This document shows positions 1-64,000 of a DNA stretch of 64,000 nt, in pieces (the stretch's first letter is position 1; each line of letters begins with the position of its first letter). Position numbers and translations under genes: made by a program. Under the pieces are notes generated by a model. It made no database searches, was not told where the DNA came from, and saw only the letters and a list, made by a program, of their open reading frames with translations. Source of the stretch: Methanobacteriaceae archaeon (GTDB lineage Archaea; Methanobacteriota; Methanobacteria; Methanobacteriales; Methanobacteriaceae); NCBI GenBank assembly GCA_029219465.1, contig JAQXTL010000004.1:248001-312000 (forward strand), written 5' to 3'.

Positions 1-768
1 CCCAGATGCTCTTAAAAATTTCATTAAAAAACAAAGCAATGTTTTTTCCTTAATTTCATCATGATTTATGAAAAAGGAATTTATTTGATTAAAAGACATG
101 CATTTTATAATTAGAAGCAAAGAAAATACATTATCTAAAGTTAATAACTGTTCAAATAATTCCAAATTATATTTTTGCAATACATAAATCATTTGATAAA
201 AATGATTCGGCAATATAAATTTATTATTTTTTATTAATGGATTATATTTTTCAAAATCTATTTGCCTTAAATAAGTAATTAAAGTTTCTTCCTCATTAAT
301 GTCATTTAATTTATCAAAATACATGGATAATGCTTCATCAGCAACATGAATTTTAATATTGTTCAAAATTTCAAATATTTTAATAAGAATTTCATTGAAT
401 TCATCATTTAAATCATATTTATTAACTAAATCCCCAATAGGCAAATCTATTCGGCTATTTGCATACAAAAATATGAAAAAATAACTTAAATTAATCTCAT
501 TAAGTCCTTTTTGAAATATTTGAACTAATGATTTAATAATAGCTACTTTTTTCTCGATTGAATTTTTCTTAAAAACAACATCTATTTTATTAATTAATTT
601 TCTCAATAACTCACGTACATCTAAACTTTGACTATTTCCAACATACTCAATGTAAATAAAATCTTCAAAAGAAAATTTAGACAAATCTTCAATTATCAAA
701 TCTAAATTATTATCTGATGAAATCTGATTGAAATCTTCCAAATTACTTATTATTCTGGATATTTCCAT
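1..768 (-). CDS. Hypothetical protein, 3' part beyond window edge
   Basis: An open frame runs on the minus strand from an ATG at 768 to the window edge, at least 256 codons with no stop. The start has a good ribosome binding site (GGAG, 8 bases before the ATG) and lies inside the end of the upstream gene, overlapping it by 19 bases, so the two are probably translationally coupled. The visible part is rich in Leu, Ile, Asn and Lys and looks helical throughout, with no signal peptide, membrane span or known motif. I do not recognise a family. Coupling to a gene with a phospholipase-D-like end suggests one functional unit, perhaps defence, but that is inference. The C-terminus is missing. Confidence 0.7.
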   Translation of the reverse strand, partial: MEISRIISNLEDFNQISSDNNLDLIIEDLSKFSFEDFIYIEYVGNSQSLDVRELLRKLINKIDVVFKKNSIEKKVAIIKSLVQIFQKGLNEINLSYFFIFLYANSRIDLPIGDLVNKYDLNDEFNEILIKIFEILNNIKIHVADEALSMYFDKLNDINEEETLITYLRQIDFEKYNPLIKNNKFILPNHFYQMIYVLQKYNLELFEQLLTLDNVFSLLLIIKCMSFNQINSFFINHDEIKEKTLLCFLMKFLRASG

Positions 769-2447
769 ATTAAATTCTCCGGTTTTTTTGATTCTTCCCA
801 AATTTTATTAAACTCTCGAATAACTGCTTGTGGATGTGAAACTTTTTGTAGAATATGATAATTTCGTCCGAATGAATTTACTGATGTCCCAAGTGAATAG
901 ACTTTTGGTGTTTCATGTCTTTTTGAATTTCCGGGGAATATTAAAAAACGGTCATGTGCCCCTTTACCTATTTGAACCCTAAATTGCAAATTTATACCTT
1001 CAAAATTACTATTTAAATTTGCAAAACGATTTTTTTGTTCAAGAATCCATTCGGCATCCTCGTCACGCTGAAAATATTCATTAATATTATCAATATTTTC
1101 TTTTAAACCATTTATAAAATTTGAAAACTCATTTTCACTTAAACAAACATCTTGAACCGAATTGATTTCGTTTGAAAGGTTTTTAAAATTATCTTGAATA
1201 TACTCATTGAAATAAATTCTTCTAACATCTCTTTTCACGGAACCTAAAGCTTTTAATTCAACACCCATAAAAGGACAATAAAATAATGTATTAATTATTT
1301 CATCAAAACTTAAAAAAGGATCCCATAAATATACTCCATTCTTACCATTTTCTCGAATTAATCTTCTTAAATCAGATAATCCTTCAAGTTTTCCATGTTC
1401 TGGAGTGTACTGTTTAAACGATAATGTTTTTTCAAGTAATTCTTTTTCTTTAATGCCCATTGAATTTTCAATATACTGATAATACTCTAGATTTTTAACT
1501 GATGACTCAAAATCTTTTGAATTTAAACTAATGAATTCCATTTCACCATCATTCATAAAATATCTTTTATTTTGAGTACCAATTGACATTGACAATCCAA
1601 TTGATTTTATATAATGACCTGAATCAGAATATAATAATAATCTTGGATTTTTTCTCCAGATTTTTATATTTACTAATGAATCAACATTACCTGCATTCAC
1701 TTCTTGAATGTCATTCCCATCATATTCTTCAAAATTGGTGCCAATATGATTATTATCCAATGTTGAATCAACTTCTAAAATGCACTCAGGAGATTTATCC
1801 TTAATCAAAGGATGCCAATCTAAATTAAAATTTAGAGAATCCCATGAATCTGATGCAACTTTTGTTTTAACATTTAATATATTAACTGGAAATTGAAAAA
1901 TAAAGTTTCCTAACCGGTCTCTTACTTTAAATAGATTTATAGGAATCCATTTGTGAATTTTTTTAGATATTTTTTCAAAATGTTCTTCATCTTCTATAAG
2001 AAAATCAAATTTCTTTTTTTCATCGAAAAATTCCAAAATATATGAACCAGAATAAAAGTTATTTCTCAAAACATGATTTAACCTATTATCCTCAATAGAA
2101 GGGACGAATTGTTTATTAAGCCTTCTTAAATCATTATCCTTAATAGAATACTCTCCTTTACGATTAGAAATCCATTTATATTCATTGATAATTTTTTCAA
2201 AATTCTCTTTAATTTCTACCAATGTTAATTCATATTGAAAAATAGCAATGGAACAATCATCAAGATTTATCTTCTTACAGAATCTGTCATATTGATGTTT
2301 TTCAGGAGTTACATTTTTTTCTTGGAAAATACAAATAGTATATAAATTATAAATTTTATTTTGTTCCATAATAACTAATTCAGTTACTTCACAACTATTA
2401 TAAATTCCAATGTTTCCTTTTTTTACTAATAAATCATATTCATCCAT
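750..2447 (-). CDS. Large protein with phospholipase-D-like C-terminus
   Basis: A 565-residue soluble protein of unknown function. Most of it matches nothing I recognise. Near the C-terminus, HDRFLIF at about residue 498, followed by LGTSVNSFG at about residue 520, resembles one half of the phospholipase D active-site pattern (H-x-K/R, then a small G-S/T-x-N block). Such half-domains occur in nucleases and in effectors of bacterial and archaeal defence genes. Upstream, an NGVYLWDPFLS segment (about residues 375-385) could be the matching strand region of the same fold. It overlaps the downstream gene by 19 bases, which implies an operon. The start ATG at 2447 has no strong ribosome binding site. 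Family assignment is inference from short motifs; the real function is unknown. Confidence 0.65.
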   Translation of the reverse strand: MDEYDLLVKKGNIGIYNSCEVTELVIMEQNKIYNLYTICIFQEKNVTPEKHQYDRFCKKINLDDCSIAIFQYELTLVEIKENFEKIINEYKWISNRKGEYSIKDNDLRRLNKQFVPSIEDNRLNHVLRNNFYSGSYILEFFDEKKKFDFLIEDEEHFEKISKKIHKWIPINLFKVRDRLGNFIFQFPVNILNVKTKVASDSWDSLNFNLDWHPLIKDKSPECILEVDSTLDNNHIGTNFEEYDGNDIQEVNAGNVDSLVNIKIWRKNPRLLLYSDSGHYIKSIGLSMSIGTQNKRYFMNDGEMEFISLNSKDFESSVKNLEYYQYIENSMGIKEKELLEKTLSFKQYTPEHGKLEGLSDLRRLIRENGKNGVYLWDPFLSFDEIINTLFYCPFMGVELKALGSVKRDVRRIYFNEYIQDNFKNLSNEINSVQDVCLSENEFSNFINGLKENIDNINEYFQRDEDAEWILEQKNRFANLNSNFEGINLQFRVQIGKGAHDRFLIFPGNSKRHETPKVYSLGTSVNSFGRNYHILQKVSHPQAVIREFNKIWEESKKPENLIWKYPE

Positions 2448-2493
2448 AATATTATTCTAAAAGATTTTATTTAAATAATTATGTTAATATTAA

Positions 2494-2724
2494 ACCTATT
2501 TCATCAAGGGTTATGGTTATCAAGAATGGGTTTACCTTAACTTTGCATATAAACTTGATTTGGACAATAAAATTACATATATTGATGCTGAAATTAGTAG
2601 AGATGATTCTAAAACTACGAATTCAAGGAAATCTTAAGATATATACAATAATACTTGTTATATTCAATTTAGAACATATTATCTCAGCACATATCCTAAC
2701 ACATTTATATATTCTTTAGTATAA
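2494..2724 (+). pseudogene. Gene remnant with in-frame stop
   Basis: One plus-strand frame reads from just after a TAA at 2491 to a stop at 2722 and is broken once by a TAA at 2635-2637. Both halves look protein-like (GYGYQEWVYLNFAYKLDLD before the stop, CYIQFRTYYLSTYPNTFIYS after it), with a clear aromatic/hydrophobic rhythm. No start codon with a ribosome binding site precedes it. I read this as the C-terminal remnant of a decayed gene, family unknown. The shifted 68-codon open frame at 2513-2719 is probably not real. Between here and the next gene there is only a 34-residue frame at 2752-2856, which lacks a ribosome binding site. Confidence 0.4.
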
Positions 2725-2900
2725 ATCATCATATAATAGTTAATAGATGAAATGGAAATATTAAATATTACTAGATTAAAACTTCAAAAAGAATATTGGA
2801 ATCAACAAAATATTGAGATTATAAGACTCAATACTTATCGAAGTTATAAACAATAGAACTTAATGCCATAACTAATATTAACACTAATAAAACTCAAAAA

Positions 2901-3899
2901 GTGTTGAAAATCATGATGATAATGAATGAAACCGCTTATGAATTTTTTAGCAATATTATGTTTAGCAATGCTGATAAATGGATAATTTTTGCAATTTTCT
3001 TAATTGTTATCCTATTAGGTTTCATCATAACTCGTGATTCAACCATTGCTTTTATAAAATCATTATTCAATAAATTTTTCATATCAATTACAGTTTTGTT
3101 TATGTTATATATTGGATTAGTTCTTTATATTTTAAGTTATACTCCATTTTATGCTATTTTTAGATTTTCAGACATTATTGGTTTAATAATCTTTGATTTC
3201 TTTTTATGTCTTTTTGAATCATTTAAACTATCCTATGATAATGAATACACATTTAGAATTACAAATAAATTATTGAAATCGTTGATTTTCGTTTATGCAC
3301 TTGATATTTGTAGAATGATTGAATTTCTCAATATAGATATGGGGTTATTATATGCTATTTCAAGTGATATTGCGCTAATCATAATATTGGGAATAATAAT
3401 ATTCCCATTTATGTATTTGGTATCTGTTGTGAATGAGTATTATCAAATAAATTCATTTATTGGAATAAAAGATTTAAAAGTTGATATGAAATCAGTATTC
3501 GCTGAGTATAAATTTGATCTTAAAAGATTGTTCGAATATAAAAAGAAGATTGAAAAAGTAGAAAATGAAAATATTGATTCTATGGAGTTAGATTTATTTA
3601 AATTAGAAAATAATAAAATTTATAAATTAGGTGAAGAAGTGGGCAGTTATGTCATTTGCAAAAATTTACCCAGTTTTGATCAAAACATATCTAACTGCAA
3701 AACAAAATATAAAAAATTTCAATATATAGTTAATTACGATGAAGGAGAGGGTGATGAACTAAACTATGTATATGTTCCATTAGATAATTTTGTACTGAAA
3801 TTATGTTTAAAAAATAAAACACAGCCATTAAATTATCAATCTGATTTAGTGGAATTTATTCACGAGAAATTAAATAATTACGCTGTTAAAGATCTTTAA
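2901..3899 (+). CDS. Multi-span membrane protein with cytosolic C-terminus
   Basis: First gene of a five-gene plus-strand cluster. The protein has about five hydrophobic spans in its first 190 residues (for example WIIFAIFLIVILLGFII and ALIIILGIIIFPFMYLVSVV), then a charged C-terminal half of about 140 residues expected in the cytosol. I do not recognise a family. The start is uncertain: GTG at 2901 gives 332 residues, and ATGs at 2913 and 2922 are equally possible because none has a clear ribosome binding site. Only 17 bases separate its stop from the next start, so the two are likely co-transcribed. It could be a membrane sensor or pore of the cluster; that role is inference. Confidence 0.65.
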   Translation: MLKIMMIMNETAYEFFSNIMFSNADKWIIFAIFLIVILLGFIITRDSTIAFIKSLFNKFFISITVLFMLYIGLVLYILSYTPFYAIFRFSDIIGLIIFDFFLCLFESFKLSYDNEYTFRITNKLLKSLIFVYALDICRMIEFLNIDMGLLYAISSDIALIIILGIIIFPFMYLVSVVNEYYQINSFIGIKDLKVDMKSVFAEYKFDLKRLFEYKKKIEKVENENIDSMELDLFKLENNKIYKLGEEVGSYVICKNLPSFDQNISNCKTKYKKFQYIVNYDEGEGDELNYVYVPLDNFVLKLCLKNKTQPLNYQSDLVEFIHEKLNNYAVKDL

Positions 3900-3916
3900 T
3901 TTTTAAGGTGAGAAAT

Positions 3917-5509
3917 ATGGCTGAAGATTTTGTTGTTGAATCAAGTTGCAACCCAAATTTACAATACTGGTTAATAAAAGATAAAATCAATAATTTAAGT
4001 AATATAAAATTAGAATTAGATGAAACAGTTAATTTAAAATTCTTTAAGATAAATAAAAAGCTTGATATTTTTTGCAACATGGAGCAGTATGTTGAAGAAT
4101 TTTTATACTATTTTTATGCGAAACTTACACGAATGGAGAATATAGAACGGGATTTATTAGGAATAAAAATTATTGATATATTAGAACTTTGCAAATATGT
4201 TGTTGAGGGCAAATTTAAGGATTATGCGCAAAAATATGAGTATGATGATGAAACAGATTTGATTAAACAAGTATTTTCAATAGACGAGGTAAATCCTATT
4301 TTAATTGAACTTTTAGAATATTTTTGTCATTTTTATAAAAATTATAATGATATTTATAATTCTATAAAACATGGACATGGAGTTATTGATGTTAGATTTA
4401 CGGATGTAAAAATTGATAAACTAAAAGATGTTTTATCATTTAATGATGAATTTGTTGGAATATATTGTGGAAATAAAGAAATTAAATTTTACACAGCCAT
4501 TATTCCAATAAACCTCCTAATTAAAGAAGTATTAAACCTTTTAGAGATATTAAAAAATGTTTTTAACTTCATGATGAAAACCAATGACTATGATGATTTT
4601 TCACCAGATTATGAACAATATGATAATGTGTTTTCACATTACTCAAAAATTTTTAATAATAATTATACAATAATGCTTCCGAATGTTGAAGAATTCAATG
4701 AAATTAACTCTCCAACTATTTTCATTTTAGCAGGGAAATTTGATTTAAGCAGATCCTCAATCAAATTAAATCTATCAGAGCAATTATCTGAGGACTATCC
4801 TTTCCATGTTATTTTATGGGATAATTCAAGAAGTATTAATCCAAAATTTACTGTCACAGACATTTTCGTTTCAAATTCGTTGCTTTTAGACTATAATCAG
4901 ATGTTAATCTTAAATAAAATTAATACATTGGTTTCTTCTAGAAATAACTTTTCAATTGAAATAAATAGAGATGACTTAATGGTTTCAGATGCAGTGAAAA
5001 TCAAGATTAGTGAAGAAATAACCAAATTTGATAATAACATTTTGGAGAATATGAAAATCCTTGGACATATCTTAGAAAAAAAGATAACCCTCCCATTTAA
5101 TTTAAGTCTTAAACAGGAAATTTTGATAAATGATTTTGACAAAAAAGGGAAAGATTCTGCAAACACATTATTAGCTGAAATAGAGAATAATACCAAAATA
5201 AAAACCAATGTTTATGTTGATATTCATTATGATGATTATACTGATTCTCAATATTTAGGATACACCTATGATCCTGAGTTTTATCGCATGTTTGTTAGTA
5301 ACGGTAATGAAATAAAAATCAATCATGAGTTTAAAATGAAAGGCAAAAAACTTCGTAAAATTATACAAAAAATGTATTCAAAATTGGAAAACAAACAAAA
5401 TTACAATTTAAACATGTTGAATAATGCTAAAAAAATAATATTCGTTAAAAGATATTCTAAAGATGAATTAGGATTTGAAGAAAGCTTTTTAATATTCCAC
5501 ATTTCTTAA
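3917..5509 (+). CDS. Hypothetical 530-residue soluble protein
   Basis: Starts at ATG 3917 with the ribosome binding site AAGGTGA just upstream; a GTG at 3908 lies within that site and is a less likely start. The product is acidic, rich in Asn, Asp, Ile and Lys, with no membrane span. A YNDIYNSIKHGHG stretch at about residues 145-157 recalls the N-x-x-KHG motif of some HEPN-like helical proteins, but this is a weak hint only. I do not recognise the protein. It lies between a membrane protein and a kinase-TPR gene, with 29 bases to the kinase start, so it probably acts with them. Confidence 0.65.
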   Translation: MAEDFVVESSCNPNLQYWLIKDKINNLSNIKLELDETVNLKFFKINKKLDIFCNMEQYVEEFLYYFYAKLTRMENIERDLLGIKIIDILELCKYVVEGKFKDYAQKYEYDDETDLIKQVFSIDEVNPILIELLEYFCHFYKNYNDIYNSIKHGHGVIDVRFTDVKIDKLKDVLSFNDEFVGIYCGNKEIKFYTAIIPINLLIKEVLNLLEILKNVFNFMMKTNDYDDFSPDYEQYDNVFSHYSKIFNNNYTIMLPNVEEFNEINSPTIFILAGKFDLSRSSIKLNLSEQLSEDYPFHVILWDNSRSINPKFTVTDIFVSNSLLLDYNQMLILNKINTLVSSRNNFSIEINRDDLMVSDAVKIKISEEITKFDNNILENMKILGHILEKKITLPFNLSLKQEILINDFDKKGKDSANTLLAEIENNTKIKTNVYVDIHYDDYTDSQYLGYTYDPEFYRMFVSNGNEIKINHEFKMKGKKLRKIIQKMYSKLENKQNYNLNMLNNAKKIIFVKRYSKDELGFEESFLIFHIS

Positions 5510-5538
5510 AATAAACTGTAAAAATGGGAGTGATTTTT

Positions 5539-7777
5539 ATGTCAAACCAGTTTAATGAAGGTGACGAAATATTTAAAAATTTTGAAATAACTCATGTTAG
5601 GGGAGGTGAAAATAAATCAGGTTTTGGCGTTGTTTATATTGTAAAAAATAAAATAACTGGAATCCCTTTAGCATTGAAAAACCCTACAAAATGAAAATAT
5701 ATCTATTAATGATTTAAATGAGTTTAAAAGAGAAATTTATCCTTGGATAGAATTATCAGAACATCCAAATATTGTTTCTGCATTTACCGCAGATTTAGAT
5801 GATAATAGACGACCTTATCTTTTAATGGAACCAATCCTTCCTAATGAACAAAACCATCTGACATTAACAGAGTATATAGAATCAGAAGATATAAGTGAAG
5901 AACAAGTTTTAAAGTGGTGCATTCAGTTTTGCAATGCCATGGAATATGTAAATCAAAAAGGTTATGTTCATGGCGATGTTAAATCAGATAATATTTTAAT
6001 AAGTGAAGGGATTGTTAAAATAACTGATTTTGGTTTAGTACAGTTGATTGATGAACCTACAACTAATGAACAATATAATTATTATTTATCAAATGATTTA
6101 ACTGATTCTTTTGATATATCCTATGACATCTATTCATTTGGAATAGTTATTTATCAAATGATTAATGAAGGCAAATTGCCGTTGGATGGTGCAAATAATG
6201 AGGAAATGAAAATTTACAATGAAACAGGAGAGTTTCCATTTATTAATTCAGATTTATACCCCATAATTAGAAAATGTACCCAAACTGATTCAAAAAAGAG
6301 ATATTCTTCTTTCAATGAGTTGAATAATGATTTGATAAAATTATTATATGAAAAATATTCCCAAAAAATTGAAAAACCAAAATTAATTGATTTTGGAAAT
6401 ATCAGAAATTCTCATCGAGGCCATGTGGCTGCAATTTTTAATGACATTGAAAATTGTAAAAAATATTATGATATGGCAATTTCTAACTCTGAAGATGAAA
6501 TTATTTTATTTAGTTATGCTCTAGATTTAATACATTTACGCGAATTTTCAGAAGCTTTACCCTATTTATTAAGATTAAAGGAAAACCCTGGAATATTATC
6601 TTTAGATAGGATTTATTTTAATATTGGGCGTTGTTATCATGAAGAAGTTTGTCTTTATAAATCTATCGAATATTATAAAAAAACAATAAAATTAAACAAT
6701 ACTTTTTTAAAGGCATATGTGAATTTAGGCAATGTTTATAAGGATTTTGGATTATTTGAATGGGTATTGGATTGTTATGAATATGTATTAAGTTATGATG
6801 AAAATTTCCCGGAAGCTTTAGTTAATATTGTTGATTTATATGAAAAAATGAAAGATGATAAAAATTATGAAAAATTTAAATCAAGACTAGATGACAACAT
6901 TTTCAACCCATCACTAAAATATAATGTAGGGTTATTTTTTAAAGAGGATAATGTTTCAAAATTTTTAAAATCAATGGATGAAGCAAGTAAAACATATGTA
7001 TCACAAATCCCTGCTTTAATCAAACTTTTTGAATATCACCTAAGAAATGACAACCTACTTGAAGTAAATAAAATATTTGATGAAATTTTTAAATTAAGTG
7101 ATGATGTAGACCTGTTGACTGATTTATGTTTTTCATATAAAAATCATGGACATTACACTGAATCCGTGGTAAAAATTGATTATTTATATGATAATCTAGA
7201 GGACAACAAAGAATACGTTTTACTTAAAAAATCAAAACTTATAAAAGATAACAACTTAAATGAAGCAATAGATATCTGCAAAAAATTAGTTGGAGATGAA
7301 TATAGTGATGAATTTAAGTCAAAAGTTTATATCACTTTGGGAATTTTATATTCAAAAATCAACCAAAATGATTCTTTTAATTATTTTTTAAAGGCGAATT
7401 CTTTGAATCCAAAAAGTATTTATCCCTCATTAGATTTATCAATCCATTACGCGAAAGCAGGTGAATACGAAATTGCTGAAGGATATATCGATAAAGGTCT
7501 AGAAATTGATAAAACACAATATAAATTATTATTTAATAAAGCAAGATTGTGTCAAGACCAATTTAAATATGAAGAAGCCATAACATATTATAACAAATGT
7601 TTAATGAAATTCCCTACAAGTGACGTTTATGGTTTTGCTTCATACTGTTTTATTAAATTAGATATGTTGGAACAATCTGCTGTGTACTTAAAATTAGCAA
7701 TGAATATATCTGACAATGAAGGATATTTAAAATATCTAATTTTGTATTTATCTTTATTATTGGGATTAAATAGCTAA
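5539..7777 (+). pseudogene. Ser/Thr protein kinase-TPR fusion, frameshifted
   Basis: The gene starts at ATG 5539 behind a strong ribosome binding site (GGGAGTGAT). The first 51 codons encode a kinase N-lobe start: glycine loop GGENKSGFGVVY and the ATP lysine in LALK. The frame then meets TGA at 5692. One frame over, from about 5690, the kinase continues without a gap: the C-helix region, HGDVKSDN (catalytic loop, HGD for HRD), ITDFG, and SYDIYSFG, followed by about 450 residues of TPR-like repeats. A one-base change in the A-run at 5688-5691 explains the break. Repaired, the protein would have about 745 residues. As it stands, translation from internal ATG 5825 would give a kinase without its ATP-binding loop. 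It may be a pseudogene, a sequencing error or recoding; I cannot tell which. Confidence 0.8.
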
Positions 7778-7863
7778 AATAATAAAAAGAATTAAATTCA
7801 AGAAATAATTAACTAAATATTTATTAAAGAATTCCATGCATCTTGAAAATAAAAGGAGATACG

Positions 7864-8631
7864 ATGAAAATTGAAAATTCAAATTTATATATTGCCACAA
7901 TAGCTATTTCAATTATTTTACTAATCATATTTTATTATTTTGAAACTGAAATTTCAGAGATTATGATAAACATTTCATGTAGTATTCTCGCAGCATCGAT
8001 ACTAGCAGTATTTATAGATGAAATGAATTTAAAAAGAGAAATTAAAGAAAAAAATAAGTTCAAAAAAATTTATTTTGAAGAAATAAATAATCATTTATCA
8101 CTCATTCTTGGGGAAATACTTTGGTTTGAAGAGCATAAAAATGATGACTTTATTGATTGGAATTGGGATATTGAATTATTTTTAGATTTAAGATTTAGAG
8201 TACATGCGAGCAAATATTATAAAGAAAAAGAAATTACCTTTGAAGAAGCAATAACAATGCTTAATGATATCTGTGATAAATATACAAAAGATAAAATCTT
8301 AGAAATGAAAGATGATGAAAAATTTAAAATCTCAAAAATGTTTTATATTATCTCATTTGAATGTTTATTCATTCTAGAAAGATTAAATGAATTTGATAAA
8401 AATAAATTATTTTTAGATAGTGAAAATTATCTTAAATTAACAGATTTAAATAGATTACTACATGACATGAAACTGTGTTACACATTAATGAGCAAACCTG
8501 AAAAAAATTATGGTTTTGCAATACACCTTTTAATTTCTTCTGCAAAAACAATTAGACAACTTGGAAACTATAATAATAACATCAAAGTTAGTGTAAATGA
8601 AAGCTATGTTGATATTACAAAAATTCTTTAA
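7864..8631 (+). CDS. Two-span membrane protein with cytosolic domain
   Basis: Starts at ATG 7864, directly behind AAAGGAGAT; an upstream in-frame TTG at 7843 lacks such a site. The 255-residue protein has two hydrophobic spans near the N-terminus (LYIATIAISIILLIIFYYF at about residues 7-25, and IMINISCSILAASILAVFI at about 35-53). A charged helical domain of about 200 residues follows and should face the cytosol. I do not recognise the family. A short hairpin-like membrane anchor plus helical domain is common among small effectors and sensors of defence clusters, but no catalytic motif is visible. It follows the kinase-TPR gene by 86 bases and precedes the DUF2971 gene in the same direction. 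Confidence 0.6.
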   Translation: MKIENSNLYIATIAISIILLIIFYYFETEISEIMINISCSILAASILAVFIDEMNLKREIKEKNKFKKIYFEEINNHLSLILGEILWFEEHKNDDFIDWNWDIELFLDLRFRVHASKYYKEKEITFEEAITMLNDICDKYTKDKILEMKDDEKFKISKMFYIISFECLFILERLNEFDKNKLFLDSENYLKLTDLNRLLHDMKLCYTLMSKPEKNYGFAIHLLISSAKTIRQLGNYNNNIKVSVNESYVDITKIL

Positions 8632-8714
8632 TATATAAAATCAAATTAGATTCAATACTAATGTAAGGAGAAGATATTATTATAAAAAATAATATTAATT
8701 TAAGTTTAAAACAA

Positions 8715-9545
8715 ATGTATGATATTATACAAAATAAAAAGGATTATTTTCCATCTCAGATTTATAGATATCGTGAAATAAATCCAAAAGAACCAATTGA
8801 AGATAACAAGCATATTGATGCTTTAAAAAAAGGTAAAAATTATTTAACTAATCCTTACTATTTCAATGATCCATATGATTCTGCATTTAGTATTGATATT
8901 GAACAATTTAAAAATGATTTAGTTAAAAATATCGAAAAGCAACTAAAAAAACAAATACTTAAAAACGAATTTGGAAAACATGACATTGATATTAATCGAA
9001 TTAGTAATATTAATGAAATTTTTGATGATATTAATATTATAGGTTTCAATAAAGCAGAAAACATTATTGAAAGCAATATTCAAATATTCTATCAAGCACT
9101 AATTAAAAAAATCAAATTCAAAATTTCATGTTTTAGTGAAATTAACAACTCTATTTTAATGTGGTCCCATTATGCAAATCAACATAAAGGATTTTGTATT
9201 GAGTATAATGCATCCGAAATTGAAGAAAAAATAAAAAAAGAAATTTATCCTGTTTTTTATCATGAAACCTTTTTTCCACTAATTAAAACGGAAAATGAAA
9301 TAAATGATAAAAAATTTAATTCATTGATAAAATATAAATATTGGGCATGTGAAAAAGAATGGAGATTGATACTAAATAAAGATTTTGTATATTTAAAACC
9401 CTCAAAAATATATTTAGGCGTTAAATTTAATGACCGAGATATAGATTTATTTAAAGAAATTGCACACGAACAAAGTTGCAAATTATATAAAATGAATATG
9501 AATTACACAAAATATAAATTAGAACCAAATGAGATTAAACTTTAG
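8715..9545 (+). CDS. DUF2971 family protein
   Basis: Family signs are an IYRYREI start, YFNDPYDS at about residue 55, SCFSEINNSILMWSHYANQH with GFCIEYN after it, and a late WACEKEWRLIL; together these fit DUF2971, a family of unknown biochemistry often found beside defence and mobile genes. Length (276 residues) is normal. The annotated ATG 8715 has no ribosome binding site of its own. A good AAGGAG lies at 8665-8670, 45 bases upstream, with the frame open between, but the codons at the right distance are ATT or ATA. The natural start may therefore be non-standard at 8676-8684, or the original start codon has mutated. It is the last gene of the plus-strand cluster. Confidence 0.75.
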   Translation: MYDIIQNKKDYFPSQIYRYREINPKEPIEDNKHIDALKKGKNYLTNPYYFNDPYDSAFSIDIEQFKNDLVKNIEKQLKKQILKNEFGKHDIDINRISNINEIFDDINIIGFNKAENIIESNIQIFYQALIKKIKFKISCFSEINNSILMWSHYANQHKGFCIEYNASEIEEKIKKEIYPVFYHETFFPLIKTENEINDKKFNSLIKYKYWACEKEWRLILNKDFVYLKPSKIYLGVKFNDRDIDLFKEIAHEQSCKLYKMNMNYTKYKLEPNEIKL

Positions 9546-9669
9546 TTTACCAGATAAATGGAATATTTTAAGTTTATCTAATAATATTATACATCTACTA
9601 AATAAAGCGACATGATAAATTTTTTCATGAAATAATAATCCACTCTTAAAATATTTATCTTAGAAGACA

Positions 9670-10083
9670 TTATAATTTATTAAATTCTACAAAAAGTTGA
9701 TCCACTCTTGATTTTACAAAAGCAAAAGCATGTTTTACATTATATTTATCAGATTTATAATCTGCATCATTTCTTTTTTTGCGAATATCATTTAAAATTC
9801 TACCAATTTTGCGACCATCAACATGACGATTTAAATAAACATTGTTCCAAAAAATTTCTGCTGTTGCTTCATGAACTTTTGCTGATTTTTCAGTCATGTC
9901 TTTTTTAAGTTTTTCATCATCCCCCCATAACCTATGTTCAATAATATATTCTTTACAAGAACCAAAAGCAGCATAATAAAATCTACTTATCCCACTTCGT
10001 AACTCTGCAGGATTATTAGAATTCGAAAAACTATCGGCAACTTTATAAAATTCATACCAATCAAATTTATCACTAGAACTCAT
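9670..10083 (-). CDS. HEPN-domain protein
   Basis: A 137-residue, all-helical protein. The pattern RFYYAAFGSCKEYI (residues 34-47), then KVHEAT, then RKKRNDADYK (residues 101-110) follows the HEPN fold, in which the last block holds the RNase motif R-x4-6-H or its relatives. Here the block has R-N-D-A-D-Y and no His, as in the less active or partner-binding HEPN branch. The gene starts with ATGA shared with the stop of the upstream gene, a four-base overlap that implies coupled translation. As the last gene of a three-gene operon with a TIGR04255-like protein, it may be the effector or toxin of the unit; that role is inference. Confidence 0.7.
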   Translation of the reverse strand: MSSSDKFDWYEFYKVADSFSNSNNPAELRSGISRFYYAAFGSCKEYIIEHRLWGDDEKLKKDMTEKSAKVHEATAEIFWNNVYLNRHVDGRKIGRILNDIRKKRNDADYKSDKYNVKHAFAFVKSRVDQLFVEFNKL

Positions 10084-10670
10084 TCAAACTCCACTGAAAT
10101 TAAAATATTGTCTAAACAATCGTCCCCAAACTTATTACATAAGTTATCTTCAAGCAAATCCAATTCATTGCTTGCAGATTCTCCATCTAATTTAGTAAAA
10201 ATATAGATAACAACCCATTTTTCATCAGAATATTTATTTTCTAAACATAGCTCTAAATTTCTTGTATTAAATGATTCATAAATCATATTAGGTAATTTAT
10301 AAAGAATTTCAGATAACTTTTTATCAATAATGTATGAAATTAAGGAATTATTATCTGAAATAATATTAAATGTTGAATTTAAAAATGAATCTAATTTATT
10401 ACTCTCATAAATATTAGATTCATAATTATTAGAAGATTTTTTATTAGTTTTCTCAGTTATTAACTTAGTTTTAATATCGTTAATCATGTCTTCAGAATTA
10501 AATTGAGTTTTATATTTTATATCCATAACAGGACTATAAGAATTCTTACTTGATTTATAATTAACAATAGCTGTGGTAATAGTAGGAGCAAGAGATTTAA
10601 TATTATTCTTAAGTTTACCTATTTCAAAAGAAGTATCAAAATTTCTAGATTTTACATATTTTAAATGCAT
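10080..10670 (-). CDS. Hypothetical middle protein of the TIGR04255-HEPN operon
   Basis: The best start is ATG 10670 (196 residues): it comes right after the upstream stop at 10672 and is preceded by GAGGGATGAT. An upstream ATG at 10709 would overlap the previous gene more. The protein has a Ser/Asn/Lys-rich middle (about residues 85-110) that looks disordered, and a more regular C-terminal part with WVVIYIF and an acidic region. No family is recognised. Its stop overlaps the start of the HEPN gene by four bases, and its start abuts the stop of the TIGR04255-like gene, so the three products are probably made in fixed proportion and may form a complex. Confidence 0.65.
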   Translation of the reverse strand: MHLKYVKSRNFDTSFEIGKLKNNIKSLAPTITTAIVNYKSSKNSYSPVMDIKYKTQFNSEDMINDIKTKLITEKTNKKSSNNYESNIYESNKLDSFLNSTFNIISDNNSLISYIIDKKLSEILYKLPNMIYESFNTRNLELCLENKYSDEKWVVIYIFTKLDGESASNELDLLEDNLCNKFGDDCLDNILISVEFE

Positions 10671-10671
10671 A

Positions 10672-11367
10672 TCATCCCTCTTGCAAATCTTTAAATAAAT
10701 CTTCCCCAATACTTTCTTTAAATAGAGATATGATTATACTATGGAGTTCATCAAATTTTTCTTCAATGAATGAAATTTCTGTTAAAGATGAAGTATATAC
10801 ATCATAATCCAAAATAAAATCATTTCCAATATCAGTATTAGGATAATTTGAATTGAATTGACCATATGTGAAATTTAAAATATATTCTCCAACTCGATAC
10901 TGAGATTGAGTTAAGGATCGCATCAACATTAAATTTGAATCAATAGCATTAAAATTATGTAATTTAGGATTTATCCAATTATTCCAATCATCAATCGTTT
11001 TATCAGGTTTAATCTCATTAACATATCTCAAACCCATTCGATTAACAGTATTAACTCCATAACTCTCAAGAATACTAATTATCTTTCCAATATCATTTAA
11101 AATATCAAAGTGTGTATCATAATAATCCCCATCATAAGATAATACAATTGATGAAGCAGTTAATTCAATACGCTTTTTATAATTCTCATCAAAATAAGCC
11201 CATAAATTTGGTTCAGATATATTTTCATCAAATACCATGAAATCATCTTTAATAATATCCACAAATTTATCAGGAACCCCTATTTCAATTAATTCAGGAA
11301 TTATCCTAAAATCTACACGAAATAAAACCTCTTGAATATAATTTTTTTTAAAATTAAGTTTGTCCAT
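10672..11367 (-). CDS. TIGR04255-like protein
   Basis: About 231 residues from ATG 11367; a second ATG at 11382 is possible, and neither has a strong ribosome binding site. The order of features fits the sporadically distributed TIGR04255 family: an N-terminal VLFRVDFR strand, WAYFDENYKKRIELTAS, then the hallmark NRMGLRYVNEI near residue 120, and a QSQYRVGEYILNF strand. The biochemical function of this family is unknown; members often sit beside small partner genes in accessory islands. Here it leads a compact three-gene operon ending in a HEPN protein. I am fairly sure of the family and unsure of the role. Confidence 0.7.
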   Translation of the reverse strand: MDKLNFKKNYIQEVLFRVDFRIIPELIEIGVPDKFVDIIKDDFMVFDENISEPNLWAYFDENYKKRIELTASSIVLSYDGDYYDTHFDILNDIGKIISILESYGVNTVNRMGLRYVNEIKPDKTIDDWNNWINPKLHNFNAIDSNLMLMRSLTQSQYRVGEYILNFTYGQFNSNYPNTDIGNDFILDYDVYTSSLTEISFIEEKFDELHSIIISLFKESIGEDLFKDLQEG

Positions 11368-11382
11368 TATAAAACCACACAT

Positions 11383-11923
11383 CTATTAACATACAATTAA
11401 TTAAATATTATGAATAACCTATTAATATTTTTTTTGAAGATATGATAAAAATATTAAAATAACCACCAATAAACTAAATTTTACTCCAGATTAATTTTAA
11501 TTATTAATATTTTTTGAACAACTTACTAAAAATAAAACAACGAATTATAATTAATGTACTTTATATTTGTACATATTTTTAAAATATTATATTTATTATA
11601 TATATTGTTAATCTTCTTAAACTATTTAATGAATAAATTTGAACCAATGAAAATTAACATCAATATTCAAAAATTTATATTAACAATAAGATGCAAATTT
11701 AACTACATAAATGTTGTCAGAAGAGCTGAAAGTAAAACATCTTTCCTACGGGAATATGTAAATCCTAAATTTTAGCGATTTAACATAAAACTATTTTTTT
11801 TTAAGATTATTGTCTAATCATCTTATTTTAATCCCATACGTTTTTTCATAAAGTTGCACTTTAAAAATATTTATTATTAATGAAAAGGAAATACGTAATT
11901 AAATATGATTATGGTGATTGTTT
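11383..11923. other. 540-base AT-rich gap with a possible gene-end fragment
   Basis: The gap separates the divergent TIGR04255-HEPN operon and the toxin-antitoxin pair and probably holds both promoters. A plus-strand frame of 73 codons at 11554-11775 begins with low-complexity Ile/Leu/Tyr sequence but ends in a protein-like stretch, NVVRRAESKTSFLREYVN, then TAG-free reading up to a stop at 11773. It has no ribosome binding site. It could be the tail of a decayed gene; I cannot name it. No tRNA or clear repeat was seen. Confidence 0.35.
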
Positions 11924-12229
11924 ATGAATAACCGATACGAAATTGCTCGAGAATTTGCAAAGACAATAAATTCACAATATATCATTAAAATCATTTTATT
12001 TGGATCTGTAGCCAGACATGAAGATACAACAGAATCAGATATTGATATTCTAATTGTATCCAATTTCCCTGAAATGATTGAGGAGCAAATAGATAATGAA
12101 GTTGCTTGGATTATGCATGATAAAAATGAATTAATTTCCGCACATATAATGTCTGAAGATAGATTCAACAACACTCAACATTTTTCATTTTTAAGTAATA
12201 TTCTTTCAGAAGGTATTGAAATTGGATGA
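11924..12229 (+). CDS. MNT nucleotidyltransferase antitoxin (MntA-like)
   Basis: A minimal nucleotidyltransferase of 101 residues. The catalytic pattern G-S-x10-D-x-D is complete: GS at residues 27-28 and the metal-binding aspartates at 39 and 41 in ESDIDILIV. The start ATG 11924 has GGTGAT five bases upstream; an earlier TTG at 11918 is unlikely. The gene overlaps the HEPN gene that follows. In characterised type VII systems MntA adds AMP to the HEPN toxin HepT and silences it, so this is probably the antitoxin. Note the later His-rich part (QHFSF), also usual in the family. The role is by family knowledge, not shown here. Confidence 0.85.
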   Translation: MNNRYEIAREFAKTINSQYIIKIILFGSVARHEDTTESDIDILIVSNFPEMIEEQIDNEVAWIMHDKNELISAHIMSEDRFNNTQHFSFLSNILSEGIEIG

Positions 12230-12593
12230 AACAAAAGCATTTTTTGACAAATCTAACAAAAAATTAATTCTTGCAAAAACAGCATATTCAATGGATGATT
12301 ATTCGGATGCAGTTAGTTTATCTTATTATTCTATGTTTTTAGTCGCCAAAGCATTGTTACTTAAAAAAGGAATTAAATCCCCAAAAACCCATACTGGTTT
12401 AATCCATTTATTTAATTTACATTATGTTAAAGAAAATGAATTTTCCTATGAAAAATATAAATATCTCGCATCTACACAGGCTCAACGTGAAACTGCAGAT
12501 TATGACGCAATTGATGAACTTGATGAAAGAATTGCTAGAAAAAGGATTAAACAAGCAGAAGAATTTATCAAAGAAGGGAAGAAATTCATCTAA
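12216..12593 (+). CDS. HEPN-domain toxin partner (HepT-like)
   Basis: A 125-residue helical protein of the HEPN family: SLSYYSMFLVAKALLLKKG (about residues 34-52) is the first conserved helix pair, and QRETADYD (residues 90-97) is the catalytic-loop region. The motif reads R-E-T-A-D-Y, without the His of R-x4-H-x-Y HepT toxins, so RNase activity is uncertain. The start is a TTG, either 12216 or 12222; GAAGGT at 12209-12214 fits 12222 slightly better. It overlaps the nucleotidyltransferase gene by 8-14 bases, the usual layout of MNT-HEPN pairs. Confidence 0.8.
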   Translation: MKLDETKAFFDKSNKKLILAKTAYSMDDYSDAVSLSYYSMFLVAKALLLKKGIKSPKTHTGLIHLFNLHYVKENEFSYEKYKYLASTQAQRETADYDAIDELDERIARKRIKQAEEFIKEGKKFI

Positions 12594-12674
12594 TTTTAAG
12601 AACTGACCATAATTTTAAACACTTATCTAAATCTTTTTTAATAAAAAAATTCAATATTAACAGTGTGATATATT

Positions 12675-13124
12675 ATGAAAATTTGTAAGGCAACAAAAGA
12701 AGACTTACCTCAAATACTTGATTTACAGTATTTAGCATACCAAAGTGAAGCCGAATATTTAAATAACTATAATATTCCTCCACTAAAACAGACATTAGAC
12801 GAGTTGGAAGAGGAATTTGAAAATAAAATTATTTTAAAAGCCATATCTGATGAAAATAAAATCATCGGATCTGTTCGTGGAAATTTACAAGACAATACCG
12901 TCTACATAGGTAAACTAATGGTTCATCCAGATTACAGAAACAGAGGTTTAGGAAGTAAACTTTTATTAGAAATTGAAAATTATTTCCCAAAATCAAGGTA
13001 TGAACTCTTTACAAGTACTCAAAGTGCACATAATATCAGATTATATGAAGAAGTAGGATATGTTGCATTTGATCAAAGAAAAGTAGATGATAAACTAACC
13101 TTTGTTTATCTGGAAAAACAATAA
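12675..13124 (+). CDS. GNAT family N-acetyltransferase
   Basis: A 149-residue single-domain acetyltransferase. Motif A, the acetyl-CoA binding stretch, is clear: IGKLMVHPDYRNRGLGSKLL (about residues 77-96), including R-x-x-G-L-G. The late STQSAHNIRLYEEVGYVAF is motif B. These enzymes pass acetyl groups from acetyl-CoA to amines; the substrate here cannot be read from the sequence. The start ATG 12675 has a GTGATAT site upstream. It is a single gene, ended by the hairpin shared with the convergent adhesin gene. Confidence 0.85.
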   Translation: MKICKATKEDLPQILDLQYLAYQSEAEYLNNYNIPPLKQTLDELEEEFENKIILKAISDENKIIGSVRGNLQDNTVYIGKLMVHPDYRNRGLGSKLLLEIENYFPKSRYELFTSTQSAHNIRLYEEVGYVAFDQRKVDDKLTFVYLEKQ

Positions 13125-13132
13125 AAAAAATA

Positions 13133-13158
13133 AATCAATTATCATAGGATAATTGATT
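13133..13158. terminator. Bidirectional hairpin between convergent genes
   Basis: A perfect 11-base inverted repeat (AATCAATTATC / GATAATTGATT) with a four-base loop lies between the acetyltransferase stop and the adhesin stop. An A-run on the left and a T-containing run on the right make it suitable for both strands. Confidence 0.6.
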
Positions 13159-13169
13159 ATCTAATTACT

Positions 13170-15166
13170 TTAATTTTTGTAGTCAAACGTGGTTCCATAG
13201 GTACTTGTTGACTTAAAACCAACTTTAACAGTGTATTTTTTATTTGCTTTTAATTTAATGGTAAGTTTTGCCTGTCCTTTGCTGTTTGTTGTTTTATAAT
13301 AGGTTTTACCATTAATTTTGGATTTAACTTTAGTATTTTTAATTACTTTATTATCTGCAGTTTTAAAAGTAACAACCAATTGTTTATTTTTGCGAACAGT
13401 AGTTTTTGAAACTTTAATAATAGGTTTTAGAATTTTTACTTTAATGGTTTTGCTAGTTCCTGTGTAATATTTATTTCCATTGTAAATAACTTTAATATTA
13501 AATTTATTAGGAGTATTTTTAACATAGAAATTAGCTATTCCATAACTGTTAGTATAAGCAGTGTAAGTTTTACCATCTACTTGAATAGATACTTTTTCAC
13601 ATTTAATTCCTGCATTGTTGCAGTTTACCAATTTTACAGATAACTTTTTAGAACTTTGATAATATTTTACAAAATCATTTACAACCAAAGTAGTGTATTT
13701 TGAATCTACCTTAATATACAAAGTTTGATTGTTGATAGTTGCGTAAACTACATCCTCATAAGAGTTAGGCTTAATATTAAATGTTGCAACACCATTTACA
13801 AGTTTCTTTGTAATTGATTGTGAGAATGTATGAACAGTAACTTCCAAAGGAAGATTGATTGTTTCATTTAACTTATAGATTTGTTTTGTTTCATTATCCT
13901 AGTAATAATTTAAATCTACAGTCACTAAATTATCTTTATTTTTGTATACAACACCATTATTTGCTGAAAAAGTCATAACCAACCATCTGGAAGCGTTGAT
14001 TTTTTGAGGTGTGTAGTTACTATTATGTGGACAGTAGTAATAAGAACTAATTGTATTTTGACCCCACCAGCAATATTGTATGGTTGCAGTTTCATCTAAT
14101 CCGAAATCACCAAATTTTTCATTTTCAATAAGATAGTTTCCAACAATAGCACAGTTTTTCATAAAAAGATCTGTGTCTTCATAGTTGTTACTTACTGCTG
14201 CAAGATAACCTGCGTGATTTTTTTCAAATATAGAATTATAAACTTCAGTTAAAACATGATGACCACTTGGAGGTGCTAATAGAGCAGCAGCATAATATTG
14301 AACATCATTATATCCAAAATAACTGTTGTTAATAAGAGCATACTTATGGTTACTTATAGCCCCACCAGTATAGTTTGTAGATAGATTAACAAACCTGCAG
14401 TTGTTGATTGTTGCATTACCAAGATTTAACAAAGCACCTGCTGAATAAACAGAATAACTGTCAGAAAATGTACAACCGTCAAGGTTTAAGATTCCATCAG
14501 CCACCATACATGCTCCAACACTATCTCCTGCAGTTAAAACGTTTTTAGTGAAAATAGAATTTTTAACATCAGTATTTCCACTTGTAAAAACAGCCCCACC
14601 ATACTTTGTTGCAGTATTATTCATAATACATGAATCTTCAATTATTAATGTTCCTGAACTGATTATTGCTCCTGCATTTCTTTGTGCTTTAGAATTAGAT
14701 AAAATGGAGTTTTTAATTGTAATTTCTCCACCATCATTATAAATTAATCCACCAAAATCAGCAAAACCGTTAGTTAAAGTAAGATTAATTAAAGTTAATT
14801 TAGCATTTGAATTCATTGTGAATAATCTTGAAATAGATTCACAATCAACAATAGTACTTTCTTTTGATTTACCGATGAGAGTAACAGATTTATCCAATGT
14901 AATATTTCTGTTATTTTCACCAGAGTATTTTCCTTCATTTAAATATATAGTAGAATCCATCGAAGTAGAATTAATAGCATATCCTATACTAGCGTAAGGA
15001 TTTTGAGGACTTCCATCCCCTAAATTATCATCACCATCAGGTGAAATATATACTTCAAAGGAATCTAAACTAGCAATATTCTCTTCTACTGCACTAACAC
15101 AGCTTACTGTTAGAATTACTGATAAAATCAATAAAAAAACAGCTATTTTTTATATCGCATATTCAT
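13170..15166 (-). pseudogene. Adhesin-like protein, frameshift plus amber stop
   Basis: One adhesin gene broken twice. The original start is ATG 15166 behind GGGGGAA; it reads MNMRYKK and then runs into TAG. Adding one A to the six-A run (15146-15151 on the given strand as T) restores a classic signal peptide, IAVFLLILSVILTVSCVSA, and the long frame. That frame encodes a right-handed beta-helix of polymorphic repeats (many NSxF and GGAI/GGAL turns) up to about residue 400, then an in-frame TAG at 13899-13901. The same frame continues to 13170 with Ig-like domains of the kind seen in the intact adhesin at 48886-51957. Such proteins are secreted surface proteins of gut methanogens. As read, no full-length protein is made. 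Confidence 0.85.
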
Positions 15167-15343
15167 TTCCCCCATATGTATAAATATTCTTATCGATAGT
15201 ATTATGTTAGTAAAATAAAATTAATAAAGATATCTAAAAAAATTTGATACAATTACAATAAAATAGTAAAAACGAATTTTTAATCCTAAATTTTAAATAA
15301 CTCCAATTAAATAAGTATTATTAATTTAAAAAAAGGTGAAATT

Positions 15344-15964
15344 ATGCCGGAAACAGATTATTTAAAAATACCTCAAAATAGAGTAGGGGCATTAATTGGA
15401 AGCAATGGAGGAGTTAAAAGATCCATTGAAAAAGCAACTGGCACTATTTTAGATATTGATAGTGATGAAGGTACTGTTTACATAACACCTAGTGACAATA
15501 TGGAAGACCCATTAGGAGTTTGGAATGCAAACCATATTGTTAAAGCAGTTGCACGTGGTTTCAATCCGGAAGTTGCATTAAAATTAGTTAGCGACGATTA
15601 TTATTTGGAAGTAATTAGCCTCCCGTTATATATTGGAAAATCCAAAAAAGCCCTTGCAAGACACAAAGGTAGAATTATTGGAAAAGATGGAAAAACACGT
15701 GAAATTATTATGGAAATGGCTGAAGTAGATATGGCAGTTTATGGTAAGACTGTTTCATTTATTGGTGAAATGGACAACATAATGGTTGCTAAAGAAGCTA
15801 TTGAAATGATTTTAAAAGGATCCAGACACAAATCAGTTTACGGATTCTTAGAACATAAAAAAGAAGAATTAAAAATGAAAGAATTCAAAGACCTTGTTGG
15901 AATTGAAGATGATAAAATCGAATTCAAAGACGGCATTGACTTTGATGAAAAAACCTTAGAGTAA
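15344..15964 (+). CDS. Archaeal KH-domain protein (Pno1/Dim2-like)
   Basis: A 206-residue RNA-binding protein with two KH domains: VGALIGSNGGVKRSIEKATG (about residues 13-32) and RIIGKDGKTREIIMEMAEVD (about 108-127), each with the G-x-x-G loop. It matches the universal archaeal KH protein related to eukaryotic Pno1/Dim2, which helps mature the 3' end of small-subunit rRNA. The start ATG 15344 is preceded by AAAGGTGA. In many archaea the gene follows a Rio1 kinase gene; none is seen directly upstream here. It is transcribed towards topoisomerase VI, which has its own promoter. Confidence 0.85.
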   Translation: MPETDYLKIPQNRVGALIGSNGGVKRSIEKATGTILDIDSDEGTVYITPSDNMEDPLGVWNANHIVKAVARGFNPEVALKLVSDDYYLEVISLPLYIGKSKKALARHKGRIIGKDGKTREIIMEMAEVDMAVYGKTVSFIGEMDNIMVAKEAIEMILKGSRHKSVYGFLEHKKEELKMKEFKDLVGIEDDKIEFKDGIDFDEKTLE

Positions 15965-16021
15965 CATCATTGTTACTTTAATTTACTTTTTTTAAACTAA
16001 CCCAATATTTTAATCACATAA

Positions 16022-16040
16022 TCGAAAAATCTATATATAC
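16022..16040 (+). promoter_or_regulatory. TATA/BRE promoter of the topoisomerase VI genes
   Basis: CGAAAAAT followed by CTATATATAC is a good archaeal BRE plus TATA box. It lies about 195 bases before the top6B start, so the leader would be about 170 bases, long for an archaeon. The leader contains no other gene that I can see. A copy of ATATATAG downstream makes an inverted repeat with the TATA region. Confidence 0.55.
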
Positions 16041-16234
16041 TTTAACCAACATATATAGATAGTGTAGTGTAAATACTATATTTTCTACATATTTTTTATT
16101 ATTATTTTAATACATATTTAGACAAGTTAGATAGGGCGCCGTAAAAATATTACTTTTCAAATGCTCTCTAATTCCATTTAAATATAAAACATCACATAAT
16201 AAAAATAAATAGACATTCAAAGGAGGAAAAATTT

Positions 16235-17941
16235 TTGCCAAATCAAGAAGCAGGAACCGATTGGAGAAATGATTTTAAGAACTTGACTCCATCCGAGTTC
16301 TTTAGGAAAAATAAACAGATGTTAGGATTTACAGGTAAAATTCGTTCATTAACTATCGTATTCCACGAATTGATTACAAACAGTTTTGACGCAGCAGAAG
16401 AAGCTGGAATTTTACCAGAAATCGATATTGAATTAAAAAGAGTGGATAAAGAACACTATATTCTCAGACTCAAAGATAACGGACCAGGTATTCCTGAAGA
16501 TTACGTTATGAGAGTATACTGTAGTATGTTTGCAGGATCAAAATTCAGAAACATACAATCCAGAGGACAACAAGGATTAGGTTGTAGTGGTTGTGTATTA
16601 CTCTCACAAATGACTACTGGTAAACCAGCTCATGTAATTTCCTGTTACAAAGAAAACGGAGAAATTAAAGGAGTTAAAATGAAATTCCAAATGGATGTAA
16701 AAAACAACCGTGGAATTTTAATGGAAAGAGAAGACTATCCTGCTGAAAGTACTGGAGTATGTATTGAATTGCAATTTAAAGAAGTTTCCTACTCTCTTGC
16801 AGAACAAGGTGCTTTTGAGTACATCAGAAGAACCATGATTGGAAACCCTCATGCAAAAATTACATTCAGAGATCCATCCGGACACAAATACATATTTAAA
16901 AGAGCTGCAGACATTGTTCCTGTTCTTCCAAAAGAAGTATTACCTCACCCAAAAGGTGTAAGTGCTGACGACATCATGACAATGGCACAAAATACTGACA
17001 GTAGAAGATATAAAAGTATGTTAACCTCATCATTATCAAGAATGTCAAATAAAAGAGTGGACGAAATTTCTGAACTTACAGGAATTGACATGAACAAACG
17101 TCCAAAAGACCTCACTTTCCCTGAAGCAGAAGCTATTGTTCAATGCTTCAAGAAAATGAAATTCATGGCACCTCCAACTGATGGACTTATACCAATCGGA
17201 TCTGAACAAATCGAAAAAGGTATGAAACAAATCCTCAAACCTGAATTTGTAACAACAATTACCAGAAAACCTGTAACCTACCAAGGTGGGGTTTCATTCA
17301 TTATCGAAGCAGGTCTTGCTTACGGTGGAAAATCCGGTAGAGTTGTAAAAGAACAAAGAAAATCAGAGATTATGAGATTTGCAAATAGAGTTCCATTAAC
17401 TTTCGATGCAGGAAGTTGTGCTATTACTGAAGCACTTAAAAGTATCGACTGGAAACGTTACGGTCTTAAAGACTTAGATAACACTCCATTAACATTATTT
17501 GTAAACATTATTTCAACTCAGGTACCTTACCTCTCAACTGGTAAACAAAGTGTATCCCCAGAACCTGAAATTGTTCATGAAATCAGACAATCTACAATGA
17601 AATTAGCTCGTAAACTTCAAAAACACCTTAGAGCTAAAAAAGCAGCAAAAGAAAAAGAAAAACGTTCCAAAGTATTTGAAGATTACATGCCAGTAATTAT
17701 CGAAGAAGCTGCAAAACTTGGGGAAACTGGAGTCCCAGAATATCAGGAAGTACTTGCAAAAGTTACTAAAAGAGCTCTTGCAGAGTTACTTGGTGAAAAG
17801 GTTGAAGAAGAAGTGGAAGAAGAAGAACTTGATGCAATCATCATGGAAGAAGTTGATGAAAGAGGAAATGCTGTTGAAGAAGGAAACAGTAGTTTAGACA
17901 ACTTCATTGAAGATGATGTTGATGATGGATTTGAAGATTAG
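16235..17941 (+). CDS. top6B: DNA topoisomerase VI subunit B
   Basis: A 568-residue ATPase subunit of topoisomerase VI, which relaxes and unlinks DNA by ATP-driven double-strand passage. The GHKL ATP site is visible: [15 protein letters not shown] (N box), LKDNGPGIP (G1) and [14 protein letters not shown] (G2-like). A transducer domain with [21 protein letters not shown] follows, and the C-terminus is an acidic tail (Glu/Asp-rich, about residues 525-568). The start is TTG 16235, supported by AAAGGAGGA at the right distance. It ends in TAG, nine bases before top6A, and the two subunits form an A2B2 enzyme. Assignment is secure. Confidence 0.97.
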
Positions 17942-17950
17942 GTGATTTAA

Positions 17951-19045
17951 ATGGCTGAAATTAAAGAAGACCAAAAATCTCATAGGGAACTTAGAAAAGA
18001 ATACACCTACAATAAATTAAAAGGATTAGGTCAAGAAATTATTGAAGAAATTGAAAAACAAAAAGTTCCTTCAATTAAAGTTCCATCCAGAGGTACTGGA
18101 AATATTGTTTATGACGATGCTAAAAGATACTACGTATTAGGAGACAGATACGGAAGAAGATCTTTAGGTAATGTAAAACAAATCAGAAAATTAGGACAAA
18201 TGGTTTATGTAGCTAACTTCTGTAAAGATTTAGTTGCTCGTGAAAAAACCGCAACTATCAGGGAGATGTATTACGTTTCTGAAGGTTGGGGAATAAGCTT
18301 TAAATCACAACAAGAATCCAACATTGTTGGAGAAGATTTAGAAGTAACTCTTGGAACCACTCGTGAAGACTTAGGATTAATGCCTGAGGAAGACGGAGCA
18401 TCAGTTTATGGAGATATTACTCTCTTAGATGACGATGTTGAAATTAATGCTGCAAAAGCTGGAAAATCAGGTTATACTATCTCACCAACTATTGACCAAG
18501 TTGAATTTTTAGACTGCAATGTAGACAGAGTTATTGCAGTGGAAACCATGGGGATGTTCCACAGGATGGTTCAGGAAAATGCTAATAAAAAATTCAACAC
18601 TTTAATTGTTGGACTTAAAGGACAAGCAGCACGTGCTACAAGAAGATTCATTAAAAGAGTTAATGAAGAATTAGATTTACCAGTTTACATCTGTAACGAC
18701 GGAGACCCTTGGGGATTCCACATTGCACAGGTAATTATCTCTGGAAGTGCAAAATTAGCTCACGTTAACCATGACTTAGCAACACCAGATGCTAAATTTA
18801 TGGGAGTTACAGCATCAGATATTATCAACTACGATTTACCAACTGATAAACTCAAAGATGTTGACGTAATGAGACTTAAAGAGCTTGCTAAAGACCCAAG
18901 GTATAAAAGTGAATTCTGGCAAAATGAAATTAAGAAAATGCTTAGAATTGGTAAAAAAGCAGAACAGCAATCTTTCTCCAAGTATGGGCTTGAGTATGTA
19001 GTAGATACCTACTTCCCACAAAAACTTGAGGAGTTAGAAAGTTAA
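17951..19045 (+). CDS. top6A: DNA topoisomerase VI subunit A
   Basis: The 364-residue DNA-cleaving subunit, homologous to Spo11. The catalytic tyrosine region is [16 protein letters not shown] (about residues 100-115), and the Toprim metal-binding part appears as [13 protein letters not shown] and [14 protein letters not shown] with the D-x-D. The start ATG 17951 has AGGTGATTTAA upstream. The close spacing to top6B indicates one operon and matched production of the two subunits. Length and motifs are typical. Confidence 0.97.
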
Positions 19046-19070
19046 ATCTAATTAACTTATAGGTGATAAA

Positions 19071-19274
19071 ATGTCTGAAAAAGAAATTAAAGTTGTCGGT
19101 ATGCACTGCCCTTCATGTGTAACTGCAGTGGAATTATGCTTAAAAGATGTTGACGGAATCGATGATGCAAAAGCAGATTTAGATACTGGTATAACCAAAA
19201 TCACCTTATCTGCTGATGTAAGCGATGCAGACATCAACGAAGCAGTTGAAGAAGCAGGATTTAAAATTGAATAA
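19071..19274 (+). CDS. Heavy-metal-associated domain protein (CopZ-like)
   Basis: A 67-residue single HMA domain with the metal-binding motif MHCPSCV at residues 10-16 and the usual ferredoxin-like strand pattern. Such proteins carry copper or another soft metal to a P-type ATPase or buffer it in the cytosol. The start has AGGTGATAAA just upstream. It follows top6A by 25 bases in the same direction but is functionally unrelated; no copper ATPase is visible in the window. Confidence 0.85.
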   Translation: MSEKEIKVVGMHCPSCVTAVELCLKDVDGIDDAKADLDTGITKITLSADVSDADINEAVEEAGFKIE

Positions 19275-19351
19275 ATCCTCTTCATTTACTTTTTTTATAA
19301 AAATAAACTTCTTTTTAAAATATTTAAATACAAAAAATAAAAAAAAATAAA

Positions 19352-19380
19352 GTTCTTTTAAATAGTACTTTTAAAAGAAC
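19352..19380. terminator. Bidirectional hairpin after the HMA gene
   Basis: An 11-base perfect inverted repeat, GTTCTTTTAAA / TTTAAAAGAAC, with a seven-base loop lies between two convergent genes. The long A-rich run to the left gives a T-tract for the minus-strand transcript. Confidence 0.55.
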
Positions 19381-19391
19381 AGACGATACGG

Positions 19392-19760
19392 TTAATTTAC
19401 CATATCAGAATCAATGGATTTGCCAGTAAATTCACCGGAAGGACTTACTTCATTAATTTTAAAATAATAATCATTAATATCATCTACATGAATTGTGAAG
19501 TAGTAAGTTCCACCCACACCTAACATTCCATCATTATAATCTTGAACAAACTGTTTATCTATAACATGAGCCCCATGACTTTCACCACCATTGGAAACCC
19601 AATAATATCCAGTACTAGGATTTGCATGTACAGTCATGACAAAATTATTATTCTCGTCCAAAATAGGACCAGATTGACTATTAGCAGCTACAACAAAGCC
19701 TACTGAAGATATCAACACTAAGCCAAATATTAAAGCCACTTTTATTTTTTTAGAAATCAT
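19392..19760 (-). CDS. Secreted chagasin-like cysteine protease inhibitor (I42)
   Basis: 122 residues from ATG 19760, chosen because AGAGGTAAT precedes it and a signal peptide follows directly (KKIKVALIFGLVLISSVGFV, ending near AANS). The mature part has two of the three chagasin loops: NPSTGYYW at residues 47-54 and GVGG at 81-84. The third loop (usually R-P-W/F) is not evident; the end reads SPSGEFTGK. The family blocks papain-like cysteine proteases outside the cell. The target may be an own cell-wall peptidase or a foreign enzyme; this cannot be decided here. It is a single gene. Confidence 0.8.
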   Translation of the reverse strand: MISKKIKVALIFGLVLISSVGFVVAANSQSGPILDENNNFVMTVHANPSTGYYWVSNGGESHGAHVIDKQFVQDYNDGMLGVGGTYYFTIHVDDINDYYFKINEVSPSGEFTGKSIDSDMVN

Positions 19761-19956
19761 TTGATTACCTCTATTTTGAAACATTTTTATTATCAACCAA
19801 CATCCAGACAAAATATTTTGCCTAGAAATTTTGGTTTAACAAAACTTACAATTAGTATTGCTCAATCAAATATATAAATATTTTGGTACTCCTAAAAAAT
19901 TATATTTCAAAATAAAATAAATTATCAAATTTTAAATAAGTTAAACAACAAAATAT

Positions 19957-19968
19957 AGTATATATAAT
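19957..19968 (+). promoter_or_regulatory. TATA box of gap
   Basis: AGTATATATAAT lies about 35-45 bases before the gap start codon, giving a short leader of about 10-15 bases, the usual archaeal layout. Confidence 0.5.
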
Positions 19969-20002
19969 AATTTTTTAAATCTATTATAAATAAGGGATTA
20001 AA

Positions 20003-21019
20003 ATGAAAACTGTTGCAATTAATGGTTATGGAACCATCGGTAAAAGAGTGGCTGATGCTGTAGCTGCTCAAGATGATATGAAAGTAATTGGTGTAAGTAA
20101 AACTAGACCAAACTACGAAGCAAGAACTGCTGTTGAAGAAAAAGGATATCCATTATACATTGGAATTCCAGAAAGAGAACACTTGTTTAAAGAAGCAGGA
20201 ATTGAAATAGCAGGTACTGTTGAAGACATGATTCAAGAAGCAGACGTTGTTGTTGACTGTACTCCAGGATCTATTGGACCACAAAATCTTGAAATGTACA
20301 AAAAAGCTGGCGTTAAAGCTATTTACCAAGGTGGAGAAGACCATGATTTAACCGGTCTTTCATTTAATGCTATTTCTAATTATGATGATTCATACGGTGC
20401 AGATTACACAAGAGTTGTATCATGTAACACCACCGGATTAACCCGTACATTATCTACAATTGACCCAATTGCAGATATTAAAAAAGTTAGAGCAGTAATG
20501 GTAAGAAGAGGATCTGACCCATCTGAAGTCAAAAAAGGTCCAATTAATGCAATTGTACCAAATCCTCCAAAAGTTCCTTCTCACCACGGACCTGATGTAA
20601 AAACAGTTATGAACGGAATTGATGTAACAACTATGGCATTACTCGTACCTACTACCTTAATGCACCAACACAATATTATGGTTGAAATCAACAATGAAGT
20701 TGAAACCGAAGAAATCGTTGAAGCATTAGAAAAACGTTCCAGAGTAATGGTAGTGTCCGCAGAAGAAGGTTTAGGATCAACTGCTGCATTAATGGAATAT
20801 GCTAAAGAACTTGGAAGAAACAGAAACGATTTATACGAAATTCCAGTTTGGAGAGAATCCATTAATGTTGTAGGAAACGAATTATTCTACATGCAAGCTG
20901 TGCATCAAGAATCTGACGTTGTTCCTGAAAACATTGATGCTATCCGTGCACTTTTAGAAATGGAAAGTGACAACGAAAAATCTATTGCTAAAACCAACAA
21001 AGCTATGGGAATATTCTAA
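20003..21019 (+). CDS. gap: Glyceraldehyde-3-phosphate dehydrogenase, archaeal type
   Basis: A 338-residue enzyme that interconverts glyceraldehyde-3-phosphate and 1,3-bisphosphoglycerate with NAD(P), used here mainly in gluconeogenesis. The Rossmann loop is [11 protein letters not shown] at the N-terminus, and the catalytic cysteine is C141 in SCNTTGLTR. Length and sequence are those of the archaeal class II enzyme rather than the bacterial one. It has its own TATA box. Assignment is secure. Confidence 0.96.
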
Positions 21020-21052
21020 TTCCCACAATTTACTATTTTTTTTACGATTTAA

Positions 21053-21889
21053 ATGAAACAAAAAGTACTTTTTGGACCTGCTGGAAGTCCTGTTGATTAC
21101 AAAGGCGCAGCATACAAAGCTCCAAAATATATTTCCCAAGAGGGACTTGATTCTTATGAATACCAATCACCATATGGAGTAAGAATTGGAGAATCTTCTG
21201 CAAATACCCTAAAAGAAGAATCCGAAAAACATGACATTTTAGTTTCAATGCATGCTCCATATTACATTAATTTATGTGCAAAAGAAGAATCAAAACTTGA
21301 TAAAAGTATTGGTCATTTAATAGCTGCTGCACGTGCTGGTGAATGGATGGGTGCTTACAGATTAGTATTCCACCCAGGTGCTTATTTAAATAGAAAACCT
21401 GAAAAAGCAATGGAAATATCTAAAAATACCGTAAACAGATTGTTTGAAGAACTTGAAGCTGAAGGTATTGAAGAGTTCACATTTGCACCAGAAACTACTG
21501 GTAAGAGAACTCAACTTGGAAATATTGGCGAAGTTGTTGAATTATGTGCAACTTTTGATCATTTTGAACCAACAATTGATTTTGCACATGTACATGCAAG
21601 AGGAAGAGGTTTTTTAAATAAAAAAGAAGATTACAATTGTATTTTTTCAACAATTGAAGACCAATTAGATATTGACATCTTACACTGCCACTTTACAACA
21701 ATTGAATATGGAAAAGGTGGAGAAGTAAAGCACCATACATTAGATGAAAGTGATGAGTATGGACCCGACATCCACGATTTGCTATCTAATTTAATTGATA
21801 ATGGCTGGAATGCAAATATTATTTGTGAAACTCCACTTAGAGATGTGGATTCACTTAAAATGAAAAAAATATATGAAGAATTAAAATAA
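21053..21889 (+). CDS. nfo: Endonuclease IV (AP endonuclease, Nfo family)
   Basis: A 278-residue TIM barrel of AP endonuclease family 2. Zinc-binding positions appear in order: SMHAPYYINL, RLVFHPGAYL, FAPETTGKR, PTIDFAHVHARG, DILHCHFTTIEYG and IICETP. It cuts DNA at abasic sites in base-excision repair. The family also includes sugar isomerases, but the metal ligand order and the ETTGK motif favour the nuclease. It starts 33 bases after gap and may be read with it; the ribosome binding site is weak. Confidence 0.85.
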   Translation: MKQKVLFGPAGSPVDYKGAAYKAPKYISQEGLDSYEYQSPYGVRIGESSANTLKEESEKHDILVSMHAPYYINLCAKEESKLDKSIGHLIAAARAGEWMGAYRLVFHPGAYLNRKPEKAMEISKNTVNRLFEELEAEGIEEFTFAPETTGKRTQLGNIGEVVELCATFDHFEPTIDFAHVHARGRGFLNKKEDYNCIFSTIEDQLDIDILHCHFTTIEYGKGGEVKHHTLDESDEYGPDIHDLLSNLIDNGWNANIICETPLRDVDSLKMKKIYEELK

Positions 21890-21937
21890 TATTAGCTTTA
21901 ACTGAGAGAAAATAACATTAATTAAGAAAGTGATTCA

Positions 21938-23059
21938 ATGGTCAAGATATCTGTAATTATACCAGTTTATAATGTTGAAAAATATTTAAAAGAGTGTTTG
22001 GAGAGTGTTGTTAACCAAACACTAAATGATATTGAAATCATTTGTATTGATGATGGCTCAACAGATTCATCACCATCAATTCTTAAAGAGTATCAAAACA
22101 ACGATGAAAGGTTTATTATTATAAACCAAGAAAACAGCGGCCCAGGAGCTGCAAGAAACAGAGGGATTAAAGAAGCTAAAGGTAAATACACCTATTTTTT
22201 AGATTCTGATGATTATCTTGAATTAGATGCTCTTGAGAAATTATACGATGTTGGTGAAAAAACAGATGTTGATTTTATAATTTTTAAATTAAGAAGATTT
22301 TGTGATGAAACAAAAGAATATCTTACTTCCACATATTATGATATGGCAAATATTGAAGATGAATTTAAAAATAAAGTAATTACATACCAGGATATTAAAA
22401 AACATATCTACACAATGGTTGTCTCAACACCTGCAAAACTTTATAGAACTGATTTAATTCGAGATATCAAGTTTCCGGAAAATATTCTTTTTGAAGACAA
22501 TGTATTTTTCATTGAATCAACATTAAAATCAGATAAGCTATTTATTTTAGATGAATACTTATATAACCGCAGAATCCGTGACAATTCAATTACAACATCT
22601 GATGAAAGCGATTATAAGGACACAATTACTATTTCCAATCTTATGGTTCAAATAACAAAGGATCTTGGAAAATACGAAGAGATGAAAGAATATATTTATC
22701 CTCGTAAAATAGGAAATACAAACCTTATTATTAATCAGATAAATAATCCTGAAATGAAAGAAGAGTTTTTTAAAGAAGTAAAAGAAGATTTTAAAAAGCA
22801 TTTGGATGAATATGAATCTGATGATTTCTTTGTCAACAAATTAAATGATAAAACCAGACATATTTTTTATAGTGGAATAAACTGCAAAACCAGTGAGGAG
22901 TTTATTTTATCCATTAAGTTATTTGATGCTGAGCATAAAATTAAAAAGCTTAAAAAGAAAAACAAAAAGTTAAAAAAAGAAAACAAACGTATTAAATCCA
23001 CAAAAGCATACAAAATATGGAAAAAATACATTAAAATAAAAAAGAAACTGTTTAAATAA
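21938..23059 (+). CDS. Family 2 glycosyltransferase with basic C-terminal coil
   Basis: A 373-residue GT-A glycosyltransferase. The N-terminus VSVIIPVYN-type start (ISVIIPVYNVEKYLKECLES), IICIDDGSTDSS and the metal-binding YFLDSDDYLE are typical of GT2 enzymes that use nucleotide sugars. LFEDNVFFIE is the acceptor-side acidic motif. The last 60 residues are almost all Lys with a heptad look, ending KIKKKLFK, likely to hug the membrane. It probably builds a surface glycan or a teichoic-acid-like polymer. Its stop codon directly abuts the stop of the convergent zinc-ribbon gene. Confidence 0.88.
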   Translation: MVKISVIIPVYNVEKYLKECLESVVNQTLNDIEIICIDDGSTDSSPSILKEYQNNDERFIIINQENSGPGAARNRGIKEAKGKYTYFLDSDDYLELDALEKLYDVGEKTDVDFIIFKLRRFCDETKEYLTSTYYDMANIEDEFKNKVITYQDIKKHIYTMVVSTPAKLYRTDLIRDIKFPENILFEDNVFFIESTLKSDKLFILDEYLYNRRIRDNSITTSDESDYKDTITISNLMVQITKDLGKYEEMKEYIYPRKIGNTNLIINQINNPEMKEEFFKEVKEDFKKHLDEYESDDFFVNKLNDKTRHIFYSGINCKTSEEFILSIKLFDAEHKIKKLKKKNKKLKKENKRIKSTKAYKIWKKYIKIKKKLFK

Positions 23060-23563
23060 TTAATAATCTTTTACAGAGTCGATTAAGTCATCCATATCTT
23101 CAAAAAGATTATTGATATCTTCAATATCATGTTCATTGGAACTTAAACGAATAACCATCTCATCTATTAAATCATTCATTTTACCTATGAATGTTTTTAA
23201 TAGCTCAATTTTTTTATCAATTTCTTTTTCAACAAAATGATTTTTACCATCACAAACATCAACCATTTTTCTTGTAACATCCAATTGCATATTAAATAGC
23301 TTGTTGGACTCATTAATAGATGATAAAAACTTATTATATGAGAAATGATTAGAATCAAAAAGTTTATTTAGCAATTCCTTAGCATTTTGCTGTCTAAACT
23401 CATATTCTTCATCTATAGCATCAAGAGCATCATTATATCTGGATTGGATTTTTTCAACATTCCTATTATTCCTTTGAACCTTTTTTCCACATTGAGTGCA
23501 AAATTTTTGATTAAAATCCAATTTAGCTCCACAATAAATACAAAAATGATTTTTATTAGTCAT
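23060..23563 (-). CDS. Zinc-ribbon protein with helical domain
   Basis: A 167-residue protein. The N-terminus is a zinc ribbon with two CxxC pairs (FCIYCGAKLDFNQKFCTQCG, residues 7-26). The rest is charged and helical, probably a coiled coil, with no membrane span. Function unknown; zinc-ribbon plus helix proteins are common in Methanobrevibacter. It is convergent with the glycosyltransferase with no bases between the two stops and has a weak ribosome binding site. Confidence 0.7.
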   Translation of the reverse strand: MTNKNHFCIYCGAKLDFNQKFCTQCGKKVQRNNRNVEKIQSRYNDALDAIDEEYEFRQQNAKELLNKLFDSNHFSYNKFLSSINESNKLFNMQLDVTRKMVDVCDGKNHFVEKEIDKKIELLKTFIGKMNDLIDEMVIRLSSNEHDIEDINNLFEDMDDLIDSVKDY

Positions 23564-23674
23564 CGAAATAGTACTTTAATCTTTATTTTAATAAATATTA
23601 TGATTTAAAAACCCCATCAAATATTTAAACAATTAAAACAAATGTTAAAAATAAAAAAAATAGGAGGGAGAGTA

Positions 23675-24799
23675 ATGAAAAATGATAACAAAAAAGCAGA
23701 AATCAAAACAGCTAATCAAAAACAAAATACTAAAAAAGCAAAAACCAACGAAAGTGCTGAATGTGTCATTTTAAAACCTGTTGGATATCCATTTGAATTT
23801 GGTTTAATAGATGAAGATATTGAAATTACCAACATTGAACTGTTTGAAGAATATGCACGTGAACAGTGGCTAGGATTAGTTGTAAAAGAAAATTCACATT
23901 TATTTGATCAAAAAATTATTCCCGACTATGGTTTTGAAATCGTAAAAGCAAAACCAAATAACTCATTAATTACTGAAACAACCAGAATTAAACTTATTAC
24001 TGATGAACTGGAAAATAAGAAGAAAAAAACTGCATTCAAGTCAAATATTCATCTTTCAGATATTGTTGGACAAACTAATGCAAAAAATAAAATCAAAGTT
24101 ATATCCAAGTACTTAGAAGACCCTGAGAAATTCGGACAGTGGGCTCCTCGAAACATTTTGTTTTACGGACTTCCAGGTACTGGTAAAACTATGCTTGTCA
24201 AAGCACTTGCTAACGAACTTGATGTTCCATTGCATTTAATTAAAGCAACAACATTAATCGGTGACCATGTGGGAGATGGTTCATCTAAAATTCATGAATT
24301 ATTCAAAAAAGCAAGTGAAGACTCACCATGCATAATCTTTATTGATGAAATTGATGCTGTTGCACTACACAGATCATTTCAGTCACTAAGAGGAGATGTT
24401 TCTGAGATTGTAAACTCACTTTTAACTGAAATGGATGGAATTAATGAAAATGATTCAATAATTACAATTTGTGCTACTAATAATCCAAGCAGCTTAGATT
24501 ATGCAATCAGAAGCAGATTTGAAGAAGAAATTGAATTTAAATTACCTGATGATGAAGAAAGATTAATGATTATTGAGAATAATCTTAAAACTATGCCTCT
24601 AGACTACAATCTTGATTTGGAAAAAATAGTAAAACAAACAAAAGGCATGTCTGGAAGAGACATAAAAGAAAAGATATTAAAAACTGCACTCCACAATGCA
24701 ATTGCAACTGAGAGTGACATACTTACAATGAAAAATATTGATTATTCTATAAAATCAACCAAAATTAAAAATAAAGATGTTAAAGGGATGTTTGAGTAA
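23675..24799 (+). CDS. AAA-family ATPase (PAN/proteasomal-ATPase-like)
   Basis: 374 residues from ATG 23675, which has GGAGGGAGAG upstream; an earlier ATG at 23642 has none. The AAA core is complete: GLPGTGKT (Walker A), IIFIDEIDAV (Walker B), the SRH with ATNNPSSLDYAIRSRFEEEI, and the C-terminal helical lid with GMSGRDIKEKIL. The N-terminal 130 residues are Lys-rich and unlike the coiled coil plus OB domain of PAN, so this is not a standard proteasome ATPase. It could be a chaperone or a Cdc48-like single-ring protein. It ends two bases from the convergent hemA. Confidence 0.8.
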   Translation: MKNDNKKAEIKTANQKQNTKKAKTNESAECVILKPVGYPFEFGLIDEDIEITNIELFEEYAREQWLGLVVKENSHLFDQKIIPDYGFEIVKAKPNNSLITETTRIKLITDELENKKKKTAFKSNIHLSDIVGQTNAKNKIKVISKYLEDPEKFGQWAPRNILFYGLPGTGKTMLVKALANELDVPLHLIKATTLIGDHVGDGSSKIHELFKKASEDSPCIIFIDEIDAVALHRSFQSLRGDVSEIVNSLLTEMDGINENDSIITICATNNPSSLDYAIRSRFEEEIEFKLPDDEERLMIIENNLKTMPLDYNLDLEKIVKQTKGMSGRDIKEKILKTALHNAIATESDILTMKNIDYSIKSTKIKNKDVKGMFE

Positions 24800-24801
24800 A
24801 T

Positions 24802-25995
24802 TTAATTAAAAATATACTCACACGCTGCAAGAATATCCTCATTTTCATCTTTTGCAGCTTTTTTTACTTTTTTAGAAACATCATAAAATATCTTATTAAC
24901 AATAGAATTTGTTAAATTATCCAATATTTTATCGCTACCATCTACATCACTTAACTTGCCAATAGCTTTTTGAGTTTCACGTTCACGTATATACTCCATA
25001 GATGCTCTTAAATTACCAAGTAATTCATCAACTTTCATTATTTTAAAGGATTCTTTAAGTAAAATGAACTCATCATTGATGATATTTTCTGCTTCAGCAA
25101 ATTCCTTTTTTCTAAGGTTAGTATTTATCTCAGCAATTTCTCTTAAGTTGTCAATATTGAATGACTTGACACCTAATTCCAAAACATCTTCTGAAATATC
25201 ACGAGGATTTGCAATATCAATTAACATTAAGCTTTCATAATCCCTAGGACTTTTTAATAAACGTTCTTTAGTAATAATCGGGTGAGGCGCACTGGTAGCA
25301 CTAATAACCAAGTCAGCAGTTGCCAAATACTTTTCTAGGTCATTAAATAAAATAGCTTCACCGCCTAAATCCTTAGCAAGGTCTACTGCAACATAATAAG
25401 TCCTGTTTGCAACAAAAATAGCATTTAAATCTTTCTCAGCAAGTGCTTTAGCAACTAATTTACCCATTTTTCCAGCACCAATTACCAAAACAGATTTGTT
25501 TTCCAAATCACCAATATATTTTTCAGCCAAATCAATAGCTGCAGAACCAATTGATACAGAACCTTTGTTGATATTGGTTTTATTTCTAACAACCTGACCA
25601 ACATGAATAGCTTTTGTAAAAATAGCATCCAAAATTTTACCACAGTGACGATCTTTAACTGCTTTGTGCTTTGCATCCTTAACCTGACCTAAAATCTGGT
25701 CTTCTCCAACAATCATAGATTCTAAACCGGAAGTCATACGTAAAAGGTGCATAACAGCAGACTGACCATAATCAATAACAATACTCTTGTTTTCATGAGA
25801 AAGTAACTCTTCATCTTCAGGAATATGCTTATTGTGAATGAAATATTCCTTTCTGTTACATGTACTAATCTCAATATATTCAACAATAGAATATTTTTCT
25901 TGTAGTTTTGCAAATAATTCGTCAATATCTTTTGAAATAATCTCCATAGACTGAATATCTGCAAGTTTATGGTCAACTCTTAAATTTAATATCAA
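24802..25995 (-). CDS. hemA: Glutamyl-tRNA reductase
   Basis: A 397-residue enzyme that reduces glutamyl-tRNA to glutamate-1-semialdehyde, the first step of tetrapyrrole synthesis (cobamide, F430, sirohaem, haem d1-type products). The catalytic cysteine is C46 in EISTCNRKEYF. The NADPH site is LVIGAGKMGKLVA, and the C-terminal dimerisation helices follow. The start is TTG 25995, supported by AAGGGGAT; it overlaps the stop of the upstream dehydrogenase gene by four bases, so translation is coupled. The start codon may keep expression modest. Confidence 0.95.
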   Translation of the reverse strand: MILNLRVDHKLADIQSMEIISKDIDELFAKLQEKYSIVEYIEISTCNRKEYFIHNKHIPEDEELLSHENKSIVIDYGQSAVMHLLRMTSGLESMIVGEDQILGQVKDAKHKAVKDRHCGKILDAIFTKAIHVGQVVRNKTNINKGSVSIGSAAIDLAEKYIGDLENKSVLVIGAGKMGKLVAKALAEKDLNAIFVANRTYYVAVDLAKDLGGEAILFNDLEKYLATADLVISATSAPHPIITKERLLKSPRDYESLMLIDIANPRDISEDVLELGVKSFNIDNLREIAEINTNLRKKEFAEAENIINDEFILLKESFKIMKVDELLGNLRASMEYIRERETQKAIGKLSDVDGSDKILDNLTNSIVNKIFYDVSKKVKKAAKDENEDILAACEYIFN

Positions 25996-26612
25996 TTTAA
26001 TCCCCTTATCAAATCGTCAATATAATCTTTGGCTTCGACAATATTTCTATTTTTAATTAAAACATTGATTTTTTCATCTTCAAAAATTTCATAAAGACAT
26101 TTTCTTCTATCTTTCTGGTCTTGAACGATTCCTTTTAATTTGTTTCTGGCATAATCCTGAAGTTCTATTTCCAAGATATCCTCTTCAGTAATTATTGATT
26201 GAATTTTTTTTCTTAATTGGCGAGCCATAAGTGGGCTTTTTCCACCGGTAAAAATAGAAATTTCAATATCTCCAATATTAAAACTTGTTGGAACAATTAC
26301 ATTTCCTTCACTAGGAAAATCTGCTCTGTTAAGAAGTTTATCTTCAGCAATTTTAGAAACATAATTGGACAGGGTTCTATCCCCACTAGCTATTACAACA
26401 AAATCAGACCATTCAACTAAATCATCAACGTCCTCAGTAGAGCATAAAATAGCTCCTTTTGATACTAATTCATCAGCCAAATTATCTCCAGCCAGTTTAA
26501 CATTAGCACCATGGTCTAAAAATTTATTTGCACGTCTTGTTGCAACTTCGCCAGTTCCTAAAATAAAAACATTCAAATTAGATGTTTTTAAATAAATAGA
26601 AGTCCAGTCCAT
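25992..26612 (-). CDS. Precorrin-2 dehydrogenase / sirohaem synthase N-domain
   Basis: A CysG-N/Met8p-like enzyme of about 206 residues. MDWTSIYLKTSNLNVFILGT leads into a Rossmann fold with GTGEVATRRANKFLDHGA, then TSFNIGDIEISIFTGGKSPL, the conserved middle of the family. It oxidises precorrin-2 to sirohydrochlorin with NAD and may add iron. Sirohydrochlorin feeds coenzyme F430 and sirohaem. I chose ATG 26612, just after the upstream stop; ATG 26621 is also possible. It is sandwiched between the marker-9-like gene and hemA in one minus-strand operon. Confidence 0.88.
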   Translation of the reverse strand: MDWTSIYLKTSNLNVFILGTGEVATRRANKFLDHGANVKLAGDNLADELVSKGAILCSTEDVDDLVEWSDFVVIASGDRTLSNYVSKIAEDKLLNRADFPSEGNVIVPTSFNIGDIEISIFTGGKSPLMARQLRKKIQSIITEEDILEIELQDYARNKLKGIVQDQKDRRKCLYEIFEDEKINVLIKNRNIVEAKDYIDDLIRGLN

Positions 26613-26613
26613 T

Positions 26614-27093
26614 TTAATCATTATCAAGAGATTTAGCACGTAAAACTTTTACAGCAGCCCTTAAATCATCATTGCATTCTTTTAAAACATCCATTGCTTC
26701 AAGTTTGGTAATGTTGAATGTTTCTGCTAATGCTTCAGCTTTTTCATCAGGATCAGGTTTAGTAACTCCAACTAATCTCTCAGATAATTGTTTTTTTAAG
26801 TCTAAGTATTCTTCATGACTTAATCCAATACTATTTAATGACATATCTCTTAATGGACAAGGTTTAGATGGTTTACAACACCATACAAGTGATCCAAAGC
26901 AGGTTCCTGCTCCTTCACCTAATCTAGTTTCCCTACCGAATTGAGTTTTAATTTCAATATATTCTTTAGGAGTTAAGTTAACTTCCTGTAATGCATTTAA
27001 TACTGGGCACGGTTTTACTGGAGGACAACAAAAAGCAAGTCCTCTGACATCTCCTCCTCTACAAATATGAGACGGCGCATCTTCCCAAGTCAT
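26614..27093 (-). CDS. Methanogenesis marker 9-like cysteine-rich protein
   Basis: A 159-residue protein with two similar cysteine blocks: [15 protein letters not shown] (about residues 21-35) and [20 protein letters not shown] (about 64-83), with [11 protein letters not shown] in front. This pattern matches the domain called methanogenesis marker 9, found in methanogens, probably binding an iron-sulfur cluster or other metal. The last 45 residues look like a UBA-type helical bundle ([19 protein letters not shown]). It starts with GGAGGTTT before the ATG and heads the operon with precorrin-2 dehydrogenase and hemA, which suggests a link to F430 or cobamide supply. The exact function is unknown; the family call is from memory of the motif. 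Confidence 0.7.
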
Positions 27094-27221
27094 AATAAAC
27101 CTCCAAAAAATTCTTTATCATTGTAAAATTATTATTAAGAAATAATTATAAAATAATAATATAATTTATTCTACCAATAAATATATAATCTTTTTTATAA
27201 ATTAAATTAAAATTAAGTATT

Positions 27222-27902
27222 ATGAAAGAAATTTTAAAAATCGAAGACATAACCATCACTGTAACATGGAAAAATATTAAAAATATGTATCTTCGAGTAT
27301 TGCCACCAAATGGAGATGTTGAGGTTTCTGCTCCAATTGCCCTACCACAGGAAGAATTGGTTAATTTTATTAAATCCAAAAAGCAGTGGATTTTAAAAAA
27401 ACAAGACATTATTTTAAAAAATGATATTAAAGCACCTCTAAAATATAAAAACGATGAAAAACATTATTTGTGGGGAAAACAGTACAATTTAAAGTTAATT
27501 TCTAATGATAACATAAAATCAGGTTTTGTTAAGGATGATACTATTTTCCTACCAGTTTCTAAAAGAAGTACAATTGATATACGCCAGAAAGTATTAGTTG
27601 AGCTTTATAGAAGAGAACTTCAAAATAAAATTCCTACATTAATGGCTAAACACAGCAAGATTATTGGTAAAAAACCTTCCGAAGTAAAGGTTAGAAAAAT
27701 GAAAAACTGGGGAAACTGCAGAAAGGACGGAAGAATAACACTAAATTTAAATCTTGCAAAAAAAGACCCCAAATGTTTAGAATACGTAATCATCCATGAA
27801 TTATGTCATTTAATTGAATTTAATCATGGAAAAGAATTTAAAAAATTAATGGACAAATACTGTCCAGATTGGAAAAAAATAAAAAAAGAATTAAATGAAT
27901 AA
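27222..27902 (+). CDS. DUF45/YgjP-type zinc metallopeptidase-like protein
   Basis: A 226-residue protein of the YgjP/DUF45 family. The zinc motif HELCH (residues 192-196) with the third ligand H202 in NHGKEF is intact, and MKNWGNCRKDGRITLNLNL before it is the usual conserved strand pair. The start is preceded by a TATA-like AAATATATAATC at about 27178-27189. Members are predicted metal-dependent hydrolases; the substrate is not known. It ends six bases from the convergent atwA. Confidence 0.85.
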   Translation: MKEILKIEDITITVTWKNIKNMYLRVLPPNGDVEVSAPIALPQEELVNFIKSKKQWILKKQDIILKNDIKAPLKYKNDEKHYLWGKQYNLKLISNDNIKSGFVKDDTIFLPVSKRSTIDIRQKVLVELYRRELQNKIPTLMAKHSKIIGKKPSEVKVRKMKNWGNCRKDGRITLNLNLAKKDPKCLEYVIIHELCHLIEFNHGKEFKKLMDKYCPDWKKIKKELNE

Positions 27903-27908
27903 GAAGAT

Positions 27909-29510
27909 TTATCTGTTTTCTTTAAGCATATCTTCTTTTTCATCTGCGGTTAATTTCTCAACAATTTCTTCAGGAGTACCAATATCTAAGAGTTTTCCCC
28001 CTCTCATTAAAGCTGCTCTGTCACAGACATCTAAAACGAAGTCCATATCGTGAGAAATAATAATGAATGTTTGTTCTAATTCAGTACGTGCTTTTAAGAT
28101 AGAATCAGTTACAATAACACGAGTAATCGGATCCATTGTACCTGTTGGTTCATCCAAAACAATTAAATTAGGTTCTTTGATTAATACTTGAGCTAAAGCA
28201 ACCCTGTGTTTTTCCCCTACACTTAATTGATCAGGATATTTATCAAGCACACTTGCAGCAACATCATCAGCAAAACCAACAGTGGTTAATGCATGAATAG
28301 CTTTAATTTTACCGAATTCTGCAGGTAAATTTAAACTAATTGCATCAGTTAAGTTACCAAGAACAGTTCTGTGAGGATATAATGAATATTCTTGATGTAA
28401 TAAACCAATATAAGGCATAATACGTCCACGGTTGAGTGGTCCAACTTTGGTCATGTCAATCCATTCATCACCGAGTTTGATTTGGATATTACCTCCACTT
28501 GGTTCAGTTAATCCCATTAACATTCTTGTAGTGGTTGTTTTTCCAGAACCACTTAAACCTACAATACCAAAGATTTCTTCTTTATTAATAGTTAAATCAA
28601 CACCATCTACTGCTTTAACAACACCACGTTCAATGGAGTAGTAATGTTTTTTAACATTTTCAAGAACTACTTCAGGTTCTCCGAATTCAGGAATTTCTGG
28701 TTTTTCAGGAATAGGAATTGTAGCAACGAAATCATTTACTACAGTCTCAGCTTCTCCTTCCTGTTTGATTTCTCCACCTTCTAACCAGATTACCTTATCT
28801 GCTAATTCAATCATTACTTCTGGCCAGTGAGAAGTAATTAACATAGTGATTCCTTCATCTTTTACACCTTCTTTTAATGTGTTATGAAGTTTGATAGCAG
28901 TTTGAGGATCTAAAGTACCAGTAGGTTCATCAGCTAAAAACATCATAGGTTCTTTAGCTAATTGTCTTGCGAGTACAACTCTTTGTTTTTCCCCACCACT
29001 TAAGTCACGAGCAATGTGAGTAATCCTATGATTCATTTGAACCATTTCTAATAATTCCAATGCTTCATAAATTTTCTCATCATATTCCTTATCGTCAGGC
29101 ATTGCCCTCATTACATTTTCAATTACAGATTCTTCGTCGTATAATGCGAAGTTACGTTGTAACATGATGGAAATTCTTCTTTTAATACTTGCAAATAATT
29201 TCCTCTCAGCATTAAAGAAGTCAACTTCTTTTGCTTCTAAAGTTGCTCCACAACTACATTTTTCACCAGCATGAGAAGGAGACTCAACAGCTAAACATTC
29301 TGGACAAACAGCAACATTAACTAAAATCTGACCAGCATCTGGTTTATACTCAGATGTACCTCTGAGCATATTAATTAAAACAGATTTTCCACTTCCACTA
29401 CGGCCTAAAATACCTAATGTTTCTCCTTCAGTAATTTTTAAATTAATATCTTTAAGAACATCAACACCATCAAAAGTTTTAGTAATATTTTTTAGTGTTA
29501 TAAAATCCAT
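27909..29510 (-). CDS. atwA: Methyl-coenzyme M reductase system component A2
   Basis: A 533-residue twin ABC ATPase that helps reductively activate the Ni centre of methyl-CoM reductase. Both ABC halves are complete: [16 protein letters not shown] and LADEPTG in the first; [17 protein letters not shown] and VLDEPTG in the second. A cysteine-rich insert [20 protein letters not shown] in the first half is typical of AtwA and could bind metal. The start ATG 29510 has AAGGTGAT upstream. Two copies of a palindromic repeat lie in the region before it. Confidence 0.93.
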
Positions 29511-29558
29511 GAAATCACCTTATTAATCTAATTTATATTTTAATCCATTAATAATACT

Positions 29559-29632
29559 TTCTAATAACAATTGTTTTTAAAAAAATAAGCATTAACAATA
29601 GATTCTAATAACAATTGTTTTAAAAATAAGCA
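29559..29632. repeat. Tandem 30-base repeat with palindromes before atwA
   Basis: Two near-identical copies, beginning TTCTAATAACAATTGTTTT at 29559 and 29603, are 44 bases apart. Each holds the perfect palindrome AACAATTGTT (29566-29575 and 29610-29619). They lie 50-120 bases upstream of the atwA start on its minus strand, a fitting place for an operator. Function is inference. Confidence 0.7.
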
Positions 29633-29677
29633 ATTAAGAAATATGCCTTAATTTTAAAAAAAATAGAATAAAAAAAG

Positions 29678-30406
29678 TTAGAAATCAGATATTTTGAAAT
29701 CCAAACTACCTGAAATAACACTACGAGCAATAGAAAATCCATCAACACCGCAAGCAATCATCTTTTCGACATTGCCTCTTGAGTTGACAGAATTGTTTCC
29801 AATGATTTTAATATCAACATCACTGCAAAGTTCACCTAAAAGTTCCCAGTCTGCTTCAGCGCCTTTTTTCATTGCATCAATATGAATATAATCAGCACCT
29901 GCATTTTCAATTAAATTAGCTATTTTTAAACAGTCAACACCTTCAACATTAGCTCTGATTTTAACTGAAACTTCACTGTCAACATTATCAACAATTTGAG
30001 AGATGAAATGATTTAAATCATCTCTTTTTAACATTTCTTGGCCACAACCAATAGCTAAAATTTCATTCTGGCGACAATGACAATTAATTTCTACAATATC
30101 CAAATTTTTGATATTACCAACATCAATAATAGGTTGTGGATTTGTTGAACGAACATTAGCTGAAACTTTTACATGATTATGAGTGTTTTTAATCAAATTG
30201 ACTTCATTTTCAATGTGATTAAAAATATTATTTAAAGGAATGTCGAATTCTTTTCTTCCCCTTTGAACAATTTTCTTACTTGCTTCAAGTGTAGGGGAAT
30301 CTAAGCTGTATCCACCTAAAGTAGCCACATTAAATCCATAATGAATAACCTTGTTTAAAAAACTAGCATCAGTTATGCCAGCCATTGGAGCAACTACCTT
30401 AAGCAT
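29678..30406 (-). CDS. Dus-like FMN TIM-barrel protein
   Basis: A 242-residue alpha/beta barrel related to tRNA-dihydrouridine synthases: VVAPMAGITDASFL at the N-terminus is the FMN-binding start, VEINCHCRQNEIL the middle, VSVKIRANVEG the strand with the conserved K-x-R, and VDGFSIARSVISG the phosphate site. It lacks the long helical C-domain of true Dus enzymes, and the Cys-rich part reads NCHCRQ. The short form is common in methanogens; its substrate is unknown. It follows the GTP cyclohydrolase III gene by 15 bases. Confidence 0.75.
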   Translation of the reverse strand: MLKVVAPMAGITDASFLNKVIHYGFNVATLGGYSLDSPTLEASKKIVQRGRKEFDIPLNNIFNHIENEVNLIKNTHNHVKVSANVRSTNPQPIIDVGNIKNLDIVEINCHCRQNEILAIGCGQEMLKRDDLNHFISQIVDNVDSEVSVKIRANVEGVDCLKIANLIENAGADYIHIDAMKKGAEADWELLGELCSDVDIKIIGNNSVNSRGNVEKMIACGVDGFSIARSVISGSLDFKISDF

Positions 30407-30421
30407 ACAAATTCCTCAAGA

Positions 30422-31177
30422 TTATTTTTCAACAACCCAAGTCCACATTTCATTATTATGTGCACGGATTTCTTCAAGACCAATGTCTGCCATATAAGCA
30501 GCATCTTCAGCATTTTTAGCTCTTCCAATTCCAGCTTTGAGCTTTATGCCGATTTCTTCATCAATTTCAACCATTATTTCTTCAATGTCTTTCTCAGTTA
30601 ATCCGTTACATGGAGACATGAAGTTGTCCCCTCCAATGAAGAATAATAATGCTCCTTTTTTAATTAATTTAGTCATTAAGTAATGTTGAGCTTTATTAAC
30701 ACTGAAACTTGTATCAAAAGCAGATTCAATATCAGTTAAAGTTTCAGTGACACTGTTAATGTCAATATGAGCTGCTTGAACGAAGCTGTCTTCTTCACTA
30801 ACTAAACTGTCAATAGCTAAAATTTCTTTTCTCTCACCTGATTGAGCACTACCTGCTTTTTGAAGAGCGATAGTTGCTAATCTTTGAGCTTCGTGAGGAG
30901 TATCTGCAGCTGCTACACCCATACTTACAGTAATAGGGTATTTGTTTCTAATAGATCTTTGAATTCTTAAATGGTCTTCTTCATCTAAACCATTTGAGAT
31001 TGCAAGCAAGTTATCAAATCTAGTAAAGAAAACTAAACCTTTTCTAGCACCAAAATAGCTGTTTAAATCAGCGTATAATCTTGCTTGAAGAATTTGTAAG
31101 TCAGATTCAGTCCTTGGTCTTGGAGTGACAGTCCAAGGTCCATAATTGTCAATTTGTATTAATGTCATTTGTATCAT
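30422..31177 (-). CDS. gch3: GTP cyclohydrolase III
   Basis: A 251-residue enzyme that opens GTP to FAPy-GMP, the first step towards archaeal flavins and F420 (also called ArfA). The N-terminus [20 protein letters not shown] and [18 protein letters not shown] are hallmarks, and the two halves resemble one another like nucleotide cyclase folds (FFTRFDN and FIGGDNFM). The start ATG 31177 has AAGGTG upstream. It neighbours cofD and cofE, consistent with F420 biosynthesis. Confidence 0.92.
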
Positions 31178-31194
31178 TGAATAACACCTTCCCC

Positions 31195-32100
31195 CTAAGG
31201 AATACAATCCTTAATAATTTTAGCCAAATTAATTTTAGCATCTAAATTATCCATAATTGTATTTGTAGTTATTACCTTATTAACTATTTGATTTATTTTG
31301 GCAATTTTATCTTCATCTTGTACATCAATTACCATTGTATCTAAAAAATCTTCATATAATGATGCAACACCAATTGATGAAACATCAATATCCAATGCTT
31401 TCATAAATTTACTTGCAGGCCCTGAAACAGAATCAGAACCAATAATTGGAGAAACTGCAACAACATAAGTTTCTTTTAGTGCATCACGAACACCATCTAA
31501 AGACAATATTGGTGATATTGAAGTAATTGGATTGGATGGGCCAATAATTACTGCATCAGAATTCTTAATAGCTTCAACAATTCCATCACTTGGTGAAACA
31601 TTGGAGAATTTAATATCTAAAACTTCAGGTTCACTTTGATGTTTAATTAAAAAGTCATGAAATTCCAATTCACCAATATCAGTGATAATCTTAATTTCAG
31701 AATCTTCTTCACTCATAGGAATAATTCTTGAAGCGATTCCCATATTTTCTGCTTGAATTTCACATGCTTTTGAAAGACCATATTTTTCCATTAATTGTGT
31801 CTTTTGTATTTTAGTTGCACGGTCAATGTCCCCAATTCTTAAAAGTTCATCACATCCAAGTTCTTTAAGACGTTCATGAGTAATAAAAGTATCATTTTTA
31901 ACTCCGTACCAGAATTCATCATTAATCATATCTGCCATTGTATACAATACAGTATCAATATCTGCAGAAACATAAACACCTGAAAAATAATCATTTTCAA
32001 GAGTATTAACAATGATTGTCAAATCTTTAGGATCAATGATTTCTTTTAATCCCTGCAATAGTTTTGGAGTACCAGTTCCACCAGATAAAACAGTAATCAT
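31195..32100 (-). CDS. cofD: 2-phospho-L-lactate transferase
   Basis: A 301-residue enzyme that joins the lactyl-phosphate group to Fo, making F420-0. The opening [18 protein letters not shown] is the conserved nucleotide-binding loop, and [19 protein letters not shown] is the second hallmark. ATG 32100 was chosen over TTG 32109 because AGGTGAATTTA fits it. It follows cofE in the same direction with nine bases between. Confidence 0.95.
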
Positions 32101-32109
32101 TAAATTCAC

Positions 32110-32874
32110 CTAATTTCTAAATACATCAAATTCTTTAGGCATAATAACTGATTTGATTGTTGAATTAACATCTCTTAATGTATCAAAGCTATCGAATCCA
32201 CGTACGATAACAACAGGAAGTCCTTCATCAGCCTGACCCATAATAAGTGAAGCGGCAGAAGCTAATTCATCACAGGTTGCAATTTCAGTAGTTTCAAGTT
32301 CTCTTCCGTATAAATCCTTTTCACCGACTCTTTTCCATATTGGTGAAATACCAGAACATCCAATTGCAGTACCTATAGCACCAAATCTAAATGCTCTTCC
32401 CTGAGTATCAGTTATAATAACTGCGATTTCTTCGCCAAATTCTTTTTCTAAGGACTCACGAATTTCAAAAGCAGATTTATCTGCATCAACAGGCATTGGA
32501 GTAACTAAACCTTCACCAACATTGGACTCATCAATACCTGCATTAGCACATACAAAACCCTGTTTTGTTTCTGTAATTATAAATTTAGGACCTACAGCAA
32601 CAATTTCATTTGATTGTTGAATAATTGATTCAACTAATTGAGGGTCTTTTTTAGCTTTTTGAGCAAGTTCAATAGCCTGTGGAGATGGAGTTAAATCATA
32701 TAGTTTTATGAAATTCTCTTCAGCTTTTGAGATTAAAGTTTCAGCAATTAAAATTATATCCCCATGGTAAATCCCACAGCCCTGTTTTTCAATAGCTTCT
32801 TTAATAATTTTTGAAATATCACTACTACCATCAATAATAGGAATATTCTCTAAACCAAATAATTCAATACTCAT
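32110..32874 (-). CDS. cofE: Coenzyme F420-0:L-glutamate ligase
   Basis: A 254-residue enzyme that adds glutamates to F420-0 using GTP. IELFGLENIPIIDGSSDI is the family start; NVGEGLVTPMPVDADKSA, VIITDTQGRAFRFGAIGTAI and ELASAASLIMGQADEGLPVV are the conserved blocks. Known archaeal CofE begins just before GLENIP, so ATG 32874 is preferred to ATG 32883. It is translated with cofD. Confidence 0.95.
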   Translation of the reverse strand: MSIELFGLENIPIIDGSSDISKIIKEAIEKQGCGIYHGDIILIAETLISKAEENFIKLYDLTPSPQAIELAQKAKKDPQLVESIIQQSNEIVAVGPKFIITETKQGFVCANAGIDESNVGEGLVTPMPVDADKSAFEIRESLEKEFGEEIAVIITDTQGRAFRFGAIGTAIGCSGISPIWKRVGEKDLYGRELETTEIATCDELASAASLIMGQADEGLPVVIVRGFDSFDTLRDVNSTIKSVIMPKEFDVFRN

Positions 32875-32912
32875 AATAATCATCTAAAACAAGTTTAAAA
32901 AAAAAAGAAAAA

Positions 32913-33539
32913 TTATGGATTGTAGACGTCAATAGTCCACTCTCCATCAAAAATCGCAGCAGATGAAGTTACAGGCTTTTCATATTCTGCAAATGTACCT
33001 TCATCGAAAATATATTTTGCTGCATGAGTTGAAGTATCTGCTTCAAATTCAACAGCATCAGGAAGTTGAGAACCATATGTTGAAATGAATGCTGCTTTTC
33101 CATATGGAACTTGTTCAACTAAAATTTTATTGTCGTTAACAATACTTATGTAACATTTATATTCATCTTCATCTTCGCTAGCTTTAACAACACCAGCGAT
33201 TCTTGGAGTGTTATAACTGTCTTTTTCATAATCCATTGTAAGTAATGAATATGCAAGTGCATCTCTTAAATTCATTCCTAAGCGGATTTTGTCTGCTATA
33301 ACATCAGTTTGTGATCCGTTGGATACAACTGCTACATCACCAACAATCTGAATACAATTGTATGTAATGTATGGATTTTCAAAGATATCTTTTTCAAATC
33401 CTTCTTTTGGAACAATAGCTGCTCTATTTTCATATTTAAGACATTGTCTATTTGGAAATGATCTGCTTGAAACCCTATAAGCGATATAAGGTTTGCCTTC
33501 GCTGTTCATTCCTGTTGATAAAATTCTACCAGTATACAT
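32913..33539 (-). CDS. purO: IMP cyclohydrolase, archaeal type
   Basis: A 208-residue PurO enzyme that closes the last ring of IMP in purine synthesis, replacing the C-terminal step of bacterial Pur[34 protein letters not shown] and [15 protein letters not shown] are typical. The ribosome binding site AGGGGGAT precedes ATG 33539. It lies between cofE and exbD, all on the minus strand. Confidence 0.93.
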
Positions 33540-33556
33540 TTTTATCCCCCTCTAGT

Positions 33557-33967
33557 TTAAAGTTGTGGACGTTGAACAGCTTTTTCAGGTGAAAATCCAG
33601 CAGGAACAACGATATCAATCTCACCAGGTTTGATTGTAATTTGACCTTTGTCCATTACTTCTGCTTGAACACCTACAGCACTATTCAGAATCGTATCAGA
33701 TCTGTCAACACCATTAACTGTAACTTTATGTAAATTAGCTACAGGAACGACATAATATTCCTCACTACCAGAAACAGATGTAACGTTAGGTTTTCCACCA
33801 CCATCAACATCTTCTGAAGTGTCTGCTGTTTGAACATCCTCTGAAAAATTACTAGTTACTACTAAAAAAATCATTATTGTGAATAAGATATCAATAAGCG
33901 GAACTAAATTGATATTTGGCTTGTTGTCTGAAATCTTTTTTTTATGCTTTCTAACATCAATTGCCAT
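33557..33967 (-). CDS. exbD: ExbD/TolR-type protein
   Basis: A 136-residue protein with one N-terminal span: NINLVPLIDILFTIMIFLVV (about residues 19-38), with the aspartate in LIDILF that carries protons in this family. The rest, about 95 residues, should lie outside the membrane and is shorter than the folded ExbD/TolR domain. It ends in a proline/charged tail. It follows exbB by eight bases. The pair forms a proton-driven motor in bacteria; the archaeal role, with no outer membrane, is not known. Confidence 0.85.
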   Translation of the reverse strand: MAIDVRKHKKKISDNKPNINLVPLIDILFTIMIFLVVTSNFSEDVQTADTSEDVDGGGKPNVTSVSGSEEYYVVPVANLHKVTVNGVDRSDTILNSAVGVQAEVMDKGQITIKPGEIDIVVPAGFSPEKAVQRPQL

Positions 33968-33975
33968 TTAATCAC

Positions 33976-34815
33976 CTATTGTCTTAGTTTACTTTCAGTA
34001 ATTTCTGCATTAACATTACATTTTTCCAAAATAATATTAGAAATACTCTTATCTAACATACTTGGTTTAAAAGAAACTTTAATATTTGCATATGGATCAG
34101 AGATTAATCTTGTATTTACAACACCTTCAGCTTCTTGTAATGCTTCAAGTGCACATTCAACATTTGAATCAACTCTAATTTTAACTACTGCATAACCCCA
34201 GTTGGTCATTTTAGTAGCAAGTTCAATTTTATCCATTTCTACTTCAATAAGTCCTTGGATATAAGTATGAAGCGGTATTAATATAATTGTTACAGCAAGA
34301 CCGACAATAGTTGTTGTCAATGCAACGTAAATACCTTCAGCCATTGCAGTAGGATCAGGATTAACACCTAAAGATTTGAAAGTCATCCAAATACCAATAA
34401 CGGTACCAATTAATCCTAAAAATGGTGCTAACTCAATAAGAGTCTTGATTGTACCTACACCCTTGGTCATTTTTCCGACTTCAACGATGAAAATTTGTTC
34501 CATACTTTCTTCAACTTCGGTTTTATTCTTATAACCAATTTTTAAAGTTTCAGAAATAATTCTGGAAATAGGATTTTTAAAACCATTAATTTGTTTTAAA
34601 GCCTCTACAGCCCCACCTCTTTCCATAGCAGTAGTTACAACTCCGAAAATTTCAGTTGTATCTACTTTACTAATTTTTTTAAGATATGCAATCTTTCTTA
34701 TTGCGATAATAAGACCATAAATACCAATGAAAAGAATCACATAAGTAATGACTCCACCTTGGGCAAAAATATCCATTATCCCATCAATGATTAACATGAT
34801 ACTTTCAATAATCAT
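33976..34815 (-). CDS. exbB: ExbB/TolQ/MotA-type proton channel protein
   Basis: A 279-residue membrane protein with three spans: VITYVILFIGIYGLIIAI near the N-terminus, then LIELAPFLGLIGTVIGIWMT and ALTTTIVGLAVTIILIPLH. The second carries the conserved APFLGLIGTV of MotA/TolQ/ExbB. The N-terminal ribosome binding site is GAGGATAAAA. The C-terminal 70 residues are an added soluble domain not usual in ExbB (VECALEALQEAEGVVNTRL). It acts with exbD. Confidence 0.88.
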   Translation of the reverse strand: MIIESIMLIIDGIMDIFAQGGVITYVILFIGIYGLIIAIRKIAYLKKISKVDTTEIFGVVTTAMERGGAVEALKQINGFKNPISRIISETLKIGYKNKTEVEESMEQIFIVEVGKMTKGVGTIKTLIELAPFLGLIGTVIGIWMTFKSLGVNPDPTAMAEGIYVALTTTIVGLAVTIILIPLHTYIQGLIEVEMDKIELATKMTNWGYAVVKIRVDSNVECALEALQEAEGVVNTRLISDPYANIKVSFKPSMLDKSISNIILEKCNVNAEITESKLRQ

Positions 34816-34906
34816 TTTTATCCTCTATAAATATTAAATTGAAAAATTGTTATACGAATACTTTATAAATTCATATACTTAAATATTTTTTAAAATAAGC
34901 GCTAAT

Positions 34907-35521
34907 TTACTTCATTTTTGCAACTGTAGCCCATGATTTTCTAACAAAATCAGGCATTTCATCATAAGTATAATTAGTTAAAAATTTCTTTGTTGTTGGG
35001 TCTGAAGGATAACCTGAACCAATTCCACCAGATTTTATAAATTCCTTATTGATTTCTTGAATTTGAGCATCCCTTTCTGCTTTAGCAATAATAGATGCTG
35101 CACTAACTTCAATGTATTTATCATCAGCTTTGTGTTCAGCTATAACATCAAATCCAGTATCTTTGCATAAATTATCCTGAAAACGCTGTGCTTTGACATC
35201 AACAGCATCAACAATAGCTTTTTCAGGTTTTAATTTTAAAATAATGCTTTCCATAGCATTTTTTTCTATTTCGTTGAGATTGACACCACTTGCTCTTAAT
35301 TCATCAATTTCGCGAGCAGAAATTACAACAATCTCATATTCAAACATCTTTTTTAGTTTTCTGGATAAAATAGTTCTTCTATTTGGAGTAAGTCTTTTAG
35401 AATCTTTAACTCCCATTCTCTCAAGAACTTTATCCATTTTTTCAGGAACAATAACTCCTGCAATAACCATTGGGCCTAAAACAGATCCACGACCGGCCTC
35501 ATCAATTCCTAAAATATCCAT
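34907..35521 (-). CDS. rnhB: Ribonuclease HII
   Basis: A 204-residue RNase HII, which removes RNA from RNA-DNA hybrids. The four-acid active site begins with D-E in MDILGIDEAGRGSVLGPMVI; IVDAVDVK and AEHKADDKYIEVSAASIIAK carry the others. Length and order are typical. It lies between exbB and mreB, same strand. Confidence 0.95.
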   Translation of the reverse strand: MDILGIDEAGRGSVLGPMVIAGVIVPEKMDKVLERMGVKDSKRLTPNRRTILSRKLKKMFEYEIVVISAREIDELRASGVNLNEIEKNAMESIILKLKPEKAIVDAVDVKAQRFQDNLCKDTGFDVIAEHKADDKYIEVSAASIIAKAERDAQIQEINKEFIKSGGIGSGYPSDPTTKKFLTNYTYDEMPDFVRKSWATVAKMK

Positions 35522-35568
35522 AAAAATCAGTTAAAAAAAGTAAAAAAAAGAGAAATAAATATTAAAAT

Positions 35569-36639
35569 TTATTTCATAGCTCTAAGACGAACTTCCGGTT
35601 CTAATGCAAGAGGTTCAGCTGCAACAATTGCAGTACCTTTTGCTACAACAGTCATAGGGTCTTCGGAAACTTCAATAGGGATAGAAATTTCATCGAAGAT
35701 TCTTTCTTTCATACCACGAAGTCTTGAAGTTCCACCAACTGCAACTGAGTTATTGTAAACACCCATCATTAATTCCGGAGATAATCTTTCTAAAACAATG
35801 TTTAATCCATCAATGATTTCTTGCATGTAAGGTTCAGCTGCTTCTGCAACAAGCATGGAGTCAATGATAACTTTTTTAGGTCTGTTGGTTTCTAAGGATT
35901 TACCTATGATTTCAACACTGAGATTTTCTAATTGTTCGGAACAGTGAACCATACCAACTTCGATTTTAGCAGATTCAGCATCATGAATACCAATAGCAAC
36001 ATCGTATTTTTCAGCTACAAGGTCAACAATTTTGTTATCAATGTCATCTCCACCACATCTAACAGTTTCAATATCATTAATACCACCAAGAGAGATGATA
36101 ACAATATCAGTTGATCCAGCACCAATATCAACAACCATAGTTCCGTTTGGTTCAGCAATAGGTAATCCTGCACCGATAGCTGCTGCTAATCCTTCACTAA
36201 TAACTAAAATATTTTGTGCTCCTGCTTTTCTACCAATTTCTTCAGCAGCATTTTTTTCTACTTCAGAAGCATCTCCAGGAATACCGATAACAATTCTTCC
36301 AACGCATTCGCCTTCATCTATACCGATTTGCATTGCTTTAATTAATAATGCTTGAGCTTGAACAACATTTTCAATTACACCTTTTTTCAAAGGTCTTACA
36401 GCAAGAATATCCTCAGGAGTTCTTCCTAACATTTTTTTAGCTTCTTCACCAACAGCTAAAACTTCTGAAGGGTCATCTTTTTTAACAGCAACTACAGATG
36501 GAATTTGGTATAAATCAAATTTGTCACCTGAAGGTTTTGCGATTACAGTGTTTAATGTTCCTAAATCAATTCCTAAACTATTGCTAATAACTTTGGCGTC
36601 ATTAATCTGAGGTTCTTCTTCTTTTCCAAAAATATTCAT
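35569..36639 (-). CDS. mreB: MreB-like actin homologue
   Basis: A 356-residue actin/Hsp70-fold protein. Phosphate-1 motif LGIDLGTLNTVIA, phosphate-2 MVVDIGAGSTDIVIISLGG, and adenosine-site VAVGGTSRLRGM are in the right order. MreB forms filaments that direct cell-wall synthesis and occurs in pseudomurein-walled methanogens. A very strong GGAGGAGTAATC precedes the ATG, formed partly by the stop of the upstream gene, so the two are coupled. The role in cell shape is by family knowledge. Confidence 0.9.
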   Translation of the reverse strand: MNIFGKEEEPQINDAKVISNSLGIDLGTLNTVIAKPSGDKFDLYQIPSVVAVKKDDPSEVLAVGEEAKKMLGRTPEDILAVRPLKKGVIENVVQAQALLIKAMQIGIDEGECVGRIVIGIPGDASEVEKNAAEEIGRKAGAQNILVISEGLAAAIGAGLPIAEPNGTMVVDIGAGSTDIVIISLGGINDIETVRCGGDDIDNKIVDLVAEKYDVAIGIHDAESAKIEVGMVHCSEQLENLSVEIIGKSLETNRPKKVIIDSMLVAEAAEPYMQEIIDGLNIVLERLSPELMMGVYNNSVAVGGTSRLRGMKERIFDEISIPIEVSEDPMTVVAKGTAIVAAEPLALEPEVRLRAMK

Positions 36640-36641
36640 GA

Positions 36642-37280
36642 TTACTCCTCCGTTACAATATCTTTAAAGTCAATAACGAAAATTCTGTTAGATGTAGCTA
36701 TACTTTGAACTTTTTTAATTTCTTCTTCTTTGTCTACAGAAATCAAAATTGTTGATAAAACAACTTCATTTGCATTATAAAATGGTTTCAATGCAGATTT
36801 AACGAAATTAGGTAATTTAACATCATTACTTAAATCAACATCAATAAATGCAGTAGTTTGTGAATCCTGTAAAATTGCAAAAGATACTTTAGATCTCTCG
36901 ATTACTGAAACTGTTTTTTTAATGACATCATCAGGTGCGACAAATACCATTAAATTAGGTTCTTCAGTTAAGTGTTTGCGTAAAATCCTTATATAAGCTC
37001 CACCATACTGATTTGCAATTTTTTTAAATTCATCAATGTAAATAGAGTTTCCGTAAATCATGATAAAATCGAATTTTTTATCTAATTTACCTTCATTTAA
37101 CATTACATGTTCTCTGAACAATATTTTAACTTTGTGATTTGATGCAATAGCTTTGTAAACTATTTTATCAACCAAATCAGTATTTCCTGCAATAAGACAC
37201 CAACTTTTTTCGATTTCATAATCATTATTGGAAGTTATCCTTGCAGCCTGTCTAAGAACACGTATATTATCCTCTATCAT
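36642..37280 (-). CDS. Conserved-looking protein coupled to mreB
   Basis: A 212-residue soluble protein I cannot assign. SWCLIAGNTDLVDKIVYKAI and FDFIMIYGNSIYIDEFKKIA suggest an alpha/beta fold, and the second half repeats a similar beta-alpha pattern (VSFAILQDSQTTAFIDVDL). It ends two bases before mreB and its stop codon is part of the mreB ribosome binding site, so a role with MreB is plausible. It starts the minus-strand series; the 380-base gap upstream should hold its promoter. Confidence 0.7.
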   Translation of the reverse strand: MIEDNIRVLRQAARITSNNDYEIEKSWCLIAGNTDLVDKIVYKAIASNHKVKILFREHVMLNEGKLDKKFDFIMIYGNSIYIDEFKKIANQYGGAYIRILRKHLTEEPNLMVFVAPDDVIKKTVSVIERSKVSFAILQDSQTTAFIDVDLSNDVKLPNFVKSALKPFYNANEVVLSTILISVDKEEEIKKVQSIATSNRIFVIDFKDIVTEE

Positions 37281-37661
37281 TTAACTACCCACAGAATCGA
37301 TTTAAATTTAATCTACATAAATAACATCATCTTTATTAAAAAATATTAAATTTAATTAAGTTATTTTAAAATCTAACATCTTAAATTAAAGAATGCATAA
37401 GCCATTTATTAAAGTTTAACCATTATTTATTTATAAAAAAATTATTATATATATTTTATCTTTTATGAAAGATGTTCAAGGAAATCTAAAAGCAAATCAA
37501 TAAATAAAATTGAAAACATTACTTGCAATCTAACCAAATAATAAAAAACTAAAAAAAATAAGTATTATTAAGAATTAAATACTACTATACATAAAAATAA
37601 ATTAAAATAAAAGAGAACATTAATAAGAAATAATGTATAAGAGTAATACTGGAGTTTGAAT
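37281..37661. other. Divergent intergenic region, AT-rich
   Basis: Separates the mreB-side series from pssA. It contains TATA-like stretches (for example TTATTATATATATTTTATC near 37442) and a 12-codon frame at 37464-37502 that is probably chance. I see no tRNA, repeat or clear structured RNA. Confidence 0.4.
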
Positions 37662-38357
37662 ATGGAAATTGAAAATACAAATATGAAAAGTTTTATAGCA
37701 TTGTCAGATATTATATCCCTGTTGAATATGTCCTCAGGATTTTTGTCAATAATATTTTCATTAAACCATAATTTCTCAATAGCTGCAATTCTTATGATAA
37801 TTGCAATCATATTCGACTCAGCAGATGGTTGGGTAGCACGTAAAATAAATAGGCAAGACGAATTAGGTTTTGGGAAGAACATTGATTCATTATCAGACAT
37901 TGTCTCATTTGGAGTTGCTCCTGCAGTATTCCTTTACAGTTGCATCAACACCACCCCAGGCATTTTTCAAATAGTAGTGACTCTTGTTAGCTTATTAATT
38001 GTTGTTTGTGGAGTTTTAAGACTAACTAGATACAACGTAATTGCTGGTAAAATAGATACTCAGGATTTTATTGGATTTCCAATTCCAGGAATATCTTTAG
38101 TAATGGGTTCATATTACTTAACAGGATTATTCAATCCATATGTTGCAATTTTACTTAGTATAATTGTTTCATTACTTATGATAAGTAATATCAGATATCC
38201 TAAATTTGATAATATTCCTGTAATAGCTGCATCCTGCGTTTTAATATTATTATTGATATTACCAATCAATATAATCTTATACAATGTTAACATTCCGGCG
38301 ATATTATTACTATTATTCTGCTTATACTACCTAATAATTAATTTAATTAAAAAATGA
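37662..38357 (+). CDS. pssA: CDP-alcohol phosphatidyltransferase (archaetidylserine synthase-like)
   Basis: A 231-residue membrane enzyme that transfers an alcohol, probably serine, to a CDP-lipid. The signature D-x2-D-G-x2-A-R ... G-x3-D-x3-D is present in DSADGWVARKINR and FGKNIDSLSDIVSFGVAPAV, followed by several spans. The spacer in the signature is slightly longer than usual. ATG 37662 has GGAG upstream; the serine preference is inferred from the ALSDIISLLNMSSGFLS start, typical of PssA. Confidence 0.85.
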   Translation: MEIENTNMKSFIALSDIISLLNMSSGFLSIIFSLNHNFSIAAILMIIAIIFDSADGWVARKINRQDELGFGKNIDSLSDIVSFGVAPAVFLYSCINTTPGIFQIVVTLVSLLIVVCGVLRLTRYNVIAGKIDTQDFIGFPIPGISLVMGSYYLTGLFNPYVAILLSIIVSLLMISNIRYPKFDNIPVIAASCVLILLLILPINIILYNVNIPAILLLLFCLYYLIINLIKK

Positions 38358-38365
38358 GCACCACT

Positions 38366-38411
38366 TACTCCTATAATTAAATTACCATCTATCATCATCA
38401 AACTAGGAGTA
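38366..38411 (+). promoter_or_regulatory. Inverted repeat covering the DUF515 ribosome binding site
   Basis: TACTCCTA (38366-38373) and TAGGAGTA (38404-38411) are perfect complements; the second contains the GGAG ribosome binding site seven bases before ATG 38418. Pairing in the mRNA could hide it. The loop is 30 bases; chance is possible. Confidence 0.3.
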
Positions 38412-38417
38412 TAAATA

Positions 38418-39584
38418 ATGAACAGAAAACCAAGAAATCCATTACATCCAAGAGGTTTTGAACAAACAAGACAATTAAAAGAACAAATTTCACATGAATA
38501 CTCAAAACCCAAGAAAAAAGACGATGAACTAACACCACTAAAAAAATTAAACCACAAGCTTGGAGTTTATTTAAGTCCAAAATCCGTTGATATAACTGAT
38601 GATGAAAAAAAGAAGAAAATCGGTGTTATAATAACCATTTTTGTTTTAATTACATTAGTTTCATCAGCATATTATTTTTTAATTTATGAACCGTCACAAG
38701 AAAAGTTAAGCCTTGCAAAAACAACAAAGCTAAATGAATTACATGAATTATACTCAGGCCCCCTAACATCATCTCCAAATTCCTACTTATTAGAAGATAA
38801 AATCAATGAGGCACAAACTCCTCAAAAGGTTGAAAATATAAATATAATGGGAATGGCAACAAAAGACTGGAAAAACTATCATAAAAAATCGATTTATATA
38901 AATTCAGACAAATACAACCGTACAATGGCAGTGTATCTAAATGAAAGTAAAAATACAATACTTCCTGCAAAAAAAGCTATAAAAATTGTAAATGAAAATG
39001 ATGCTGAAATTTTATCTAAAATAAAATTTGATGAACCAAACACAGTATCTGTTCCTATTTTAATATCAAGACTTCAGGCAGGAGCAGGTCTTGTTAATGT
39101 TGGAAGCGTTGTTGATATTTACACAAATAACAATGATACAACAAAAAACTACACCTCAAACGATACCAGTCCGGATATAAGCGGATGTACTGTACTTGCA
39201 ATTATGAGATATGAAGATAATGGAGAAATTGATTCTGAATATTCAAAGTCAAATACAAAAGTAAATGGAAATAACACCAATCCAAAAGAAAACACCAAAG
39301 CTTTTTCATCAGATGTTTTAGAGCTTATAAAAGGGTCAATGCTTAAGGGATATGATGAAAAAGAAACATTTGAAATGCTTAAGAATTATGGAGTTAAGCT
39401 ATCAAATTATGAAAGGCAAATTAATTTAGGTGATTTGGATGCACAGTATATGCTTTTGATTGAAACACCACAGGAAAAAGTGGAATATGTCTTAAACAAT
39501 ATGGACAATATCATTTTAACTATTCCAACCTCAAAAGCCCCTGACTGGATGATAAATGAAATAAATTCAACATACCACCATTAA
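38418..39584 (+). CDS. DUF515-like membrane-anchored protein
   Basis: A 388-residue protein. A Lys/Pro-rich cytosolic N-terminus of about 70 residues precedes one span (IGVIITIFVLITLVSSAYYF, about residues 69-88). The extracellular part includes VSVPILISRLQAGAGLVNVG and a late QYMLLIETPQEKVEYVL. It fits DUF515, a family of methanogens with unknown function; I hold that with moderate confidence. The gene stands next to sortase, so a part in surface-protein handling is possible. Confidence 0.65.
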   Translation: MNRKPRNPLHPRGFEQTRQLKEQISHEYSKPKKKDDELTPLKKLNHKLGVYLSPKSVDITDDEKKKKIGVIITIFVLITLVSSAYYFLIYEPSQEKLSLAKTTKLNELHELYSGPLTSSPNSYLLEDKINEAQTPQKVENINIMGMATKDWKNYHKKSIYINSDKYNRTMAVYLNESKNTILPAKKAIKIVNENDAEILSKIKFDEPNTVSVPILISRLQAGAGLVNVGSVVDIYTNNNDTTKNYTSNDTSPDISGCTVLAIMRYEDNGEIDSEYSKSNTKVNGNNTNPKENTKAFSSDVLELIKGSMLKGYDEKETFEMLKNYGVKLSNYERQINLGDLDAQYMLLIETPQEKVEYVLNNMDNIILTIPTSKAPDWMINEINSTYHH

Positions 39585-39620
39585 AAAAAGTATTATATTA
39601 GATTTAACAAAAGTGATACT

Positions 39621-40340
39621 ATGAAAAAACCAACTATTTCAACTATAGTTATCATTATTTGCATATTAATTATTGGATTATATGCAATGGGAGAAGTGAA
39701 TTATTTTTCATCAAAAATAGCTGTAGAAAAAAATATCGATTCTCCAACAATTTTAATACCAAAAATTGGTGTAAATGAAAAAATAAACAATGTTTCATTA
39801 AACCAAGGAGTATTAAGTGATCCTGGAGCAAATATCCCAACACAGGATTATGTTACATTATATGGTCACAGAACACTTCAAGGTTCACCATTTTTCAGAT
39901 TAAATGAGATTGAAGCTGGTGATTTATTAGTATTGGAATGGCCTGGCGTCGGAGAGATAACTTACACAGTAACAAATAAAACAATAGTTCCGGGAACTTC
40001 TGATGCACCGGTTGGTGGAAACGAGTCATTATTCTTAATTACCTGTGATCCAATTGGTTCTACAGAAAACAGAATAATCGTTGAAGGAACCTTTGACAGC
40101 CAAGGACCAATAGATAATGTTGTACTAAAAGAAAATCCTCAGGAGTCTTATGGACTTATTATTGCAGCAGCATTCCTGTTAATTGGGCTTGTATTTTCAT
40201 ATTTCTATCCACAGGACAATAGAATGTATGTATTAGGAGCTGTCGTAATAATTGCAGTAGTTTTATTCTATTTCTGCATAAATCCAATACCGTCTGAACT
40301 AATTTATGAAAAAATCATATTCTTAAATGGAGGCTTATAA
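39621..40340 (+). CDS. Sortase
   Basis: A 239-residue membrane-bound transpeptidase. After an N-terminal anchor (STIVIIICILIIGLYAMG) the sortase barrel shows the catalytic His in VTLYGHRTLQG, Cys in LFLITCDPIG and Arg in NRIIVEG, in the right order. Two further spans follow at the C-terminus (about residues 180-235), unlike the single anchor of class A enzymes. Sortases join surface proteins to the cell wall, here presumably pseudomurein; the adhesins in this window are candidate substrates, but I see no clear sorting motif. Its TAA is directly followed by the ATG of mptD. Confidence 0.85.
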   Translation: MKKPTISTIVIIICILIIGLYAMGEVNYFSSKIAVEKNIDSPTILIPKIGVNEKINNVSLNQGVLSDPGANIPTQDYVTLYGHRTLQGSPFFRLNEIEAGDLLVLEWPGVGEITYTVTNKTIVPGTSDAPVGGNESLFLITCDPIGSTENRIIVEGTFDSQGPIDNVVLKENPQESYGLIIAAAFLLIGLVFSYFYPQDNRMYVLGAVVIIAVVLFYFCINPIPSELIYEKIIFLNGGL

Positions 40341-40715
40341 ATGGACGTTGATAAAGAATATTTTTCAAATATCACAACAAGAGAAAGAGCCATCTTTGAA
40401 GGTGCAATAAGTATGGGTGCACTTTTCCACCAATTTGTAGGAACACCCGTTAACAAAACCACTAAAAAAAGCTTAGAAACAAGCATGGAAGACTCATTAA
40501 GACTTCAACCAGCTATTGAAGATGTTGATGTTGATATTAGATTCGACAAACTTGAAGAATCAATGACAGAATTCGACTACACATCTCTTACCGGAGATAT
40601 GCTTGATGTAAAAATATATACAAAAGTAGACAACGTTAAAGCGACAATTAGAATAGAATTCATTGAAGAACTTAATTATCCTTTAATGTATGTTGAAGAG
40701 ATTACAGAAGATTAA
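40341..40715 (+). CDS. mptD: Dihydroneopterin aldolase, archaeal MptD type
   Basis: A 124-residue enzyme of methanopterin synthesis that cuts 7,8-dihydroneopterin to 6-hydroxymethyl-dihydropterin and glycolaldehyde. TTRERAIFEGAISMGALFHQ and FVGTPV are the family signature. It starts with zero bases after the sortase stop; the GGAGG ribosome binding site is inside the end of sortase. The pairing is probably positional only. Confidence 0.88.
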   Translation: MDVDKEYFSNITTRERAIFEGAISMGALFHQFVGTPVNKTTKKSLETSMEDSLRLQPAIEDVDVDIRFDKLEESMTEFDYTSLTGDMLDVKIYTKVDNVKATIRIEFIEELNYPLMYVEEITED

Positions 40716-40718
40716 AAG

Positions 40719-41873
40719 TTAAAATATTTCTTTTAAATCTTCTACTAATTCTTTTAAATGTTCCATTTTAATATGGTTCATTAATACAATCCTGATAGCT
40801 ACTGGACATTTAGCAACAGAAACTTTCCAACCTAATTTTTCCAATTCCTCTGCTAACTTATGAGTATCCATTTCAGGATGGTTAAATGCAACAAGATTTA
40901 ATTCAGGTTCACAAATAACCTCATAACCTATTTTTTCAAGATTTTCTTTTAAAAATTTAGTATTAATCATTAACTCTTTGATTAAATTAGAATAACCTTC
41001 TTTTCCGAAATATTTCATGATTGCATAAGTAGCTGCAGAAGCAGCACCCGAACGTGTTCCAACAATTGTTGATTGGGTTTTAACAGTTAAGTATGGGGAA
41101 TCAATCGCCATAACATCTAAATATTCCTCTTTTCTGAAAATAATTCCTCCAGCAGGAATTGGTGCCAAACCCATTTTATGAGGATCAATTGTTATAGAAC
41201 AAACTCCTTCTAGTGAAAAGTCAAAAACAGGTAAATCATATCCCATATCTCTTAAAAAAGGAATGGAAAATCCGCCAAAAGCAGCATCTACATGGAAATA
41301 AATGTTATTCTCATGTGCAATTTTTGAAATTTCTTCAATTGGATCTATTAAACCTAATTCAGTAGTACCTGCAATAGCTACAATAGCAACTGTTTTATCA
41401 GAAATTAACTGTTTAATTGATTCAACATCAATTTTATAGTTATCCAACTTAGCTTCAACAATTTTTAAGTTTAACATGTCTGCAGCTTTTTTAAATGAAA
41501 AATGAGCAGATTGAGGGACAATAATTTCTCCATCAACAATACCTTTGTATTTTCTAGCATGATTTCTAGCTGCACGCATTGCCATAAGATTAGCTTCAGT
41601 ACCACCAGTTACAATATTACCATATGGTTTTTCAATAGATAATAATTCACCTATAGACTCAATGACTTTATTTTCAATTATTTTCGTACCTTTAAAAAGA
41701 CCAGGATCTCCTAAATTTGCATCTAAAAATTTATAATAAACTTCCTTAGCAAAGGGATGTGCTTTTGTACACATTGACCCTAAGATTCTACCATCACTAT
41801 AATCATGGTCTAAATCTTTAAGTTCGTTTAATTCATCTAAAATAATATGTTTATCTATTGGTTTTTCATCCAT
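40719..41873 (-). CDS. mfnA: L-tyrosine decarboxylase / aspartate decarboxylase
   Basis: A 384-residue PLP enzyme of the group II decarboxylases. The PLP lysine is in [18 protein letters not shown], and HVDAAFGGF is the ring-binding aspartate. In methanogens MfnA makes tyramine for methanofuran and can make beta-alanine for coenzyme A. AGGTTATTTT precedes ATG 41873. It is convergent with mptD, three bases apart. Confidence 0.92.
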
Positions 41874-41935
41874 AAAATAACCTAATTTAAAATTTTAATA
41901 AAAATAAATAAAGAAAAAAAAAGAAAATAAAAAGA

Positions 41936-44212
41936 TTATTCTAAACGCTTACGTGCAGCATCGAGAATAATTTTTTGTTCTGCTCTAGCAACAGTTTTTC
42001 TAACTTCAGCTATAGCATCAGTGTTTGAAGATACACTTGTAATTCCAAATCCAACAAGTTTTTCAACAATACGAGGTACACTACCTGCTTGACCACAGAT
42101 ACTGCATTTAACACCTGCTTCAACACATTTTTTGATTGTCATTTCAATCAATTTCATTACTGCAGGGTGTTCTTCAGAGTAATGTTTTGCAACGTATTCG
42201 TTGTTTCTGTCAACAGCAAGAGTGTATTGGGTTAAATCATTGGTTCCTAAACTTACAAAGTCGATTCCAACAGCAATGTAATCTTCAATAGTTAATGCTG
42301 CAGCAGGAATTTCAACCATCATACCGAATTCAACATCTTTATGAGGTTCTAAACCTACTTCAGAACAAAGTGCTTTAGCTTGTTTGAGTTCTTCAGGACT
42401 TTGTGATAATGGAATCATAATTCCAATGTTAGTGTATCCTTGTTCATGTAATTTTTTAATAGCTTTAAATTCACATTTGAGAATTTCAGGTTGATCAAGT
42501 TCCCTTCTGATTCCTCTCCAACCGAGCATTGGGTTGTGTTCTTCAGGTTCGTTTTCTCCACCTTCTAATGTGATGAATTCATCTGTAGGAGCATCTAAGG
42601 TTCTGTACCATACCGGTTTTGGATAGAATTCATCTGCTACAATCATAACATTTTCAGCAATTGTATTGATTAATTCATCTTCGTTTCCATCTGCAATGAA
42701 TTTACCTGGGTGGATACCAGCAGTTAACATTAAGTGTTCAGTTCTGAGTAATCCTACACCATCAGCACCGGTTGCAGCTGCTTTTGCTGCTGCTTCAGGC
42801 ATACTTACATTAGCTTTAACTTCAGTAACAGTTATGATAGGAGCTGCTTCAACACTACCAGCTGCTTGTACTGGTTCTTGTTTGGTTTGAGAAATTCCAT
42901 CAAATACTAATCCTTTTTTACCGTCGATAGTTACACCAGTGTTTTCTTTTAAAATAGAAGTTGCATCACCAGTACCGACAACACAAGGAATTCCAAGCTC
43001 ACGAGAGATAATAGATGCGTGACAAGTTACTCCACCTTCATCAGTTACAATTCCGCTTGATCTTTTCATTGCAGGAACCATATCAGGAGTGGTCATAGTA
43101 GTAACCATAATGTCTCCATCTTTAATTTTATCTAATTCTTCGATGTCTAAAATAATTTTAACATTACCTGCAGCCATACCCGGACTTGCACCAAGACCTC
43201 TTACTAAAACTTCACCAATATCATCAGAAGCTTCAGCAACATCTTCACAAACATCACCTAATGTGGTAATTGGTCTTGCTTGTAATAAGAATAATTCTCC
43301 ATTTTCAAATGCCCATTCAGTGTCCATAGGTTCACCATAATGAGCTTGAATTCTTTTACCCATTTCAGTTAATTCAATGAGTTCTTCATCAGATAAAACT
43401 CTTTCATTTCTTTTTTCTTCAGGAACATCAACTTTAATACTGGTTTCATTTTCATCGTTGATGTACATGACTTTTTTATCACTAATAGTAACATTGATAA
43501 CACTGTTGTCAGCTTTATCAACTTGATAGTTATCAGGAGTTACATCTCCGGATACAACAGCTTCTCCAAGACCCCATGATCCTTCGATTAAAGCAATTTC
43601 TTCACCAGTAGATGGGTTTACAGTAAACATTACACCTGCTTTGTCAGCATTTGCCATTTTTTGAACAACAACAGCAATTAAAACTTTAGCGTGTTCAAAA
43701 TCATTTTCTTCCCTGTAAAAAATAGCTCTTGCTTCAAATAAAGATGCCCAACATTTTCTTATGTATTCTAATACAGCATCAATACCGGAAACATATAAGT
43801 AAGTGTCTTGCTGACCTGCAAAGGAAGCTTCAGGTAAGTCTTCAGCAGTAGCAGAAGATCTGATTGCAACTTCAACATCATCTCCGTCAAATCTTTGACA
43901 AAGTTGGTTGTAAGCTTCAGTAATAAACAAAATCATGTCTTCTGGAATAGGTGCTTCATTAATAATAGCTTTGATTTCTTCAGAAGCAGCCTGAAGTGCT
44001 TTAGTATCGTTAATATCAATTTCATCAAGAATACTTAAAACTTTATCATTAATTCCAGTTTCTAACATGAACTTTTCATAAGTTTGTGCAGTTACTACGA
44101 AACCTGGAGGTACTGGAATACCTGCTTGAGTTAATTCACCCAAATTAGCACCTTTTCCACCAGCAATTGGAATATCAGATTTATTTAAATCCTCAAATTT
44201 TTTAACATACAT
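41936..44212 (-). CDS. ppsA: Phosphoenolpyruvate synthase
   Basis: A 758-residue enzyme converting pyruvate, ATP and water to PEP, AMP and phosphate for gluconeogenesis. Domains in order: the ATP-grasp part with IAGGKGANLGELTQAG and EVAIRSSATAEDLPEASFAG, the phosphohistidine domain GIVTDEGGVTCHASIISREL, and the PEP-binding barrel with FGMMVEIPAA and SLGTNDLTQYTLAVDR. Start ATG 44212 has AGAGGTTATA upstream; an extra 21 codons ahead of it look noncoding. Assignment is secure. Confidence 0.96.
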   Translation of the reverse strand: MYVKKFEDLNKSDIPIAGGKGANLGELTQAGIPVPPGFVVTAQTYEKFMLETGINDKVLSILDEIDINDTKALQAASEEIKAIINEAPIPEDMILFITEAYNQLCQRFDGDDVEVAIRSSATAEDLPEASFAGQQDTYLYVSGIDAVLEYIRKCWASLFEARAIFYREENDFEHAKVLIAVVVQKMANADKAGVMFTVNPSTGEEIALIEGSWGLGEAVVSGDVTPDNYQVDKADNSVINVTISDKKVMYINDENETSIKVDVPEEKRNERVLSDEELIELTEMGKRIQAHYGEPMDTEWAFENGELFLLQARPITTLGDVCEDVAEASDDIGEVLVRGLGASPGMAAGNVKIILDIEELDKIKDGDIMVTTMTTPDMVPAMKRSSGIVTDEGGVTCHASIISRELGIPCVVGTGDATSILKENTGVTIDGKKGLVFDGISQTKQEPVQAAGSVEAAPIITVTEVKANVSMPEAAAKAAATGADGVGLLRTEHLMLTAGIHPGKFIADGNEDELINTIAENVMIVADEFYPKPVWYRTLDAPTDEFITLEGGENEPEEHNPMLGWRGIRRELDQPEILKCEFKAIKKLHEQGYTNIGIMIPLSQSPEELKQAKALCSEVGLEPHKDVEFGMMVEIPAAALTIEDYIAVGIDFVSLGTNDLTQYTLAVDRNNEYVAKHYSEEHPAVMKLIEMTIKKCVEAGVKCSICGQAGSVPRIVEKLVGFGITSVSSNTDAIAEVRKTVARAEQKIILDAARKRLE

Positions 44213-44393
44213 GAAATATAACCTCTTGGCTTGAAATATTAATACATTGACATATCTCAAATAAAGAATAGTCAATATTATATATTATATTTAAAATTCA
44301 ATGTTTAAATATTTAATTGCAAAAATTAGAAAATTAATAAAAAAAATTAGAAAAAACAAAAAAAGAGTAAAAAAAGAAAATTAGTTAAAAAAT

Positions 44394-44876
44394 CTATTTA
44401 ACTAAGTCTTCGCCTTTGTCGATAACAATTTTACAAGGAACTGGTAATTTCATACCTGCTCTTTTTAATGCGACTTTAGCTTGTTCAAAGTTTTTCTCGT
44501 TACAGTCGATAGTAACAATTCTTTGACCTTTTTTAACAATAGCTTCAACACTAATAGGTTTACCGAAAGCGTTTCTCATACCACTTTGTACCCTATCCGC
44601 ACCTGCACCGGTTGCCATTGGGTTTTCTCTAACAATTTGGTGAGGGTAAACTCTTAATTTTAAGTGGTAACCCATTCTACCAGCAGCCCTTTGCATCAAT
44701 CTGTTAGAAGCAATCCTTGCAGCTTCTAAAGAGTTGTGTCTGATGTGAGCTGGTTTTTTAACAGCTAAACTTACAGATACTGGGAATTCATCTCTTAAAT
44801 TACCCATATCATATTGTACAATTCTTGAATTTGGGGTTTTTCTAATATAATCTCTTCTTGTATAAGCACGAACCAT
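44394..44876 (-). CDS. rpl10e: Ribosomal protein L10e (uL16)
   Basis: A 160-residue large-subunit ribosomal protein, the archaeal/eukaryotic L10e relative of bacterial L16. [20 protein letters not shown] and [20 protein letters not shown] are unmistakable. GGAGGAATTATA precedes the ATG. A single-gene unit with its own TATA box about 100 bases upstream. Confidence 0.97.
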
Positions 44877-44967
44877 TATAATTCCTCCGAAATAACTATG
44901 ACATGACCAAACATGTTTTAATTAAAAATAGCTATAATACAATCAAAAGTCCATAATAGCTATATAA

Positions 44968-44981
44968 AAATTATATATCGT
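44968..44981 (-). promoter_or_regulatory. TATA box of rpl10e
   Basis: On the minus strand ACGATATATAATTT is a good TATA box about 95 bases before the start codon; a second AT-rich match follows at 44961-44966. Confidence 0.45.
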
Positions 44982-45063
44982 AATAGATAGAATACTTAAA
45001 TATATTAATTAAGTTATTAATAAATGTTACCATAATATCTGAATAAATGTAAAAAGAAAAAAT

Positions 45064-45300
45064 GTGAAAAAAATGAAAATTAAAGGAAAAATTTGCTTAA
45101 AATACAACAATGAAGAAAATGCAAAAGTAGTATTTGATTCACTAGAAATTGATAATGAAAATTACTTAGAATCACAATTAAATGAAAATAAGATAACTTA
45201 TGAAATTAACAGCAAAACATTAGGTAGTTTTCTATCAACAGCAGATGATTTAATAGCATCAGAAATCGTTGTTGAAAAAATATTAGATGCCTCAAATTAG
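45064..45300 (+). CDS. pcc1: KEOPS complex subunit Pcc1
   Basis: A small protein of 75-78 residues with the Pcc1/Cgi121-region fold: CLKYNNEENAKVVFDSLEID, then ASEIVVEKIL at the end, typical of Pcc1 dimer helices and strands. KEOPS makes the t6A modification of tRNA. The start is either GTG 45064 or ATG 45073; neither has a clear ribosome binding site. The gene stands alone after rpl10e on the opposite strand. Confidence 0.75.
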   Translation: MKKMKIKGKICLKYNNEENAKVVFDSLEIDNENYLESQLNENKITYEINSKTLGSFLSTADDLIASEIVVEKILDASN

Positions 45301-45388
45301 CATTTAAATACATTAGTAAAAAGTTTTATATAACTAATAATAGAATATATTAAATTATTATATTAATTTTTATTAGAGTGTGTAATTT

Positions 45389-46432
45389 ATGGAATGCTAT
45401 TATCATCCTGGAAAAGAAAGCGCAAATACTTGTGCAATATGTGGAAAATCTGTTTGTGAAGAATGTGGTTTGGAAATTGCAGGTAAATTTTACTGTAAAG
45501 AATGTTTAGAAAAAATCATAGGCGTTGAAAGTCAAAAAACCTCTCAAGCAGCTGAACCTGTTAAAGAAAAACCTGTTGAAGCAAAACCAGCAGTTGATGA
45601 TAACATTTACCAAAAAAGGGAAGAAGAAATAGATTACATCCCTCAACAAGAAGAAGTTCAACAAAAAGAAGTTAAAGGAATAAGTAATGATTCTCCTTAC
45701 AATATTAGAGACAATATGGAATACAGCGGAGGACCAGAAACTTCTTACATTGCTGAGAAAACACAACCAAAACCTCACTTTGAACAAAAAATTGCTCAGC
45801 CAGCAGAAGCACCTCAAACTTTAACTCCAAGAGAAGATACTGATTTCATTTACCCTGATCACACTTATGAACCACCAAAAACAAGTGCAAGACAAGAATT
45901 AGAAGACAGATATGAAAAATATCTTGACGACTTGTATTTTGATGAAAATGAAATTCCATTAAATGAACAATTAGCAAAAGATGAAGAACAATACGGATCA
46001 TTAACCAGAAAAGAATATGTTCCTCAAGCTCAAACTGAACCTCGTGAAGAAGTGAGATTTACTAAACAAGAAGAACCTAAAATAGAAACTCCTGAAGAAA
46101 TGGAAGCAAGAATCAGAGCAGAAATCTTAAAAGAACAAGGATTAGCTAATGAAGAAGCTCCTAAAAAGAGATTCAGTTTAAGAAACAAAAACAAACAAGA
46201 AGATATTGAAGATACAAGTATTCATAACTTAAATTACCAAAATGAAAAAGAACCAATGACTGTTGTTGATATTGCATTATCAATTGTATTGGTTATTGTA
46301 ATTTTAATTGTATTATACTACCTTGTATACTTGTTTATGTTAAGTGCAACATACCCAACATTTACTGATGCAATATTTGCACTTAAAAACCCACAAAACG
46401 TCATTAATGCTTTAATGACCCATACATTATAA
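45389..46432 (+). CDS. B-box zinc finger, disordered, one-span protein
   Basis: A 347-residue protein. The N-terminus is a B-box-like zinc finger with Cys/His pairs: CYYHPGKESANTCAICGKSV then CEECGLEI and FYCKECLEKI. About 230 residues of Glu/Lys/Pro/Gln-rich, probably disordered sequence follow, and a single span near the end (VDIALSIVLVIVILIVLYYL). Such a layout suggests a membrane-tethered scaffold, with the zinc finger in the cytosol. Function unknown. Its stop shares the six bases TTATAA with the stop of the convergent gene. Confidence 0.75.
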   Translation: MECYYHPGKESANTCAICGKSVCEECGLEIAGKFYCKECLEKIIGVESQKTSQAAEPVKEKPVEAKPAVDDNIYQKREEEIDYIPQQEEVQQKEVKGISNDSPYNIRDNMEYSGGPETSYIAEKTQPKPHFEQKIAQPAEAPQTLTPREDTDFIYPDHTYEPPKTSARQELEDRYEKYLDDLYFDENEIPLNEQLAKDEEQYGSLTRKEYVPQAQTEPREEVRFTKQEEPKIETPEEMEARIRAEILKEQGLANEEAPKKRFSLRNKNKQEDIEDTSIHNLNYQNEKEPMTVVDIALSIVLVIVILIVLYYLVYLFMLSATYPTFTDAIFALKNPQNVINALMTHTL

Positions 46433-47509
46433 TAATGAAATATTTTCATTATTTACTTTTTTTATAAATTTTTCCAACACTTCTTTATTTTTATAGCCTA
46501 AAACTCTGATATTTGACGGATATTTTTCAATATATTGAGATATAGTTTGTTTAGGAATCGGATTTTCAAGAATACTTAAAATTCTTTGATGAAAATGGGA
46601 AGAAAATCCGTGTAATATTGATTTTTCAAGTTCCTCCAAAGTTTCGTAATATCTATTATCAACAATATTTTTAGCTAATTTTTCATTAAACATGTTAAGA
46701 GCAGTCAACTCATCTAAAGTAAATGTGTTTGCAGTGTTTAAAATAGATTCAACATCGCGAATGCCGTAGATTATACCATCTTTTTTGATTTCACGTTTTA
46801 AAACTTCAATTGTTTTTGACGGCATCATATCCAAAACACCATCAAAATTGTCTTTTTGAATACTTTCACGAATTAAAGTTCCACTAACCCCTTCAATTCT
46901 TTCAACAAAAATAAATTTATCTTTATAGTCAAATCCTATTTTACTCAAAGAGTTTGAAAATGAAACAATAACGTAATTATCTTCTTCAAGCTTATCCTTA
47001 AGAATTGTTTTATGTTCAGTTTTATCTACAATTTTATATGGTTTTGGAGCAATGTGATGGCCCATATTAATTCTTTTTAAAATCTCATCAAAACCTTCTT
47101 TTGGTTTGTATCCTCTAGGAATATAATCAGTATTTAAGTTTTTAAACATCTTTGAAAGACACAATGAATATTGTCCTGATCCCATAATTCCCATTGGCGG
47201 ACCTTCAACAACAATATCTGCACCAGCAGAAATTGCAATCTCTGCCCTAATTTCCCTAGGCAATATATATGGAATACCCCTACCACTTCTCTCAAATAAT
47301 CCTGGTACAATAGCAACAAATAACGCATTAGGAAACATACCTTTTGCAGTTTTCATGCAATGAAAATGACCGTTATGTAAAGGATTATACTCTGTAAAGT
47401 CAGCTATCAAAGTAGTGTCTGATGAAGTTGATGAACTTTTACATTCCATATTAAGATCGCTAAAAAATAATTCATTATCCCTTTTGAGAATATCTAAAAC
47501 ATAAGACAT
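46427..47509 (-). CDS. TmcAL-like nucleotidyltransferase
   Basis: A 360-residue protein. The N-terminal nucleotidyltransferase fold has the HxGH motif in ADFTEYNPLHNGHFHCMKTA, and GMGSGQ-type GIMGSGQYSLCLS and a late VSGTLIRESIQ (the ISSTxxR equivalent). The length and helical C-domain match TmcAL/DUF795, tRNA-Met cytidine acetate ligase, in bacteria; in archaea the role is less clear. It is divergent from pyrC with about 90 bases shared. Confidence 0.75.
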   Translation of the reverse strand: MSYVLDILKRDNELFFSDLNMECKSSSTSSDTTLIADFTEYNPLHNGHFHCMKTAKGMFPNALFVAIVPGLFERSGRGIPYILPREIRAEIAISAGADIVVEGPPMGIMGSGQYSLCLSKMFKNLNTDYIPRGYKPKEGFDEILKRINMGHHIAPKPYKIVDKTEHKTILKDKLEEDNYVIVSFSNSLSKIGFDYKDKFIFVERIEGVSGTLIRESIQKDNFDGVLDMMPSKTIEVLKREIKKDGIIYGIRDVESILNTANTFTLDELTALNMFNEKLAKNIVDNRYYETLEELEKSILHGFSSHFHQRILSILENPIPKQTISQYIEKYPSNIRVLGYKNKEVLEKFIKKVNNENISLL

Positions 47510-47600
47510 GCAAATAAATATAACTTTTAAGTTAAAAAAAACTTATGATTTAAAAATATTAAAAAACAAATATGGATTTAACACTCAAAGGAGGCTAACA

Positions 47601-48857
47601 ATGGATTTAGTAATAAAAAATTGTAAGCTAGTTGATAAAATTGGAGAATACTCAATTAAGGTAGAAAATGGCAAAATAGTTGACATTTCAAAAAGTGCAA
47701 TAAAAGCTGATGAGACAATTGATATTAAAGGTAATTACTTAATGCCTGGTTTTATTGACCCACACATCCATTTTAGAGATCCAGGGCTTACACAAAAGGA
47801 AGATTTTAAAACCGGAAGTTTAAGTGCTGCTAATGGAGGATTTACTACAGTAATTGATATGCCCAATACAAATCCTAAAACAAATACCTATAAAGCACTT
47901 AAAGAAAAAATTGAGATTGCAAAAAACAAATCTGTTGTTAACTTTGAGCTTCAGGCAGGCACAAATACTCTTAGTGAAATGGAAAAAATGATTGAGTTAA
48001 ATCCTATTTCATTTAAGATATTTATGGATTTGGAAAGTGATGAAAGTTTAGAAAAAATATTTAAAGACTTATCAACATTAAAACAGACAACATCATACAA
48101 TGGTCTTGTTTGTGTACACTGTGAAAAAAGATCAATTGTTGAAGAAAATACTTTAAAATTAAAAGAAAAAGGAAATAATCCCCCAATTGATTATACTTAT
48201 GCAAGACCGCCGCAAAGTGAAGATGCATCAGTGACTCAAAGTATTGAGCTTGCTGGAAAAAATGATTTAAGATTGCATATCTGCCATTTAAGCTCAGCCA
48301 AATCATTGGAACTTGCAAAAAATGCAAGTAAAACTATGCCCATATCATGGGAATTTACACCACACCATTTATTGCTTGACAATACAACATACAATACATA
48401 TGGAACATTTATAAAAACCAATCCCCCACTAAGAGCTGAAAACGAAAGTGTGAGAATAAGTGACTTAGATGAAACTTCAATAATTGGAACTGATCATGCA
48501 CCACACACAATAGAAGATAAAACAAAAGATACCTGGAGCTCATCACCAGGAATACCGAATTTAGAAACAGTAGTTTCATTACTATTAACACAAGTAAACA
48601 AAGGAAATATTGATTTAAGCATAATTCCAAAAATATTATCTCAAAATGCTGCAAAAGTCTATGGACTTGAAAATAAAGGCGAAATAGCTATTGGAAAAGA
48701 TGCAGATTTTACTGTAATTGATTTAAAACAAGAAGGCAAATTCAACAAAGATGAATTTGAAACAAAAGCACAATACTGCCCATTTGACGGATGGGAATAT
48801 ATTGGAAAACCAGTCATGACAATCGTAAACGGAAAACCAGTCATGAATAAATTATAA
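47601..48857 (+). CDS. pyrC: Dihydroorotase
   Basis: A 418-residue amidohydrolase that closes carbamoyl-aspartate to dihydroorotate in pyrimidine synthesis. Metal ligands: DPHIHFRDPGLTQKEDF, CVHCEKRS, LHICHLSSAKS and GTDHAPHTIEDK. The carboxylated residue is replaced as in type I enzymes (SFKIFMD). Start ATG 47601 has AAAGGAGG upstream, and 31 earlier codons from 47508 are probably untranslated. Secure. Confidence 0.95.
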   Translation: MDLVIKNCKLVDKIGEYSIKVENGKIVDISKSAIKADETIDIKGNYLMPGFIDPHIHFRDPGLTQKEDFKTGSLSAANGGFTTVIDMPNTNPKTNTYKALKEKIEIAKNKSVVNFELQAGTNTLSEMEKMIELNPISFKIFMDLESDESLEKIFKDLSTLKQTTSYNGLVCVHCEKRSIVEENTLKLKEKGNNPPIDYTYARPPQSEDASVTQSIELAGKNDLRLHICHLSSAKSLELAKNASKTMPISWEFTPHHLLLDNTTYNTYGTFIKTNPPLRAENESVRISDLDETSIIGTDHAPHTIEDKTKDTWSSSPGIPNLETVVSLLLTQVNKGNIDLSIIPKILSQNAAKVYGLENKGEIAIGKDADFTVIDLKQEGKFNKDEFETKAQYCPFDGWEYIGKPVMTIVNGKPVMNKL

Positions 48858-48885
48858 AAAAAATAGATGAAAATAAAATATTCAT

Positions 48886-51800
48886 CTATTTTAAAGTTAT
48901 TACTACTTTTTTATTTAATGCGTTGTAGTATTTGCTACCTGCGTATTTAACGTAGGATGTGTATTTACCTTTTTTAGTTAACTTGGTAATTTTGAAAGTT
49001 GCAACACCTTTACTGTTTGTATATGCACTAAAGGTTTTACCTTTAATTTTAAGAGTAACTTTGGTGTTTTTCATAACTTTACCTAAGTTATTTTTCAAAG
49101 TAATACTGTATTTTTTGGTTTTTAAAGATTTTTTAAAGGTTTTAGCACTAGCAGCCATTTTCACAGTTGCTTTTTTAACCACTACTTTAGTAGCAACTGA
49201 TGAGTTAATAAGTGTTTCATCACCAGCAAAAGTTATTGTAGTCAAATAGGTTTTAGGTAATAAAGTAGCACTTAATTTGAAAATGATTTGACCATTAGCA
49301 TCAGTAACTTTAGTATATGTTTTACCAATAAAGTTAACAGTAACCATTTTGTTAGCTAAAACATTACCATTAGCATCTTTTAAAGTAACAACTAAGTTTT
49401 TACCTACGTTGTAATATGTAGTTACACCTGCACAGGACAATTGAGTAGCTACTTTAGGAATAGTGAAATTGAAATCAGCAGTATTATTAGAAGCAAGGAA
49501 GTTTCCATTTCCAGCAAAAACAGCACTAACAACAACTTCATTAGTTAAATCACTAATGGTGATTGTACCATTTTCATCCGTAATACCAGTCATGTTTTCA
49601 CCATTAATTACGTAGTTTACAGTAACACCACTTACAGCATTACCATTAGCATCTCTAATAGCAATAACAACAACTCCTCTTTGAGTTGAAGAAATATTCA
49701 TTTGAGTAGCAACAGCAACAACTTTAAGTTTGGTAGCGTTTACATAGAAATGACCATTAACTTCAGTAGTACCTACAGCAACTTCACCATCATAAGTACA
49801 ATCTTCAATAATGATAGCTTGATCGAAATTAGCAGCAGAATCAACTACTCCATTAAATTTAGAATTGGTGAAATTACAGTTTTTAAAGGAAATACCATCT
49901 TCATCAAAATAAGTGGTATCATTGCGATAAACTAATGAATCGGCAACAATATTTTCAAAAGTACAATTGTTAAAGTTTACAGCACCATATTTATAAAGAG
50001 TAACTAAAGAACCCTCTGTGGTGACATCTTTGAAAACACAGTTATTAAAATTCATGAAATAAGTTTTAGCACAACCAGATTCTTCAATATGACGAGTTTC
50101 ATAATTTAAAAGGTCTTTTGAAATTGAAATTGGACCTAAAAATGTACAATTAATAAAATTGGAATTAAAACCAAACTCTTTTCCAGTAAAAGTCAAATTA
50201 ATAAAATTATGAGTAGCATTTTCATTACCTGATGAATATACAGTAGATATAATATTTGTTATATTTGTTTTAGGACCTTGGCCAATAATTGTGAAATTAC
50301 CTGAATTTACAGTAATTTCTCCACCAAAGTCTTCATGAGTATAATCCCCATTTGCGACATAAATAATTCCATTTTCGTTAATGCACATTAAAGCTACATA
50401 CATTGCATATTGTCCTCCATATGCATCATCCCAACTTTGACCATGGACATCATCATTCATTGAATCTTTATCAGAGGAAATATTTACATAAATAACATCA
50501 TGAGATTCAAAATCTGTTAATATATCAGGATTAGAAGCTCCTAAAAGAGATTCAAGCATTTTTTTAGAAGAACTAGTCATCATTAATCCAACAGAGTTAT
50601 AAGTGTTTCCAGTTCCCGTATACGGAGTGTTTTGATAACTGTTAATGAATACATTGTTGTTAAATATATAATCATTTCCAGTAATCACTACGGTATCAAT
50701 TCCAGTTGCTGTGTGATCTACAAATCTATTATTGCATATTTTTATGTGTGGATTTCCACCAGTACCATTTTCATAGGTGTATGTTGCAGCTGCAATTGCT
50801 TGACCTATTTTTGCATAGTTGCCGGTGAAATTACAATTACATACTGTTAAGTAGCCTCCATTTAATACAGAGATTGCTCCTCCACGACCAACAGAGGTGG
50901 TTGAAATGTTTGTGTAAGCATAGCATAGGTTTGTATTATAATTGAATCTAGATGAACATATTGTTATATTATATCCTGATCCATAGTTGTATGCTCCGAT
51001 TGCTCCACCACCATTGTTAGTGGTACAGTTGTTGTCTTCAAAAGTACAATTTTTTATTTTAAGTTTGCTGTAGGTGAATAATGCTCCACCGTTCCATCCA
51101 GCAGTGTTTCTTTTAAAGATTGTATTTTCAATTTCTGTTTGAGCATTTGTATGAGTATGTATTGCTCCAGCCCACCAGTTTGCATGGTTGCCATCAAATT
51201 CAGAGTTATTTACATATAAAATTCCACAGTTATTAATAGCACCAGGTTCTACACTAGCACTATTATTAATAAATTTACAATCATCAACATACATTATAAC
51301 ACTAGTTGTACTTCCAGAATTATAATTTGTAACAGCACCGTAACCAGTATGACAATTAGTAATATTACATCCAGTTAAATACATGTAATTATTAGTATTA
51401 TATATTACAGAATTGTGTCCAGTTGCAGTTTGAACATTATTAAAAGTACAATTTTCTAAATAAACAGTACCATCAAGCTCTAATAAATTTTTAGCATTAA
51501 CATTTAAAAATTTAACATTAATAAAATGAAGTGTTAATGCAGAATTAGTATTCACAAAGGGTGTTTTTGAAGTAGAACCTCCAGTAATGTAACTAACATC
51601 ACTACCTACAATTGTAGCACTATTTTTGAAATTTATTGCATTACCAATTGTATAAGTAGTGCCCGTTAATGTAATATATTGGCTAGTTGGTAATTCACAC
51701 TTAAGTTTTAATGAATTCCAATCCGCCGCAGCAACTGGTGTTCCACTTGTAAGAACATTATTTGATTCATCATTGCTTTGAACTTCTGTTACCTGATTTG

Positions 51801-51957
51801 TATCGTCAACAGTTTGTTCTATTTCTACAGCATTTACTTCATCAATTCCTGAATCGGTAATTACTGTATCATTGACATCTTCAGTTGCACTTACTGCTCC
51901 AATGAAACAGATCAGCACAATAAATAATGATAAAATCACTATCTTATTAAGTTTCAA
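48886..51957 (-). CDS. Adhesin-like secreted protein, intact
   Basis: A 1023-residue surface protein. The start is TTG 51957 behind GGAGGA. A signal peptide (KIVILSLFIVLICFIGAVSA) is followed by a right-handed beta-helix of polymorphic repeats (many NCTF, NNxGG and GGAI turns) to about residue 690. Three Ig-like repeats of about 90-100 residues follow (DANGNAVSG..., DANGNVLANK..., NNLGKVMKNT...). It has no C-terminal membrane anchor, so it may bind the wall through the last domain. Proteins like this are expanded in gut Methanobrevibacter and can bind hosts or other microbes. The 5' leader is long, with a TATA-like TTTATAT near 52225. Confidence 0.9.
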   Translation of the reverse strand: MKLNKIVILSLFIVLICFIGAVSATEDVNDTVITDSGIDEVNAVEIEQTVDDTNQVTEVQSNDESNNVLTSGTPVAAADWNSLKLKCELPTSQYITLTGTTYTIGNAINFKNSATIVGSDVSYITGGSTSKTPFVNTNSALTLHFINVKFLNVNAKNLLELDGTVYLENCTFNNVQTATGHNSVIYNTNNYMYLTGCNITNCHTGYGAVTNYNSGSTTSVIMYVDDCKFINNSASVEPGAINNCGILYVNNSEFDGNHANWWAGAIHTHTNAQTEIENTIFKRNTAGWNGGALFTYSKLKIKNCTFEDNNCTTNNGGGAIGAYNYGSGYNITICSSRFNYNTNLCYAYTNISTTSVGRGGAISVLNGGYLTVCNCNFTGNYAKIGQAIAAATYTYENGTGGNPHIKICNNRFVDHTATGIDTVVITGNDYIFNNNVFINSYQNTPYTGTGNTYNSVGLMMTSSSKKMLESLLGASNPDILTDFESHDVIYVNISSDKDSMNDDVHGQSWDDAYGGQYAMYVALMCINENGIIYVANGDYTHEDFGGEITVNSGNFTIIGQGPKTNITNIISTVYSSGNENATHNFINLTFTGKEFGFNSNFINCTFLGPISISKDLLNYETRHIEESGCAKTYFMNFNNCVFKDVTTEGSLVTLYKYGAVNFNNCTFENIVADSLVYRNDTTYFDEDGISFKNCNFTNSKFNGVVDSAANFDQAIIIEDCTYDGEVAVGTTEVNGHFYVNATKLKVVAVATQMNISSTQRGVVVIAIRDANGNAVSGVTVNYVINGENMTGITDENGTITISDLTNEVVVSAVFAGNGNFLASNNTADFNFTIPKVATQLSCAGVTTYYNVGKNLVVTLKDANGNVLANKMVTVNFIGKTYTKVTDANGQIIFKLSATLLPKTYLTTITFAGDETLINSSVATKVVVKKATVKMAASAKTFKKSLKTKKYSITLKNNLGKVMKNTKVTLKIKGKTFSAYTNSKGVATFKITKLTKKGKYTSYVKYAGSKYYNALNKKVVITLK

Positions 51958-52310
51958 TTTAATTTTCCTCCATATTTTTATATTGAAAATATCTAGAATG
52001 TTCTTCTAGAATATTGTTCACTTTAGTTAAATAAAGCCATATTCACCAATAACTAAGTCGTATATCAATACAATAAACGACTTACTTATTATGGATTTCA
52101 CATCTTTTTTAACCAAATCATAAAGTCTGAATAAAATATATTAAATAAAATTATAGTCAAAAATAAATGATTTTTTTTCAATATTATTTTACTCATTATT
52201 AGTTTATGGTGTTTAGTTAATATAAATTTAATGAAATATTGTGTTTTAAAAAAAGTTTAAAAAACAATAGATTGGATCTATTATTTTTTTTAAATCAAGT
52301 TTATTTCTTT
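51958..52310. promoter_or_regulatory. Promoter and leader of the intact adhesin
   Basis: A 350-base gap with no gene. An inverted repeat TAAGTCGT / ACGACTTA lies at 52054-52061 and 52077-52084. A block at 52187-52235 beginning TTTTACTCATTATTAG resembles one at 53765-53815 upstream of the neighbouring adhesin; on the minus strand both hold a TTTATAT element. Confidence 0.5.
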
Positions 52311-53654
52311 TTAGTATTCTTCTTTATGTTCTTTTCTTCTGTATCCTATGATTAGTAAAATTAATGCAATAACAATCATACTAACGACTTGAATATGATT
52401 CACGTCATCATCAATTTTTTTAGTCACTTCATAGGATTTCGCATCAGATGACTCGGATTGACTGCTTCCGGCACCTGATCCTGAAGATGAAGAAGCACCC
52501 GCAATATTAACGCCTGAAGAACCATATGTATAATGTGTTGAGTTTAAATCTCCATTGTGTGCTTGTGAATTGCTATTGTTTGGATTATTTCCAAAAATGT
52601 TATTGTTGCCGTTACCATTGTTTCCGGGATTCAGGGAGTTTCCGCCATTATTCAACCAACCTAATCCCAATCCATTTCCTTTAAATGGGCTTTTAAGGTA
52701 ATTTTTCAATCCATTGGAATATTCATCAGCTGTCATTTTACGTACTGGTTTGGAACCATCAGTATTGTTGACAACAACATTTCCTGTACCGCCTGTAACA
52801 TATACTGCACGGTTTCCACCATACTTTCTACCATTGAGGATGTTATTTGCAACAATAGAATCAGACACAGTGGAACTGCCTCCACCTTTCAACGCTACTG
52901 CATAATCACTGTTTGTTGAAACATTATTGTACTGTATATTGTAGTTATGATCTCCCTTTGTGGTTTGTGAATAACTTATACCATAAACATTGAATCCTTT
53001 TTCAAAGGCATTTACAGTATCAACAATGATAGTGTTATTCATTATTCTATCATCAGAGTCCTGCACTTCAATTCCAGCAACCAAAGCCCAACTGTGTTTA
53101 CTCGCATAACCTGTAACATTAATAAAATTACTGAAAATATCCAAATGTGTTATACCATAGATTGGTGAACTGATATCAAATAAAATTGTATTAATTCCTT
53201 GACCTATAAAAGTAACATTATATTTTAATGCATGTTCCACTTTTGCTTGAATTCCAGAATATTTTCCATCAGCCACATATATTATTCCTTCTCTATCGCC
53301 ATTATCTGCTAGTTCACACAATGCATCATCAATAGCCCATTCTCCACCAAATGCGTTTTCCCAACTAGACCCATCATCCCCATCAGCAGAATTATTCACA
53401 TAATAAATTATTTCATCATTTGATAACACTTCATCATTATATCCATTACAGTTTGGAATTGTTATATCAATAGAACTGTATCCTATCTCTTGCACATCAC
53501 CCTATTCAACAGAAACTTCATCCATATATGTATCAATTTCATATGATGAACCACTAGATATATTATCATTAACATCTTCATTTGCACTTACGGTTCCCAT
53601 TAAACAAATAAGCACAAAGAATACTGATAATATTCTGATTTTGTTAAATTTCAA
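52311..53654 (-). pseudogene. Adhesin-like protein with in-frame amber stop
   Basis: A paralogue of the intact adhesin. The frame starts at TTG 53654 with a signal peptide (KIRILSVFFVLICLMGTVSA) and runs to a TAG at 53502-53504 after 50 residues. It then continues in the same frame to 52311: a short beta-helix (VNNSADGDDGSSWENAFGG onward), a Ser/Gly-rich linker, and a C-terminal span with basic tail (VVSMIVIALILLIIGYRR). Before the TTG the GGAGGA of the intact copy has become AGAGAG. Both changes point to decay. Without the amber stop it would be a 447-residue membrane-anchored surface protein. Confidence 0.8.
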
Positions 53655-53982
53655 TTTTTATTTCTCTCTTTATATTTTTAAACAACCAAATTATCATTTC
53701 TAAAATGAATAAAATAATTCAAATTAACTTTACTAAAAAATAATTTAATTAATAACAAGATTACTTTACTCATGATTATTATATATTGTGACTAAGTAGA
53801 TATAAAGTTTTTCAATTGAATATATAAATCAAAATCAATTTCCAAGCTGAAAATCATATAAAAATCAAACACAAATAAACTAAAACATTCTAAAAAAAAG
53901 AGTGATTAGCGAACAGAAAAATACTCAAAATTTAAAATGAATAAAAAACACAACTAAAAAGAATTCCAATAAAAACAGATAA
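53655..53982. other. Gap between broken adhesin and mvhB
   Basis: Holds the decayed adhesin leader and promoter, including the ACTCATGATTA block shared with the other adhesin. No gene or RNA is seen. Confidence 0.4.
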
Positions 53983-54020
53983 AAAAAAAGAAAAAAGTAA
54001 GGTGTGCGTGTTATCACACC
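53983..54020 (-). terminator. Terminator of the mvh operon
   Basis: On the minus strand GGTGTG and CACACC (54001-54020) form a hairpin right at the mvhB stop, followed by TTACTTTTTTC and more T-runs. Confidence 0.65.
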
Positions 54021-55255
54021 TATTTGTAGCATAATGCGTCTTCAGGACATGATTCAAGACATTGACCACATAAAGTACAGAATCCTGCAATTGGTAATTT
54101 AGGATCTTCTGTTTTGTGAATCATGTCGTAAGGACATGCAGCGACACAGTCTCCACATTGGTCACATTTAGATGGGTTGAATAAGATCCTGTCTCTTAAT
54201 ACAGGTTCGCCATCAATAGTAACTTCAAATTTGTCGACTTTTAATGCGTCGTTGGAACATACGGAAGCACAAGCTCCACATCTGATACAACTGGTGAATG
54301 ATGGTTCATCATCAGTTTCTACTAATGCAGGGCAGGACATACCGGTTTTAGTAACTACACGAATAGCTTGTGTAGGACATTTGTTTGCACATGCTCCAAT
54401 AAAGTCACATTTTTCTACATCTCTTGCGATTCCTTCTGCATCTACAGGTGAACCTTCACCCCATTCAACATCAATTTCTAATGCGTCAACAGGACAAAGT
54501 TTTACACATAAACCACATGCAGCACAAGCGCTAGGGATAGCAACAGTTAATGAAGAACCATTAGCAACAATGAAGTCACCAGGACATGCTTCTACACAAG
54601 TGTTACATCCGATACATTTAGCTGAATCGAAAGTGAATGAATTAATTTCTTTAGAACGTTTAACAGGTATTTTTTCGGAAATGAAAATTGCATTCCATGG
54701 ACAGGTTTGGGAACATAATCCACATTTAATACAATTGCCACCTACAGTAACTGGACTTCCAACTTCTTCAAGAGAAATTGCGCTTACAGGACAAGGTTCT
54801 ACACAAGATCCACATCCAACACAGTCTTTGATGTATACAGGACCTTTTCCGCTGAGGTCTAAGTCACATTCAGCAGGTTCTTTAACACCAGGAATACCAA
54901 TTACGTCAACTGGGCAAATGTCAACACATTTTTGACACATTACACAGAAACCTTTAACTTCTTTTAATTTTGTACCAGTGACTTCAAGAGTTTCTTGAGG
55001 ACAAACTTCTTCACATTTACCACATTGGTCACATAAGATAGAGTTGAATATTAATCTTGGTTGGGTAACTCCTTCAGCAATTTCATATTCTTCTACTTTT
55101 AATGCACCGTTAGGACAAACGTCAGCACATTTAGGTTCGCCACCACAAGTGTCACAATGTACAATAGCACTAGGTGTTACTTCAATAGCTGAAGTAGGAC
55201 AAGTACCTTCACAAGCCCCACATTTGATACAGCCATCTTCGTTAAATACAATCAT
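54020..55255 (-). CDS. mvhB: Polyferredoxin of the Mvh hydrogenase
   Basis: A 411-residue iron-sulfur protein with about twelve [4Fe-4S] motifs CxxCxxCxxxC/P in six repeated units, beginning CIKCGACEGTCP and ending CTLCGQCLESCP. It is co-produced with the F420-non-reducing hydrogenase and carries electrons, perhaps to other acceptors. ATG 55255 was chosen over the TTG one codon earlier. It ends in TAG, an ordinary stop, which bears on the amber-interrupted adhesins. Confidence 0.95.
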   Translation of the reverse strand: MIVFNEDGCIKCGACEGTCPTSAIEVTPSAIVHCDTCGGEPKCADVCPNGALKVEEYEIAEGVTQPRLIFNSILCDQCGKCEEVCPQETLEVTGTKLKEVKGFCVMCQKCVDICPVDVIGIPGVKEPAECDLDLSGKGPVYIKDCVGCGSCVEPCPVSAISLEEVGSPVTVGGNCIKCGLCSQTCPWNAIFISEKIPVKRSKEINSFTFDSAKCIGCNTCVEACPGDFIVANGSSLTVAIPSACAACGLCVKLCPVDALEIDVEWGEGSPVDAEGIARDVEKCDFIGACANKCPTQAIRVVTKTGMSCPALVETDDEPSFTSCIRCGACASVCSNDALKVDKFEVTIDGEPVLRDRILFNPSKCDQCGDCVAACPYDMIHKTEDPKLPIAGFCTLCGQCLESCPEDALCYK

Positions 55256-55273
55256 CAATAAACCCCCTTAAAT

Positions 55274-56701
55274 TTAGAATTTTTTAATGAGGTTTCCTTC
55301 ACTGTCTACAATATCTACTTCAGCTAATCTCATTTGACTATCCATTGAGTGAGTAGCACAAGATAAACATGGGTCGTAAGCTCTGATAACCATTTCCATT
55401 AAGTTAAAGATTTTGTCATCTACTTCAACACCAGGTTTGATGTAATCTTTAGCAACTTGGTGAATACCCATTTCCATAGCTGGGTTGTTTTGGATTGTAG
55501 CAACAACAATGTTAGCTTTAGTGGTTAATCCGTTTTCATCAGATTCGTAATGGTGGATTAAAGTACCACGAGGAGCTTCTACAATACCTACACCTTTACC
55601 TTCAGTTCTTTCTAATTCATCTGGGAATTTTTGACCAGATAAATCTTCTTCTAATGCGTTAGCAGCACATTCAGCAGATGCTAATAATTCTATGAGTCTA
55701 GCATAGTTGAATAATAATGGTGCTTGAGCATATCCGAAGTTGGAACGGAATTCTTTAAGAGCTTCTCTTGCGAGAGGTGCTTCTGCAGGCATGTCGTCAC
55801 AAACATTGATCCTAGATAATGGTGCAACTCTGTAAATACCTTCTGGGTATCCTAATTCTTTGATGTATGGGAATTTTAACCAGGAGTAAGGTTTTACGTG
55901 TTCTGCAACAATGTCAGTGTACTCTGCGTTTCTGTATTCTAAGAGGTCACTGCCATCTTTATCTTTGATTCTTACGTTACCGTTGTATACATCCCAAGTT
56001 CCGTCAGGTTTTACGAGACCACAGTGTCTGGTGTCACCGAAGTTACCTAAGGAAGAGATTAAATCGATGTTTTCTTCGAATACAGGGAGAGCTAAGTCTA
56101 AAGTAGCTTGTGCTAATTCAACGTTTTGTTGTGCTCTAGCGAGTAAGTCTTTTTGAGTTTCATCATCTAATTCAGTTGAGATACCTCCAGGAGTTGAGGA
56201 AGTAGGGTGAATTGGACGACCACCGATTTTTCTTACAATTTCTAAACCGTTTCTTCTGATGTTAATAGCTTGAAGAGCGAGTTCAGGCATGTCTTTAATA
56301 ACTTGGAAAACATTTCTAGTTTTTCTGGTTCCGTTAGGAATGATTAAATCTGGTGCAGCTAAGAAGTAGAAATGGAGAGCGTGGGAGTGCATGTATGAAC
56401 CCCAGTTCATAATTTCTCTCATTCTGTATGCAGCAGGTAAGATGTCGTAGTCATCAAAACCAAAGATTTGGTCAACTGCTTTTGCTGCTGCTAAGTGGTG
56501 TTGTACATCACAAATACCACAGATTCTTGGTACGATTCTTGCTAATTCTTCTACAGGACGACCTTGTAAGAATTTTTCGAATCCTCTGAATTCCATAACA
56601 TGTAATCTTGTTTCTTCAACGTTTCCAGCATCGTCAAGGTGTACGGTAATTTTTGCGTGTCCTTCGATACGGGTAACAGGTTCCATAGTAAGTTTAACCA
56701 T
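55274..56701 (-). CDS. mvhA: F420-non-reducing [NiFe] hydrogenase large subunit
   Basis: A 475-residue subunit that holds the NiFe centre and splits H2. Nickel ligands: [11 protein letters not shown] near residue 60 and DPCLSCATH near the end, followed by a C-terminal tail that a maturation protease would remove in many relatives. It starts one base after mvhG ends. With MvhG and MvhD it delivers H2 electrons to heterodisulfide reductase HdrABC for electron bifurcation. Confidence 0.97.
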
Positions 56702-56702
56702 C

Positions 56703-57629
<927 letters not shown>

Positions 57630-57644
57630 ATTCATTCCTCCAAT

Positions 57645-58070
57645 TTATCTTTCAGCATTTAATTGTTCTTTTAATGGAGCTGGACCTAATTCTTTGATTC
57701 TGCTAACCATCATTTTAACAGCTTCAGAGAATTTTTCACCTTCGGATGCGGAAATCCAGTCGTGGTGAAGTCTTTCTTTTCCAATTCCCATATCTTCAAC
57801 TAATTTATAAACTAATCTCATTCTACGATCTAATTTATAGTTACCTGAGTCATAGTGGCAGTCACCCATGTGACATCCAGCTACAAATACTCCGTCAGCA
57901 CCTTCTTTAAATGCTTTTAAAATAAATTGTGGGTCAATTCTTCCAGAACACATTACACGAATAACTCTAATATTCGGTGGGTATTGCATACGTGCAGTAC
58001 CTGCTGTGTCTGCTCCTCCATAGGAACACCAGTTGCAACAAAACATTACAATTTTTACATCATCAGCCAT
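57645..58070 (-). CDS. mvhD: Hydrogenase iron-sulfur subunit D
   Basis: A 141-residue protein carrying a [2Fe-2S] cluster: [16 protein letters not shown] near the N-terminus and [14 protein letters not shown] in the middle. It links the hydrogenase to HdrA. It is the first gene of mvhDGAB, with GGAGGAG before the ATG and a leader of about 200 bases. Confidence 0.95.
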
Positions 58071-58383
58071 AGAGTTTCTCCTCCTCTATAAATATTTCTC
58101 AATTCAGAAAAACAATTTTTTGTCTTTCTAAAACAATTTTAAACTTTTTAAAAAATTTTAAAATCTTTCTTTAAAGAAATACACAACGTATATCTTTAAA
58201 ACACAATTTTGTACGTAATGAGCTAGCTCAGCGTTACATTATGTACTGATTAATATATTTCATTAATAATTAATATAAAGGTTACTTAGAAAAATAAGCC
58301 AAAAACTTTATATACTATAAAACAGTCAAAAAAAGAATGAATTTAACGAAGTTAAAAAAGAAAAAAAGAAAAAATAGAAGGAA
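58071..58383 (-). promoter_or_regulatory. mvh promoter and palindromic leader
   Basis: TATATAAA at 58307-58314 on the minus strand is a likely TATA box; a weaker TTTATATTAA is closer. Downstream in the leader, TGAGCTAGCTCA at 58219-58230 is a perfect 12-base palindrome inside a larger inverted repeat, GTACGTAATG / CATTATGTAC (58211-58220 and 58237-58246; nine of ten match). It could be an operator or an RNA hairpin. About 140 more bases to the start hold AT-rich sequence with no gene. Confidence 0.5.
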
Positions 58384-59634
58384 TTAGATTCCATCAAGAC
58401 TCATATCAATCATGTTTTGAGTTTGCTGTGCTAATTCTTCTGGAAGGCCAGTAATATCCATATTTAAGAAACCTCTAACAATCATGGATTCTGCCTCTTC
58501 TTCAGGGATTCCACGGGAGGTTAAATAATTGATTTCATCTTCAGAAATCTTACCCACAGCTGCTTCGTGAGACATTTCTAAGTTAGTTGAACTAGCTTCA
58601 AGTTCAGGAACAGCATAGATAAAACTGTCATCAGATAATACTAAACCTTGACATTCCAAATGACCTTTTACATTAGGAACATTACCTGCAAGGTGACCTC
58701 TAGCAAATATTTGAGATTCATCTTGAGCAACTGCTCTTGAGATAACTTCAGCCTTAGCACCCTCAGCATTTAATATTGCTCTTGATCCTACATCAATAAT
58801 AGAATCTTTTTTACCCCCTTGGATACTTTGGAAAATAGCACGGGAGTTTTTACCATCACAATATGCTGTAGGGAAAGATTGAATTGTGCTTACAGGACTT
58901 GTTAAAATATAATTGTTAATGTATGTTGAATTGTCAGCTAATTTAATAGCAGTTCTTGGACGTACCTCTACTTCTTCAGCCCAGTTGTGAACCATAGTAA
59001 ATGTAATTTTAGAACCAGGTTTTAAGTACATCTCAGAAACACCAACGTGCATTGCAGATGAAATGTCATCACCAGTAGCACAACCGGTAATTAAGTGTAA
59101 TTCTGAGTTTTCTTCTGCAATAACGATATTGTGTGCAGTTTGCATAACATCAGTGTCACTAATAAACATACATGCTTGAACAGGCATTACTTCTTTAGTA
59201 CCTGGAAGTGATCTAACAAAATAACCACTGGTAACTCCTTCTTCTTTTTCTCTTAAAGCAGTCTTAGCAGTGTATTTATCAGCATCTGGTTTAACAACAT
59301 TCCACATGTAGTCTTCTAACCAGGAATATTTTTCTAATGCAACACCCATATTCATTACTTCAATGGAATCAGAAATGGAATTGTTAGTAAAAATGTTACT
59401 TTGATCAACTTGTAAAAAGGAACCTGATCTGTTTTCTTCGTTGGTATCAACACCAACTTTCAATAAGTCCTTTTTAGTTTGTTTACTTAAATCATCCAAA
59501 TCATCAATCATGTCAATTGCATTGATTGTTTCATCGGTGAAATTCTCAATAGTAATATCAGCACCAATAGCTGCTTTTTTATTTATTGCTCTTTCAGCAT
59601 CCTCATAAACATTGCGCACACTCAACACATCCAT
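58384..59634 (-). CDS. sufB: Iron-sulfur cluster assembly protein SufB
   Basis: A 416-residue SufB/SufD-family scaffold that builds Fe-S clusters with the ATPase SufC. FTMVHNWAEEVEVRPRTAI, VDVGSRAILNAEGAKAEVISR and SHEAAVGKISEDEINYLTSRGIPEEEAESMIVRGF-type C-terminus are typical. The start is taken as ATG 59634, inside the end of sufC (32-base overlap); other starts are possible. Methanogens need many Fe-S proteins, consistent with the mvh neighbour. Confidence 0.9.
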   Translation of the reverse strand: MDVLSVRNVYEDAERAINKKAAIGADITIENFTDETINAIDMIDDLDDLSKQTKKDLLKVGVDTNEENRSGSFLQVDQSNIFTNNSISDSIEVMNMGVALEKYSWLEDYMWNVVKPDADKYTAKTALREKEEGVTSGYFVRSLPGTKEVMPVQACMFISDTDVMQTAHNIVIAEENSELHLITGCATGDDISSAMHVGVSEMYLKPGSKITFTMVHNWAEEVEVRPRTAIKLADNSTYINNYILTSPVSTIQSFPTAYCDGKNSRAIFQSIQGGKKDSIIDVGSRAILNAEGAKAEVISRAVAQDESQIFARGHLAGNVPNVKGHLECQGLVLSDDSFIYAVPELEASSTNLEMSHEAAVGKISEDEINYLTSRGIPEEEAESMIVRGFLNMDITGLPEELAQQTQNMIDMSLDGI

Positions 59635-60358
59635 TAAAACCATTTTTTCTAATATCTTCAAGAATTTCATTAGGGTTTCCTGAACAGGAAATTGCCCCAT
59701 CAATTAAAACGTGAGCTTTATCAGCACTAACAAAATTTAAAATGTAACCTAAGTGAGTAATTAAAAGACCACTTCTTTTTCTGCTACGTTGTGGTTTATC
59801 CTTATCAAGTAAAGTTCCAATTTCAGAAGCTAATAACTCAACGTTTTCAATATCTACACCAGAATCAGGTTCATCAAACATAGTGAAATCTGGCATTTGA
59901 GCGAGTAATTGTAAAATTTCAGAACGTTTTACTTCCCCACCGGAGAATCCTAAGTTAACATCACGGTTTAAGAATTCATCACTGAATTTAAGTTGGTTAG
60001 CTAATTCTTTCATTCTTGGGTTTAATTCATCTCTAACATCTTGATTAGATATAATTTTTAATAAGTCTCCAACAGAAATTCCTCTAATAGCAGGAGGAGT
60101 TTGGAAACTAACTCCAATACCTAATTGAACTCTTTCAGCAGTGGTTAAGTTAGTTATATCTTGACCTTTAAATTTGATAGATCCTTCAACAACATTATAT
60201 TGTGGAAAACCTAAGATAGTTAAGAATAATGTACTTTTACCAGCACCATTAGGTCCTAAAAGAACATGAGTTTCACCTTCAGCAATAGCAAGGTTAACAC
60301 CTTTTAGAACTCTTTTTCCAGCTACTTCAACAGCTAAATTTTCTATTTCAAGCAACAT
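59603..60358 (-). CDS. sufC: Fe-S assembly ATPase SufC
   Basis: A 251-residue ABC ATPase: GPNGAGKST, LGFSGGEVKRSEI and FDEPDSGVDIE. It powers the SufBC scaffold. The C-terminus ends NGCVECAQCL with three closely spaced cysteines (C-x2-C-x2-C), not a usual part of bacterial SufC and possibly a cluster or metal ligand. AGGTGATT precedes ATG 60358. Confidence 0.92.
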   Translation of the reverse strand: MLLEIENLAVEVAGKRVLKGVNLAIAEGETHVLLGPNGAGKSTLFLTILGFPQYNVVEGSIKFKGQDITNLTTAERVQLGIGVSFQTPPAIRGISVGDLLKIISNQDVRDELNPRMKELANQLKFSDEFLNRDVNLGFSGGEVKRSEILQLLAQMPDFTMFDEPDSGVDIENVELLASEIGTLLDKDKPQRSRKRSGLLITHLGYILNFVSADKAHVLIDGAISCSGNPNEILEDIRKNGFNGCVECAQCL

Positions 60359-60497
60359 ATAATCACCTATTCATTAACAAAAAATACTTTATAATAGTAT
60401 AATATTTGCAATCTAAACTATAAATAGTTAACATGAAATTAAAAAAAAAGTCTTTTAACAAACAATTATAAAAAATAAAAAAAAGAGAAAACTGAAA

Positions 60498-60764
60498 TTA
60501 TTCAGTTACAATAATAAATTCGCCAACTTTTTCAACTTTAGCGAAAGGAACTAATAAAAGGTCACCATTTCTTTTAGCACCTTTAACATGAATATTACGG
60601 TCAACATCAACTTTAATTGCAATATCCACGATTTTACCAGTTTTTTCATTGATAATTAATTCATCAAGAACTCCAAGAATACGTGCATTGTTGGTAGCAA
60701 CTTGATAATTTTTAATTTCACTCCATAATTTTTCTTCTCTTCTAGGAACTTGTTTATTTTCCAT
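60498..60764 (-). CDS. PRC-barrel protein
   Basis: An 88-residue protein with a PRC-barrel: VATNNARILGVLDELIINEK, GKIVDIAIKVD and LLVPFAKVEKVGEFIIV. Such small archaeal proteins may bind RNA or ribosome parts, or act as adaptors; the exact function is unknown. AGGTGATTTA precedes the ATG. It is a single gene. Confidence 0.85.
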   Translation of the reverse strand: MENKQVPRREEKLWSEIKNYQVATNNARILGVLDELIINEKTGKIVDIAIKVDVDRNIHVKGAKRNGDLLLVPFAKVEKVGEFIIVTE

Positions 60765-60819
60765 TAAATCACCTGATGAAAATTAAATCTAATTATATAA
60801 TTATTTAATTTCATTATAT

Positions 60820-61428
60820 TTAAATATAATATTCATTGTATAATTTTTCTGCAACTTTACTGTCCAATAGTGTATTAATATTTAATGCCAGTTCAACTTT
60901 AGGAATAACAATATTAGACTCTTCTTGTATAATGTTTTCACTTCTTAATATATTAAGCCCTGATGGGACATTTCCATCAAATTCATATGAATAATCTAAT
61001 CCAAGCTCTTCAAATATTTCAACAGGAACTAAAACAGATAATGCATCCTTATCTGATTTAAAATAATGATTTAAAACATCATCAATAGTTTCTGCACAAA
61101 TAAATGGTAAATCAGCATTTATAAACAGTAATGTATCATCTTTAGATTTTTTTTCAAAATAATCCAGTACATAAGACAAATCTGTTAGATAATCTTTACC
61201 TGAAGTATCAAGAATTTCAAAATCATAATCTAGTGACTTTAAGTATTGTGTAGTTTTACAAGTGTTAGGACTAACTGCAATAATGATTTTATCGATTAAT
61301 TTAGATTGATTTAAATTATCAAGTACATATTTAATTAAAGGAACTTCTTTTAATTTGAAAAGAGGTTTTTCACAGGGAACTTCAAGTCTTGTTCCCCTAC
61401 CTCCAGCCATCAAAATTGCATAAATCAT
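60820..61428 (-). CDS. cobY: Adenosylcobinamide-phosphate guanylyltransferase
   Basis: A 202-residue nucleotidyltransferase: AILMAGGRGTRLEVPCEKPL is the nucleotide-binding start, LFINADLPF the metal-binding aspartate region, and SGLNILR the late signature. CobY activates cobinamide phosphate with GTP in cobamide synthesis. It follows the marker 14 gene by 16 bases on the same strand. The cobamide is needed by Mtr, encoded beside it. Confidence 0.88.
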   Translation of the reverse strand: MIYAILMAGGRGTRLEVPCEKPLFKLKEVPLIKYVLDNLNQSKLIDKIIIAVSPNTCKTTQYLKSLDYDFEILDTSGKDYLTDLSYVLDYFEKKSKDDTLLFINADLPFICAETIDDVLNHYFKSDKDALSVLVPVEIFEELGLDYSYEFDGNVPSGLNILRSENIIQEESNIVIPKVELALNINTLLDSKVAEKLYNEYYI

Positions 61429-61444
61429 TTAAATCATTGAAAAA

Positions 61445-62914
61445 TTAAGCGAATTTACCACCATTCATTTTCATACGATCTTTAAGAATACATCTGCCAC
61501 CTTGTTTTCCTCCAATAGGTACTTTTGGAGTTCCCATTGAATTCATACAACGAGCCATAATTGCAGAACCTAAAGCAAGACCATCTTCAACAAATACAAC
61601 ATTTTCAAATTTGTCCTGAACAGCTTCAAGAATAAGTTCTGGTTTGCGTCCGGTAATACCTGCTCTTCCAGTAATTCCTAAAGCAGAACCTGGAACAATT
61701 ACGTTTTCATCAAATGCAACATCCAATACTCTTTTAACAATATTAGTACTTACATAATCCAAGGTGGAAAGTAAAGTTGGAAGACCATTAGCATCGTAGA
61801 ATTGAGCACCTAAATCCATTAATTCACCTAATTTGTCACCGTTAAATCCTACATCACAACCAATTAATGTAGTTCCAGCATTATTAGCAGCAACAGGATC
61901 AACAGGAACAGTACCAAATCTGTCAACATCCATTGGAACTTTACAAATGTTAATTAATTTATGTGCTTCAAGTGCGTTAGCTTCAGCCTGTTTGTGGTCT
62001 GCTTTTTTCATTGCTTTTTCAGAGTATAAATCTAGTGCAGCACCGTTTTTCTTATCAATTTTACCTGAACCTCTAGCTAATGAATCAGAAACAACACCCG
62101 CAAGACCAAGGAAGTTTCCAACAGTATTTGCATATGGTTCATTATCATTAACAATACGTCCTGCTAAAGTAGAACCAAAATCAAGAGAAACACAAGGGTT
62201 TCTGTAATCAACATCAGTCCATTTAGCACCTAATTTAATACCTGCAGTAACAAGTTCCCCTTCCATCTCATTAGCAACAGTTTCCTTACCTTTAGGTGGG
62301 ACAACACTAACAACTGCACCGTCAAATTGAATATTTTCCAAAAGAGAGTGTCTGTGTAATTTTTCAGGAAGTTGGGAAACACTCATTGCAGGAGACATTT
62401 TACGAGGTGGAATTTCAGCTTCAAGACAACCGTCAGCTAAAGCAATAATTAATTGACCTGCTTCTTCTGCAGTAGCAAAACCAGCAGTAACCCCAGTAGA
62501 TCTAACAACAAAATCTAAATCTGTATCTTTATCAACATTTGCTTTCTTAAGAGACTGTAAAACAGTATCCCTAACTAATTCAGTTACAGCTTCTTTAGAA
62601 AGTTCAATTCCCCAAACAGTTTTACCAAATACTTCTTCTGAAGGTTTAGGTGGACGAATGTCTCTTGTCATTTTAACAGTTTTATTAAGTAAATAAGATT
62701 CACTTGTGTTTAAGTTAGTTGCCATGACAATACATTTAGTTGTTGTATTTCCCAATTCAACAGAAGCAGTTACATAAAAAACATCAGGCTTTTTAACTGC
62801 ACCAGGACTTGCAGGACCAGCATGCTGTGCAGTCAATGATGCCAAATTACCCTCACGGGATTTAGCAATAATAGGTTTTGGACCTTTATTAAAAATTCTA
62901 CTTAAAAAAGACAT
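61445..62914 (-). CDS. Methanogenesis marker protein 14
   Basis: A 489-residue protein of the actin-like ATPase (ASKHA) type: TASVELGNTTTKCIVMATN and CVSLDFGSTLAGRIV are phosphate-loop strands. It matches methanogenesis marker 14, present in methanogens and often beside mtr genes, probably a reactivator of the corrinoid enzyme. GAGGTTATACT precedes the ATG. It lies just downstream of mtrH, supporting a link to Mtr; exact role unknown. Confidence 0.85.
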   Translation of the reverse strand: MSFLSRIFNKGPKPIIAKSREGNLASLTAQHAGPASPGAVKKPDVFYVTASVELGNTTTKCIVMATNLNTSESYLLNKTVKMTRDIRPPKPSEEVFGKTVWGIELSKEAVTELVRDTVLQSLKKANVDKDTDLDFVVRSTGVTAGFATAEEAGQLIIALADGCLEAEIPPRKMSPAMSVSQLPEKLHRHSLLENIQFDGAVVSVVPPKGKETVANEMEGELVTAGIKLGAKWTDVDYRNPCVSLDFGSTLAGRIVNDNEPYANTVGNFLGLAGVVSDSLARGSGKIDKKNGAALDLYSEKAMKKADHKQAEANALEAHKLINICKVPMDVDRFGTVPVDPVAANNAGTTLIGCDVGFNGDKLGELMDLGAQFYDANGLPTLLSTLDYVSTNIVKRVLDVAFDENVIVPGSALGITGRAGITGRKPELILEAVQDKFENVVFVEDGLALGSAIMARCMNSMGTPKVPIGGKQGGRCILKDRMKMNGGKFA

Positions 62915-63092
62915 AGTATAACCTCAATATAATTAGATATAACTTTCTTTTTATAGTAATATAAATTTTATTAAAAAAATTTTCATTGATTAGAAAAATA
63001 AAAAGATTTCTTTTTAATATTCAAAGAAATAAAATCAATCTGAATAAAATAAATTCTATGTAAAAAATAGTCGAAAAATAGTGTTAAAAAAT

Positions 63093-63136
63093 AGTTAAAA
63101 AAACAAAAAGGTTATAGATTAGAGAGAATCTAACCT
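63093..63136 (-). terminator. Terminator of the mtr operon
   Basis: On the minus strand AGGTTAGATT and AATCTATAACCT pair with a two-base bulge, followed by TTTTTGTTTTTTTAAC. The hairpin starts at the mtrH stop. Confidence 0.6.
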
Positions 63137-64000
63137 ATAATAATTTGTTCATTGGGTGGTTTTCTACAGGTTCGGTACCGAAGTCTGCTGCAGCTTCAGC
63201 TATAAACATATCAGTTTGTGCAACAGCAGGGAAAGCGATTTTAGCGTTATCGATAGGTCCGAAGAGAACAAAGTCTCCACCACACATTACTTGAACAATG
63301 TTTGCACCAATATCACAAACAGTGTAAGCATCTTTGTGACCTGCTTTTTTGTAGTCTCTTAACCAGTCCCATGCGGATGGTACGTTGTGAATACCTGATC
63401 CTACAGGGTATCCCCATTTAGCTTTTTCTGCGAAGGTGGTTTTTGCAGCAATACCTGCACCTTGACCTAAAGGAGTTACAGCAGTATCCATCATGAATTT
63501 TGTAATACCACAGTCAGCAGCAACTTCGAGTAAACCTTTTTCGTATGCACCGTCGTCACCGTTTTCCCACATAGCCATTTTACCGTCAACAGTAGCGTTC
63601 ATAGGGTTGAAACCTAAGATAATAGAAGCAGAAATATCAGTTTCAGCTAAAGCGTCTAATTCAGATTTGTCTGCTGCCATGTTAATAGAGTTGTAAATAG
63701 CTCTTTCGGTTAATCCTGCTTCATCAGCGTATTGAGCACCAGCTACTCTTGCATCACCGGATGTAGAGTCGATAAGGAATGGAGCGTCAACTTGTTCTCC
63801 AACAAATTCAATGTATTTTACGATTGCTTCTTCAGTTTGTCCGAATACTTGTACAATGTATGGGTTACCTGTAACGTCTGAAATTTCAGCCATATCATTA
63901 AGTAAAGTTTCAGCTCTTGCTTTATCAAAATCTCCAGTCAATTCATCATTAATAATGTTGTGACCACCGTAGAAAATAGTCCCTGCTAAAACTGTAGGGT
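63135..64000 (-). CDS. mtrH: Methyltransferase subunit MtrH, 5' end beyond window
   Basis: The catalytic methyl-transfer subunit of the membrane Mtr complex; it moves the methyl group from methyl-tetrahydromethanopterin to the corrinoid of MtrA, while the complex pumps sodium. At least 287 codons are visible from the edge: TVLAGTIFYGGHNIINDE, then FLIDSTSGDARVAGAQYADE and ILGFNPMNAT, typical of MtrH. The frame is open upstream of the TTG at about 63941, so the start lies outside. It ends in TAG followed by a terminator. Confidence 0.95.
   Translation of the reverse strand, partial: PTVLAGTIFYGGHNIINDELTGDFDKARAETLLNDMAEISDVTGNPYIVQVFGQTEEAIVKYIEFVGEQVDAPFLIDSTSGDARVAGAQYADEAGLTERAIYNSINMAADKSELDALAETDISASIILGFNPMNATVDGKMAMWENGDDGAYEKGLLEVAADCGITKFMMDTAVTPLGQGAGIAAKTTFAEKAKWGYPVGSGIHNVPSAWDWLRDYKKAGHKDAYTVCDIGANIVQVMCGGDFVLFGPIDNAKIAFPAVAQTDMFIAEAAADFGTEPVENHPMNKLL

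Follow-up and report, generated by a model that had tools for sequence, protein, structure and literature searches.

A gene for a putative adhesin-like protein in a Methanobacteriaceae archaeon begins with an ATG that runs through six A's straight into a stop codon, and the question that this locus raises is whether the homopolymer is a device that switches a surface protein on and off or the site of one injury in a gene that has been ruined. The disruption of adhesin-like-protein genes has precedent: in Methanobrevibacter smithii KB11, the adhesin-like gene BK798_03360, a homologue of Msm_0173, is described as frameshifted (PMC5814497), and both pseudogenes and adhesin-like proteins are reported to be more numerous in intestinal Methanobacteriota (PMC13135261). 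Telling a switch from a ruin calls for a tally of the lesions against orthologues before the homopolymer is given a meaning, and the present study undertook such a tally, together with an analysis of selection, a survey of other adhesin-type genes, and a comparison of start sites among adhesin-like families.

Methods

The window, by which we mean the whole stretch of DNA analysed, comprises 64,000 nucleotides (G000:C4:248001-312000); the genome to which it belongs spans 1.66 Mb in 21 contigs and is 99.57% complete. Orthologues of the adhesin gene were sought in 67 Methanobrevibacter genomes with the N-terminal 165 residues of an orthologue from the sister clade as the query. The alignment set drew on orthologues from 20 loci, from which four duplicates were removed to leave 16, and selection was analysed over 649 of the 838 alignment columns. 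Membership in the sister clade was assigned by similarity and tree, and for L227 by similarity alone. Signal-peptide regions were scanned among the collected loci, adhesins and others, a frame being counted if it reached 250 codons and had a signal-peptide-like start. Open adhesin-type frames in the genome were defined by a Big_1 or beta-helix match at an E-value of 0.001 or better, and five broken ones (L099-L102 and L111) were called from their reading frames alone, orthologues not being used. Coordinates of the principal features are given in Table 1.

Table 1. Coordinates of the features discussed; positions are those of the window unless a contig is named
Feature	Position	Strand	Basis
Shine-Dalgarno-like GGGGG	15169..15173	minus	sequence; aligns with GGAGG/GGGGG of orthologues
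Start and premature stop, ATG AAT ATG CGA TAT AAA AAA TAG (lesion 1)	15143..15166	minus	sequence and orthologues
Signal-peptide coding stretch IAVFLLILSVILTVSCVSA, severed from the start	15090..15146	minus	long frame, aligned with orthologues
Beta-helix domain (approximate)	14076..15056	minus	structure model and Foldseek
In-frame amber codon (lesion 2)	13899..13901	minus	orthologue comparison
Ig-like (Big_1-like) stretch	13191..13382	minus	Pfam
Altered 3' end, two bases short of the orthologues between 13189 and 13188 (lesion 3)	13170..13190	minus	orthologue comparison
L098, the own-genome member (1186 codons) of the adhesin family with ATT at its start site	G000:C4:406497-410057	minus	

The locus and the encoded protein

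The gene is flanked on one side by 12675-13124, which we take to encode a GNAT acetyltransferase, and on the other, at 15344, by a conserved gene that we read as coding for a KH-domain protein. Relatives were matched by protein search at 13 loci, 11 from Methanobrevibacter metagenome assemblies and two bacterial; the record titles of three of the Methanobrevibacter relatives name goat, roe deer or water buffalo. Copies from the same species were absent from these 13 genome-contig loci, the best being 69% identical, in a search set that may omit the genomes nearest to that of the window, and none was found in the viral contigs searched. In two relatives (L018 and L035), the gene preceding the conserved gene at 15344 is a homologue of the window's gene at 63138-63998 (minus strand), presumably mtrH, while other relatives differ there; because these two carry that homologue before the 15344 gene, the broken adhesin seems, by gene order, to sit at a rearrangement breakpoint on its 15166-15344 side.

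By its predicted domains, the gene is a Methanobrevibacter adhesin-like gene with a beta-helix and Ig-like domains. Residues 1-414 of the window copy were modelled as a beta-helix with a mean pLDDT of 76.9 (under 50 for residues 1-27, 338-344 and 362-414), and the model's Foldseek matches in the PDB are beta-helix enzymes and rhombotarget A, with TM-scores of at most 0.46 among the matches listed. The same 414 residues had no match in a Pfam search, and the NCBIfam model of rhombotarget A scored 23.8 bits, far short of its cut-off of 295. The Big_1 stretch scores 28.6 bits in the window copy, below the cut-off of 34.9, and 43.3 bits in the orthologue L037. Intact orthologues encode a signal peptide, a beta-helix and Ig-like domains, a predicted set typical of adhesin-like proteins, adhesion itself being putative.

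Orthologous copies numbered 20, all with E-values no higher than 1e-47; the match that followed them stood at 3e-22. Eighteen of them are open over 680-785 codons; the two broken copies are that of the window and a second copy in genome G036, and all 16 distinct orthologues of the alignment set are open between stops over the same range of lengths. The second copy in G036 (L229, at G036:C223) is of the sister type, in a genome that also carries an open one; its signal peptide is interrupted by a frame shift, and an in-frame stop follows downstream.

Three lesions against an open set of orthologues

ATGs at 15166 and 15160 share one frame, which on the minus strand reads into TATAAAAAATAG; the six A's (15151-15146) are followed directly by a TAG (15145-15143), so that the stop comes after seven codons from 15166. 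The long frame opens at 15149, meets the TAG at 13901-13899 and continues to a TAA at 13172-13170. Inspection by eye recognised a signal peptide in the orthologues as well as in the long frame, and in the window copy it is separated from the start, while the upstream region and the Shine-Dalgarno sequence are conserved relative to the orthologues. Restart of the long frame at an ATA (15146) or a TTG (15131) was considered and judged unlikely, the Shine-Dalgarno sequence not lying at a useful distance from either.

At the homologous place, seven A's stand in orthologue L040 and five in L037; in the eight remaining near orthologues the runs are shorter or interrupted. The longest A-runs in the n-region range from 2 to 7 across the ten near orthologues, with six or more at the homologous place in L040 alone; L046 also has a seven-A run, elsewhere in the n-region. 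The aligner set the missing base in a T-run just downstream of the A-run. Loss inside the A-run would be the simpler reading, because loss in the T-run would demand three further substitutions to arrive at the TAG. The original prediction had described a start codon running through six A's into a stop, a gene one base short near the start of its signal peptide, and a further in-frame TAG at 13899. The two stops were confirmed to the base against a background of open orthologues, and the seven A's of L040 bear out the missing base.

The amber codon corresponds to phenylalanine in all 16 orthologues (TTT in 12 and TTC in four), so that it lies two or more base changes away from their codons. Decoding of the amber codon as pyrrolysine was rejected, as the best match to PylS in the genome reached 41.7 bits relative to a cut-off of 178.15.

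The third lesion, which had been missed in the original prediction, alters the 3' end: the window copy ends in TTFDYKN* at its early TAA, and most orthologues end in TTLTKKIKVIK* or close to it. Orthologue L008, which is otherwise open, also shows a shift of two bases at the 3' side, its own end being altered, and given this example, the third lesion by itself need not inactivate the gene.

Other broken adhesin-type genes

The genome holds seven broken-looking adhesin-type genes, that of the window included, relative to 17 open frames of at least 600 aa. One in-frame stop interrupts L102 and two interrupt L101, and frame shifts occur in L100 and in L099 (own genome, C6). In L111 (G000:C4:361000-365000), frame shifts lie in a lysine-rich linker beside a run of nine A's, which would make it a better place than the window gene in which to seek variation in tract length.

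A second broken adhesin-type gene in the window, at 52311-53654 (minus strand), carries an in-frame TAG at 53504-53502. In the part that follows this TAG, residues 22-131 match adhesins of 1007-1039 codons and residues from about 95 onward match, at the six best places elsewhere, frames of 666-699 codons, and the gene is seemingly two neighbouring adhesins that may have been fused through a deletion. Overlapping open reading frames at 24802-27114 were also suspected of hiding a frameshift; these proved to be three genes, methanogenesis marker 9, a CysG-like gene and HemA.

The signal-peptide scan returned 133 distinct signal-peptide-like ORFs, of which 113 have a plausible in-frame start with a Shine-Dalgarno sequence. 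Among the 20 lacking an in-frame start, the window gene is the only one into which an ATG, GTG or TTG start in another frame runs. In this coarse scan, the 133 ORFs gave no sign of a frameshift hot spot in signal peptides; it missed L099, which went unrecognised, and L229, which is too short, both with signal-peptide shifts seen by eye and both with further lesions.

Past constraint and recent decay

Mean pairwise dN/dS between the window copy and the ten near orthologues is 0.163, compared with 0.080-0.161 among the near orthologues themselves, with dS partly saturated (undefined for one pair in most sequences and for six pairs in L041). In comparisons with each near orthologue in turn, averaged over six outgroups, private residues number 66-75 in the window copy and 42-58 in its partner. 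Where the other 16 sequences all agree, the window copy is changed at 11 of 183 sites, the highest count; for the remaining sequences the figure lies between 0 of 172 and 10 of 182, such changes numbering 0-6 in the near orthologues and 2-10 in the sister clade. In the codon tree, several nodes of which are weakly supported, the window tip measures 1.12 relative to 0.30-0.77 for the near orthologues, and this long branch may account for part of the excess of unusual changes. For the greater part of its history the gene has clearly been under constraint, and its surplus of unusual changes is modest. On relaxed selection across the rest of the gene, which the original prediction had raised, the comparison showed mainly past constraint, as opposed to relaxation throughout the gene's history; since past constraint is clear, the loss would be recent, with no long period of relaxed selection behind it.

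We conclude that this gut Methanobrevibacter gene, which coded for a secreted adhesin-like protein, is very probably a recently inactivated pseudogene. It differs from its open orthologues by three lesions, each of a different kind (the loss of one base, a nonsense codon and a two-base difference at the 3' end); its frame is blocked after five to seven codons, blocked again after the beta-helix, and altered at its end. Recent decay covers all three, and slippage can reverse only one of them. Decay, which the original prediction had entertained on account of the amber codon, is supported by the three lesions and by the other broken adhesin-type genes of the genome. On this evidence, a base of the A-run was probably lost through ordinary slippage, the homopolymer being the likely cause of the first lesion and not a device; translation would then end after five to seven residues and leave the adhesin absent from the surface, and the remaining lesions would have gathered under little or no opposing selection. 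The loss would be one among several in the adhesin set of this genome. The finding itself is a minor one: gut methanogens gain and lose adhesin-like genes, and the present gene appears to be on its way out.

The nearest parallel that we found is BK798_03360 of M. smithii, likewise a Methanobrevibacter adhesin-like gene that is intact in one genome and broken in another (PMC5814497). As described there, that comparison was between two strains of one species, whereas the window gene was compared with other species only; the M. smithii protein has DUF11 domains, unlike that of the window gene, and the window gene has three lesions.

Alternative explanations

Phase variation, in which slippage in the length of the A-run would turn the adhesin on and off, was the leading suggestion of the original prediction, and it has a sound model in Listeria inlA, a surface-protein gene that switches through a 5' A6/A7 run at about 1e-7 and, like the window gene, yields a very short truncated product (PMC2831843). 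The seven A's of L040 at the homologous place and the past constraint on the coding sequence would both suit such a switch. The idea fails here because other lesions are present: unlike inlA as described in that source, the window gene has two extra lesions, and its run is unconserved in the orthologues. The amber codon and the 3' lesion lie outside A-runs and persist at any length of the tract, which alone does not decide whether the gene is open. The tract is moreover short and, taken alone, ordinary, as A/T runs of at least six number 263 in the window (4.1 per kb), five of them within the adhesin gene; and a start-frame shift occurs in one of the 133 signal-peptide-like ORFs, namely the window gene. 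A literature search found nothing on phase variation of Methanobrevibacter adhesin-like proteins, and the main text of a study of ALP sequences (PMC11532034) lacks the words start codon, pseudogene, frameshift, phase and signal peptide. With two of the three lesions outside A-runs, we regard phase variation of this gene as very improbable.

Errors of sequencing or assembly could in principle produce two of the lesions, which are indels, one of them within a homopolymer. Such errors would have to include at least two substitutions in a conserved phenylalanine codon to yield the amber. Among eight window proteins scanned, top6B, hemA, methanogenesis marker 9 and the CysG N-terminal domain pass their cut-offs unsplit (in the same scan, SufC falls just below its cut-off and a SufB-like protein well below), and both of the broken genes noticed in the window, noticed in passing and not through a gene-by-gene search for frameshifts, are adhesin-type. 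Errors of this kind are thus a highly unlikely source of the three lesions.

Leaky expression through ribosomal -1 slippage or slippage of the transcript on the A-run is more improbable still, even with an archaeal case in fucA1 of S. solfataricus, which is likewise interrupted at an A-run one base off its full-length homologues (PMC8211752), and with a P-site slip from AAA to AAA ahead of the TAG possible by sequence: a slippery heptamer and a product are described for fucA1, whereas the zero frame of the window gene, TAT AAA AAA TAG, contains no X-XXY-YYZ heptamer. The downstream fold is weak (z = -1.69, with 11 of 200 shuffles folding equally well), and any product would end at the additional amber codon anyway.

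Candidate AUA and AUU start codons

Start codons AUU and AUA are thought to be rare. The comparison of orthologues brought up a by-product that outweighs the adhesin finding: Methanobrevibacter probably translates whole adhesin-like families from AUU and AUA start codons, these codons being the inferred start site of the ribosome. In the 11 open copies of the near clade the start is ATG throughout. In six of the seven open orthologues of the sister clade (L222, L223, L225, L226, L227 and L228), the site is ATA, preceded by a good Shine-Dalgarno sequence, and L224 (=L043) has ATG at the same site. From the upstream stop to the hydrophobic core, the six ATA copies contain no canonical start other than a TTG or GTG at the edge of the core in three of them (L045 (=L225), L016 (=L228) and L227); a canonical start occurs only inside the core in L014 and L047, and L044 has none.

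A separate adhesin family, represented in the window's own genome by L098 (Table 1), has ATT at the start site in all 29 distinct N-termini from 29 genomes, the own genome included, the 28 other loci being among L118-L143 and L193-L220. This count comes from an alignment-free scan of 60 loci that accepted any codon five bases past the Shine-Dalgarno sequence GAGGTG or GGGGTG before a signal-peptide-like frame, so that a start at another spacing would escape it; the remaining loci of the scan are domain matches or repeated N-termini. In the aligned subset, defined by a match within six residues of the query start, ATT stands in 16 of 16 distinct N-termini, and the codons that flank it vary (ATT, AAT, ATA or ACT before; AAA, AGG, AAG or AAT after). 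These 16 N-termini have no canonical start upstream in the open frame except in L192, where a TTG lies 12 codons before the ATT.

Among the titles and abstracts that a literature search found, none concerned an AUU start codon in an archaeal gene, and the corresponding search for AUA gave only work on Mycobacterium tuberculosis; both statements are confined to those search results and claim no wider absence from print. If AUU and AUA do serve as starts, the choice of start codon would be a control layer of the adhesin repertoire, the broken start of the window gene would be one casualty in a fast-changing region, and these families would allow a test in a natural system (PMC6237735).

A third adhesin family comprises L104 (G000:C13, 973 codons) and L147-L175; among the 26 N-termini listed, 23 carry TTG where translation would start. 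At that site, the copy in the window's own genome has TCG and L162 has TTT, both with ATT ATT just upstream, and L173 has an unrelated start.
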